40,629 nt of DNA, taken from contig NVWP01000043.1 in assembly GCA_002733705.1 (NCBI GenBank), forward strand, positions 1 through 40,629, in the 5' to 3' direction. Source of the stretch: Henriciella sp. (GTDB taxonomy: Bacteria > Pseudomonadota > Alphaproteobacteria > Caulobacterales > Hyphomonadaceae). Below the pieces are notes generated by a model. It searched no databases and was not told where the DNA came from. It saw only the letters and a program-made list of their open reading frames with translations. The translations under genes and the position numbers were made by a program. The number at the start of each line of letters is the position of its first letter. The first letter of the stretch is position 1. Below are positions 1 through 40,629 of this stretch, piece after piece.

Positions 1-290
1 TTGCCAATCGCGGCTCGCTTCTGGTCGTCGGCGCACCGCCCGGCGGCACCGACTATGATTTCGATGCCAATGAGCACATTCTGAGCGGTCGGAAGATTGT
101 CGGCTGTGTCGAAGGCGACAGCGTCGTGAAAGTCTTCATCCCGCGCCTTATCCAGCATTATCTCGACGGGAATTTCCCGTTCGACCGGCTGGTGAGCGAA
201 TATCCCTTCGAGGATATCAACAAGGCCGTCCATGACATGGAAGAGGGCAAGGCGATCAAGCCGGTCCTCATCATGGATAAGGATGCCTGA
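1..290 (+). CDS. Zinc-dependent alcohol dehydrogenase, C-terminal part
   Basis: Open at the left edge; 95 C-terminal codons are visible, ending in TGA at 288-290. The visible part matches the end of the aryl-/class III-like NAD-dependent alcohol dehydrogenases: a Rossmann-strand segment (LLVVGAPPGGT), the conserved GRKIVGCVEGDS stretch, then IPRLIQHYLDGNFPFDRLV and the final YPFEDINKAVHDMEEGKAIKPVL. In this family the enzyme oxidises alcohols to aldehydes with NAD and binds catalytic zinc in the N-terminal domain, which lies outside the window, so zinc binding cannot be checked here. A strong terminator hairpin follows directly, so this is probably the last gene of its transcript. Confidence 0.8.
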   Translation, partial: ANRGSLLVVGAPPGGTDYDFDANEHILSGRKIVGCVEGDSVVKVFIPRLIQHYLDGNFPFDRLVSEYPFEDINKAVHDMEEGKAIKPVLIMDKDA

Positions 291-296
291 TACAAT

Positions 297-335
297 AAGG
301 GCGCACCTGGCCGATCCGGGTGCGCCCTTGTCTTT
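297..335 (+). terminator. Bidirectional rho-independent terminator
   Basis: An 11-bp perfect stem (AAGGGCGCACC at 297-307 pairing with 319-329) is followed by TTGTCTTT. It lies between the convergent alcohol dehydrogenase and enoyl-CoA hydratase genes. Read from the other strand the hairpin is followed by TATTGTAT, so it can serve both. Confidence 0.75.
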
Positions 336-352
336 ATCGTCAGGTCTGCCGT

Positions 353-1129
353 CTACCTGTTCTTGAAGTGCGGCTCGCGCTTTTCGACGAAAGCTTCCAT
401 GCCTTCCTTCTGGTCTTCGGTCGCGAAGAGGGAGTGGAAGAGGCGGCGCTCGAACATGACACCCTGGCTGAGCGTCGTTTCATAGGCGGCGTTGACCATT
501 TCCTTGGTCATCATGGCCGTCGCGCGCGGCATGGACGCAATCTTGCGGGCCACTGACTTTGCCTCGTCAACGAGGTCATCGGTCGGCACGATGCGGGAGA
601 CGAGGCCGCAGCGCTCAGCTTCTTCAGCGTCCATCATGCGGCCGGTGAGGCACATTTCCATGGCCTTGGACTTGCCTGCAAAGCGCGTCAGGCGCTGGGT
701 GCCGCCTGCGCCCGGAGAGACACCGATGGTAATTTCCGGCTGGCCGAATTTTGCATTCTCTGCCGCCAGGATGAAGTCGCACATCATGGCAAGCTCGCAG
801 CCGCCGCCGAGGGCATAGCCGGACACCGCCGCGATGACGGGCTTGCGCATCTTGGAGGCGCGTTCCCAGTTGCGGGTGATGAAGTCCGCATAATAGGCGT
901 CGAGATAGGATTGCTCGCGCATTTCCTTGATATCGGCGCCCGCGGCAAAGGCCTTCTTGGAGCCGGTGATGACAATGCAGCCCACGGAGGCATCATTGTC
1001 GAACCTGTCGAGGGCTTCGGTCAGCTCGTCCATCAGTGCATTGTTGAAGGCGTTGAGCGCGTCTGGGCGGTTCAGCGTGATGATCGCAACCGCATCATCG
1101 ACTTCGGTCAATAGCGTTTCATAGGCCAT
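353..1129 (-). CDS. Enoyl-CoA hydratase (crotonase family)
   Basis: A 258-residue protein, the usual length for short-chain enoyl-CoA hydratase, which adds water to trans-2-enoyl-CoA in fatty-acid or branched-chain amino-acid breakdown. The oxyanion-hole region ([13 protein letters not shown]) and the catalytic region with both expected glutamates ([11 protein letters not shown] and [19 protein letters not shown]) are present. I chose the ATG at 1129 because the family begins there (MAYETLL...). The same frame stays open for 106 further codons upstream, but that stretch is low-quality sequence overlapping the gamma-glutamyltransferase gene on the other strand. The gene is divergent from gamma-glutamyltransferase and convergent with the alcohol dehydrogenase. 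Confidence 0.93.
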
Positions 1130-1230
1130 GAGGTGATCTGGTTCCTGTCCTTGCTTGCCTTTCGCGGCCGGAGCCGCAAGTTGGGAGCCATAGGCGAAGA
1201 CGACACCGGCGTCGATAGGGAGTGACCACG

Positions 1231-3117
1231 ATGATGAATATGACTCTGAAGAGAACGGCAGGTGCGGGCGCGCTGCTCCTTGCGGTGACGGCCAATTGGG
1301 CACCGGCAGCGCTGGCGCAGGCCGTGAGTGCTGAAGACAGTGCGGCGGGCAATGTGCCGGCACCCTTCGAGTACAGCGACCCGGCCGAAGGTGATCGGAT
1401 GCCGTCAGGCCGCGACATTGGCACGCGGTCTTCCGTCGTTGCGCCACATGCGGCTGCGGCGACAGCGCATCCGCTGGCGACCCGCGTGGCGCTCAATGTG
1501 ATGGAAGATGGCGGCAATGCCGTCGACGCGGCGATTGCGGCAAATGCCATGCTGGGCCTTGTCGAGCCGACGGCGAACGGCATTGGCGGGGACCTGTTCG
1601 CCATCGTCTGGGACCCGGAGACGAGCACGCTCTACGGCTATAATGGCTCAGGCCGCTCTGCCATGGGCGCGACGCTAGAGGACATGCAGGCGGCTGCGGA
1701 TGAATATATGGAGGGCGAGGAAATCCCGCCCTATGGCGCCGCGCCGGTCACTGTGCCGGGCACAGTGGATGGCTGGTTCGCGCTGCATGACAAGTTTGGC
1801 ACGACCGGCATGGATGAGCTTCTGGCGCCGGCCGTGACCTATGCGCGCGAGGGCGCGCCGATCCCTGAAGTCATTGCCTATTACTGGAACCGCAGCGCCG
1901 CGAATTTCCCGCAATATGCGGCAAGCGGCATGATCGAGGAATTCGAAAACGCCAAGGAAACCTATTTCTCGCCGCCGCCGCGCGAAGGTACGCTGTTCAA
2001 GAATCCGGACCTTGCCGATACGCTTGAGACGATTGGCGCTGAAGGGCGCTCTGCCTTCTATGAGGGTGAGATTGCCCGCACCATGGGCGATTATTTCGAA
2101 CGGATCGGCGGCTATCTTCGCTATGAGGATTTCGCCGCCCATGAAGGCGAATGGGTCGAACCGGTCTGCGCCGACTATAGAGAGACGCGGGTCTGCGAAC
2201 TGCCGCCGAACACGCAAGGGATCGCTGCGCTGCAGATGCTACAGATGCTGGAAGGGTTCGACCTTCGCGGCATGGGGCATGGCTCGCCGGATTCCATCGC
2301 CGCTCAGGTCGAGGCCAAGCGGCTCGCCTTTGCCGACCGGGCCAAGGGCTATGCCGACCCGGCCTTCAGTGGCATCGACCCGGAAGTCTTCATCCGTGAA
2401 GGCTATAATGAAGAACGTGCCAAGCTGATCGACGTCAACAAACCGATGACGCAGGTCGAGGCAGGCATGGATTTCGCCTCCCTCGCCGCCGATGAGACGC
2501 TGGAAGAGGGCGATACAACCTATCTCACCGTCGCAGACCAGAACGGCATGATGGTATCGCTGATCCAGTCGAACTATCGCGGCATGGGCTCTGGCCTCGT
2601 CGCCGATGGTCTTGGTTTCATGTTCCAGGACCGCGGCCAGCTCTTCAGCCTCGACCCGGACCACCCCAATGTCTTCGAACCGGGCAAGCGGCCCTTCCAC
2701 ACGATCATTCCGGCCTTCGCCTACAAGCAGGTTGATGGCGACTATCAGCCCTGGATGAGCTTTGGCCTGATGGGCGGCGGGATGCAGCCGCAGGGCCATA
2801 CGCAGATCATCCTCAACCTGATCGACTTTGACATGGGCCTGCAGGAGGCCGGCGATGCGGCCCGCTGGGAGCATACCGGCGGCTGCGAGCCGACCGACGA
2901 CTATTCAGGCGACCCGTGCATCAACGATATGGGCGTCGTTCATCTGGAAAGCGGGATCCCGCCGGAAACGCGCGCCGAGCTTGAGCGCCGTGGCTATACG
3001 GTCGAGTGCTGTGAGGCCAATGGCGGCGGCTATCAAGCGATCATGAAGGACTTTGAGTCCGGCGCATGGATCGCGGCGACCGAGATGCGCAAGGATGGTG
3101 TCGCGGGCGGGTTCTAG
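1231..3117 (+). CDS. ggt: Gamma-glutamyltransferase, exported
   Basis: About 628 residues. An N-terminal signal peptide (basic KR, hydrophobic core, ALAQA cleavage region) predicts export to the periplasm. The Ntn-hydrolase fold is recognised from [20 protein letters not shown]-like sequence near the start, the [20 protein letters not shown] block and [13 protein letters not shown]. The autoprocessing/catalytic threonine is expected at about residue 429, in [13 protein letters not shown]; many family members have TTH, here it is TTY. The enzyme cleaves or transfers gamma-glutamyl groups of glutathione and related peptides. The ATG at 1231 lies 8 nt after AGGGAG; a GTG at 1222 in the same frame is an alternative. 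It ends 6 bp before the convergent GNAT gene. Confidence 0.9.
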
Positions 3118-3123
3118 CCTGTC

Positions 3124-3675
3124 TCAGACGAGCGATTTGCGCATGTGTATGATGGTGTTGGGCAGGCCGTTGGCGCCTGTCCGCACTTCACGGTGGAAAG
3201 CGGTGTAGCCGCGCACCTTGTAGAGAGGTTCACCTGGCACAGTGGAGCCGAGCTCTATCGTCCTGAAGCCAGCCTCACGCGCAGCATTCTCCCCAAGCTC
3301 CAGAAGAAGCGTGCCGAGCCCTTTTCGGATCCATTCGGGATGGGTGTACATGGCCCGGATGCGTGCGGCGTGGATCGCCGGGTCTGCAAGGCTGTCATCG
3401 CGCCCCGACGTGGTGTCGCCGCCAAAAAGTGTGCGGCGTTTCCCCCACCCCCCGCAGGCCACCATGACTGTGGTGCCGCCTGCCTCTGTCTCGATCACGA
3501 AATAGGTCTGGTCATTGATCAGCGTCTTGTCGACGCCCATCGACTCCCGCGCGGCGGCGATTTCATCATCGCTCAGAAACTCACGCATATTGTGTTCGAT
3601 GGAAGCCGCCATGAGGTCCATGATGGCTGGAATATCGTCGAGCGTTGCAATCCGGTGTGTGAAGCGGTCCGTCAA
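3124..3675 (-). CDS. GNAT family N-acetyltransferase
   Basis: A 183-residue protein with the GNAT acetyl-CoA fold: a beta strand ending in RAMYTHPEWIRKGLGTLLLELGENAAREAGF, in which RKGLG is the pyrophosphate-binding R/Q-x-x-G-x-G/A loop, followed by the motif B strand (TIELGSTVPGEPLYKVRGYTAF). The substrate cannot be predicted. No ATG suits the fold's start; a TTG at 3675 preceded by GAGGAG at about 7 nt gives a protein starting MTDRFTHRIATLDDIPAI, normal for the family. It lies just downstream (57 bp) of the SLC13-type transporter on the same strand, so the two are probably co-transcribed. Confidence 0.85.
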   Translation of the reverse strand: MTDRFTHRIATLDDIPAIMDLMAASIEHNMREFLSDDEIAAARESMGVDKTLINDQTYFVIETEAGGTTVMVACGGWGKRRTLFGGDTTSGRDDSLADPAIHAARIRAMYTHPEWIRKGLGTLLLELGENAAREAGFRTIELGSTVPGEPLYKVRGYTAFHREVRTGANGLPNTIIHMRKSLV

Positions 3676-3731
3676 TCGAAGCTCCTCTTGCAGTGTCCTG
3701 GGCAGGGTAGATGGGCGGGGCGGCGGCGGTC

Positions 3732-5546
3732 TTATGCCAGGGGCCAGAAGAACGGAATGACCAGCATGGCCACAGCGAAGAATAGAAGGTTCAGCGGCAG
3801 GCCGATGCGGACGAAGTCGCTGAACTTGTAGCCGCCGGCGGTGTAGACCAGCGTATTGGTCTGATAGCCAATGGGCGTGGCAAAGCTGGCGCTGGCTGCG
3901 AACATGACCGCGACGACGAAGGCGCGCGGGTCCACGCCGAGGGTCTGGGCGAGGCCGATGGCGATGGGCGTCATCAGGATGGCGGTGGCATTGTTGGAGA
4001 TGACCTCTGTCATGGTGGAGGTCAGCAGATAGACAACAGCCAGCGCGGCCAGCGGGCCGAAGACGCCGACAGGGGCGGCGATGGAATTGACGAGCAGGGC
4101 GGCGGCGCCTGAATTTTCCAGCGCCATGCCGAGGGTCAGCATGCCGAAGATGAGCATGAGAATATCCCACTGGATCGCCTTATAGGCCTCCTGATGATCA
4201 AGGCAGCCAAGCGCGATGACGAGGGCTGCCGCGCTCAGCGCGAGGCCGGCAATGGGCATGACGCCAAGGGCGGCCAGCACCATCACGGCGAGGACGGCCC
4301 CGATGGCAATCGGCGCCTTGTCCCGGCGCAGCGGGCGTTCCGAGGTCTCTGTCAGATTGCTCAGCATGATGTCGTCGAACATCTGGCGCAGGCCTGCCGG
4401 CGGGCCTTCGACAAGGACGGTATCGCCGATATTGAACCGGATGCCCCGGCCTTCGAGGCTGATATTTTCCCCGCGCCGGTGAATGGCGAGCGCATAGACG
4501 CCGTAAAGACGCACAAGACCTGCTCCGACAATCGGCCGGCCGACAAGGCGCGATTCCGGGCCGACCACGCCTTCCATGAGAACCGTCTCGCTGGTCTGGA
4601 CCGGTTCGATGGCATGGCGCTGGCTTTCCGAGCCCGATCCGATGGCGACATTGCCTGCCTCGCGCAGGCTGAGCATTTCAGAGACGGGTGAGCGGATGAC
4701 CAGGCGGTCGCCGGCTTCGAGGACGAGGGAGGACAGCTCATCGCGGCGCGAGCGGTTGGCGCGCATGACGTCGATGACGGTGAAGCCCTTTTCGGCGGTA
4801 AAACCCGTTTCCCTGATCGTCTTGCCGACAAGGATGGAATCGACCGGGACGAGCACCTGCGCAATGAAGCGCCGGTTCTTCGTCGTCGGCAGGAGGTCCG
4901 CCAGCGTGTCGCGATGCGGCAGCAGCCAGCGGCCGGAGAGCGCGAGATAGGCCGTGCCGGCAATCGCCATGAGGAGGCCCGCGCCGGTGATCTCGAAAAT
5001 GCCGAAGTGCTCAAGGCCCGCATCATGGGCCACGCCATCGACGAGGAGGTTGGTCGATGTGCCGATCAGCGTCGTCATGCCGCCAAAGATCGAGGCGAAG
5101 GAGAGCGGGATGAGAAGGCGGGAGGCTGATGTGCCTATGGTCTGGGCAAGGCGGATCGCCACCGGGATCAGGATGACCACGATGGGGGTGTTGTTCATGA
5201 AAGCCGACAGCGTCACCACAATCGACATGAGCGCCAGGATCGCGACGGAAGGGGTCCAGTTCTTCGCAATGCGGATGACCTGATTACCGGCCGCAGCGAT
5301 CACACCGGTCCGCTCCAGCGCGGCGGAGAGGACGAACGTGGCGGCGATGGTGGTCGGCGCGGCGTTGGAAAACACGCTGAGCGCTTCGGGTACCGACAGG
5401 ATGCCCGTGAGCAGCAGGGCCGACATGGCGAGAAGCGCGACCACGTCAGCGGGGATCTTCTCGCGCAGGAAGCTGACGAAAACGGCAATCAGCAGCGCGA
5501 AGACGAGCGTGATCTGGAGTTCCTGCGGCAGGGTCAAGTCGGGCAT
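3732..5546 (-). CDS. SLC13-type (DASS/CitT-like) permease with central TrkA-C domains
   Basis: A 604-residue inner-membrane protein. About five hydrophobic helices precede and about six follow a soluble central section of roughly residues 210-395, which carries two RCK/TrkA-C-like domains (VGKTIRETGFTAEKGFTVIDVMR... and LVGRPIVGAGLVRLYGVYAL...). Each half has the family's Asn/Thr-rich re-entrant motif: NNTPIVVILIPVAIRLA with GTSTNLLV in the first, and SNNATAILMTPIAIGLA with GYQTNTLVY in the second. Such proteins move anions (dicarboxylates, sulfate and others) with Na+ or H+; the substrate here is unknown. A 12-bp palindrome, TCTATCGATAGA, lies about 26 bp upstream of the start. Confidence 0.88.
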   Translation of the reverse strand: MPDLTLPQELQITLVFALLIAVFVSFLREKIPADVVALLAMSALLLTGILSVPEALSVFSNAAPTTIAATFVLSAALERTGVIAAAGNQVIRIAKNWTPSVAILALMSIVVTLSAFMNNTPIVVILIPVAIRLAQTIGTSASRLLIPLSFASIFGGMTTLIGTSTNLLVDGVAHDAGLEHFGIFEITGAGLLMAIAGTAYLALSGRWLLPHRDTLADLLPTTKNRRFIAQVLVPVDSILVGKTIRETGFTAEKGFTVIDVMRANRSRRDELSSLVLEAGDRLVIRSPVSEMLSLREAGNVAIGSGSESQRHAIEPVQTSETVLMEGVVGPESRLVGRPIVGAGLVRLYGVYALAIHRRGENISLEGRGIRFNIGDTVLVEGPPAGLRQMFDDIMLSNLTETSERPLRRDKAPIAIGAVLAVMVLAALGVMPIAGLALSAAALVIALGCLDHQEAYKAIQWDILMLIFGMLTLGMALENSGAAALLVNSIAAPVGVFGPLAALAVVYLLTSTMTEVISNNATAILMTPIAIGLAQTLGVDPRAFVVAVMFAASASFATPIGYQTNTLVYTAGGYKFSDFVRIGLPLNLLFFAVAMLVIPFFWPLA

Positions 5547-5571
5547 GAAAGGGAAACCGGTGTCATTTCGC

Positions 5572-5583
5572 TCTATCGATAGA
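5572..5583. promoter_or_regulatory. 12-bp perfect palindrome upstream of the SLC13-type permease
   Basis: TCTATCGATAGA, flanked by GTCAT on one side and ATGAC on the other, in the 126-bp gap between mutS and the permease start. It could be an operator for the permease gene; no regulator is encoded nearby. Confidence 0.25.
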
Positions 5584-5672
5584 TGACGACAGGTTCGGTC
5601 AACGCAATGGTCATTTTAGAAATGCTCGACGCTTGAGGCATGCGAATCTGCGCGGCGAGCAGATGGCTTGCC

Positions 5673-8354
5673 CTAGCGCTCGGATTTCAGCCTGTAGAGA
5701 AGCTCAAGGGCCTCGCGCGGGGTGAGGTCGTCCGGGCTGACGGCGTCGAGAAGTTTGAGAGCTGGGTGATCCTCTGCCGACTCGAAGGGGTCGGGCTCTT
5801 CTGCGACGGACGCAAAGAGCGGCAGGGCCTCGACGGCGCCGGGCTTTGTCTCGAGCTTCTTGAGCACCTGTTCGGCGCGGCGCACCGCCCGTTTTGGCAG
5901 ACCGGCAAGCCGCGCGACCTGAACGCCATAGGACCGGTCGGCTGCGCCGGGCGCGACGTCGTGCAGGAAGACAAGCTCATCCTTCCACTCCTTGGCGCGC
6001 AGCGAGAAGTTGGCTGCGCAGGCCAGTTCATCGGCCAGGCCTGTCAGCTCATGATAATGGGTGGCGAAGAGCGCGCGGCACTTGTTGATATTGTGCAGGT
6101 GTTCGACAGCCGACCAGGCGATGGCAAGGCCGTCATAGGTGGAGGTGCCGCGGCCCACCTCATCGAGAATGACGAAGCTGTTCTCCGTCGCCTGATTCAG
6201 GATGGCTGCGGTCTCGACCATTTCGACCATGAAGGTGGAGCGCCCGCGCGAAAGATCGTCAGAGGCACCGACCCGGGAGAAGATACGGTCTGAAAGGCCG
6301 AGGGTCAGTGATTTTGCCGGGACGAACAGGCCGGCCTGCGCGAGGATGACAGCCAGACAGGCCTGCCGCAGATAGGTCGACTTGCCGGCCATGTTGGGAC
6401 CGGTGACGAGCGCAAGGCGGGGGCCGGTCTCGCCCGCCGCGTCGAGTGTCAGGTCGTTGGCGGTAAAGCCTTCGCCTTCAGCCTTCAGCGCGGCCTCGAC
6501 GACGGGGTGGCGAAGCCCTGATGCCTGGAAAACGGGCGTGGCTGCGATCTCGGGCCGGACGGCATCATTGCGGTCGGCCCATTCGGCGGCGGCCGTTGCC
6601 ACATCGATGCTGGCCAGCGCGTGGGCGGCCGCGGAAATGGCGTCATTGACCGCCTCCACGCGCAGGCAAAGCTCCTGGTAGAGCTCCATCTCGCGGGTCT
6701 GTGAGGCTTCCTCGGCGCGGGATATGCGGCCGGCAAGGTCTGACAGTTCGGCTGTGGAAAAACGGATGTTGGAGGCGAGGGTCTGGCGGTGGATGAAGGT
6801 TTCCGCGTGCGGCGGCTTCAGCAGCGCATCGCCGTGGCGGGCGGGGACGTCGATGAAATAGCCGAGCACATTGTTGAACTTGATCTTCAGCGCGCTGATG
6901 CCCGTCTCGTCGCAATAGCGGGCCTGAAGCTCCGCGATGATCTGGCGGCTGTCGCGGCGCAGCGAGCGGGACTCGTCCAGCGTCTGGTCCCAGCCATCGG
7001 CGATGAAGCCGCCATCGCGGGCAAGGGTCGGCAGGCTTTCGGCGAGGGCATCGGCAAGGTCGCTGGCGAGCGCTGCCAGCGCTTCGTTCCTGGCCGGGTC
7101 GAGGGCCTGGACGGCTTCTGCCACGTCTTCGGGCAAGCCGGTCTGCAGGCTGGAGAGGGCCTCTGCGAGTGCGCCGCCTTCACGAACGGCGTTTGCAATG
7201 GCCTGAAGGTCGCGTGGGCCGCCCCGCTCGAGCCGGATCCGGGTCCGGGCGCGCTCCAGATCGGGCACGGCTTTCAGGCAGGCGCGGATATCGGCGCGAA
7301 GGTCTGTTTCCGACAGGAAGAAGGAGACCGCGTCATAGCGCCGCTCAATGATGTCGCGGTCGCATTCTGGCCGGGAGAGACGGTCTGCGAAGAGACGTGC
7401 GCCGGGGGCGGTCAGCGTGCAGTCGACTGTGGCGAGCAGCGTGCCTTTTCGCCCGCCCTGTATGGCCTGGTCGATTTCGAGACTGGCGCGGGTGGCCGGG
7501 TCGATGGAGAGCGTGCTTGTCCTTGCGCGGCGACGGGGCGGGTCGAGGCGAATATCGGCGCCCGCCTGTGTGAGGCTGAGATAGTCCAGAAGGACGCCGC
7601 AGGCGGCAAGTTCTGCCTTGCTGAAACTGCCGAAACCATCGAGGGCAGCGAGGCCATAGGCGGACTTCAGCGCCGCTTCCCCGGATGAAGGACTGGCAGC
7701 CCCGTTCGGCCGGCGGGTGACCGGGATCTGCAGTGCAGACATGACCTGCGCGACGAGCGGGCGGGCGTCATCCTCATCCGTGACAAGGAGCTCGCTGATC
7801 GGCAGGCTGGCCAGTTCCTCGCCCAGCGTATCTGGCGAGACCTCCCGGATTTCGAAAGCGCCGGTGGACACGTCGCAGGCCGCGATCGCAGCATCCGCCC
7901 CGCCCGTCGTCAGCGCAATGGCGGCAAGCGTCTGTCCCCGGCGCGCCGAGAGGATCGTGTCCTCAGTAATTGTGCCGGGCGTGACAACGCGCACGACTTC
8001 GCGGTTCACAATGGCCTTGGAGCCGCGTTTCTTCGCTTCGGCCGGGCTCTCTGTCTGCTCACAGACGGCGACGCGTTCGCCGGATTTGATGAGCCGGGCG
8101 AGATAGGCTTCGGACGCGTGATAGGGCACGCCCGCCATGGGAATGGGCTTGCCCTCATGTTCGCCGCGCGCGGTCAGCGTGATGTCGAGGATCTCTGCGG
8201 CGCGGACGGCATCCTCAAAGAACAACTCGTAGAAGTCACCCATGCGGAAGAAAAGCAGGGCATCGGCGTGCCTCGACTTTATGTCGAGATATTGCGCCAT
8301 GAAGGGGGTCGGCGCCTTGCTTTCTGGCGGGGGGCGGGTCGCTGTGTCGGGCAT
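5673..8354 (-). CDS. mutS: DNA mismatch repair protein MutS
   Basis: An 893-residue MutS1. In order: the mismatch-recognition domain with the Phe-x-Glu wedge ([15 protein letters not shown], about residues 37-50), connector, core/lever and clamp domains (about 270-600), and the ATPase domain with Walker [14 protein letters not shown] (about residues 650-660), [20 protein letters not shown] and Walker [17 protein letters not shown]. The C-terminus carries the HTH/dimerisation region ending in [12 protein letters not shown]. It binds base mismatches and recruits MutL. The ATG at 8354 has no clear Shine-Dalgarno; a second Met at residue 19 (MAQYLDIK), close to the conserved start, is an alternative. 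It is divergent from maeB. Confidence 0.97.
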
Positions 8355-8496
8355 GGGGGTAAGCTTAACGGATTCGCAGGGCGTGTGCGCAACCGAAATA
8401 ACCAGCGTTCGCCGGGTTGTCGCCCCATCCGCAGCGGCTTAGAGACGGTCGTCAGAAACATTATCAGTATCAGTGCAAATCCGAAGGCCAGCCGCC

Positions 8497-10785
8497 ATGA
8501 CGTCCAAGCGTCCGACATTCACCGACAAGGAAGCGCTCGACTTCCACAGCCAGCCCCAGCCCGGCAAGCTGTCGGTCACCCCGACGAAGCCTATGGCCAC
8601 CCAGCGCGATCTGTCGCTTGCCTATAGTCCAGGCGTGGCCGTGCCGGTGAAGGCGATCGCGGAAAACGAAGACCTGGCCTATGAGTATACGTCCAAGGGC
8701 AACATGGTCGCCGTGATCTCCAACGGGACGGCGATCCTGGGTCTTGGGGATCTTGGCGCGATGGCGTCGAAGCCCGTGATGGAAGGCAAGTCCGTCCTGT
8801 TCAAGCGCTTCGCCGATGTGGATTCGGTCGATGTCGAGGTGTTCACCAAGGACACCGAGGAAATCATCAGCACCGTCAAGCATATCGGTGAGACCTGGGG
8901 CGGCATCAATCTGGAAGATATTGCCAGCCCGGAATGCTTCATCATCGAGAGCCGGCTGCGCGAGGAGCTGGATATCCCGGTCTTCCACGATGACCAGCAT
9001 GGCACCGCCATCATTGCTGCGGCCGGTCTGATCAATGCGTGTCATATCACCGGCCGCAAGCTGGAAGATGTAAAGATTGCCGTTTCCGGCGCCGGTGCTG
9101 CAGGTCTCTCCTGTGCGGGGCTGATCCGGCATCTCGGCGTGAAGCCGGAAAACATCCTGATGTGCGACTCCAGCGGAGTCGTCTATGAGGGCCGCACCGA
9201 GAAGATGGACCAGTTCAAGTCCGCTTTTGCGGTGAAGACCGAAAAGCGCACCCTGACCGAAGCCATGGAAGGCGCTGATGTCCTGCTGGGGCTCTCCATC
9301 GCGGGTGCGGTGACGCAGGACATGATCAAGGGGATGGCGAAGGACCCGATCATCTTCGCCATGGCGAACCCGGACCCGGAAATCACGCCGGAAGAGATCA
9401 AGCAGGTGCGCGACGATGCGATCATCGCCACGGGCCGCTCCGACTATCCCAACCAGGTCAATAACGTTCTCGGCTTCCCGTATATCTTCCGCGGCGCGCT
9501 CGATGTGCGCGCCCGGTCGATCAATGAGGAAATGAAGGTTGCCGCCGCGCAGGCGCTTGCAGAGCTCGCGCGCGAGGATGTGCCGGACGAAGTGGCCGCC
9601 GCCTATCATGGCTCGCGCCCGCAATTTGGCCGCGACTATATCATTCCGACCCCGTTCGATCCGCGTCTCATCAGCTTTGTGCCGCCTTTCGTGGCGCAGG
9701 CTGCGATGGATACGGGTGTTGCGCGTAAGGAAATCCCGGACATGGACGAGTATCGCCGCTCGCTGGCGCGCCGTCTGGATCCGACGGCGTCCTTCGTGCA
9801 GAGCGTGCAGGCGGCCGTGCGTGAGAAGAAAGCGCGGATCGTGTTTGCGGAGGGCGAGGAGCCGAGCGTCGTTCGCGCCGCCTACTCGTTCAAGAACCAG
9901 GGCCTTGGCGAGCCGGTGCTTATCGGCCGCGAAGAGCAGGTGACCCGGTCCATGCAGCAGATGGGCGTGCCGGAAGGCTCGCTTGAGATCATCAATGCGC
10001 GCCTGTCGGACCGCAATCCGGAATATACCGACTATCTCTATGACCGTCTCAAGCGGCAGGGCTTCCTGCGCCGCGATGCGCAGCGTCTGGTCAATCAGGA
10101 CCGGAACGTCTTCGGGTCCTGCATGCTGAAATTCGGCGATGCCGATGGCATGATTACGGGTGTCACGCGCAACTATGATGTCGCGCTCAAGGATGTGCAG
10201 ACCGTTCTGGACCCGATTCCGGGCAGGCAGGTCATCGGCATGTCCATGGTGATCAATCGCGGCAAGACGATCTTCATCGCCGACACCTCCATCACGGAAC
10301 TGCCGGTGGCAGAGGATCTTGTCGGGATCGCGCGGGAATCGGCAAGCTCGGTCAAGGCGCTTGGCTTTACGCCGCGCGTGGCGTTCGTCTCCTACTCGAC
10401 CTTCGGCAACCCGATGGGCGAGCGCGCGGAGAAAGTCCGCGAGGCCGTCGCCATGCTGGATGCGCGCGACGATGTCGACTTCGAATATGAAGGCGACATG
10501 TCCGTGGATGTCGCAATGAATCCGGGCCACAAGCTGGTCTATCCGTTCTCGCGCCTCACCGATTCTGCGAACGTGCTCGTGATGCCGGCGATCCATTCAG
10601 CCGCTATCGCGACCAAGCTGCTGACCTCAATGAGCCGGGCAACGGTGATCGGGCCGATCCTGCTGGGCTTCGAGAAGCCGGTTCAGATCGCCTCGCTGGG
10701 CGCCACGGTGAACGATATCGTGAACCTTGCGACCTTCGCCGCCTTCGACATCGACAAGCTGGGCCACATCAAGCCGGCAGAATAA
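8497..10785 (+). CDS. maeB: NADP-dependent malic enzyme with phosphotransacetylase-like domain
   Basis: A 762-residue, two-part enzyme of the MaeB type. The N-terminal malic domain (to about 170) contains DLSLAYSPGVA and the catalytic/metal region FHDDQHGTAI; next comes a Rossmann NADP-binding domain (VAVSGAGAAGLSCAGL-like, about 190-400). The C-terminal third (about 430-760) is a phosphate acetyltransferase-like domain (RIVFAEGEEPSVVRAA, LFADADGMITGVTRNY-like, GPILLGFEKPVQIASLGAT) which in this family is regulatory rather than catalytic. It decarboxylates malate to pyruvate, making NADPH. I chose ATG 8497 (AAGG upstream) rather than an in-frame GTG at 8473. Confidence 0.96.
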   Translation: MTSKRPTFTDKEALDFHSQPQPGKLSVTPTKPMATQRDLSLAYSPGVAVPVKAIAENEDLAYEYTSKGNMVAVISNGTAILGLGDLGAMASKPVMEGKSVLFKRFADVDSVDVEVFTKDTEEIISTVKHIGETWGGINLEDIASPECFIIESRLREELDIPVFHDDQHGTAIIAAAGLINACHITGRKLEDVKIAVSGAGAAGLSCAGLIRHLGVKPENILMCDSSGVVYEGRTEKMDQFKSAFAVKTEKRTLTEAMEGADVLLGLSIAGAVTQDMIKGMAKDPIIFAMANPDPEITPEEIKQVRDDAIIATGRSDYPNQVNNVLGFPYIFRGALDVRARSINEEMKVAAAQALAELAREDVPDEVAAAYHGSRPQFGRDYIIPTPFDPRLISFVPPFVAQAAMDTGVARKEIPDMDEYRRSLARRLDPTASFVQSVQAAVREKKARIVFAEGEEPSVVRAAYSFKNQGLGEPVLIGREEQVTRSMQQMGVPEGSLEIINARLSDRNPEYTDYLYDRLKRQGFLRRDAQRLVNQDRNVFGSCMLKFGDADGMITGVTRNYDVALKDVQTVLDPIPGRQVIGMSMVINRGKTIFIADTSITELPVAEDLVGIARESASSVKALGFTPRVAFVSYSTFGNPMGERAEKVREAVAMLDARDDVDFEYEGDMSVDVAMNPGHKLVYPFSRLTDSANVLVMPAIHSAAIATKLLTSMSRATVIGPILLGFEKPVQIASLGATVNDIVNLATFAAFDIDKLGHIKPAE

Positions 10786-10807
10786 GCCGGCCGGTCCGGC
10801 CCAGATT

Positions 10808-12559
10808 TCAATCCTGCGATCCGCTGTCGATTGCGCCCGGTAGGCTTGCCGGGCGCTGCGCCTGCCTGATCCACTCGATCACGCACAGACCGACGGCGAT
10901 CATGCCCAGCCAGAAGGTCACGATGAAGACGGTGTAATAGCCATCGGACTCGATCATCGCGCCCAGCCAGGGACGGCCAAGCGTGCCGATCAGCATGCTG
11001 AGCGAGGCCAGAAGCGCATACTGAACCGCGGCAAAGCGGGGATTCACCACCGACGTCAGGAAGGCCACGATGGCCACGCTGGCAAAGCCGCCGGCGAGGT
11101 TTTCTGCTGCGATCGCCATCATGAGCCGTGCCATGCGCTGGCCCTGATCTGGCGCGACCGGGTCAGGATTGATCGTGGCGGCCCAGCCGGCAAACTCCCG
11201 CAGGGGGGCGCCGAGATGGGTAAACTGCAGGAAGGCGTCCATGGCCGCGCCGCCAGCCGACAGGTCTGCGAAAAGAAGATTGGTCGCGGCGGCCAGGAAG
11301 GCGCCGAGGAGCAGGACAGGCATGCGGCCGACGAAGGTGATGACCGCTGCGCCAAGCGCCGCGCCGGCAATCGTCATGATCACGCCGAAGAATTTTGACG
11401 CGATGGCGACGTCATCCAGGGAGTGGTGCAGTGCGCCGAACCGGTCGTCGAGATAGAACGGATAGGCGAATGCGCCCCAGACGGAGTCGGTGAAACGGTA
11501 GGTCAGCGCCAGAAGAAGGACCAGAAGGGCGCCCCATTTCAGCCGTCCGATCAACTCCAGCAGCGGATCAAAGATCGCGCGGAAGAGGGAGGCCATGATT
11601 TTTTCAAAACGGCCCGTTCCGGGCTCGGCCACTTCGATCCTGGCAGGCACCGCCTTGTGGTGGCGAAGCAGGTAAACCGACAGGAGCGCCGGAAGCAGCA
11701 CGGTGAGGCCGATGATGATCGGCCCCTGATTGCGCACGAAGGCGGCTGGGCTGGGCGGCTCTGCGGCCGTGAAAGTGCGCACCATGAAAATGGTGATCAT
11801 CAGACCCGCGCCGATCCAGGAGAGGGCGACGAGGCCGGCGAACCGGTCGCGGACGAGGCGCGGCAGGCTGGCGAGAAATGTGACCCGTTCGGCCTCGCTC
11901 TCCTCTGAGGCTTCGGGTTCGGGGGCGATAAGCGAGCCGGTAACGGCAAGAAAGAGCATCGCCGCAATGATGAGATAGACCGCAACCCAGCCGATACGCG
12001 CAGCCAGAAGCAGGGCGATAAAGCCGGTCACGAAGATGGAGGCGCGATAGCCGAACTGATAAAGCGCCGACATCAGATCCTTGTCTTCCTCAGACCTGGC
12101 AACCTCGATCCGCCAGGCATCGAGCACGATGTCATGCGTGGCGGACATCAGCGCGATCAGAAGCGCGATGATGGCGACATAGCCGATATTGCTGATCGGA
12201 TCGGAGATAGCGAGGATAGCGAGCAGCGCAGCCATCGGGACCTGAAACAGGATCAGCCATGAGCGGCGCGGCCCGAAGGGCATGAGGGGCGGTGATTTCG
12301 GAGTCTGGAAGGCCGGGGCCCAGAGGTATTTGAAGGAATAGCCAAGGGTAATGATCGACAGAACACCAATGGTGGACGGGTTGACCCCGCCCTGTGTCAG
12401 CCAGGCATTGAGCGTGCCGAGGACCGCGCCATAGGGCAGACCGGCGGCCAGCGACAGGAGCAGCATGGCGAGCATGCGCCGGTCTTTCAGCGCGCGGAAG
12501 GCACGCGACCAGCGTGGACCGGACGGGGCGGCGGCTGTGTCGTCTGCAGCGTGGCTCAT
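10808..12559 (-). CDS. ampG: AmpG-like muropeptide MFS permease
   Basis: A 583-residue inner-membrane protein with at least 12 hydrophobic helices. The start is AmpG-like: FRALKDRRMLAMLLLSLAAGLPYGAVLGTLNAWL, then SIITLGYSFKYLWAPAF, DRRS-like GPRRSWLILFQ, and the SATHDIVLDAWRIE block that marks the family. AmpG imports anhydro-muropeptides released from peptidoglycan for recycling. It is longer than typical AmpG (about 400-490) because of extended loops around residues 210-350. Its ATG overlaps the stop of the upstream histidine kinase by 4 bp (ATGA), so the two are translationally coupled. Confidence 0.85.
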   Translation of the reverse strand: MSHAADDTAAAPSGPRWSRAFRALKDRRMLAMLLLSLAAGLPYGAVLGTLNAWLTQGGVNPSTIGVLSIITLGYSFKYLWAPAFQTPKSPPLMPFGPRRSWLILFQVPMAALLAILAISDPISNIGYVAIIALLIALMSATHDIVLDAWRIEVARSEEDKDLMSALYQFGYRASIFVTGFIALLLAARIGWVAVYLIIAAMLFLAVTGSLIAPEPEASEESEAERVTFLASLPRLVRDRFAGLVALSWIGAGLMITIFMVRTFTAAEPPSPAAFVRNQGPIIIGLTVLLPALLSVYLLRHHKAVPARIEVAEPGTGRFEKIMASLFRAIFDPLLELIGRLKWGALLVLLLALTYRFTDSVWGAFAYPFYLDDRFGALHHSLDDVAIASKFFGVIMTIAGAALGAAVITFVGRMPVLLLGAFLAAATNLLFADLSAGGAAMDAFLQFTHLGAPLREFAGWAATINPDPVAPDQGQRMARLMMAIAAENLAGGFASVAIVAFLTSVVNPRFAAVQYALLASLSMLIGTLGRPWLGAMIESDGYYTVFIVTFWLGMIAVGLCVIEWIRQAQRPASLPGAIDSGSQD

Positions 12560-14019
12560 GCGGCGCCCTGCTGGCGCGCGGTCCAGTCGGTGGCGAGGCG
12601 GCGCAGCGCCTCTGCGTCGAGCGGCTTTGCGGCAACGCCGTTGGCGCCGGCCTTGCGGGCGCGGCGTTCGATTTCGGGATCGATTTCGGCAGAGATGGCA
12701 ATGATAGGCATTGTCTGACCGGCCTTTCTGAGGGCTTTCATCGCTTCATAACCGTCCATGATCGGCATGCGCAAATCCATTAGTATCAGGCCGGGCGTCA
12801 CGGTTTCTGCAAGGTCGATCGCTTCGCGGCCAGTCGAGGCCACAGTGACGGAGAAACCGGCAGATTCCAAGGCGCGTCTTGCAATGAGGGCGTTCACGGG
12901 ATTGTCGTCGGCGATGAGGACGCGGCCCTCGGCGGCCGGACGGTCTTCTTCCTCGCGTGAGGCGACACCATGCGAGGCGAGCAGGGCGCGCTCGACAAGG
13001 GAGGAATTGCGCAAGGGGCGCACAAGCCAGCCAGCGACACCCAGCTCATGGAAATGGCTGAGCTGTCCACGATCTGCCGGGCGGACGACGATGAGGACGG
13101 GGGCGATCTTTGTGAGGGCCTTCACCTGCCGTTCGGAGAGTTCCGCGGCGGCCATGATGAGGTCGGGCCTGGCTGCCCTGGCCTGGGCGGCGGTTTCGAT
13201 GAGCTGGATCTGCGCGCCCTGATCCTTGAGGGCGCCCCAGGCCGACAGGGCGGTCGAGGTGGGCAGGCCGGCAAAGGCGATGGTCTGGCCGGTGAGCTGG
13301 CCGCCTAGTCTTTCATCAAGCGCCTCGACCATTTCAACAGGCAGCTCCGCGCTGAAACAGGCGCCGTGACCGGGCTCGCTGGCCAGGGTGATGCGCCCGC
13401 CCATTGCTTCGCTGAGACGTTTGACGATGGCGAGGCCCAGACCCACGCCGCCATCCTTGCGCGCGTCATCTGCGGAGGTCTGACGGAAGGCGTCGAACAG
13501 CTTTGCCTGGTCCTTCGGCGCAATGCCGGGGCCTGTGTCGCGCACGGTGAGGTGGAGCGCGCCGTCCTTGAAATCCATATCGACAAGTACGCCGCCTGTT
13601 TCGGTGAATTTCAGCGCATTGCCGATCAGGTTGAACAGGATCTGGCGGAGCTTGCCGGCGTCTGCCTTGAGCTGGGCGGGGACGCCCGTCCGGCAGAGCA
13701 CGCCGAGGTCAAGACCGGCGGCGTGTGCGCGCGGGGAGAGAAGTTCGGTCACCTCACGGGCAAGATCGCGTACATCGAAGACTTCCAGCTCGAGCTCGGA
13801 CGAGCCCGTATCGAGGCGGGCATAATCGAGAACATTGTTGAGCAGATCGAGCAGGCGCGCCCCCGAGGCGCGGATCGCTTCGGCATATTCCTTCTGGGCC
13901 GGATCCAGATCCGTTTCGAGGAGCAGGGACACCGTGCCGAGAATACCGTTCAGAGGCGTGCGGATCTCATGACTGGTCGTCGCAAGAAAAGCCTGTTCGG
14001 GCGAGAGTCTGTGGGTCAT
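12556..14019 (-). CDS. Soluble hybrid histidine kinase with degenerate and intact receiver domains
   Basis: 487 residues. There is no transmembrane segment or sensor domain: the HisKA dimerisation helix starts almost at once, with the phosphorylated histidine at residue 17 (ATTSHEIRTPLNGIL). The HATPase domain follows (N box NALKFTETGG, G1 DTGPGIAPKD, G2 GVGLGLAIVKRLSEAMGGRI). Residues of roughly 245-350 look like a receiver that has lost its acceptor aspartate. The final domain, about 365-485, is a normal receiver (IADDNPVNALIARRAL, Asp415 in LMDLRMPIMDGYEAM, lysine in AAKPLDAEAL). Signal input must come from a partner protein. It overlaps ampG by 4 bp and lies downstream of comM on the same strand. 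Confidence 0.92.
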   Translation of the reverse strand: MTHRLSPEQAFLATTSHEIRTPLNGILGTVSLLLETDLDPAQKEYAEAIRASGARLLDLLNNVLDYARLDTGSSELELEVFDVRDLAREVTELLSPRAHAAGLDLGVLCRTGVPAQLKADAGKLRQILFNLIGNALKFTETGGVLVDMDFKDGALHLTVRDTGPGIAPKDQAKLFDAFRQTSADDARKDGGVGLGLAIVKRLSEAMGGRITLASEPGHGACFSAELPVEMVEALDERLGGQLTGQTIAFAGLPTSTALSAWGALKDQGAQIQLIETAAQARAARPDLIMAAAELSERQVKALTKIAPVLIVVRPADRGQLSHFHELGVAGWLVRPLRNSSLVERALLASHGVASREEEDRPAAEGRVLIADDNPVNALIARRALESAGFSVTVASTGREAIDLAETVTPGLILMDLRMPIMDGYEAMKALRKAGQTMPIIAISAEIDPEIERRARKAGANGVAAKPLDAEALRRLATDWTARQQGAA

Positions 14020-14033
14020 GGCGCGAGGTATAC

Positions 14034-14048
14034 CCTCAAAAATTGAGG
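14034..14048. promoter_or_regulatory. Short inverted repeat before the histidine kinase gene
   Basis: CCTCAA-AAA-TTGAGG, two 6-bp arms, 15 bp before the kinase start. On the transcript it would pair with the GAGG that could act in ribosome binding; it could equally be a small operator. Confidence 0.25.
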
Positions 14049-14055
14049 AAACGCT

Positions 14056-14082
14056 TAAACACCGCGCCGGACGGGCGGTGTC
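14056..14082 (-). terminator. Probable terminator after comM
   Basis: On the minus strand CACCGC and GCGGTG pair around a 9-nt loop and are followed by TTTAAG. It sits between the comM stop (14106) and the histidine kinase start. The stem is short, so termination is probably partial. Confidence 0.4.
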
Positions 14083-14105
14083 TTCACCATGTGCCGCGCA
14101 TCAGG

Positions 14106-14747
14106 TCAGTGTGCGAGTTTCGGCTCCAGCGCGCCCTGTTCGTCCGCGACGCGGCGGCGGTAGCTGAGGGCTTCGGCGACGTGGACGCGCCTGACTCCGC
14201 CGGCGCCGTCGAGGTCTGCGATGGTGCGGGCGACCTTGAGGACGCGGTGATAGGCGCGGGCCGACAGGGCCAGCTTGGCGGCGGCGTCGGAAAGCAGGGC
14301 GCTCGCCGCCTCATCCGGAGAGGCAATATCAACGAGGCGGCGGGCCGAGGCGTCGGCATTGATGGCGCGGCGGCCTTCGTCAGGGTGGTGGTCCTGATAG
14401 CGTTCGGTCTGGATGTTGCGCGCCGCCGCAACGCGTCTGGCGGCTTCGGCCGTGCCTTCGGTTGGAGCGGGCAGGGCAAGGTCCATGGCTGTGACTGGCG
14501 GTGTGTCGTAGAAGAGGTCTATACGGTCGAAGAATGGCCCGGAGATGCGCGACTGATACTGGCGCGCGCAAGACGGGCCCCTCCGGCAGGCCCCGTCGCC
14601 GGGGCCCCCGCCGCAGCGGCAGGGGTTCATGGCCGCAATCAGCTGGAACCGGGCCGGGTATCGGACATGGCGGTTGGCGCGGGAGATAACGACGGCGCCA
14701 TCCTCCAGCGGCTGGCGCAGGCTGTCGAGAACCTGCGCGGGAAATTC
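14106..14747 (-). pseudogene. comM: comM (yifB), C-terminal fragment separated by insertion
   Basis: The last 210 codons of a Mg-chelatase-like AAA+ ATPase (YifB/ComM). The reading frame runs from the target site through AQVLDSLRQPLEDG, SRANRHVRYPARFQLIAAMNPC, the cysteine cluster CRCGGG...CRRGPSCARQY, SGPFFDRIDL, and the C-terminal Mg_chelatase_C helices ending in LEPKLAH. The N-terminal part lies at 19105-20052, on the other side of a 4.39-kb element. ComM is a hexameric branch-migration helicase that helps integrate DNA in natural transformation. The fragment has no promoter or start of its own apart from internal Met codons (MNPCRCG), so it is probably not expressed as a working protein. 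Confidence 0.92.
14740..14747. repeat. Target-site duplication, left copy
   Basis: GGAAATTC, identical to 19139-19146. Removing the element and one copy gives an uninterrupted comM frame (DELPEFPAQVLDSL). A ninth matching base exists (GGGAAATTC), but 8 bp leaves matched element ends and fits the IS1595 family. Confidence 0.9.
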
Positions 14748-14781
14748 CGGTATTATGGCGCAAACTCACCAAATATGGTGA
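14748..14781 (+). repeat. Left terminal inverted repeat of the element
   Basis: 34 bp that match the reverse complement of 19105-19138 at 33 positions; the only difference is the second base (CGGTATTATGG versus CAGTATTATGG). The inner 16 bp are the palindrome TCACC-N6-GGTGA. Bases 14763-14784 are also identical to 16199-16220 in front of the transposase gene. Confidence 0.93.
14766..14781. promoter_or_regulatory. Palindromic operator-like site 1 (in left terminal repeat)
   Basis: TCACCAAATATGGTGA, first of five copies of TCACC-N6-GGTGA inside the element. It lies within the left terminal repeat and directly abuts the stop codon of the 36-aa peptide gene. Confidence 0.75.
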
Positions 14782-14892
14782 TTATCCAAAAACGGCCATA
14801 AACCCCACGAAGCAAACGAAAAACAGCGCGACCCATAACAGGTCGCGCCATTTGAATTGCGGCGTGTAGTCGGGTTCGTCGTTCCAGCTCAT
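14782..14892 (-). CDS. 36-residue single-span membrane peptide (hypothetical)
   Basis: ATG at 14892 to TAA at 14784-14782. The N-terminal half is polar and aromatic (MSWNDEPDYTPQFKWRDL); the rest is one hydrophobic span (LWVALFFVCFVGFMAVFG). This predicts a tiny inner-membrane peptide, topology unknown. The stop codon touches the palindrome in the left terminal repeat, so the gene is packed right against the element end. No strong Shine-Dalgarno is visible (GAGGCAGAG lies too far upstream), so expression is uncertain. I do not recognise a family. It is divergent from the antitoxin gene and shares a 115-bp intergenic region with it. Confidence 0.45.
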   Translation of the reverse strand: MSWNDEPDYTPQFKWRDLLWVALFFVCFVGFMAVFG

Positions 14893-14921
14893 GAATACTG
14901 CTCTGCCTCAGTTCGCATTAA

Positions 14922-15008
14922 TGATTCGAAACACCGGACTCAGAGTCGCCGCTTTGTCAATACGTCCGCCCGTGCTAGCTTGTGATCCTTCAGGGAAGTG
15001 ATTCGAAA
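14922..15008 (+). promoter_or_regulatory. Putative promoter region of the Panacea toxin-antitoxin pair, with repeated TGATTCGAAA
   Basis: TGATTCGAAA occurs at 14922-14931 and again at 14999-15008, where it overlaps the antitoxin start. Between them TTGTCA (14954-14959) and TAGCTT (14976-14981) are 16 bp apart and could form a weak sigma-70-type promoter. The repeats bracket that promoter, as expected for an autoregulatory site, but this is a guess from position. Confidence 0.3.
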
Positions 15009-15562
15009 TGGGCCAACATATTCAGTTCGACAGAGAGAAGTTCAAAGACGCCATCTGGACGGTTGCATCTCTGTGCCCGCCCGAAGAGCTTGGAAACGTG
15101 AAGCTGCATAAGATCCTCTATTTTGCAGACATGCTAACGTTTCTGGATGAGGGTCGGCCCCTCACTGGTGTTGAATATCTCAAGCAGAAATTTGGCCCGA
15201 CCGCCCGATACCTTACAGCCGCAGTCGCTGAGCTGGCCGCTGAGGGGCTTCTGTCTGTTGAGGAAACTGATTATCACGGCTTCCTCAAAAAGACTTACGT
15301 GCCCCATGGCGCGCCGCGCATAACTCGTCTTTCGGAGGCAGAAATCACTCTTTTGAGGGAAGTATCTGAGTACGTCAGAGGTAAGAGCGCCAAGGAAATA
15401 AGCGAAATAAGCCATAATGCAGCTTGGGAGGCAGCCGAGCTAGGAGAGGTCATTCCATACACGACCGCTTTGAAATTAGCGCCAGTTGAGATTAAAGATT
15501 CTGATCGCCAGTGGGCGAAGGAGACCGCCCTAGCTTATGCGAATCAGGACTGGCCCTCGTAA
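15008..15562 (+). CDS. Panacea-domain antitoxin (SocA/DUF4065-like)
   Basis: 184 residues. The Panacea (SocA, DUF4065) domain spans about residues 25-150: VKLHKILYFADMLTF, then PLTGVEYLKQKFGPTARYL and an acidic helix AVAELAAEGLLSV, ending with SHNAAWEAAELGEVIPYTTAL. Panacea proteins act as antitoxins and neutralise many unrelated toxin types encoded beside them. GGGA lies about 11 nt before the ATG. The next gene starts inside this one (26-nt overlap), the usual compact antitoxin-toxin order. The pair is cargo of the IS1595-type element and could stabilise it in the host. Confidence 0.82.
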   Translation: MGQHIQFDREKFKDAIWTVASLCPPEELGNVKLHKILYFADMLTFLDEGRPLTGVEYLKQKFGPTARYLTAAVAELAAEGLLSVEETDYHGFLKKTYVPHGAPRITRLSEAEITLLREVSEYVRGKSAKEISEISHNAAWEAAELGEVIPYTTALKLAPVEIKDSDRQWAKETALAYANQDWPS

Positions 15563-15833
15563 CCCCTATCGAATTGTCCACGCTGAGTTTTTTGAGGCCG
15601 CGTGGTATCACCAAATTGAGGAACGGTGCCCTCAGGCACACGAAGTATTGGACCAGCTGGAATGGTCGCTTGAGCGCACCCCTTCGCTTGAGGGTGAACC
15701 GTGTGACGCCTTCGAAGGTCGCGACATAAGGTTTACAGTCACGCCTAGAACGCGCCGCCTTCCATCGCTGCGCTTTTTATTTGAGATCCGTGACCGGGAA
15801 GTAGCCATTTGGCACGTTTGTGAGGCGGACTAA
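15537..15833 (+). CDS. Small RelE/ParE-like protein, candidate toxin partner of the Panacea antitoxin
   Basis: 98 residues. The layout resembles RelE/ParE toxins: two N-terminal helices (AEFFEAAWYHQIEERCPQA, EVLDQLEWSLERTP), then strands, ending in the hairpin LPSLRFLFEIRDREVAIWHV that is typical of RelE-fold C-termini. RelE proteins cut mRNA on the ribosome; ParE proteins poison gyrase. Which applies cannot be told, since the catalytic residues are not obvious. The ATG at 15537 lies 26 nt inside the antitoxin gene, with AAGGAG about 13 nt upstream. Its stop overlaps the stop of the convergent DUF6471-like gene. Confidence 0.6.
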   Translation: MRIRTGPRNPYRIVHAEFFEAAWYHQIEERCPQAHEVLDQLEWSLERTPSLEGEPCDAFEGRDIRFTVTPRTRRLPSLRFLFEIRDREVAIWHVCEAD

Positions 15834-16123
15834 CCTACACCTAGTCGAGAAAAATTTGCTCCGATCGCATCCATGCACTGCAACAGAAATGCCGCCGAGA
15901 AGCTGCCCCGGCTAACCTTATTCTCAAGCCCGCGCGCCGTTATCTCTATGCCCATGCCATTGAGTTTCTCAGCAAGCGAGGCGTAATCGTTATCCGTCTT
16001 GGCCAGATACTCGCGAAGCAGCGCCTTGGCCTTGTCCTCATACTCGACATTTATAGGCAGCGACTTCCTGGCCTCCGGCTTCGGCGGCGGAGAACTCTTG
16101 CGTTTTGCGGTCGCGACGGCCAT
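15830..16123 (-). CDS. DUF6471-like small protein, candidate DNA-binding regulator of the element
   Basis: 97 residues. After a basic, proline-rich N-terminus (about 1-27) comes a helical domain resembling DUF6471: ALLREYLAKTDNDYASLAEKLNGMGIEI, then LENKVSRGSFSAAFLLQCMDAIG. The YASLAEKL...ENKVSRGSFSA pattern reads like a lambda-repressor-type helix-turn-helix (recognition helix around NKVSRG), though the family has no assigned function that I know of. The ATG at 16123 has GGAG 7 nt upstream; an in-frame TTG at 16135 is less likely. A TCACC-N6-GGTGA palindrome lies 20 bp upstream of the start, and a second copy covers the divergent transposase start region, suggesting that it represses itself and the transposase. 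Confidence 0.65.
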   Translation of the reverse strand: MAVATAKRKSSPPPKPEARKSLPINVEYEDKAKALLREYLAKTDNDYASLAEKLNGMGIEITARGLENKVSRGSFSAAFLLQCMDAIGANFSRLGVG

Positions 16124-16143
16124 TAGCGGCTCCAATCAAAAAA

Positions 16144-16159
16144 TCACCTGATTTGGTGA
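16144..16159. promoter_or_regulatory. Palindromic operator-like site 2 (before the DUF6471-like gene)
   Basis: TCACCTGATTTGGTGA, 20 bp upstream of the DUF6471-like start codon, in the divergent region shared with the transposase. Its position over the promoter/leader fits autoregulation. Confidence 0.72.
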
Positions 16160-16168
16160 AAGTAGCAC

Positions 16169-16197
16169 TTGACCGGGCGTAGGTGAAGGGGCATATT
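16169..16197 (+). promoter_or_regulatory. Putative transposase promoter
   Basis: TTGACC (16169-16174) and CATATT (16192-16197) are separated by 17 bp. Transcription would start at about 16204, inside the palindrome at 16202-16217, so binding there should block initiation. Confidence 0.5.
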
Positions 16198-16201
16198 CAA
16201 C

Positions 16202-16217
16202 TCACCAAATATGGTGA
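16202..16217. promoter_or_regulatory. Palindromic operator-like site 3 (transposase start region)
   Basis: TCACCAAATATGGTGA, the same sequence as site 1; identity with the left element end extends to 22 bp (16199-16220 = 14763-14784). The right arm GGTGAT lies 9 nt before the transposase ATG and matches the Shine-Dalgarno complement, so it may also be the ribosome-binding site. Confidence 0.75.
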
Positions 16218-16226
16218 TTACGAATT

Positions 16227-17186
16227 ATGGCTCAACACTTCCTCCTCTCCCCCGCCGCCAAGACGCTCTCGCTCGCGAAAGTGCTTCGCATGTCCGATGA
16301 CGAAGCCTCGCAAGCGTTTGCTAAGCTCCGCTGGGCTGACACGGATGGTGAGCCGGTCTGCCCTGAGTGCGGATGTCTTGAGCACTATAACCTGAAAAGC
16401 CGTCCGGTCTGGAAGTGCAAAGGCTGTGGCAAACAATTCTCGATCACGTCCGGCACCATCTTTCACAGCCGCAAGCTCAGCCTTCGCGACATTCTCGGCG
16501 CAATCGCCATCTTCGTGAACGGCGCCAAAGGCTACAGCGCGCTCCAGCTCTCCCGTGACCTCTGCTGCGATTACAAGGCGGCCTTCGTGCTGCTCCACAA
16601 GCTCCGCGAAGCAATAGGCCTTGCTCGCGACGAAGGCGCGCTCTCCGGTAACGTGGAGGTCGATGGCGCGTACTTCGGAGGCTATGTGAAGCCTGCCAAC
16701 CGCCGCGAAGATCGCAAGGATCGCCGCCGCAAAATTCACCAGTCCGGCAAGCGCCAAGTCGTTATCGCCATGCGCGAAACCAAAGGCCGCACGCTCACGG
16801 GTGTTGTCTCGAACGAAGCTGAGGGCGTGGCCCTGACCCGCGCCAACGTCCAAGCTGGCGCAACCGTCCATGCTGACGAGGCTGCTCATTGGGACAAGCT
16901 GGCCGCTCACTTCCCGATAAAGCGTATCAATCACCAGAAGGCTTACTCTCAGGACGGCGCGAACACCAACGCCGCTGAGAGCTTCTTTAGCCGCATCCGC
17001 CGCGCTGAAATCGGCACACACCATCATGTTGCTGGCAAGTACCTCGCTGCCTACGCAACCGAAATGGCATGGCGCGAAGATGCCCGCCGCACCGCCAACG
17101 GCTCGCAATTCGCTATGATAGTGAGCGCGGCGGCTATCGCTCCGAAGTCCGACGCATGGTCTGGATATTGGCAGGGTCGCAAATAG
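16227..17186 (+). CDS. IS1595-family (ISXO2-like) transposase
   Basis: 319 residues, full length. An N-terminal zinc ribbon, CPEC...CKGC at about residues 45-70, followed by KQFSITSGTIFHSRKLSL, is the hallmark of ISXO2-like transposases. The catalytic core shows Asp146 (VEVDGAYFGG), Asp217 (HADEAAHWD) and Asn248/Glu251 in NTNAAESFFSRIRRAEIG, so the acidic triad looks complete. It would cut at the 34-bp inverted repeats and make the 8-bp duplication seen in comM. The ATG at 16227 has GGTGAT at 9 nt as a ribosome-binding site, and that sequence is half of a palindrome also found in the element ends. Confidence 0.95.
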   Translation: MAQHFLLSPAAKTLSLAKVLRMSDDEASQAFAKLRWADTDGEPVCPECGCLEHYNLKSRPVWKCKGCGKQFSITSGTIFHSRKLSLRDILGAIAIFVNGAKGYSALQLSRDLCCDYKAAFVLLHKLREAIGLARDEGALSGNVEVDGAYFGGYVKPANRREDRKDRRRKIHQSGKRQVVIAMRETKGRTLTGVVSNEAEGVALTRANVQAGATVHADEAAHWDKLAAHFPIKRINHQKAYSQDGANTNAAESFFSRIRRAEIGTHHHVAGKYLAAYATEMAWREDARRTANGSQFAMIVSAAAIAPKSDAWSGYWQGRK

Positions 17187-17247
17187 CACCCAGAACAAAA
17201 GGGGCTTGTTCACAAAAACGCATAACAACTTTTCGCGCGTTAGGGTG

Positions 17248-17275
17248 TTGTCGCGCCCACGAAACCGTGTATAAG
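17248..17275 (+). promoter_or_regulatory. Putative promoter of the winged-helix-like cargo gene
   Basis: TTGTCG (17248-17253), 16-bp spacer, TATAAG (17270-17275). The predicted leader begins with a small hairpin (AATCGG-TAGGC-CCGATT, 17279-17295) directly before the ribosome-binding site, which could influence translation. Confidence 0.45.
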
Positions 17276-17316
17276 CAGAATCGGTAGGCCCGATTTTGGG
17301 CTTTTGGAGACCAGAA

Positions 17317-18138
17317 ATGGGCGAGAGCGAAACGAACGAACAAGAGGCTGCGGAAAATGCCTTCCGTCGCGCTCGGAGCAAAATCCAGTTTCCCTATACC
17401 GATCTGTCTAGGGCGGAGGAGTTGTGCCACGCCTTGCTTGAGATCGCGGGCCGCGCGGAAACTGAGCAGACACAGCTAGCCGTCAAGCTCGACATGTCCG
17501 CCAATGGGGGAACTTTCCGCGGGCGGCTGTCTGCGGCGAAGATGTTTGGGCTGATTGAGACACCCAGCAGCGGAGTGAGGCTCACGGGGCTAGGGCGCCA
17601 AATTCTGGAGCGGGACACCAAGGCGGCAGCGAGAGCGGAGGCCTTTACGAATGTGGAACTCTATTCCGCAATGTATGATCGCTACAATGGCTATTCGCTG
17701 CCGCCTGCTGCCGCTGTTGAGCGTCAAATGGTCGAACTTGGTGTTCCTCCAAAGCAGAAAGAGCGCGCCAGACAGGCCTTTGCTTCTTCTGCGGAGACGG
17801 CCGGATTTGTCGCGCCCAATGGACGGTTCTGCAAACCGGCGCTAGCGGCCCCTCTGCCCGACGAAAAGGAAGATTCAGAGACAACGTTCGGTGGGGGCGG
17901 CGGTGGTGGCTCCAATGATCAACGTGATCAAGCAGGATCAGCGGGGCGGGGTGGCGGCGATGCGCATAAACCAGCTCACCAAGATATGACTGATATGGCG
18001 CTTGAGTATCGACTGGTGGACCTGATTACAGAGGCGCATCAGAAAGATCCGCAAGTGGTAAGCCACATCATCGCAGTCATAACCTTCCTCAAAACAAAAG
18101 ACCTGTCAGGACCGGGTCAAAAGTCTGGAGAAGGCTGA
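17317..18138 (+). CDS. Winged-helix-like protein with Gly-rich linker (hypothetical cargo)
   Basis: 273 residues. The first 160 or so look like two small helical/winged-helix units: FPYTDLSRAEELCHALLEIAG...LAVKLDMSANGGTFRGRLSAAKMFGLIETPSSGVRLTGLGRQIL reads like a wHTH with a turn-and-wing ending in LTxLG, and PPAAAVERQMVELGVPPKQKERARQAFASSAETAGF follows. A low-complexity Gly-rich linker (about 195-225) leads to a short C-terminal helix (LEYRLVDLITEAHQKDP). I recognise the N-terminal type as widespread in bacteria but know no assigned function. The ATG at 17317 has GGAGA 6 nt upstream; an in-frame TTG at 17296 is less likely. It follows the transposase by 130 bp, with its own putative promoter. 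Confidence 0.8.
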   Translation: MGESETNEQEAAENAFRRARSKIQFPYTDLSRAEELCHALLEIAGRAETEQTQLAVKLDMSANGGTFRGRLSAAKMFGLIETPSSGVRLTGLGRQILERDTKAAARAEAFTNVELYSAMYDRYNGYSLPPAAAVERQMVELGVPPKQKERARQAFASSAETAGFVAPNGRFCKPALAAPLPDEKEDSETTFGGGGGGGSNDQRDQAGSAGRGGGDAHKPAHQDMTDMALEYRLVDLITEAHQKDPQVVSHIIAVITFLKTKDLSGPGQKSGEG

Positions 18139-18218
18139 TGGACCCAATATGACGACCGCTTCCTGGTCTAAGGGGGTCTAGCCACCCGCTTAGGTCAGCA
18201 GTCGCCATCTAGGGCGGC

Positions 18219-18246
18219 AGGGGGCGGGGCTTAGGCCTCGCCTCCA
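18219..18246. other. Strong GC-rich hairpin in the 244-bp gap after the winged-helix-like gene
   Basis: GGCGGGGC and GCCTCGCC pair around TTAG, extending to about 11 pairs with wobbles. No T-run follows, so it is not a standard terminator; it could be a transcript-end stabiliser. I see nothing else coding in 18139-18382 beyond ORFs of about 10 codons. Confidence 0.3.
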
Positions 18247-18284
18247 CCTATCCGGTCTCGGGAATGGTCCCGCGACCAAACGAT

Positions 18285-18359
18285 GACCGCTCAGCGGACA
18301 TCAAAGTAGTAAGTAGATGTATGATTCATCTCGGTGAATCCGTCAACCGCTGATCGGTC
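18285..18359. repeat. Near-perfect inverted repeat upstream of the 64-aa HTH-like gene
   Basis: GACCGCTCAGCGG at 18285-18297 and CCGCTGATCGGTC at 18347-18359 match as inverted copies at 12 of 13 positions, 49 bp apart. A TATGAT hexamer (18320-18325) that could be a -10 box sits between them. Possible binding site or looped regulatory element for the gene starting at 18383. Confidence 0.4.
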
Positions 18360-18382
18360 GCAGTCTTCAGAAAGGAAGACCG

Positions 18383-18577
18383 ATGAAAGACCCAGTGCTG
18401 ACACCGGAAATGGTTCCGGTCATCAAGTTGGCCCGCAAGCTGAAAATCCCGTACTCGTGGATTTCTGCTTACTACAACGGGCTGAACTTTGGACGCATTG
18501 CTGACGTGGTTAAGGGGCGTCGTTTCCCCACGATCCCGCCAGCAACGGCACTGCCAGCAGACTTTCCGTCTGCCTAG
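18383..18577 (+). CDS. 64-residue HTH-like small protein (hypothetical cargo)
   Basis: ATG at 18383 with a good Shine-Dalgarno (AAAGGAAG) about 5 nt upstream. The chain KLARKLKIPYSWISAYYNGLNFGRIADVVKGRRF reads like a homeodomain/resolvase-type HTH, with IPYSWISAYYNGL as the helix-turn and GRIADVVKGRRF as the basic recognition helix; this is inference. It ends in a Pro/Ala tail. A perfect terminator follows 12 bp after the stop, so it is a discrete transcription unit, and an inverted repeat lies upstream. I recognise no family. Confidence 0.65.
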   Translation: MKDPVLTPEMVPVIKLARKLKIPYSWISAYYNGLNFGRIADVVKGRRFPTIPPATALPADFPSA

Positions 18578-18588
18578 GTAAACGGAGA

Positions 18589-18615
18589 GGGTGGCGATCA
18601 TTCGCCACCCTTTTT
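18589..18615 (+). terminator. Rho-independent terminator of the 64-aa gene
   Basis: Perfect 9-bp stem GGGTGGCGA/TCGCCACCC with loop TCAT, then TTTTT. The loop contains the stop codon (TCA read as TGA) of the opposite-strand gene, so the two genes end in the same hairpin. Confidence 0.88.
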
Positions 18616-19068
18616 GATTGTCCAGAGCTTATAAGGCCCGTTCGCATCGTGCTGCGTCGTCCAGCCCTGATCCTCGATCAAGCCTTGGTTCACGCAGACC
18701 TTCACGCACGCGCCGATACGCTTCCTTATTGTGACCAGCGTGGCCTCGTCAGCCGACAGCCCGCGCTCTGCGGCCCATAGCTCCGTGATCTGGCGTGAGG
18801 TCATAGGCCCGTCCGCCTCGCGAAGCGTGGACAGGACGAAGCGTTTCACGCTGCCTTTCTCCGCGCGATGTTTGGTGACGTATTCCTTTATCGCGTAGGT
18901 GTCCGCGTTCGGATCGAACATGCGAATAGTCGCGTCCAAGTGGTCTATGTCCACGGTGAGCTTCTTGATCTCGGCGCGGTACTTTTCGCGGAGGTCTGAA
19001 AGCTCCTTGTGCTTCGCAACTAACCCAGAAACGGTATTAGGACGGTCGTATGAAATGGCATCGGTCAT
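18598..19068 (-). CDS. Coiled-coil/winged-helix protein (hypothetical cargo)
   Basis: 156 residues. An N-terminal coiled coil (about 12-55; KHKELSDLREKYRAEIKKLTVDIDHLDATIRMFDP) is followed by a winged-helix-like domain (about 75-150): VKRFVLSTLREADGPMTSRQITELWAAERGLSADEATLVTIRKRIGACVKVCVNQGLIE, then KLWTIKKGGE. I recognise this architecture as a common alphaproteobacterial hypothetical; its function is unknown to me. The ATG at 19068 and the GTG at 19074 are both possible starts. The TCACC-N6-GGTGA palindrome at 19071-19086 overlaps the GTG and lies 2 bp before the ATG, so translation may be leaderless or the site may double as a ribosome-binding site. Gene and operator touch the right element end. 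Confidence 0.78.
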   Translation of the reverse strand: MTDAISYDRPNTVSGLVAKHKELSDLREKYRAEIKKLTVDIDHLDATIRMFDPNADTYAIKEYVTKHRAEKGSVKRFVLSTLREADGPMTSRQITELWAAERGLSADEATLVTIRKRIGACVKVCVNQGLIEDQGWTTQHDANGPYKLWTIKKGGE

Positions 19069-19070
19069 AA

Positions 19071-19086
19071 TCACCGTATATGGTGA
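19071..19086. promoter_or_regulatory. Palindromic operator-like site 4 (start of the coiled-coil/wHTH gene)
   Basis: TCACCGTATATGGTGA. On the minus strand a TTGTTT-like -35 and a CATATA-like -10 could be drawn so that the palindrome covers the -10 region. It is 18 bp from site 5 in the right terminal repeat. Confidence 0.7.
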
Positions 19087-19104
19087 AACCGCAATAAAAA
19101 CAAG

Positions 19105-19120
19105 TCACCATATTTGGTGA
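19105..19120. promoter_or_regulatory. Palindromic operator-like site 5 (in right terminal repeat)
   Basis: TCACCATATTTGGTGA, the inverted counterpart of site 1. On the minus strand it supplies the TGA that ends the truncated ComM reading frame. Confidence 0.75.
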
Positions 19121-19138
19121 GTTTGCGCCATAATACTG
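19105..19138 (-). repeat. Right terminal inverted repeat of the element
   Basis: 34 bp, the inverted copy of 14748-14781 with one mismatch, ending at the target duplication 19139-19146. Confidence 0.93.
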
Positions 19139-19146
19139 GGAAATTC
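19139..19146. repeat. Target-site duplication, right copy
   Basis: GGAAATTC, identical to 14740-14747. It lies within the ComM codons for E-F-P just after the Walker B motif. Confidence 0.9.
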
Positions 19147-20140
19147 AGGAAGTTCGTCGAGGAAAAGCACGCCATGATGGGCGAGTGATACTTCTCCGGG
19201 CCGGGCCTTGATCCCGCCGCCCACGAGGGCCGCCATGGAGGCCGAATGGTGCGGTGCGCGGAACGGGCGCTGGCGCGAAAGCTGTCCGCGCTCAAGCATG
19301 CCGGCGACTGACTGGATCTGCGAGACTTCCAGAAGCTCCGTGGCCGAAAGCGGCGGCAGGAGACCGGGAAGACGCTGGGCGAGCATCGACTTGCCGGAAC
19401 CGGGTGGACCGCAGAAGAGGAGATTGTGCCCGCCCGCGGCCGCAATTTCGAGCACGCGTTTGGCGCCGTCCTGGCCCTTCACATCGGCAAGGTCCGCCGC
19501 GGCGACAGGCGGGGCGAGCTCTCCGGCGACCGGCGCCGGCAGGCTGGCGCGGCCCGCGAAATGGTTGATCATGGAAATGAGACTTGGCACCGCGATGGTG
19601 CCCTCTCCGGCCCAGGCCGCTTCAGGGCCGCAGACAGCCGGGCAGATCAGACGCAGCTCCATGGCCTGCGCGGCCATGGCCGCAGGCAGCACACCAAGCG
19701 TCTGACCGAGCGCGCCATCAAGAGAGAGCTCCCCGATCGCCGCATGCCCGTCCAGGGCGTCCGGCGCTATGACGCCCATGGCGGCCAGCAGGCCGAGCGC
19801 GATAGCGAGGTCATAGTGGCTGCCTTCCTTGGGCAGGTCAGCCGGCGCGAGATTGACGGTTATGCGTGTGGGTGGAATGGCAAGGCCGATGGCGGAAAAG
19901 GCGGCGCGCACACGCTCGCGGCTCTCGCCCACGGCCTTGTCCGGCAGGCCGACAATCGTGAAAAAGGGATTTCCGGAAGCGATGTGGACCTGAACGTCCA
20001 CGGGCTTGGCCTCTATGCCTTCAAAGGCAAAAGTCGTGACACGGCAGACCATGGCGATTTCCTTTCCGCTCCCTGCCTAGCATACGGCCCGGAACAAAGA
20101 AAGAACGAAATCGCCCGAAGGTTAAACGGGCAGACCTAGC

Positions 20141-20560
20141 CTAGTCGAGACGGATGAGATCGTCGTCATCCTCATCCGGGCCGGGTGCCGGGGTCTGGAC
20201 GCCGGCGGCAACATTGGCTGCCGGGTTATTGAGGGTGGGGCCTTGCACTTCCGGGACGTTGCCGAGCGGGTCGGTCTCAAGCGTGCTTTCCGGCATGCGC
20301 ATGCCGGAAGGTCCGCTGGCCGGTGAGGGCGCGCCGGGACCGCGAAGGTTGAAGCCTCCGCTGGTGCTGGTCTGCGAGGCTGGTTCACCGCCTGGAATGC
20401 GAAGATTGAAGCGGGAGCCGCTTGTGGAGCTGGTCTCAGCCGAAGCCGTCTCGGACGGCGGCGCGGCGGTGACGTTTTCGGGCTCTGCCGGAACCTGTTC
20501 GGAACAGGCCGTTCCGGCAATGGCGAGCGTGAGGCCGGCGGCGACGGAAAGAGCTTTCAT
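20141..20560 (-). CDS. Small Pro/Ser/Thr-rich lipoprotein (hypothetical)
   Basis: 139 residues. The N-terminus is a lipoprotein signal (MKALSVAAGLTLAIAGTACSEQ) with the lipid-modified cysteine at 19. The rest is low-complexity and probably unfolded, with two related segments (SGSRFNLRIPGGEPASQTS and SGGFNLRGPGAPSPASG) and an acidic DEDDDD run before the end. No known family. The ATG at 20560 is 7 nt after GGAGG; an ATG two codons earlier is too close to it. It starts 28 bp after the gshB stop on the same strand, so it probably shares that transcript and is attached to the envelope. Confidence 0.75.
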   Translation of the reverse strand: MKALSVAAGLTLAIAGTACSEQVPAEPENVTAAPPSETASAETSSTSGSRFNLRIPGGEPASQTSTSGGFNLRGPGAPSPASGPSGMRMPESTLETDPLGNVPEVQGPTLNNPAANVAAGVQTPAPGPDEDDDDLIRLD

Positions 20561-20588
20561 ATTCATACCTCCAGAGTGGGGCCTAAAG

Positions 20589-21539
20589 TCAGGTTTTGGC
20601 AACTCTGTCTTGCACACAATCCCAGAAGATGGCGGCCGCGTCGATGCCTGTAAAGCGCTTCAGCTCCTGTATCCCCGTCGGGCTGGTGACATTGACCTCT
20701 GTCAGCTTGTCGCCAATCACATCGATCCCGACGAACAACTGGTCGCGTTTGCGAAGCTCCGGCCCGATGGCCGCGCAGATTTTGCGGTCAATGTCGCTGA
20801 GCTCGCTTGGTTCTGCGGTGCCGCCGACATGCATGTTGGAGCGGGTTTCGCCTTTCTTCGGACGCCGGTTGATCGCGCCGACCGGCTCTCCATTGACGAG
20901 GATGACGCGCTTGTCGCCATTGCTGACGGCCGGCAGGAAAGCCTGGGCGATGAGCGGCTCACGCGTGCGTTCGAGAAACATTTCCATCAGGGAGGAGAAG
21001 TTGCTGTCATCTTCCTTCATGCGGAAGACGCCCGCGCCGCCATTGCCGTAAAGCGGCTTGATAATGATGTCGCGATGACGCTGACGGAAGGCCTCAATGG
21101 CTTTCAGGTCGCGCGATATGAGCGTGTCGGGGATGATTTCGGGAAAGAGGAGGGGGAAGAGCTTTTCCGGACCGGAGCGCACGAATTCCGGATCATTGAG
21201 GACAAGTGTCTGGCCTTTCAGAAGCTCCAGCAGGTGGCAGGCGGTAATGTAGGACATGTCAAAGGGCGGATCCTGACGCATCAGGACCACATCGACATCG
21301 GCGGCAAGATCAAGCTCGCGCTCTTCACCGAACAGGCCGGGCGTTTCCTTGACGCGCTGAACCTCTGCGGGCCGGGCGCGGGCGATGAGCTTGCCGGTAT
21401 CGAAGCTGAGGTGTCCGGGCTGGTAGACGAACAGCTTGTGGCCGCGTGCCTGCGCCTCTTCGGCCAGGGCGAAGGTGGTGTCTGCATTGATGTCCACCGA
21501 TTCCAGCGGGTCCATCTGGATCGCAATTCGCAAGCTCAT
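20589..21539 (-). CDS. gshB: Glutathione synthase
   Basis: A 316-residue ATP-grasp ligase, standard GshB length, joining glycine to gamma-glutamylcysteine. It shows the N-terminal substrate domain (LRIAIQMDPLESVDINADTTFALAEEAQARGH), VVLMRQDPPFDMSYI, the ATP-grasp loop DIIIKPLYGNGGAGVFR, RVILVNGEPVGAINRRPKKGETRSNMHVGG, and the metal/ATP site FVGIDVIGDKLTEVNVTSPTGIQEL. It sits between the yraN-rsmI side and comM, as in many alphaproteobacteria. The nearby gamma-glutamyltransferase (about 18 kb away) acts in glutathione turnover. Confidence 0.97.
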   Translation of the reverse strand: MSLRIAIQMDPLESVDINADTTFALAEEAQARGHKLFVYQPGHLSFDTGKLIARARPAEVQRVKETPGLFGEERELDLAADVDVVLMRQDPPFDMSYITACHLLELLKGQTLVLNDPEFVRSGPEKLFPLLFPEIIPDTLISRDLKAIEAFRQRHRDIIIKPLYGNGGAGVFRMKEDDSNFSSLMEMFLERTREPLIAQAFLPAVSNGDKRVILVNGEPVGAINRRPKKGETRSNMHVGGTAEPSELSDIDRKICAAIGPELRKRDQLFVGIDVIGDKLTEVNVTSPTGIQELKRFTGIDAAAIFWDCVQDRVAKT

Positions 21540-21638
21540 GGCGCAGGGGCCCTCCGATCATCTTTACTCGATCGCTTATATGAAGGTGATTGGGCGCCTT
21601 GATAAGCGCCGGAACGGCATTCCTTTTCGCCGCGCGCA

Positions 21639-21672
21639 CAAAAACGCCCCTCCCGGGAAGGAAGGGGCGCAC
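21639..21672 (-). terminator. Rho-independent terminator after the fasciclin gene
   Basis: On the minus strand an imperfect stem built on CGCCCCT/AGGGGCG (arms 21663-21669 and 21645-21651) is followed by TTTTTGTG. It lies 27 bp past the fasciclin stop. Confidence 0.75.
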
Positions 21673-21698
21673 CTTGATGTTCCTGGGAAGGAAGGAAC

Positions 21699-22205
21699 TT
21701 ATTCAGGCAGGATGACGCCATCGATGGCGTGGATCACGCCGTTCGAGGTGTAGACATCGGCCATGATGACCTTGGCGCCGCCGACAGTGATGGTGCCATC
21801 GGTATTCACGACTTCGATGGTGTCGCCGCCAAGTGTTTCGACCTCGGTCGTGCCTTCAGCGATGTCCCCGGACTTGATCTTGCCGGACACCACGTGGAGC
21901 TTCAGGATGTCCTGAAGCTGGCCCTGGTTTTCGTCCATGAGCAGCGTATCCAGGGTGCCTTCCGGCAGGGCGGCGAACGCATCATTTGTCGGGGCGAAGA
22001 CGGTGAATGGACCTTCGGCCTGAAGTGCTTCGGCCAGTTCAGCCTCGGTCACAGCGGTAACGAGCGTCGAAAAGCTATCCTTGGAGGCTGCGGTCTCGAC
22101 GATGTTCTTCTTTTCGGACATTTCAGAATGGTGGTCCGCATAGGCGACGCTGGCACCACCAGCAAAGAGGGCGGTCGTCGCGACGGCTGCAAAGAGGGTT
22201 TTCAT
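21699..22205 (-). CDS. Fasciclin (FAS1) domain protein, exported
   Basis: 168 residues. A signal peptide (MKTLFAAVATTALFAGGASVAYA) precedes one FAS1 domain: NIVETAASKDSFSTLVTAVTEAELAEAL, the conserved GPFTVFAPTNDAFAALP (H1/FAS1 motif), LKLHVVSGKI, GVIHAIDGVILP. FAS1 proteins are adhesion- or surface-related; in Rhodobacter a fasciclin gene belongs to the RpoE singlet-oxygen regulon. The ATG at 22205 has AAAGGAG 7 nt upstream; the 17 extra codons possible before it are not needed. A TGATCC-N16-CGTAG motif sits at the right distance to be its promoter. Confidence 0.93.
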   Translation of the reverse strand: MKTLFAAVATTALFAGGASVAYADHHSEMSEKKNIVETAASKDSFSTLVTAVTEAELAEALQAEGPFTVFAPTNDAFAALPEGTLDTLLMDENQGQLQDILKLHVVSGKIKSGDIAEGTTEVETLGGDTIEVVNTDGTITVGGAKVIMADVYTSNGVIHAIDGVILPE

Positions 22206-22236
22206 GAAGTGTCTCCTTTGGGTTGTGATACCGTCA

Positions 22237-22263
22237 CTACGCGCCGCGGAGACCACTGGATCA
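22237..22263 (-). promoter_or_regulatory. Putative RpoE/ECF-type promoter of the fasciclin gene
   Basis: On the minus strand TGATCC (22263-22258), 16 bp, CGTAG (22241-22237). The start point would be near 22230, giving a leader of about 25 nt. The elements resemble those of the RpoE-ChrR group of ECF sigma factors. The flanking stretch 22264-22320 is strikingly AT-rich for this genome. Confidence 0.45.
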
Positions 22264-22468
22264 TTAAAAAAATATATTTAAAACAAGGATATAAAAACAA
22301 AATAAGATCGGCTAATACTATTGGTACGGCCCTCCAGGTGCGCTGGATCAGACCGGCGGGCGATCACTTAAACGTGAGCCTGAAAGCCCGCGGACCGAAA
22401 GCGTGGTTGGCCGAAAGCGCCCGCTGGTCCATATTCTTCCTGTCGCAGCCACAGGATCAGACCCGCCC

Positions 22469-23272
22469 ATGATGAAAGCGTTCACCGCCCTTGCCGCCCT
22501 GGCCCTTGTCACCGGTTGCGCGCAGTCGCCCGAAGCGCCGGCGCGCACTGAAGCAGCGTCAGTTGAAGAGGCTAATGGTTTTTCCGCCATCGTGGCGCAG
22601 ACCAATGTTTTCGGCTCGCTGAGCTATCGCCAGCGCATCGCCCTGCCGCAAGAAGCGATTGCCCATCTCATCGTGCGCGACGTGGACGGCGAGGGCACGC
22701 CTGTCCTGGCTGAGCAAAGCTTTGCCCTCAACGGGCGGCAGGTGCCCATCCCGTTCGAGATCGTGGTGCGCGAAGAGGCGGCCGAGGCCGAAGCCGGGCC
22801 GCTGGGATTCAGCGCCGATATTCGCATGCCGGATGGCGAGCTTCTCTGGCAGACACGCGATGAAATGACCTTCGTCGCAAACGATGCGCGCAAGGATCTC
22901 GGCATGATCATGCTGTCACCGGCAGGGGCCGGGCAGGTCACGCTGGAGGATCTGGCAGGACGAGACTGGATGATTGCGCGGCTGAATGGCGAGCCGGTGA
23001 TGACCGCCGCGCCGATCACGCTGCGTATTTCCGAAGACGGCCAGATCAACGGTCAGGCCTCGTGCAATGCCTATACGGCGAGCGGCTCGGTCGAGGACAG
23101 CCTGCTGACGATCGGGCCGATTGCGCTGACCCGCAAAGCCTGCATGCCGGAGGTTATGGATCAGGAGCAGTTCTACCTCGATCTCCTGGAAAACGTCTCA
23201 CAGCTCAGCCTGGATGATAACGGCCTTCTGACGATGACCGCCGATTCCGGCGAGACACTGACGGCGCGCTAA
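22469..23272 (+). CDS. Lipoprotein with YbaY/YscW-like and META domains
   Basis: 267 residues. Lipoprotein signal MMKAFTALAALALVTGCAQS (Cys17). Residues of roughly 45-165 form a YbaY/YscW-like beta domain (GSLSYRQRIALPQEAIAHLIVRDV ... VPIPFEIVVREEAAE ... ADIRMPDGELLWQTRDEM). Residues of about 175-265 are a META/HslJ domain (DLAGRDWMIARLNGEPV, GQINGQASCNAYTASGSV, IGPIALTRKACMPEVMDQEQFYLDLLENVSQ). Both occur in envelope lipoproteins linked to stress resistance; no enzyme activity is known. ATG 22469 is chosen for the signal peptide; the reading frame is open 22 codons further. It is divergent from the fasciclin gene, and its stop overlaps the BON gene by 4 bp. Confidence 0.85.
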   Translation: MMKAFTALAALALVTGCAQSPEAPARTEAASVEEANGFSAIVAQTNVFGSLSYRQRIALPQEAIAHLIVRDVDGEGTPVLAEQSFALNGRQVPIPFEIVVREEAAEAEAGPLGFSADIRMPDGELLWQTRDEMTFVANDARKDLGMIMLSPAGAGQVTLEDLAGRDWMIARLNGEPVMTAAPITLRISEDGQINGQASCNAYTASGSVEDSLLTIGPIALTRKACMPEVMDQEQFYLDLLENVSQLSLDDNGLLTMTADSGETLTAR

Positions 23273-23916
23273 TAGACGTTTCCGCCAAGCAATTCTTCAT
23301 CGCTGCCGCCGCCGGTGTTGCCGGCTGGCGCGGCCTGGCGCTGGTGCGGTTCGCGCACCCGGACATAGGAGACGACGCGTTCGACGCCTTGCACGACGCT
23401 GGCGCGCTGGGCGGCGGTCTCAAGCTCTTCCTCCGAGCGGGCAAGGCCCATCAGATAGACGACCCCATTATAGGTCTCGATATTGAAATTGAGACTTTTG
23501 ACATTGCGGGCCGACAGGAGCGAGGAGCGCACGCGCGCCGTGATCAGCTCGTCCGAAGCATTCGCCATGAAACCGCCGGGCTTCTCGATCTGGATCTCAT
23601 TGGCCACGTCGGTGATGCGGCTCGAACTCCACGCAATCTGCTCTGCGCGCACCCGCATTTCGGGACTTGAGACGCGGCCCGACAGGAGGGCGAGACCATT
23701 GGCGACCTCCACATCCACCTCACCATAGCCGTTTTCATTCAGCAGCTTGGCCTTGATCTCATTCGACGCTGTGGCGTCATCGACCGCCTCGCCCAGCGTG
23801 CGCTCCTGGACGCTTGCAAGGCCCACGGCGCCGGCCGTGCCAACGGCGGCTGCGACACAGCCACCAAGGCTGAAGGCGCCAAGGAGCGCGGGGGCGAGGA
23901 AACGGTGAAGGACCAT
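23269..23916 (-). CDS. BON-domain lipoprotein (OsmY/DolP-like)
   Basis: 215 residues. Lipoprotein signal MVLHRFLAPALLGAFSLGGC (Cys20), then two BON domains: about 45-115 (EIKAKLLNENGYGEVDVEVANGLALLSGRVSSPEMRVRAEQIAW...) and about 125-195 (ITARVRSSLLSARNVKSLNFNIETYNGVVYLMGLARSEEELETAAQRASVVQGVERVVSYVRV). BON proteins bind phospholipid and support outer-membrane integrity. The Gly/Ser tail (AAPAGNTGGGSDEE) is probably flexible. GAGAGG lies upstream of ATG 23916. yraN and rsmI lie just upstream in the same direction. Confidence 0.88.
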   Translation of the reverse strand: MVLHRFLAPALLGAFSLGGCVAAAVGTAGAVGLASVQERTLGEAVDDATASNEIKAKLLNENGYGEVDVEVANGLALLSGRVSSPEMRVRAEQIAWSSSRITDVANEIQIEKPGGFMANASDELITARVRSSLLSARNVKSLNFNIETYNGVVYLMGLARSEEELETAAQRASVVQGVERVVSYVRVREPHQRQAAPAGNTGGGSDEELLGGNVY

Positions 23917-23954
23917 GGTCTGCCTCTCGATCTTCTTATACTTCAGACAAAGCC

Positions 23955-24344
23955 CTAGCGACCGCTTGGGGCAAAATCTGGGCGCCACTGGTCAGCAAGG
24001 TGAACAGGCCGCTTCCAGGGCTGGATGACGACCAGGTCGAACCGCCAGTCATGGGTCTGGAGCGTGCTGCGCCGTGCCGTCCAGCTGGCGGCGGCCCGGT
24101 TGATCCGCTGCCAGGAAGCAGGCGTGACTGCATTCGCGGCGCTTGTGAAGGTCTTTCGTGCCTTCACCTCGACAAAGGCGAGCGTGCGGCCACGTACCGC
24201 AATGAGGTCGATCTCTCCGACTGGGAGGCGCACCCGCCTGTCGAGGATGCGGTAGCCCTTGGCCCGCAGCCAGAGCGCGGCAAGCGTCTCGGCCCGGCGG
24301 CCGCGTGCTTCGGCCGCGGCGCGATTGCGCGCGGTCCTAGCCAT
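23955..24344 (-). CDS. yraN: YraN family protein (UPF0102, endonuclease-like fold)
   Basis: 129 residues, normal for UPF0102. It has the PD-(D/E)XK-like core: RAETLAALWLRAKGYRILDRRVRLPVGEIDLIAVRGRTLAFVEVKARKTF, in which GEIDLIA and FVEVKAR carry the acidic and lysine residues of that fold. Later residues match RFDLVVIQPWKRPVHLADQWRPDF. Its biochemical role is not settled. The start overlaps the end of rsmI by 8 bp, the usual arrangement. Confidence 0.93.
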   Translation of the reverse strand: MARTARNRAAAEARGRRAETLAALWLRAKGYRILDRRVRLPVGEIDLIAVRGRTLAFVEVKARKTFTSAANAVTPASWQRINRAAASWTARRSTLQTHDWRFDLVVIQPWKRPVHLADQWRPDFAPSGR

Positions 24345-25260
24345 TCTTTAGCTGAAGGGCGCGCTGATAGAGGTCGCGCTTTGAGAGGCCGAATACCTCC
24401 GCGACTTCGTTGGCTGCGGCCTTCATCGGCAGGCGTTGCATGGCGTCCTGCAGGGCGGTGTCGATGTCGGCGGCGCTCGCCTCCTGTCTGCCGGGCGGGC
24501 CGATCAGGATGACGATTTCTCCCTTGGGCGCGCCGGCTTCGCCATAGTGATCGGCAAGTTCACGCAGCGGCGCGGCGCGCACTTCCTCGAAGAGTTTGGT
24601 GAGTTCACGTGCGACGACGCAGTCGCGGGTCTCGCCAAGAATTTCGGCAAGGTCCGAGAGACACGCGGCCAGCCGCGAGCCGCCTTCATAGAAGATCAGC
24701 GTGGCAGGCACGGTCTTCAGGTCCTCGGCCGCCTTGCGGCGGGCGCCGGACTTCACCGGCAGGAAGCCGCAGAACATGAACTGATCGCTTGGCAGTCCGG
24801 AGGCGACAAGCCCGGCCAGCATGGCGGACGCCCCGGGGATAGGTATGACCCGCACACCGGCCTCGCGCGCCTCATGGACGAGTTTCCAGCCCGGGTCGGA
24901 GACAAGCGGCGTGCCGGCATCGGAAATCAGGGCGAGGCGTTCGCCATCCTGTAGACGCTGGAGGAGGCCGGGGCGGCGCTCTGCCCCATTATGGTCATGG
25001 TAGGGGCTCAGTTTTGCGTGAATGCCATGGGCATCCATGAGCTTGCGGGCGACCCGCGTGTCTTCGGCGAGAACTTCATCCACCGAGGCGAGCGTGTCGA
25101 GCGCGCGAAGTGTGATGTCGCGGAGGTTGCCGATCGGTGTCGACACAATATAGAGGCCGGGGTCGAGGCGCGCGGCGTTGTGTTGCGCAGGCTCCGGCCC
25201 GGCACTAGTCTCGCCAGACGGGCGGCTGTTCGTTCGAGAAGAAGGGAAACTGGATGACAT
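24337..25260 (-). CDS. rsmI: 16S rRNA (cytidine(1402)-2'-O)-methyltransferase
   Basis: About 307 residues from ATG 25260. The SAM-dependent tetrapyrrole-methylase fold is clear: PGLYIVSTPIGNLRDITLRALDTLASVDEVLAEDTRVARKLM, SDAGTPLVSDPGWKLVHEA, IPGASAMLAGLVASGLPSDQFMFCGFLP, FYEGGSRLAACLSDLAEILGETRDCVVARELTK. The C-terminal helix-turn-helix part (NEVAEVFGLSKRDLYQRALQL) is normal. It methylates the 2'-O of C1402 in the ribosomal decoding centre. The start codon overlaps the divergent lppC-like start (25254) by 7 bp; Met codons further upstream (for example 25272) are possible but would lie inside that gene. Confidence 0.95.
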   Translation of the reverse strand: MSSSFPSSRTNSRPSGETSAGPEPAQHNAARLDPGLYIVSTPIGNLRDITLRALDTLASVDEVLAEDTRVARKLMDAHGIHAKLSPYHDHNGAERRPGLLQRLQDGERLALISDAGTPLVSDPGWKLVHEAREAGVRVIPIPGASAMLAGLVASGLPSDQFMFCGFLPVKSGARRKAAEDLKTVPATLIFYEGGSRLAACLSDLAEILGETRDCVVARELTKLFEEVRAAPLRELADHYGEAGAPKGEIVILIGPPGRQEASAADIDTALQDAMQRLPMKAAANEVAEVFGLSKRDLYQRALQLKNG

Positions 25261-26558
25261 TTCGGCTACCATCGCGCTTTGCGCGCCTTGCGCCAAGCCT
25301 TGCACTGGCAAGTTTTCTGCTGGTCAGCGCCTGCGCGAGCGATCCGACCCGTCCGCCAGCCCCGATCGAGACGGGTCAGACCCGGCCCGATACGCGTCCC
25401 CAGCAGTCGGACCGCCCAGACGGGATTCATGACGACCAGGGCATCACGCCAGCCGAAACCGTCGAAGAGGTCAATCCGGACTATTTCACGCCCGACTTCA
25501 TGGATGGACGCGACGTCTTCCGCGTGGGTGTGCTGCTGCCCTTCTCCCACCCCAATTCCGGCGTGCGCGAGGAAGCCGAAGGCATGCTGGCCGGCATTGA
25601 AATGGCCCTGTTCGATCATGGCGGCGAGGGCATGCTGATTCTGCCGAAGGACACGGCAGGCTCGCAAAGCCTCGCCGTTTCGCAGGCCCGCGATGTGCTG
25701 GATGAGGGTGCGGATGTGATCCTTGGTCCGCTTTTCGGCACGAATATCGCCGCCATCAACCGCGAGGGCCTTGCCGGGGAGACCCAGGTGATCGGCTTCT
25801 CCAATGACCGGGACGTGGCTGGCGGCAATACATGGCTGGCCTCGATCACGCCCGAGCAGGAAGTTGCGGCGCTTGTCGACCATGCGGTCTCGCAAGGTTA
25901 TCGCCAGTTTGCCTATTTCGGCCCGCAGAGCGATCTCGGCCAGCGGATCGAGACGGCGCTGCAGCGCGAGGCGAGCCGTGTCGGCGGACGCGTGGCGGCC
26001 AGCGGCTTCTATCCGGCCAGTACCCAGTCCCCCGATTCCGAGGCGCGCTATATCGCCCAGGCGGTCAATAGCGCGCAGCAAAGCGGCAGCCCGGTGGCAA
26101 TCCTTATCCCGGAGCGGGGCACGCAGCTTCGCCGGGTGGCCCCTCTGCTGAGCTATTACGGGATGAGCCGGCGCGCGCAGATGATGGGGCTGTCCGGCTG
26201 GGATGACCCGGGCATCTGGCGCGAGCCGTCGCTGCGGGGCGGCTGGTTTGTCGGCCCCCCGCGTGAGGACGTCCAGTCCTTCAATACCCAGTACCAGCGC
26301 ATCTATGGGCGTGCCCCAAGCTCACTGGCCGCGACGGCCTATGATGCGGCAGCCATGGTCGCGCAGCTGGGTGAGGATGGCGAGGTCACCCGCGAGGAAC
26401 TGTCCTCCGAAGACGGGTTTGTGGGGGTGAACGGTCTCTTCCGTTTTGACGGGCAGGGCACGACGCAGCGGCGCCTGTCGGTCTATCAGATTTCAGGCTC
26501 GGAAGGCGCAGTCGAGATCAGCCCGGCCGCGCAGAGCTTCGATCCGGGCGTCAGCTAG
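25254..26558 (+). CDS. Penicillin-binding protein activator, LppC/LpoA-like lipoprotein
   Basis: 434 residues. Lipoprotein signal ending LLVSACAS (Cys27), a Pro-rich linker, then a periplasmic-binding-protein fold: FRVGVLLPFSHPNSGVREEAEGMLAGIEMALFDHGGEGMLILPKDTAGS, VILGPLFGTNIAAINREGLAG, VIGFSNDRDVAGGNTWLASITPEQEVAALVDHAVSQGYRQFAYFGP, and FNTQYQRIYGRAPSSLAATAYDAAAMVAQL. The family includes LpoA, which activates the peptidoglycan synthase PBP1A; alphaproteobacterial members typically sit beside rsmI, as here. The AmpG-like permease elsewhere in the window concerns the same wall metabolism, but the genes are not linked. Confidence 0.9.
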   Translation: MTFRLPSRFARLAPSLALASFLLVSACASDPTRPPAPIETGQTRPDTRPQQSDRPDGIHDDQGITPAETVEEVNPDYFTPDFMDGRDVFRVGVLLPFSHPNSGVREEAEGMLAGIEMALFDHGGEGMLILPKDTAGSQSLAVSQARDVLDEGADVILGPLFGTNIAAINREGLAGETQVIGFSNDRDVAGGNTWLASITPEQEVAALVDHAVSQGYRQFAYFGPQSDLGQRIETALQREASRVGGRVAASGFYPASTQSPDSEARYIAQAVNSAQQSGSPVAILIPERGTQLRRVAPLLSYYGMSRRAQMMGLSGWDDPGIWREPSLRGGWFVGPPREDVQSFNTQYQRIYGRAPSSLAATAYDAAAMVAQLGEDGEVTREELSSEDGFVGVNGLFRFDGQGTTQRRLSVYQISGSEGAVEISPAAQSFDPGVS

Positions 26559-26560
26559 AC

Positions 26561-26974
26561 CTAACGGCTTTCTTTGTCGTCTGTCTCCGGCTCTGAAAGG
26601 CCGAGCAGGCGGCGGGCAGAGCGTCTGTGGCGGTCGCGAACCTGTGCGCCCACAATGGACAGCGCTGTGGCGAGGACAGTGGCATCATCGGCAAAGCCGA
26701 AGCCGACGATGAAGTCGGGCACGGAATCGGTCGGCATCACGAAATAGGCGAGCGCGGCAAACAGGACTGCTTTCGCCTTGCGCGGGGTGGCCGGATCGAT
26801 GGCGGCGAAATAGGCCGCGGCGAGATCGTCCGCAAAGGGCAGCTTGCCTGCAAGGCGCAGGAGCTTCGGCATGAAGCCCCGGCGCGTGCGCGCCCGGTCG
26901 CTTTCCAGGGCAATTGGCAGGCGGCGCGGGCCGTCTTCACCGTTCTCTATCACAATTTCCGTTGGGTGACGCAT
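26561..26974 (-). CDS. YkvA family protein (DUF1232)
   Basis: 137 residues. The DUF1232 signature is clear in the middle: DPATPRKAKAVLFAALAYFVMPTDSVPDFIVGFGFADDATVLATAL, where a membrane-seeking hydrophobic stretch ends in the conserved P-x-D-x-x-P-D. The N- and C-termini are charged (DRARTRRGF, RDRHRRSARRLL). The function is unknown; membrane association is likely. It ends 2 bp from the convergent lppC-like gene and is divergent from the SDR gene. Confidence 0.88.
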   Translation of the reverse strand: MRHPTEIVIENGEDGPRRLPIALESDRARTRRGFMPKLLRLAGKLPFADDLAAAYFAAIDPATPRKAKAVLFAALAYFVMPTDSVPDFIVGFGFADDATVLATALSIVGAQVRDRHRRSARRLLGLSEPETDDKESR

Positions 26975-27042
26975 TGGCAGGGCCTTTCTTGCCTCTATAG
27001 ATCGCTCGCATCCGTCGAACGATCAAGGGAGACCTATCAGAC

Positions 27043-27825
27043 ATGAAACTTAGCTCAGACATCAGCGCAGTCATCACCGGCGGCGCATCGGGCCTCGGCG
27101 CTGCAACCGCAAAGCGTCTTGCCTCGCATGGTGTGAAGGTCGCGCTGTTCGACCTCAACGAGGAAAAGGGCGAAGCGCTCGCCAAGGAACTCGGCGGCGT
27201 TTTCTGCAAGGTGAACGTCACTGACGAAGCCTCGGTCGATGCCGGCTTCGAGAAGTCCCGCGCGGCCATCGGCCAGGAGCGTATCCTTGTAAACTGCGCC
27301 GGCACCGGCAACGCCATCAAAACGGCCTCGCGCGACAAGGAAAGCGGTGAGGTCAAACACTTCCCGCTCGACAAGTTCGACATGATCATCCAGATCAACC
27401 TGGTCGGCACCTTCCGCTGCATCGCGAAATCGGCCGCTGGCATGATGACGCTGGACCCGCTGGAAGACGGCGACCGCGGCGCGATCGTCAACACGGCATC
27501 GGTTGCCGCTGAAGACGGCCAGATCGGCCAGGCGGCCTATTCGGCCTCCAAGGGCGGTGTGGTCGGGATGACCCTGCCAATTGCCCGTGACCTCAGCCGT
27601 GAGTTCATCCGCGTGAACACGATCCTGCCGGGCATCTTCAACACCCCGCTTCTGCAGGGCGCCCCGGAGAATGTGAAGCAGGCGCTTGGCGCCCAGGTGC
27701 CGCATCCGGCGCGTCTCGGTAATCCGGAAGAGTATGCCCATCTGGCCGAGACGATGATCACCAATGGCTACTTCAACGGTGAAGACGTCCGCCTCGACGG
27801 CGCGATCCGTATGGCGCCGCGCTAA
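27043..27825 (+). CDS. SDR dehydrogenase, 3-hydroxyacyl-CoA dehydrogenase type 2-like
   Basis: 260 residues. A classical short-chain dehydrogenase: NAD-binding GGASGLGAA near residue 13, NCAGTGNA, and catalytic Ser153, Tyr166 and Lys170 (NTASVAA..., YSASKGG). The inserted segment (KTASRDKESGEVKHFPLDKFDMIIQINLVGTF), PGIFNTPLL and the QVPHPARLGNPEEYAHL ending resemble the HSD17B10/2-methyl-3-hydroxybutyryl-CoA dehydrogenase group, which acts in isoleucine and fatty-acid oxidation. The substrate assignment is inference from similarity. A good GGGAG lies 9 nt before the ATG. Confidence 0.9.
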   Translation: MKLSSDISAVITGGASGLGAATAKRLASHGVKVALFDLNEEKGEALAKELGGVFCKVNVTDEASVDAGFEKSRAAIGQERILVNCAGTGNAIKTASRDKESGEVKHFPLDKFDMIIQINLVGTFRCIAKSAAGMMTLDPLEDGDRGAIVNTASVAAEDGQIGQAAYSASKGGVVGMTLPIARDLSREFIRVNTILPGIFNTPLLQGAPENVKQALGAQVPHPARLGNPEEYAHLAETMITNGYFNGEDVRLDGAIRMAPR

Positions 27826-27847
27826 ACGCGCAAACGCCCTGAAATGA

Positions 27848-27882
27848 GAAAAGCCCGCCTCCCAGAGAGGCGGGCTTTTTTT
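27848..27882 (+). terminator. Rho-independent terminator after the SDR gene
   Basis: A perfect 12-bp stem AAAGCCCGCCTC/GAGGCGGGCTTT with a 5-nt loop, followed by a run of T. An A-run on the other side lets it also serve the convergent lipoprotein gene. Confidence 0.9.
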
Positions 27883-27911
27883 GGTGAGGGGCTGGGGCCG
27901 GTCCGGTGAGC

Positions 27912-28469
27912 CTAGCGTGCTTGCGGACGCATGATCTGGCCGGACAGATTGGCGAGAACGTCGTGCGCGTCGAAATAGGCCGGGTCGTCCGGCGAGGGGC
28001 CGCGGCCCAGAAGAATCTCGGCAGAGGCTTCAAAACGTGTCACTTCACGATAGTCCGGCGCGCGTGAATAGAACGGATCGTCAAACGCGCCCCAGTGATA
28101 GGGATAATAGGCCACGGCGCGCCCATGCGGCCCATAGAAACGGTAGTACGGGCTGAAATAGCTGTAATTGTAGCCACCTCCAACCGGAACCAGATTGCTG
28201 TCGGCATCCGTCGTCCGGCGGACCATGCGGAAATTGTCATAGCCGTTCTGCACGGTGAGCTCGGCCGCGCGGTAGAGAAGATAGGTCTCAACCGTCTGGC
28301 GGTCGGTCAGGCTGTTGCCGGAGAAAGTGACGACCCAGCGATTCTGTTCGATCTGCTGGTTGGTATAGCCACGATCAGAGGGGGTCGCGGCCTGGTAAGG
28401 CGTGGCTGTCGCGCAGGCGCCCAGCGCCGCCAGGGATGCGAGTGCGGGGATGAGATATTTTCTGGTCAT
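27912..28469 (-). CDS. CC0125/CC1285-type lipoprotein
   Basis: 185 residues. Signal MTRKYLIPALASLAALGACATATPY (Cys19). The mature part matches a lipoprotein family known from Caulobacter: GYTNQQIEQNRWVVTFSGNSLTDRQTVETYLLYRAAELTVQNGYDNFRMV, a Tyr-rich middle (YNYSYFSPYYRFYGPHGRAVAYYPYHWG), and FEASAEILLGRGPSPDDPAYFDAHDVLANL. The function is not known. I chose ATG 28469 for the signal peptide; a longer frame begins at 28553 without one. Confidence 0.85.
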   Translation of the reverse strand: MTRKYLIPALASLAALGACATATPYQAATPSDRGYTNQQIEQNRWVVTFSGNSLTDRQTVETYLLYRAAELTVQNGYDNFRMVRRTTDADSNLVPVGGGYNYSYFSPYYRFYGPHGRAVAYYPYHWGAFDDPFYSRAPDYREVTRFEASAEILLGRGPSPDDPAYFDAHDVLANLSGQIMRPQAR

Positions 28470-28574
28470 GGTTCTGAACCCTGTCCTGTTTCTTTTGAAA
28501 CTATAGCGCGCGAAACTGAATGCCAGACAACGATGCGCCGACTCTGCTGCCATTGTTGCAGGGCCAGCTGCATT

Positions 28575-29093
28575 CTACCGCGTTCCGCGCGGCGGGTAAT
28601 CCTTCTTCTCAACGAATTTGATGGTCTCGATTACATCATCGAGGGCGGGCCGGGCAAAGGGGACCGACTGGACCCAGCCCATATGATAGTTCTCGCCCTT
28701 GAAGACGAGCAGGGCAGGCTCTGCAAAGACGTCTGGCTCATCGTCATTGATGGCACTGGACGTAAAGAGGCCGAATTCATCGACAAAGTCCGCGCCAACC
28801 CCATAGGCAACAGGCAGATCGCCCAGCTCCCAGTCGCTATGAGCTTTGTCTGCGCGGGACTTTTCTTCCATCGTTGCGGCGACAACGCTGATACCGGCAT
28901 CGGCGATATCGCTGAGCTTGCCGGAAAGTTCCTGTAGCTGCTTCTTGCAAAGTGGGCAGTGAAGGCCGCGATAGACCACGATCATGCGCCACGGATGTGC
29001 CACGTCGTCCTGCTCGCTGAGGGTCCAGTTCGTGCCATTGATGAGATTGAGGGAAAGGGGGCCTTCTGGCTGGCCTGGCTTTATCTGCGTCAT
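28575..29093 (-). CDS. Peroxiredoxin-like (AhpC/TSA) protein
   Basis: 172 residues with a thioredoxin fold. The active site is YRGLHCPLCKKQL, with Cys46 and Cys49 in a C-x-x-C arrangement; ordinary peroxiredoxins have a single peroxidatic cysteine in a PxxxTxxC motif, so this belongs to the peroxiredoxin-like group. The following ELSGKLSDIADAGISVVAATMEEKSRADKA matches the fold's next helix and strand. It probably acts in peroxide or thiol redox chemistry. AGGAG lies 6 nt before ATG 29093. It follows the aldehyde dehydrogenase terminator on the + map, and the two run divergently from separate promoters or in series on the minus strand. Confidence 0.88.
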   Translation of the reverse strand: MTQIKPGQPEGPLSLNLINGTNWTLSEQDDVAHPWRMIVVYRGLHCPLCKKQLQELSGKLSDIADAGISVVAATMEEKSRADKAHSDWELGDLPVAYGVGADFVDEFGLFTSSAINDDEPDVFAEPALLVFKGENYHMGWVQSVPFARPALDDVIETIKFVEKKDYPPRGTR

Positions 29094-29167
29094 GTGCGCT
29101 CCTGAATATTCGGCTGTGCGAAGCCAACAGGTGAGAGGCGGCCACGTTCCGGTATTCATATGGCAAG

Positions 29168-29205
29168 ACAAAAAAAGCCCGCGGGTTTGACGCCGCGGGC
29201 TTTCG
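29168..29205 (-). terminator. Rho-independent terminator after the aldehyde dehydrogenase gene
   Basis: 11-bp stem AAAGCCCGCGG/CCGCGGGCTTT (29174-29184 with 29193-29203). On the minus strand it is followed by a run of seven T. Confidence 0.9.
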
Positions 29206-29232
29206 TGAATGAGTTTGCCTTGAGGGCGGTGC

Positions 29233-30669
29233 CTAGGCTGGCTGGTTACCGAAGACGGCTTTCACTTCGAGGAATTCCTCAAAGCCATAATCGCCCCATT
29301 CGCGGCCGATGCCGGACTGCTTGTAGCCGCCGAAGGCGCCTGTTGCGAAGTCCGGGCCTGCGCCGTTGATGTGGACGTTACCGGCACGGATCTTGTTGCC
29401 GACTTCGCGCGCATGTTTGATATCGCCGGACTGCACATAGGAGGACAGGCCATAGACCGTGTCGTTCGCGATGCGGATCGCGTCTTCCTCAGTGTCATAA
29501 GGCAGGATGCAGAGGACCGGGCCAAAGATTTCCTCACGCGCGATGGTCATGTCATTGGTGACATTCGCAAACACGGTCGGCTTGGCGAAATAGCCCTTGT
29601 TGAAGCCTTCCGGACGGCCCGTGCCGCCGGTGACGAGCGTTGCGCCTTCGTCGATGCCCTTCTGGATGAGGTCCTGGACCTTGTTCCACTGATTGCCGTT
29701 GGCAATGGGGCCCATGGCGCCCTTCGGGGCGTCGGCGCCCGCGCCGACCTTCACCTTCTCAGCCGTCGCCTTGGCGATGGCGATGGCCTCATCCTGCTTG
29801 TCGCGCTGGACCAGCATACGGGACGGGGCGTTACAGGACTGGCCGGTATTGGTCATCATGTTCATGACGCCGCCAGCGACAGCCTTGTTGAGGTCTGCGT
29901 CCGGCAGGACAACATTTGGCGACTTGCCGCCAAGCTCCAGCGCAACGCGCTTGACCGTCGGGGCGGCAGCCTGGCTGACGAGAACGCCTGCCCGGGTGGA
30001 GCCGGTGAAGCTCATCATGTCGATGCCGGGGTGCTGGGACATGTAGGCACCAACGCCCGGGCCGTCGCCATTGACGAGGTTGAAGACACCAGGGGGCACG
30101 CCGGCATCATGCATGATCTCGGCAACGATCATTGCGTCGAGCGGTGCGATTTCAGACGGTTTGAGAACCATGGTGCAGCCCGTCGCGATGGCTGGGGCCA
30201 CCTTGCAGGCGATCTGGTTCTGCGGCCAGTTCCACGGCGTAATGAAACCGCAGACGCCGATCGGCTCCTTGCGGATCAGGGTGGCGCCGCGCTCTTCTTC
30301 CCACTTGTATTCGCGCAGGATCTTGGCAGCGGCCATATAGTGACCCATGCCGGCAGGAACCTGGGCGGCGTTGGCAAGCCACATCGGCGCGCCCATCTCG
30401 TCGGAGATGGCCTTTGCCATGTCGCTGGCGCGTTCCTGGATGCCGGCCGCGATCTTCTCCAGCAGCTCTGCGCGGAACTCAACCGAGGTCTGGGAGAAGG
30501 ATTCGAAAGCTGTGCGGGCCGCCTCGACAGCCTTGTCCACATCGGCTTCCGACCCAAGGGAAATCCGTGCAAATGGCTCTTCAGTGGCCGGGTTTTCGAC
30601 CTCAAGCGTGCGCGGCTGTACCGGATCGACCCACTCGCCGTTGATATAGAATTTGAGATAGTCCTGCAT
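29233..30669 (-). CDS. NAD(P)-dependent aldehyde dehydrogenase
   Basis: 478 residues. Standard aldehyde dehydrogenase: cofactor region GFITPWNWPQNQIACKVAPA, MVLKPSEIAPL, FTGSTRAGVLV, the general base Glu245 in ALELGGKSPN, and the nucleophile Cys279 in GQSCNAPSR. The C-terminal EEIFGPVLCILPYDTEEDAIRIAND and YKQSGIGREWGDYGFEEFLEVKAV are family-typical. The substrate cannot be set from sequence; the start (FYINGEWV) resembles general-purpose members. GGAGG lies just before ATG 30669, and the in-frame upstream extension is not needed. Confidence 0.95.
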   Translation of the reverse strand: MQDYLKFYINGEWVDPVQPRTLEVENPATEEPFARISLGSEADVDKAVEAARTAFESFSQTSVEFRAELLEKIAAGIQERASDMAKAISDEMGAPMWLANAAQVPAGMGHYMAAAKILREYKWEEERGATLIRKEPIGVCGFITPWNWPQNQIACKVAPAIATGCTMVLKPSEIAPLDAMIVAEIMHDAGVPPGVFNLVNGDGPGVGAYMSQHPGIDMMSFTGSTRAGVLVSQAAAPTVKRVALELGGKSPNVVLPDADLNKAVAGGVMNMMTNTGQSCNAPSRMLVQRDKQDEAIAIAKATAEKVKVGAGADAPKGAMGPIANGNQWNKVQDLIQKGIDEGATLVTGGTGRPEGFNKGYFAKPTVFANVTNDMTIAREEIFGPVLCILPYDTEEDAIRIANDTVYGLSSYVQSGDIKHAREVGNKIRAGNVHINGAGPDFATGAFGGYKQSGIGREWGDYGFEEFLEVKAVFGNQPA

Positions 30670-30773
30670 GATTGTCCTCCGCTGGGTGAGCTGTCTCAGC
30701 CCGTATCTAGGTATGCGAGGCGGCAAATAAAAGCGCTATCGCCCCGTCACCCTTCATGAATTCCGATTAAGCC

Positions 30774-31922
30774 TCAGCCGGGTGCGCCGGCGCCCGTGAG
30801 GCCGCGGCGTGTCTCCAGATAGGTGGCAAAGCTCGCCAGCCAGTGACTGCCGGAATAGTGAACGTCCGAGACCGCCGCGATGCCGGTCTCGCGGTGAACT
30901 TCCGCAGCCGCCAGCAGGCTGTCGCGGCGTGGATCGTCTTCCGGCAGACCGGCGGCGATGCCTTCCAGAGCCCAGGCGCGCGAGAGGTTCACCCCGTCGA
31001 GATGGACAAGCTTGCCGTCGGACGGGTCCAGTACGATGCCAGGCTCCAGCCAGTCGGCGCTGCCATCCTCCGGCAGGCCGGGCAGGAAATCCGAGAGCCA
31101 GGCCGCGAAGTCCGCCGGGTCAAGGATGCGCCGCATCAGATCGGCCTCCATGAGACAGGGCGAGAGAAAGTCCTCGCCCGAGGGCTCATAGCCGATGGGG
31201 CAATTGGTGTCGCCCATGTGGAAGTCGCGGATCTTGCCGGTCAGCGTCTCTTCCAGCGCCTCATTCCCCACCGTGCGGGCATAATCGAGCATGAGGCCGA
31301 AGGCGAACGCGGTCTGGTTATGGGTGCCGAGCCGGATCGGATAGGAGAGCTTTGGCAGCCAGTCCATCGTATTGGCGACAATCTGGTCTTCGAGCGGGCG
31401 CAGCGTCTCACGCCATTGCGAGAGCTGCGGGTCGTCGCTCTCTTCGAGTTCGGCGACAAGCTGCAGATACCAGGCGATGCCATAGGGCCGCTCGAAGGAG
31501 GCGCGGTCCTCGCCCTGGATGTAGGCAAGGTCGCCGGCGAGGTTCTCCTCGGTGAAGCTCTGGGCGAGCGCGGTGCGTATTTCTTCTTCGAGCGCGGTAT
31601 CCGGGGCTGTGGTCAGGATGCGGGTCAGCAGCCAGTGGCCATGGACAGATGAGTGCCAGTCGAAACAGCCATAGAAGGTCGGCGTCAGCTCATGTGGCGG
31701 GAGGGCGTCCTGGTCCGAATTGAGGACATGGCTGATCTTGTTCGGGTATTCGCGGTGAACGCAATCAAGGGCGAGGCGGGCAAACCGGTCGGTCCGCGCG
31801 GGCGCTTCTGCGGGGGTGGTCTTGCTACTCATGCGCTCGGCGTCCTGCGCTGAAGCGGCCTGGGCCGGCAGGAAGGCCAGCATGGCGGCGGCAAGGGCGG
31901 GCTTGATGGAGGCTTTGGCCAC
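30774..31922 (-). CDS. DUF2891 family exported protein
   Basis: 382 residues. Signal peptide MAKASIKPALAAAMLAFLPAQAASAQ. The mature part matches DUF2891: FARLALDCVHREYPNKISHVL, LTPTFYGCFDWHSSVHGHWLLTRIL, RPYGIAWYLQLVAEL, RLGTHNQTAFAFGLMLDYAR, and the late NLSRAWALEGIA and SDVHYSGSHWLASFATYL. The conserved His/Asp/Trp residues (FDWHSSVHGHW, GTHNQ, GSHWL) suggest an alpha/alpha-barrel hydrolase or lyase, but no activity is established. It lies downstream of the phytase, behind a terminator, so it is probably separately transcribed. Confidence 0.88.
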   Translation of the reverse strand: MAKASIKPALAAAMLAFLPAQAASAQDAERMSSKTTPAEAPARTDRFARLALDCVHREYPNKISHVLNSDQDALPPHELTPTFYGCFDWHSSVHGHWLLTRILTTAPDTALEEEIRTALAQSFTEENLAGDLAYIQGEDRASFERPYGIAWYLQLVAELEESDDPQLSQWRETLRPLEDQIVANTMDWLPKLSYPIRLGTHNQTAFAFGLMLDYARTVGNEALEETLTGKIRDFHMGDTNCPIGYEPSGEDFLSPCLMEADLMRRILDPADFAAWLSDFLPGLPEDGSADWLEPGIVLDPSDGKLVHLDGVNLSRAWALEGIAAGLPEDDPRRDSLLAAAEVHRETGIAAVSDVHYSGSHWLASFATYLETRRGLTGAGAPG

Positions 31923-31983
31923 GTCGTCGCAACTCCTTCTGTCATGTCAGGCGAAGGCTAGTGGCGGGGGTTAGCGGGCGCAA

Positions 31984-32014
31984 GCAAAAGGGCCGACGCA
32001 CCGGCCGGCCCTTT
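31984..32014 (-). terminator. Rho-independent terminator after the phytase gene
   Basis: 9-bp stem AAAGGGCCG/CGGCCCTTT with a GC loop. On the minus strand it is followed by TTGCTTG. It closes the TonB receptor-phytase unit. Confidence 0.75.
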
Positions 32015-32039
32015 CAAGGAGTCCTGCAAGGAGGCCAGC

Positions 32040-33074
32040 CTAGTCGTCGAGCCCAAGCGCCGCCTCGACCTTCGCCCAGTCAACCACCTTGAAGTTCTGG
32101 TCGACTTCGGAGACGGGATTGGCATCGTCCTGCACGATCACGATGCCGCGTGGGTAGCCGGGCAGGGCGGCCGACGATACGTCGAGGCCATCGGTATGGC
32201 TGACCGCATCCACGCTGCCATCCTCGCTTTCGGTCACGGTGAAGACGCCGCGCGGGGCGTGGGGGGCGGCGCGGTCATAGACGACGAAGCGGTCGGCGGC
32301 CTGCGCGGAGGCGACGAGATAGCCCTCGGTGCCTTCTCCGGCCCACAGCGAAAGGCCTTCGACATCGGCGACGAGGCCATTGCCTGCGGCGATCGTGTCG
32401 ACAATTTCCGGCTGGCTGTCCGGCGTGCGAAGATCCAGGCGCCAGATACCGTGCTCTTCCTCACCGATGAAAGCGAGACCGGTGGCATCATCGACCACGC
32501 AGCCCTCCAGCTGCAGCTGGCCGAACTGGCCGACCTGAACGGTACGAAGAAGCTGCGGGTTGCCCGCATCCAGCGACCAGATCTGCATGGCGCCGTCCTT
32601 ATAGGTCGGCAGGATGAGCGTGGTCCCGTCGATCTCGCCCATGCACAGGCCATAAGGCTCTTCCTTGCCCGTCGGAATGTCGCCTGTATGCGAGACGGCG
32701 CCGGTCTGCGGATCGACGCTGAACATCGTGATCGTATTGAATTCGTCATTCGAGGCGGCTGCGACATTGCCGCGAATATCGACATTGTTGATCTGCCCGA
32801 CATCGAGGAACTGGAGCTCTGCGCCGGAGAGGTCGTAGACGTGCAGGCCTTCATCCTTGTTGGTGCCGAGGATGAGGCTGCGGGCGGTGTCGTCCGGGTG
32901 TACCCAGAGGGCAGGATCGTCGGCGCGGTCGCCCGTGCCGGTCATCGGATCGGTTTCGAAAGATGCAGCCACGGGCGCGGCAACAATGCCGTCATCGACC
33001 CAGGCCTCGTTCGTTTCACAGGCAGAGAGGGCAAGGACACCAGCGCCAGCGAGTAGAAGTGTGCGGAAGATCAT
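32040..33074 (-). CDS. Beta-propeller phytase (3-phytase), lipoprotein
   Basis: 344 residues. Lipoprotein signal MIFRTLLLAGAGVLALSAC (Cys19). The beta-propeller phytase family is recognised from GDRADDPALWVHPDDTARSLILGTNKDEGLHVYDLSGAEL near the start, NNVDIRGN, TGKEEPYGLCMGE, QLEGCVVDDATGLAFIGEEEHGIWR, and ADVEGLSLWAGEGTEGYLVAS. The Asp/Glu-rich loops are where family members bind calcium. It removes phosphate from phytate (inositol hexakisphosphate) outside the cytoplasm. It lies 88 bp after the TonB receptor on the same strand; beta-propeller phytases of proteobacteria are often paired with such receptors. Confidence 0.93.
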   Translation of the reverse strand: MIFRTLLLAGAGVLALSACETNEAWVDDGIVAAPVAASFETDPMTGTGDRADDPALWVHPDDTARSLILGTNKDEGLHVYDLSGAELQFLDVGQINNVDIRGNVAAASNDEFNTITMFSVDPQTGAVSHTGDIPTGKEEPYGLCMGEIDGTTLILPTYKDGAMQIWSLDAGNPQLLRTVQVGQFGQLQLEGCVVDDATGLAFIGEEEHGIWRLDLRTPDSQPEIVDTIAAGNGLVADVEGLSLWAGEGTEGYLVASAQAADRFVVYDRAAPHAPRGVFTVTESEDGSVDAVSHTDGLDVSSAALPGYPRGIVIVQDDANPVSEVDQNFKVVDWAKVEAALGLDD

Positions 33075-33162
33075 GGAAAGTCTCCTGAAATGGGTAGGAA
33101 TAAACAGGACAGGCCGGAAACGCCACGCGCCCCGGCCTGCTTTTCTGGCCCTATGCCAGCGA

Positions 33163-36009
33163 TCAATAGGTCAGGCGCGCGCCGAAGACGACCGTCGTGC
33201 CGAACTCGTCATACTGGGAAAGGCGCCGCTCACTGCCGAAATAATAGTATTCCGGCTCATCGGTCAGGTTCTTGCCTTCAAGGTAGAGCTGAAAGTGGTC
33301 GTTGACGCTGTACTTGGCTGAGGCCTCGACCAGAAGACGGTCGTCGGTGTAGCGGTCGAGGTCTTCCTCGAACAACTCATCGACATAGTCGCCGCGATAA
33401 TTGGCCGACACGCGCAGATCCCATGGGCCCTTGTCATAGCCGATGGCAAAATTCCAGATCGTTTCCGACTGTTTGAGGAAGGGCACTTCACGGCCATCCG
33501 GCAGCGTGCTGTCGCTGTCGGTCAGCGTCAGGTTTGCCGAGACGAGGAAGCCGTCCAGCATCTCGTTCAGGTCCTCAAGGCTCTGGACATAGTTGAATTC
33601 AATGCCGGAGATTTCGCTGGAGCCGACATTGATGAAGGAGTTGACCTCCTCCACGTCAGCAAGCTGGTCCAGCGTCAGATAGCTGAGGTCGACGGGTACG
33701 GAAGCGATGAAGTCGCTGAGCGGGACAAGATCGCCTGCATCGGTCTCATCGCGGGTGAAGGTCGCCGGGAAGATGCCATTGTCGATCTCCTTGTAGAAAA
33801 TGCCGACAGACAGAACGGAAAGTTCGGTCGGATAGTATTCCAGGCTGAGATCGAAATTGTCTGCTTCATACGGGTCGAGACCGGGGTTGCCGAGCTCAAG
33901 CTCATCGCGGTCATCATTGAAGGCTGTGAACGGCGCCATCTGACCGAAGGACGGCCGCACAATCGCAGCATAATAGGCGCCGCGTGCGACCAGCTTGTCG
34001 TTGAAGGCGTATTTGGCGTTCACCGATGGCAGCCAGTGCGTATAGTCATTGGAGACATCGCGGCGCTCGACATTGGCCGGGTCATCCTCCTCGGCAAAGA
34101 TATTGCCGCTGAGGTCTGTCTTGGTGTCTTCCATGCGAACGCCGGCGATCAGCGTCAGATTGCCAAGGTCGAACGTGCCCATGGCGTAAGCGGCGAGGAT
34201 CTGCTCGTCGATGGTGAAGTCTTCGGCAAGGCTGTCGAAATTGGTCGAGTCCTCGTCCAGCTCGAAGCCCTCACCAGCGCCATTGCGCAGCGCGCGGGTC
34301 AGGTCCGGGTCGGGCCAGGCCGGCATCGGATTGGCCAGCCGCCAGCCGGAGACCAGCTGCTTGTCCACGAAAGGCGACAGGTTGAAATCGTCGGCTTCAT
34401 GGAAGGTGACATTGGCATCGCGGGTCTTTTCCCTATCGCGCAGCTTCATCCCGGCCTTCCATTCAACCGGCGTGTCGCCGATCAGGCTGTCGCGGGAAAT
34501 GTCGAAGCGTGCCGAGGTTTCGGTGTCTTCGTTGACGGTGTTTTCTTCCTCAAACGCATCGAGAAAATAATTCGACGGGTCGTAGACAAGGTCGAGGAGG
34601 GGGCCGGAGAATTTCGGCTTTTTCGGATTGGAGAAGTCGATCAGGACATCCGAGTCGGAGAGGCCTGCATCGGCGGCCGCATCCTGAATATCCTCAAAGC
34701 GGAAGGTGACATCGTGATTGTCGCTGTCATCCTCCTCGGCATAGGCGTAGGAGACTTCATAGTCGAAGTTCCATTCCTGCCAGTAGGACTGCCCACCCAG
34801 CGCATAGGTCTGGATCTGGCGGATCTCGCGGCGCTGACGCACCTCGGCATCCATCTCGTTCAGCGGAACGGTCTGCGTATCGGCGGTGACGACCCCATCA
34901 TCCTCGGCATCGTCGAGATCCCGGAACTCAAACTTGTTGCGGACCTCGTCATCCTCGTAATTGTTATAGAGGGTGCGCAGATAAAGTTCGGTATTGTCGC
35001 TCACCCGCCAGTCGAAATTGGCAATGAAACCGATGCGTTCGCGGTTGAGGTCATACCAGCGCTGCTCATAGTCATCATTCAGGAAGGCGGTCCCGTCATC
35101 CAGGAACCCCCATTCGCCGGTCTCATTGTTGTGCGCCTCGATGGCGAGGTCCTGATAGTTCACGGACAGGGCAACGCCGAGCCTGTCATTGAACACGTCC
35201 GAATAAGTCAGTGTCGCCTTGGGCGAGAGGTCTTCGGAGATTTCATTATAGGCGCCCTCGATCTTGGCGCGGATAAAGCGGCCGTCGCGGTCGAAGGCGG
35301 AAATGGTCTTCAGGTCGATCACGCCGCCAAGGCTGTCGGCATCGACATCCGGCGTCAGTGATTTCTGAACGGTGATCCCGTCCAGGAGGTCCGACGGCAC
35401 GCCATCGAGAAGGACGCCGCGGCGGTCTTCAGGAGAGGGTGTGCGCACGCCATTGATGGAGGCGGCGATCAGGTCGGTGTTGATGCCGCGAATGGAAACG
35501 TAGCGGCCTTCACCCTGGTCGGTTTCAATCGACAGGCCGGGCACGCGGGCGAGCGAGTCCGCCACCGTCGTGTCCGGGAAGTTGCCGAGACCGTCTGAGT
35601 CGATGACGTTGATGATGGCATCTGCGGCGCGCTGCTGGTTGATGGCGCCAGCCTGCGCGGCCGCCGAGCCGACGACCAGCACATTGTCGAGATAGCGCAC
35701 ATCACTGCCGACGCGCATGTCGAGCTCTGTTTCGTTCTGGACGTTTACCGTCTCGCTGACAGGGGCAGCGCCGATATAGGAGACCGTGACCGTGTGCTCG
35801 CCTGCCGGGATGTTGGCAAAGCGATAGTCGCCATAACGGTCGGTCGTGGTCGAGCGGTTAAGGCCCTCAATGCGGACAATTGCGCCTGCGAGCGGCGCCT
35901 CGCCGGACGCATCGGTGACTTGGCCGCGCACGATATCGGCGGCGGCGATCTGCGCGAGACCGGCGCTGATCAGCGCGGTTGAGACAAGCTTGCTGTATCG
36001 AAATTTCAT
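33163..36009 (-). CDS. TonB-dependent receptor with N-terminal carboxypeptidase-regulatory-like domain
   Basis: 948 residues. Signal peptide (ends about residue 24), then a carboxypeptidase-D-regulatory-like domain (VRGQVTDASGEAPLAGAIVRIEG...YGDYRFANIPAGEHTVTVSYIG), a plug domain (INVIDSDGLGNFPDTTVADSLARVPGLSIETDQGEGRYVSIRGINTDLIAASINGV), and a 22-strand-type outer-membrane barrel ending in aromatic Y (TVVFGARLTY). It takes up a ligand across the outer membrane using TonB energy. Its pairing with a phytase suggests phytate or a phosphate-containing product as ligand; this is inference. A Pho-box-like repeat lies 80-108 bp upstream of the start. Confidence 0.95.
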   Translation of the reverse strand: MKFRYSKLVSTALISAGLAQIAAADIVRGQVTDASGEAPLAGAIVRIEGLNRSTTTDRYGDYRFANIPAGEHTVTVSYIGAAPVSETVNVQNETELDMRVGSDVRYLDNVLVVGSAAAQAGAINQQRAADAIINVIDSDGLGNFPDTTVADSLARVPGLSIETDQGEGRYVSIRGINTDLIAASINGVRTPSPEDRRGVLLDGVPSDLLDGITVQKSLTPDVDADSLGGVIDLKTISAFDRDGRFIRAKIEGAYNEISEDLSPKATLTYSDVFNDRLGVALSVNYQDLAIEAHNNETGEWGFLDDGTAFLNDDYEQRWYDLNRERIGFIANFDWRVSDNTELYLRTLYNNYEDDEVRNKFEFRDLDDAEDDGVVTADTQTVPLNEMDAEVRQRREIRQIQTYALGGQSYWQEWNFDYEVSYAYAEEDDSDNHDVTFRFEDIQDAAADAGLSDSDVLIDFSNPKKPKFSGPLLDLVYDPSNYFLDAFEEENTVNEDTETSARFDISRDSLIGDTPVEWKAGMKLRDREKTRDANVTFHEADDFNLSPFVDKQLVSGWRLANPMPAWPDPDLTRALRNGAGEGFELDEDSTNFDSLAEDFTIDEQILAAYAMGTFDLGNLTLIAGVRMEDTKTDLSGNIFAEEDDPANVERRDVSNDYTHWLPSVNAKYAFNDKLVARGAYYAAIVRPSFGQMAPFTAFNDDRDELELGNPGLDPYEADNFDLSLEYYPTELSVLSVGIFYKEIDNGIFPATFTRDETDAGDLVPLSDFIASVPVDLSYLTLDQLADVEEVNSFINVGSSEISGIEFNYVQSLEDLNEMLDGFLVSANLTLTDSDSTLPDGREVPFLKQSETIWNFAIGYDKGPWDLRVSANYRGDYVDELFEEDLDRYTDDRLLVEASAKYSVNDHFQLYLEGKNLTDEPEYYYFGSERRLSQYDEFGTTVVFGARLTY

Positions 36010-36088
36010 GGAACTACACCCCTCTTGAATACGGAGAGGCCGCTACCAGTCTTCAGCGTCAGTTCTGCGAAGCTTTTACGTCAGACAG

Positions 36089-36117
36089 GTAACAGGTCCG
36101 CAACATTTCCGTGACAG
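36089..36117 (-). promoter_or_regulatory. Pho-box-like tandem repeat before the TonB receptor-phytase pair
   Basis: On the minus strand CTGTCAC (36117-36111), ATGTTGC (36106-36100) and CTGTTAC (36095-36089) recur every 11 bp; a weaker fourth unit, CTGACGT, follows at 36084-36078. PhoB binds direct repeats of CTGTCAT-like units with 11-bp spacing. This fits a phosphate-starvation promoter for phytate use. Confidence 0.6.
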
Positions 36118-36175
36118 GGCGTGCCTGCAACACGCAGCCGGCCGAGGTGGGGAAGTGGCGGCGCAAAACCGGCGT

Positions 36176-37684
36176 CTATTTGCGCTTCATGCTGCCAAGG
36201 ATGCCGCGCATTACATAGCGGGCGACATCGCGCGCCACCTGCCGGACGGCCGTCTTGACGGCCGCTTCGCTGACGGTCTGGCGGCGGGATGACGGTCTGC
36301 GCCGGGCTTTCTTTTTCTCAAGCTCATGCCGGGCACTTTCCTCCTGCCGGGCAAGGCGCTCTGCCTCCCGCGCGGCAGCTTCCTCCTTGGCGAGGAGGCG
36401 CTCATAGGCCGACTCCCGGTCGACCGGCTCATCATAGCGATGTGCGACCGGGCTGGCTTTCATCATCGCGGTTCGTTCACCGGCGGTGATGGGGCCCAGC
36501 TGTGAGGAAGGTGGACGAATGAGAGTGCGCTGGACCATGGAGGGCGCGGATTTCTCATCCAGCGTAGAGACGAGCGCCTCGCCGGTGCCAAGCTCTGTGA
36601 TTACCTGTTCAGTGTCGAAGGCCGGGTTCGGCCGGAAGCTCTCGGCGGCGGCATGGACCGACTTTCTTTCACTCGGCGTGTAGGCGCGCAAGGCATGCTG
36701 GATACGGTTGCCCAGCTGGGCCAGCACGCTGTCTGGTATGTCGCGCGGGTTCTGCGTGACGAAATAGATGCCGACCCCCTTGGACCGGATCAGACGGACA
36801 ACCTGTTCGATCTTTTCGATAAGCGCCTTGGGCGCGTCCTTGAAGAGGAGGTGAGCCTCATCGAAAAAGAAGACGAGCTTCGGTTTGTCCGGATCGCCGA
36901 TCTCGGGCAGCTGTTCGAACAGCTCTGACAGAAGCCAGAGCAGGAAGGTCGAATAGAGCTTCGGCGAGTTGATGAGCTCTGTGGCGTCCAGCACGTTGAC
37001 GATCCCGCGCCCGTCCGCAGCGGTGCGGATGAGATCGAACAGATCGAGCGCCGGTTCGCCGAAGAAGCGCTCGGCGCCCTCACGTTCGAGCCGCAGGAGG
37101 TCGCGCTGGATAGCGCCGAGCGAGGCGGGCGCGATATTGCCATAGCGCAGCGAAACATCGTCGCGCACCTCCTTCTCACCAAGATGGATGAGGAGTTTCT
37201 GGAGGTCCTTGAAGTCCAGAAGAAGCAGGTTCTCATCGTCGGCATATTCAAAGGCGACGGTCAGGACACCTTCCTGCGTCTCATTGAGGTCCAGAAGCCG
37301 GGCCAGGAGGGTCGGCCCCATTTCGGCGACGGTGGCGCGGACGGCATGGCCCTGGTCGGCGAAGACGTCCCAGAAGACCGCAGGCACGTCGTGGTAGGTA
37401 TATGTATCAAAGCCGATCTTCCGGACGCGCGACATGAACGCCTCATGCAGTTTGAAGGTCTCGCTGCCCGCCTTGGCTATGCCGGAAAGGTCGCCCTTCA
37501 CATCGGCGCAGAAGACCGGCACGCCCGCATTTGAGAACCCTTCGGCCATGATCTGCAGGGTGACGGTTTTGCCGGTCCCGGTCGCGCCTGCGATGATGCC
37601 GTGGCGATTGGCCTGCTTCAGCAGAAGGCTCTGGGGCTCGTTCTGCTCGGCCCCGCCGCCGCCGAGATATATCCGGTCATTCAT
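36176..37684 (-). CDS. HerA-like ATPase, YjgR/DUF853 family
   Basis: 502 residues. It begins [42 protein letters not shown], with Walker A GATGTGKT at about residues 33-40, then [22 protein letters not shown], and Walker [14 protein letters not shown] with [34 protein letters not shown]. This is the HerA/FtsK-type ATPase family DUF853 (YjgR). The C-terminal 80 residues are a charged coiled coil followed by a basic tail ([14 protein letters not shown]). It acts presumably on DNA or a protein complex; its role is not established. Confidence 0.9.
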
Positions 37685-37856
37685 TACGCTGGTTTCCCCT
37701 CAACGGTCGGCGGGAAGCTAGACCCAATCGCAAGCGGGGAAAAGTGTTGACAGGCCCGACTGCTTTCGGGCGTCTTTCAGGCAGGCTGAATTGTATTTCC
37801 ACGTCGCAGGAGCCAATCTTCCAGCCGTGCATTGCAAGCGGTGAAAGGAGGCCCTC

Positions 37857-38141
37857 ATGAGCAAACAGTCCCGCAAGTGGATGAATTTCGAGACCCATAA
37901 ACACGGTGAGGTCTATGGTCAGTACCAGAAAGTCTATGATGGCGTGGACGCGCTTGCCGCGATTGCTTTCATTGTCGGCTCTGCACTTTTCTTCAGCGAG
38001 GAGACGCAGACGACCGCGACCTGGCTGTTTTTGATCGGCTCTATTTTCTTCGCGGTGCGCCCGTGCATACATCTGGCGCGCGACTTTCACATGTCGCGTC
38101 TGTCGAAGCAGGGTGAAGCTGGAGGCCAGGCCCAAAAATGA
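37857..38141 (+). CDS. YrhK-domain membrane protein
   Basis: 94 residues. The YrhK domain is seen as EVYGQYQKVYDGVDALAAIAFIVGSALFFSEETQTTATWLFLIGSIFFAVRPCIHLARD: two transmembrane helices joined by a short loop. Function unknown. GAAAGGAGG lies 6 nt before the ATG. Its end overlaps the AI-2E-family gene by 4 bp (ATGA), so the two are co-translated. The upstream gap 37685-37856 has a short hairpin (GCCCGA...TCGGGC at 37755-37772) preceded by TTGACA. Confidence 0.85.
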   Translation: MSKQSRKWMNFETHKHGEVYGQYQKVYDGVDALAAIAFIVGSALFFSEETQTTATWLFLIGSIFFAVRPCIHLARDFHMSRLSKQGEAGGQAQK

Positions 38142-39259
38142 ACATGCGATCCGGTATTGTCGGGATCTGGATCATCGCCACCGGCGTGATCATTGCGCTT
38201 CTCTATCTCGGCCGTGCGATTCTCGCGCCCTTCGCGCTGGCTGTGTTCCTGTTCCTCGTCATGGAGGGGTTTGCGCGCGTGATCGATGCGCGGCTATCCT
38301 TCATGTCGCAAGCGGCGAGCCGGGCAGTCTCCATTCTGGGCACTCTGGTCGGGTTTGGCATATTCATCGGCCTTCTTGCCCAGGGGGTCAGCCAGTTCAG
38401 CGACCAGGCCGGCGACTATGAGGAAAAGATCAACGGCCTCATCAGCGACGCCTATGGTATCGTCAATATGGGCTCGGCGCCGACATTGACCGAGATCATC
38501 TTCGACGAGCGCGGCCAGCGTTTCTTCGCGACGATTGCAGGCGCGCTGGGAGATCTGTCCGGAGACCTTGTTGTCATCCTGATCTATGTCGCGTTCCTGT
38601 TTCTGGCGCAAAGCGCCTGGTCGCCCAAGCTCGACCGGATTTTCAGGGACAAGGAACGGCGAGACCAGGTCAGCGAGATCGGCCACGCCGCGCGGCGGGG
38701 GATCGAGACCTATCTGTGGACCCAGACCGTCATCTCAGTGATGATTACGGTGCTGACCTATATCACGCTGGTCGCCCTTGGCGTCGACAATGCGATCTTC
38801 CTGTCGGGCCTCATATTCGTGCTCAATTATATACCCACGATCGGCTCTATCGTGGCCGCCTTTGTGCCGTTCCTGTTTGCGCTGGTGCAGCCTGACGTGC
38901 CCGGCTGGGTGCCGGGCGGCGCACAGGACAGCTATTTCTTCTCGGTCATCGTGTTCGCCGCCGTGAGCTTCTGGCAGTTCATGATCGGCAATTTCGTCCA
39001 GCCAAGGATCATGGGCGACTCGCTCAATATCTCTGCCCTGGTGGTTCTTCTCTCTCTGGCGATATGGGGCGCGATCTGGGGAATCCCGGGAATGTTCCTG
39101 TCTGCGCCACTTACAGTTCTACTGATGATTTTGTGCGCCCAGTCAGCAACCACACGATGGATTGCAGTGTTATTGTCAGCAGATGGCGACCCCGGAGGGG
39201 CCCTTACGGGGCAGCCGGAAACGACGAAAAGGCAAACTGCAGAGAGCACTGCGAACTGA
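38138..39259 (+). CDS. AI-2E family transporter (PerM/TqsA-like)
   Basis: 373 residues, with about eight transmembrane helices. The family's halves are clear: ALLYLGRAILAPFALAVFLFLVMEG-like start, the central extramembrane part (about 100-190), then RRGIETYLWTQTVISVMITVLTYITLVALGVDNAIFLSGLIFVLNYIPTIGSIVAAFVPFLFALV, FVQPRIMGDSLNISALVVLLSLAIWGAIWGIPGMFLSAPLTVLL. The conserved NYIPTIGS and GMFLSAPLT match. Members have been linked to AI-2 export or Na+/H+ antiport; the substrate here is unknown. The tail is hydrophilic and probably disordered. Confidence 0.92.
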   Translation: MNMRSGIVGIWIIATGVIIALLYLGRAILAPFALAVFLFLVMEGFARVIDARLSFMSQAASRAVSILGTLVGFGIFIGLLAQGVSQFSDQAGDYEEKINGLISDAYGIVNMGSAPTLTEIIFDERGQRFFATIAGALGDLSGDLVVILIYVAFLFLAQSAWSPKLDRIFRDKERRDQVSEIGHAARRGIETYLWTQTVISVMITVLTYITLVALGVDNAIFLSGLIFVLNYIPTIGSIVAAFVPFLFALVQPDVPGWVPGGAQDSYFFSVIVFAAVSFWQFMIGNFVQPRIMGDSLNISALVVLLSLAIWGAIWGIPGMFLSAPLTVLLMILCAQSATTRWIAVLLSADGDPGGALTGQPETTKRQTAESTAN

Positions 39260-39376
39260 CCTTGGCACGCGTGGCACTGCGCCACATATACAGGGTCAGA
39301 ATGCGTGTGTTCTAGCTTTCAAACACAATCAGGCCTCCGCGTGCGTCCCCCCACCCAGCCTGCGGAGTGGCCTGTA

Positions 39377-39419
39377 GGGCCCGCTGGACACGTCCCCGTC
39401 CGGCGGGCCCGTTTATTTC
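39377..39419 (+). terminator. Terminator after the AI-2E-family gene
   Basis: 13-bp stem GGGCCCGCTGGAC/GTCCGGCGGGCCC (one wobble) followed by GTTTATTTC. A second, weaker hairpin (39332-39373, GGCCTCCGC with GCGGAGTGGCC) lies just before it. The 183-bp gap 39260-39442 holds nothing else that I can assign. Confidence 0.65.
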
Positions 39420-39442
39420 TGCCCCTTGTATTTCAAGGCATT

Positions 39443-40629
39443 TTATTCCGTTCTTGCAGATCCGGCCATGAAGCTGCGCACCGCGTCGGCAGCCAGTGTG
39501 AACTGGGCAAAGCTCGCATTCGCCGATGACAGGGTGTGGAGCTGCTGGACAAGCGCCTTGCGCTCACTGTCACGCTCCCGCAGCCACTGATCGACATCGC
39601 CTGCATTGAGCGCTTCAGCGGTGGCCTGAGCCTGATGGCGGCGCAGATCCTCAATGAGACGGCGGGTGGCCAGCCGTTCCCAGTAATTGGCATTGTCGAG
39701 GCCGTTGAGCGCGTCATGGCGCAGACGGTCGAGACGCAGCGTGTCGCCCAGTTTCATATAGGCGCTGAGGGCGGCCGCCGGTGAGGTTCCGGCGCCTTCA
39801 ATGAGCATCTGAAGTTCCACCCCGACAGGGCGCAGCGGCATGGACGCTGCCCGCATGGCCAGCGGCTTTTCGATGCCGGCATTGGCAAGCGCCGTGACCC
39901 GCTTGCGGAATTGCTGCGCCTCAAACCCTTCCAGCGAGCTTTCAAGATCGTGGTCGATCTTGCCGAAGATGGACGCGTAGCGGTCGATCGCCTGTCCGAC
40001 GGGCATGTCGGGCGCGTTACGGATAAGGGCCGCAGCCGTGTCTGCCACGGCATCGGCAGCGATCTGCAGCAGCTCTGTCTGAACGCGGGCGTGCACCTTG
40101 TTGTCGAGCCCGTGAACGTCGAAGCGATAGGCTGGAAGCTCCAGCAGCGATGCGGCCGTCTCAAAGGCACGGCAGATCATGGCATTTGTGGCGCCGGTCC
40201 GTTCCCGAAGCCGCAGCAGCATCAGCGGTCCGCCGGCATCGATCAGGCGGTTGGCGAGGACGGTGGCGATAATCTCGCGGCGAAGACGGTGGGCCTCCAT
40301 CGCCTCGTCGAAACCGTGCAGATCGTCGGGGAAATAGGACTGAAGTGTCTGCCAGAAATAGGCATCGTCCGGCACGTCGGATGAAACGATGTCATCGAAG
40401 AGGGTGATCTTCGACCACGCCATGAGAACGGCGAGTTCGGGCCGGGTGAGCCAGGCCTTGTTCTGGGCGCGCTCGGTCATCTCAGAGGTTTCCGGCAGGC
40501 CCTCGACCTTACGGTCCAGAACACCGCGGCCCTCCAGATAGCACATGAGCCGTTCATTGGCCTGATGGTCACGGGCCGCCGTCGCCTCAGCCAGGCTGAG
40601 CGCGCCGGTCTGGGAGTAATTGTGGGCAA
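39443..40629 (-). CDS. gdhB: NAD-specific glutamate dehydrogenase (large GDH), C-terminal part
   Basis: The window ends inside the gene; 394 C-terminal residues are visible (frame continues to the right edge as ...NYSQTGALSLAEATAARDHQANERL). It matches the end of the roughly 1600-residue NAD-glutamate dehydrogenases of alphaproteobacteria and Pseudomonas: LTRPELAVLMAWSKITLFDDIVSSDVPDD, YFPDDLHGFDEAMEAHRLRREIIATVLANRLIDAGGP, GLDNKVHARVQTELLQ. The enzyme converts glutamate to 2-oxoglutarate and ammonium with NAD. The catalytic domain is outside the window. The gene symbol is tentative. Confidence 0.9.
   Translation of the reverse strand, partial: AHNYSQTGALSLAEATAARDHQANERLMCYLEGRGVLDRKVEGLPETSEMTERAQNKAWLTRPELAVLMAWSKITLFDDIVSSDVPDDAYFWQTLQSYFPDDLHGFDEAMEAHRLRREIIATVLANRLIDAGGPLMLLRLRERTGATNAMICRAFETAASLLELPAYRFDVHGLDNKVHARVQTELLQIAADAVADTAAALIRNAPDMPVGQAIDRYASIFGKIDHDLESSLEGFEAQQFRKRVTALANAGIEKPLAMRAASMPLRPVGVELQMLIEGAGTSPAAALSAYMKLGDTLRLDRLRHDALNGLDNANYWERLATRRLIEDLRRHQAQATAEALNAGDVDQWLRERDSERKALVQQLHTLSSANASFAQFTLAADAVRSFMAGSARTE

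Follow-up and report, generated by a model that had tools for sequence, protein, structure and literature searches.

Candidate operators of a DUF6471 protein at the gene starts and ends of an IS1595-family element in Henriciella sp.

The window analysed here is the whole stretch of 40,629 nucleotides of Henriciella sp. DNA (contig NVWP01000043.1). It includes an IS1595-family element of 4,391 bp (14748-19138) inserted in a comM-like gene and flanked on both sides by an 8-bp target duplication. A preliminary description had placed copies of the palindrome TCACC-N6-GGTGA inside the terminal repeats of the element. This is correct, and the terminal inverted repeat (TIR) can now be refined to 32 perfect bp within 14748-19138, with GGAAATTC as the target duplication. 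The features are as follows.

14740..14747, target duplication, left copy, GGAAATTC
14748..14781, plus strand, left end: outer TIR CGGTATTATGGCGCAAAC and inner palindrome (32-bp perfect inverted repeat)
14766..14781, palindrome 1, left end, TCACCAAATATGGTGA; no gene is seen to start here
15008..15562, plus strand, passenger gene for a Panacea-domain (SocA-like) protein (PF13274, 54.9 bits, cut-off 25.7)
15537..15833, plus strand, passenger ORF of 98 aa, no family found
15830..16123, minus strand, DUF6471 regulator gene, divergent from the transposase gene (PF20075, 82.6 bits, cut-off 26.8)
16144..16159, palindrome 2, TCACCTGATTTGGTGA, close to the transcription start predicted for DUF6471 (promoter weak, by our own scoring)
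16159..16164, minus strand, predicted -10 box TACTTT of the DUF6471 promoter (weak, own scoring)
16182-16187, minus strand, weak -35 box TTCACC of the same promoter (own scoring)
16169..16197, plus strand, predicted transposase promoter TTGACC-17-CATATT, a consensus match of a kind in which the element is no richer than shuffles
16202..16217, palindrome 3, TCACCAAATATGGTGA, directly after the predicted transposase -10 box
16227..17186, plus strand, IS1595-family transposase (PF12762, 146.2 bits; PF12760, 51.5 bits; NF033547, 148.6 bits)
17317..18138, plus strand, passenger ORF of 273 aa, no family over cut-off
18383..18577, plus strand, small ORF of 64 aa, no family found
18598..19068, minus strand, right-hand gene: long helix and predicted winged-helix-like domain; a member of the family occupies this place in 50/55 elements
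19071..19086, palindrome 4, TCACCGTATATGGTGA, 2 bp ahead of the right-hand ATG
19105..19120, palindrome 5, right end, TCACCATATTTGGTGA
19105..19138, minus strand, right end, mirroring the left end (inverted repeat and target duplication)
19139..19146, target duplication, right copy, GGAAATTC

The DDE_Tnp_IS1595 domain of the transposase (PF12762, cut-off 27; NF033547, cut-off 75) and its N-terminal zinc ribbon (PF12760, cut-off 25.4), together with the 8-bp target duplication and the inverted repeats, agree with the IS1595 family as described in an excerpt of PMC8101967. According to the same excerpt, typical members carry one transposase gene only, a usual rather than an obligatory trait. Unlike such members, our element has, besides its one transposase gene, a regulator in divergent orientation, a right-hand gene that is conserved, and cargo. 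The DUF6471-like label given earlier to the regulator is supported by its Pfam score. Among the six window proteins compared with PHROGs, the Panacea protein matches a family of unknown function (5.5e-12) and the right-hand protein has two weak matches (Mu Gam-like, 0.027; unknown, 0.061); six window proteins gave no match in the defence-system library at E 0.01.

TCACC-N6-GGTGA has exactly five copies in the window, all inside the element, and they start at 14766, 16144, 16202, 19071 and 19105, as had been reported, with the left-end and transposase copies identical over 22 bp. In 100 dinucleotide shuffles of the window the mean number was 0.01 and the largest 1; if one mismatch is allowed, two further palindromes appear in the window, at 37176 and 40392 (1.10 expected in all). 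The earlier chance expectation of 0.04 was too low for the real genome, where the palindrome occurs at 25 places in 3.37 Mb: five in the element, one (C126:869) within an end of another element, a relative of this one, and 19 others (a density of about 0.23 per window length). An excess over chance nevertheless remains, and chance origin is rejected on the shuffles and on the placement counts in relatives given below. A host regulon was also considered and rejected, on a check of the two of the 19 other copies whose spacers are richest in AT: one, C3:62302, falls within a 380-aa ORF and the other, C154:29843, within a mechanical 104-aa ORF.

Palindrome 3 had been assigned to the predicted transposase start point, and indeed it begins 4 bp past the predicted -10 box. 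The overlap described for the start of the right-hand gene applies to a possible GTG start, but not to the ATG at 19066-19068, which the palindrome precedes; by sequence, this ATG is more likely to be the start than the GTG.

We compared the window element with related elements, accepting the TIR coordinates of the relatives by eye and leaving out partial transposase matches (e.g. G472, G489:C80, G461, G364). All five sites are exact in two other elements, and in a third four are exact and one is a one-base variant. Among 55 elements with defined ends, window included, all 28 exact copies lie at the left end, in the regulator/transposase region, at the right-gene start or at the right end; elsewhere there are none in 210 kb of elements and one in 512 kb of flanks. 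Two elements, L144 and L145, have another palindrome, GTGTC-N6-GACAC, in a similar design: it is found at both ends and at the regulator and transposase starts, and 8/8 copies fall either at an end or within the regulator/transposase region. These comparisons indicate that the palindrome is likely functional, and they favour the earlier suggestion that one DNA-binding protein serves both gene starts and ends. They further suggest that one small regulator protein may read all the palindromes.

The transposase and the DUF6471 protein had both been named as candidate binders. In the sequence comparison, the type of site tracks DUF6471, and neither the transposase nor the right-hand protein. One case is another Henriciella element, L092, which is 90% identical to the window element in the transposase and 83% in the right-hand gene, but only 36% (41% in the core) in DUF6471, and whose sites differ (GATG type). 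The opposite holds for L093, with the same sites, 66-70% identity in DUF6471, 86% in the transposase and 52% in the right-hand gene. L092 is sister to the window element in the transposase tree (99*). In the DUF6471 tree, which rests on 74 columns and leaves many forks open, the seven elements that have TCACC-N6-GGTGA in their regulator region cluster together (98*), with L092 outside the group. The end-site labels used with the trees were set by hand and count L092 as one-ended.

It is improbable, in our opinion, that the transposase is the binder of all five sites, with the palindrome as an extended end copied to promoters for autoregulation. The outer arm TCACC does overlap the end stretch shared by many relatives, two of the palindromes lie within the TIRs, and a weak partial correlation of sites with the transposase persists at given DUF6471 (0.14). 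However, the correlation with DUF6471 at given transposase is higher (0.48), and the promoter sites and inner end arm of L092 differ in spite of its 90% identical transposase. Moreover, the regulator-region sites of many elements that have full TIRs are of other sequences, and the promoter palindromes also differ in L047-L050, whose divergent gene encodes a different regulator. Binding of all sites by the right-hand protein is a very improbable alternative: it has the predicted winged-helix-like domain and one palindrome directly precedes its gene, yet its identity to the L092 and L093 proteins is doubly dissociated from the likeness of sites. Thus DUF6471 is favoured as the binder and the transposase disfavoured.

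The AlphaFold2 model of DUF6471 consists of four helices and resembles POU-specific, XRE and C-protein folds, with a predicted likeness to 434 repressor, C.Esp1396I and HipB that has no counterpart in sequence: a sequence profile compared with solved structures gave six matches (best E 0.43), and none of them is named as a DNA-binding regulator. The motif GLxNK in predicted helix 3 is present in 7/7 elements with TCACC-N6-GGTGA in the regulator region and in 0/57 others; position 65, in this predicted helix, is glycine in the window protein and asparagine in proteins of the GATG type. DUF6471 is directly divergent at 65/72 loci, window included, a count that omits L061 and in which L060 gave no match at the script's threshold. 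The three regulators 434 repressor, C.Esp1396I and HipB autoregulate from operators, and the 434 operator, ACAA-N6-TTGT, has the same 6-bp spacer as TCACC-N6-GGTGA. To our knowledge, none of them is known to occupy transposon ends. A literature search on DUF6471 found nothing, and one for a transposon-encoded helix-turn-helix repressor had no match under strict terms. CRISPR-associated Tn7-like systems with the term Xre family were among the matches listed by a looser search.

At the ends, CACC stands at the inner TIR edge in 83 of the 110 ends examined. In 21 of these 83 ends (14 elements), GRTG follows it with a spacer of exactly 6; other spacings occur in 0-2 ends each, except for eight ends at spacing 9, six of these eight being run-ons of spacing-6 sites. 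No CACC-N6-GRTG was found in the 27 ends that lack CACC by search. Ends match the promoters of their own element better than those of other elements (0/20,000 permutations as high, at either end), the L092 ends not being exceptional in this comparison. Since no end site was recognised in 39/55 elements, the end function would be patchy rather than general. Repeated 16-mers in the regulator regions exceed the element's own shuffles in 60/64 elements (mean 12.5 vs 10.4), including 34/37 elements without an end site. Related elements that keep the ends and lose the gene-start palindromes are therefore not the pattern among relatives: it is the regulator region that retains repeated sites.

The end copies might have no end function, the right one serving the right-hand gene as an upstream operator and the left one merely mirroring it because the TIRs stay identical. 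A possible weak right-gene promoter (a sequence reading, not found by promoter prediction) lies between the two right copies. One-sided end sites also exist in relatives, seven such elements being listed by the search of the inner TIR edges. We consider this explanation rather unlikely, as five of the seven (L096, L099, L040, L101, L045) retain the left copy, and at the left end of L096 and L099 no ORF of at least 60 aa starts. A role at the RNA level, with a hairpin that masks a ribosome site, seems extremely improbable. The arms can pair, two copies are predicted as hairpins, and GGTGA, which is Shine-Dalgarno-like, lies 9 nt ahead of the transposase ATG; but no gene is seen to start at the left-end copy, the GACAC arms of L144/L145 are not Shine-Dalgarno-like, and the 6-bp spacing is retained at ends.

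The five sites, their conserved placement and the tracking of DUF6471 by their sequence are observed. On these grounds the palindromes are probably operators of DUF6471, which would repress three genes and occupy the inner edge of the ends. DUF6471 would be a small lambda-repressor-like helix-turn-helix regulator that binds as a dimer. The gene-start operators appear to lie at or just past predicted -10 boxes, so DUF6471 would repress itself, the transposase and the right-hand gene. The outer part of the left end resembles the ends of relatives, and this common stretch is presumably for the transposase; the end operator appears to overlap its inner edge (CACC). DUF6471 on the ends would thus be expected to compete with the transposase rather than help synapsis, and end occupancy would be a second brake on transposition, independent of expression. 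One regulator reading all sites could control both the timing of the transposase and whether the ends are free.

InsA of IS1 represses its own promoter and competes with the transposase at both ends, according to an excerpt of PMC12428005. The repressor proposed here is similar in being encoded by the element, with candidate sites at the transposase promoter and both ends. InsA shares the DNA-binding domain of its transposase (same excerpt of PMC12428005), whereas DUF6471 has no significant sequence similarity to the transposase (best E 2.1), and has its own divergent gene, its own operator and a site at a third gene. The repressor of phage Mu has operators and a proposed part in pairing transposon ends (excerpt of PMC3820752). 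In our element, by comparison, the candidate operator is a distinct palindrome within the TIR, and regulator and transposase are unrelated in sequence. The Mu repressor is reportedly homologous to the Mu transposase.

We tentatively put forward a broader possibility, to which we give somewhat less than even chances: the ends may be read by two proteins, the transposase at the outer ~20 bp and an exchangeable, unrelated regulator at the inner operator. An exchange of regulator would then re-code promoters and inner ends together, and ends would have captured operators independently in different lineages, so that DUF6471 would be a modular switch coupling expression, end availability and copy number.

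DUF6471, a family of unknown function, thereby gains a proposed role as an operator-binding transposon regulator, with a predicted binding site and one predicted specificity residue. The natural recombinant and the two palindrome types point to inner ends that evolve with the regulator and not with the transposase. If this is true, control over both the dose of transposase and the access to the ends would extend beyond repressors that share the DNA-binding domain of the transposase.

The palindrome TCACC-N6-GGTGA occurs in the window at 14766, 16144, 16202, 19071 and 19105 only, and all five copies lie inside a single element, whose transposase was assigned to the IS1595 family by profile searches. 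The spacers are A/T-rich (five of six positions in TGATTT and GTATAT, all six in the other three). Excision by script of the element together with one copy of the flanking duplication restored a 523-codon open frame, a comM-like Mg-chelatase gene; the PF01078 domain match is divided between the two halves of this gene on either side of the element. In the whole genome (3.37 Mb) the pattern was found at 25 places and a backward control pattern at 1. The 25 places comprise five in the element, one in a remnant end and 19 elsewhere, two of which were inspected.

Features of the element and its genome
14740-14747 and 19139-19146: 8-bp target duplication GGAAATTC, flanking the element
14748-19138: IS1595-family element
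15008-15833: cargo, a Panacea-domain protein gene and an overlapping downstream 98-aa ORF
18598-19068 (-): right-hand gene, next to the right end
C126:851-892 (contig C126 of genome G000, locus L005): remnant of one end from a second element related to this one, with TCACCAAATAAGGTGA kept

The remnant sits in an IS5-like transposase and is itself cut by an IS3-like element (families named by eye from the ORFs). The two cargo genes are possibly a toxin-antitoxin pair; a pair judged by eye to resemble them is present in the related element L099.

Relatives were sampled as 28 loci chosen by transposase, 27 of them entered in the script, and a further 60 stretches, 49 chosen by transposase and 11 by DUF6471. 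After eight duplicates and one stretch without a match were dropped, the final set, including the window, contained 79 loci, 72 of them with a best-segment transposase identity of at least 50%. L034 and L093 are the same locus under two labels, as are L035 and L092. A DUF6471 gene lies directly upstream of the transposase gene and divergent from it in 65 of the 72 loci. Among the 49 stretches chosen by transposase only, all within the taxonomic order of the window, it is directly there in 48; the remaining one, L100, duplicates L040, which has DUF6471. Of the seven exceptions, L051, L058 and L142 are partial transposase matches, and the DUF6471 search found the gene in L142 nonetheless. The other four have different small proteins in the divergent place: in L047-L049 a protein that scores above the HTH_3 cut-off except in L048, and in L050 another without a Pfam match. 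Their palindromes also differ from those of the other elements (L050 has three copies of CTATC-N6-GATAG). As judged from sequence, the regulator is replaced in these four, and the putative operators have changed with it.

Conversely, an IS1595 transposase was found within about 3 kb of DUF6471 in about half of the sampled DUF6471 loci (12/22; 10/25). In L033 and L189 (1447-1776 and 2011-2871), the divergent neighbour of DUF6471 is a TnsA-like gene of a Tn7-like system, and the gap between the two genes of L189 contains GCATCG/CGATAC-like half sites. On an Acinetobacter plasmid (L182), DUF6471 has a short IS1595-like transposase fragment on one side and a DNA methyltransferase/helicase pair on the other, and may also act as a control protein there.

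The window element and its relatives L093 and L094 each carry five exact sites: a pair in the regulator/transposase region, one at the start of the right-hand gene and one at either end of the element. The layout is the same in L097, where four sites are exact and the remaining one, TCATC-N6-GGTGA, differs at a single base. For 55 of the 72 loci, inverted repeats were definable, with boundaries accepted by eye. The exact motif has 28 copies in these 55 elements, every one of them in one of the places just listed; the rest of the 210 kb of element DNA has no copy, and the 512 kb of flanking DNA has a single one. Element ends resemble their own promoters more than those of other elements (left 11.64 vs 10.91, right 11.56 vs 11.00 matches of 16), a likeness reached in 0 of 20,000 permutations. 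Taken singly, the window clade and L145 show it, and most of the distant elements do not stand out. The ends of L092, a Henriciella element, are unexceptional (14% and 4% of inner windows match as well), as are those of L144 (3.5% and 12%).

The outer part of the ends (CGGCATTATGTAGCAAACGCACCA-like) is alike in all 55 elements, and in the window clade the palindrome begins within its last bases. Our own motif search found CACC at that edge in 83 of 110 ends, followed by GRTG at a spacing of exactly 6 in 21 ends of 14 elements. Other spacings account for 0-2 ends each, except spacing 9 with eight ends; six of these eight are run-ons from sites with spacing 6. L144 and L145 instead have an unrelated palindrome, GTGTC-N6-GACAC, at both ends; the right-end copy lies 3 bp deeper inside than the left-end one. 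An end site is thus present in 16 elements and absent from 39, the latter including L092, which has just the inner arm, and L098, whose left-end site carries one change. With labels set by hand, its presence requires seven state changes along the transposase tree.

Repeats in the regulator region are more widespread. In the 100 bp before the transposase, the best 16-mer common to the two halves exceeds the mean of the element's own shuffles in 60 of 64 elements (12.5 vs 10.4). The same is true of 34 of the 37 elements whose ends are defined and lack an end site (12.4 vs 10.4). Exact 5+5 palindromes number 1.02 per region vs 0.13 in shuffles and were found in 43 of 64. Promoter boxes may contribute to this excess. 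The predicted transposase promoter, TTGACC-17-CATATT, is weak evidence alone (2 promoter-like sites vs 2.0 in shuffles); the transposase-side palindrome starts 4 bp past it, and a weaker predicted -10 box of DUF6471 adjoins the palindrome at 16144. By our own scoring, 11 of 64 elements have a predicted TTGTCA...TATGAT promoter for DUF6471, which in most of them stands back to back with a transposase box of the TTGACA type. At the level of these predicted sites, end sites are patchy and regulator-region sites general.

Site type can be compared with each protein. L092 is 90% identical to the window element in transposase, 83% in right-hand protein and 36% in DUF6471, or 41% when core columns alone are compared. 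It carries sites of the CATC/GATG type, as do L099 and L037, whose DUF6471 proteins are 63% and 66% identical to its own. L093, with identities of 86%, 52% and 66-70%, respectively, has the TCACC/GGTGA sites of the window. In quick trees with SH-aLRT supports only, the transposase tree places L092 and the window as sisters (99) and implies two changes of site type; the DUF6471 tree implies one (98). Across 64 elements, promoter-region similarity had a partial correlation of 0.48 with DUF6471 when transposase was controlled for, and of 0.14 with transposase when DUF6471 was controlled for; 2,000 permutations reached neither value. Predicted helix 3 of DUF6471 contains GLxNK in 7/7 elements whose regulator region has TCACC-N6-GGTGA and in 0/57 of the others; these are not seven events, because the seven elements form one clade.

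By iterated profile, 50 of 55 elements have a relative of the right-hand gene that starts close to their right end; in one more, L040, it lies deeper inside. For the window protein, no Pfam or NCBIfam name was found; a long helix and a winged-helix-like domain are predicted. It is possibly an accessory transposition protein.

DUF6471 would repress its own gene, the transposase gene and the right-hand gene, and would occupy the inner part of the element ends. The outer arm of the end site overlaps bases common to the ends of relatives, presumably for the transposase. Because of this overlap, competition of DUF6471 with the transposase at the ends is the simplest reading, and we infer it; a role in synapsis is the alternative. 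No mention of DUF6471 was found in the literature searched, a set outside which the IS1595 family paper itself falls. The nearest known mechanism is that of IS1 InsA (PMC12428005); here, in contrast, the putative regulator is unrelated by sequence to the transposase.
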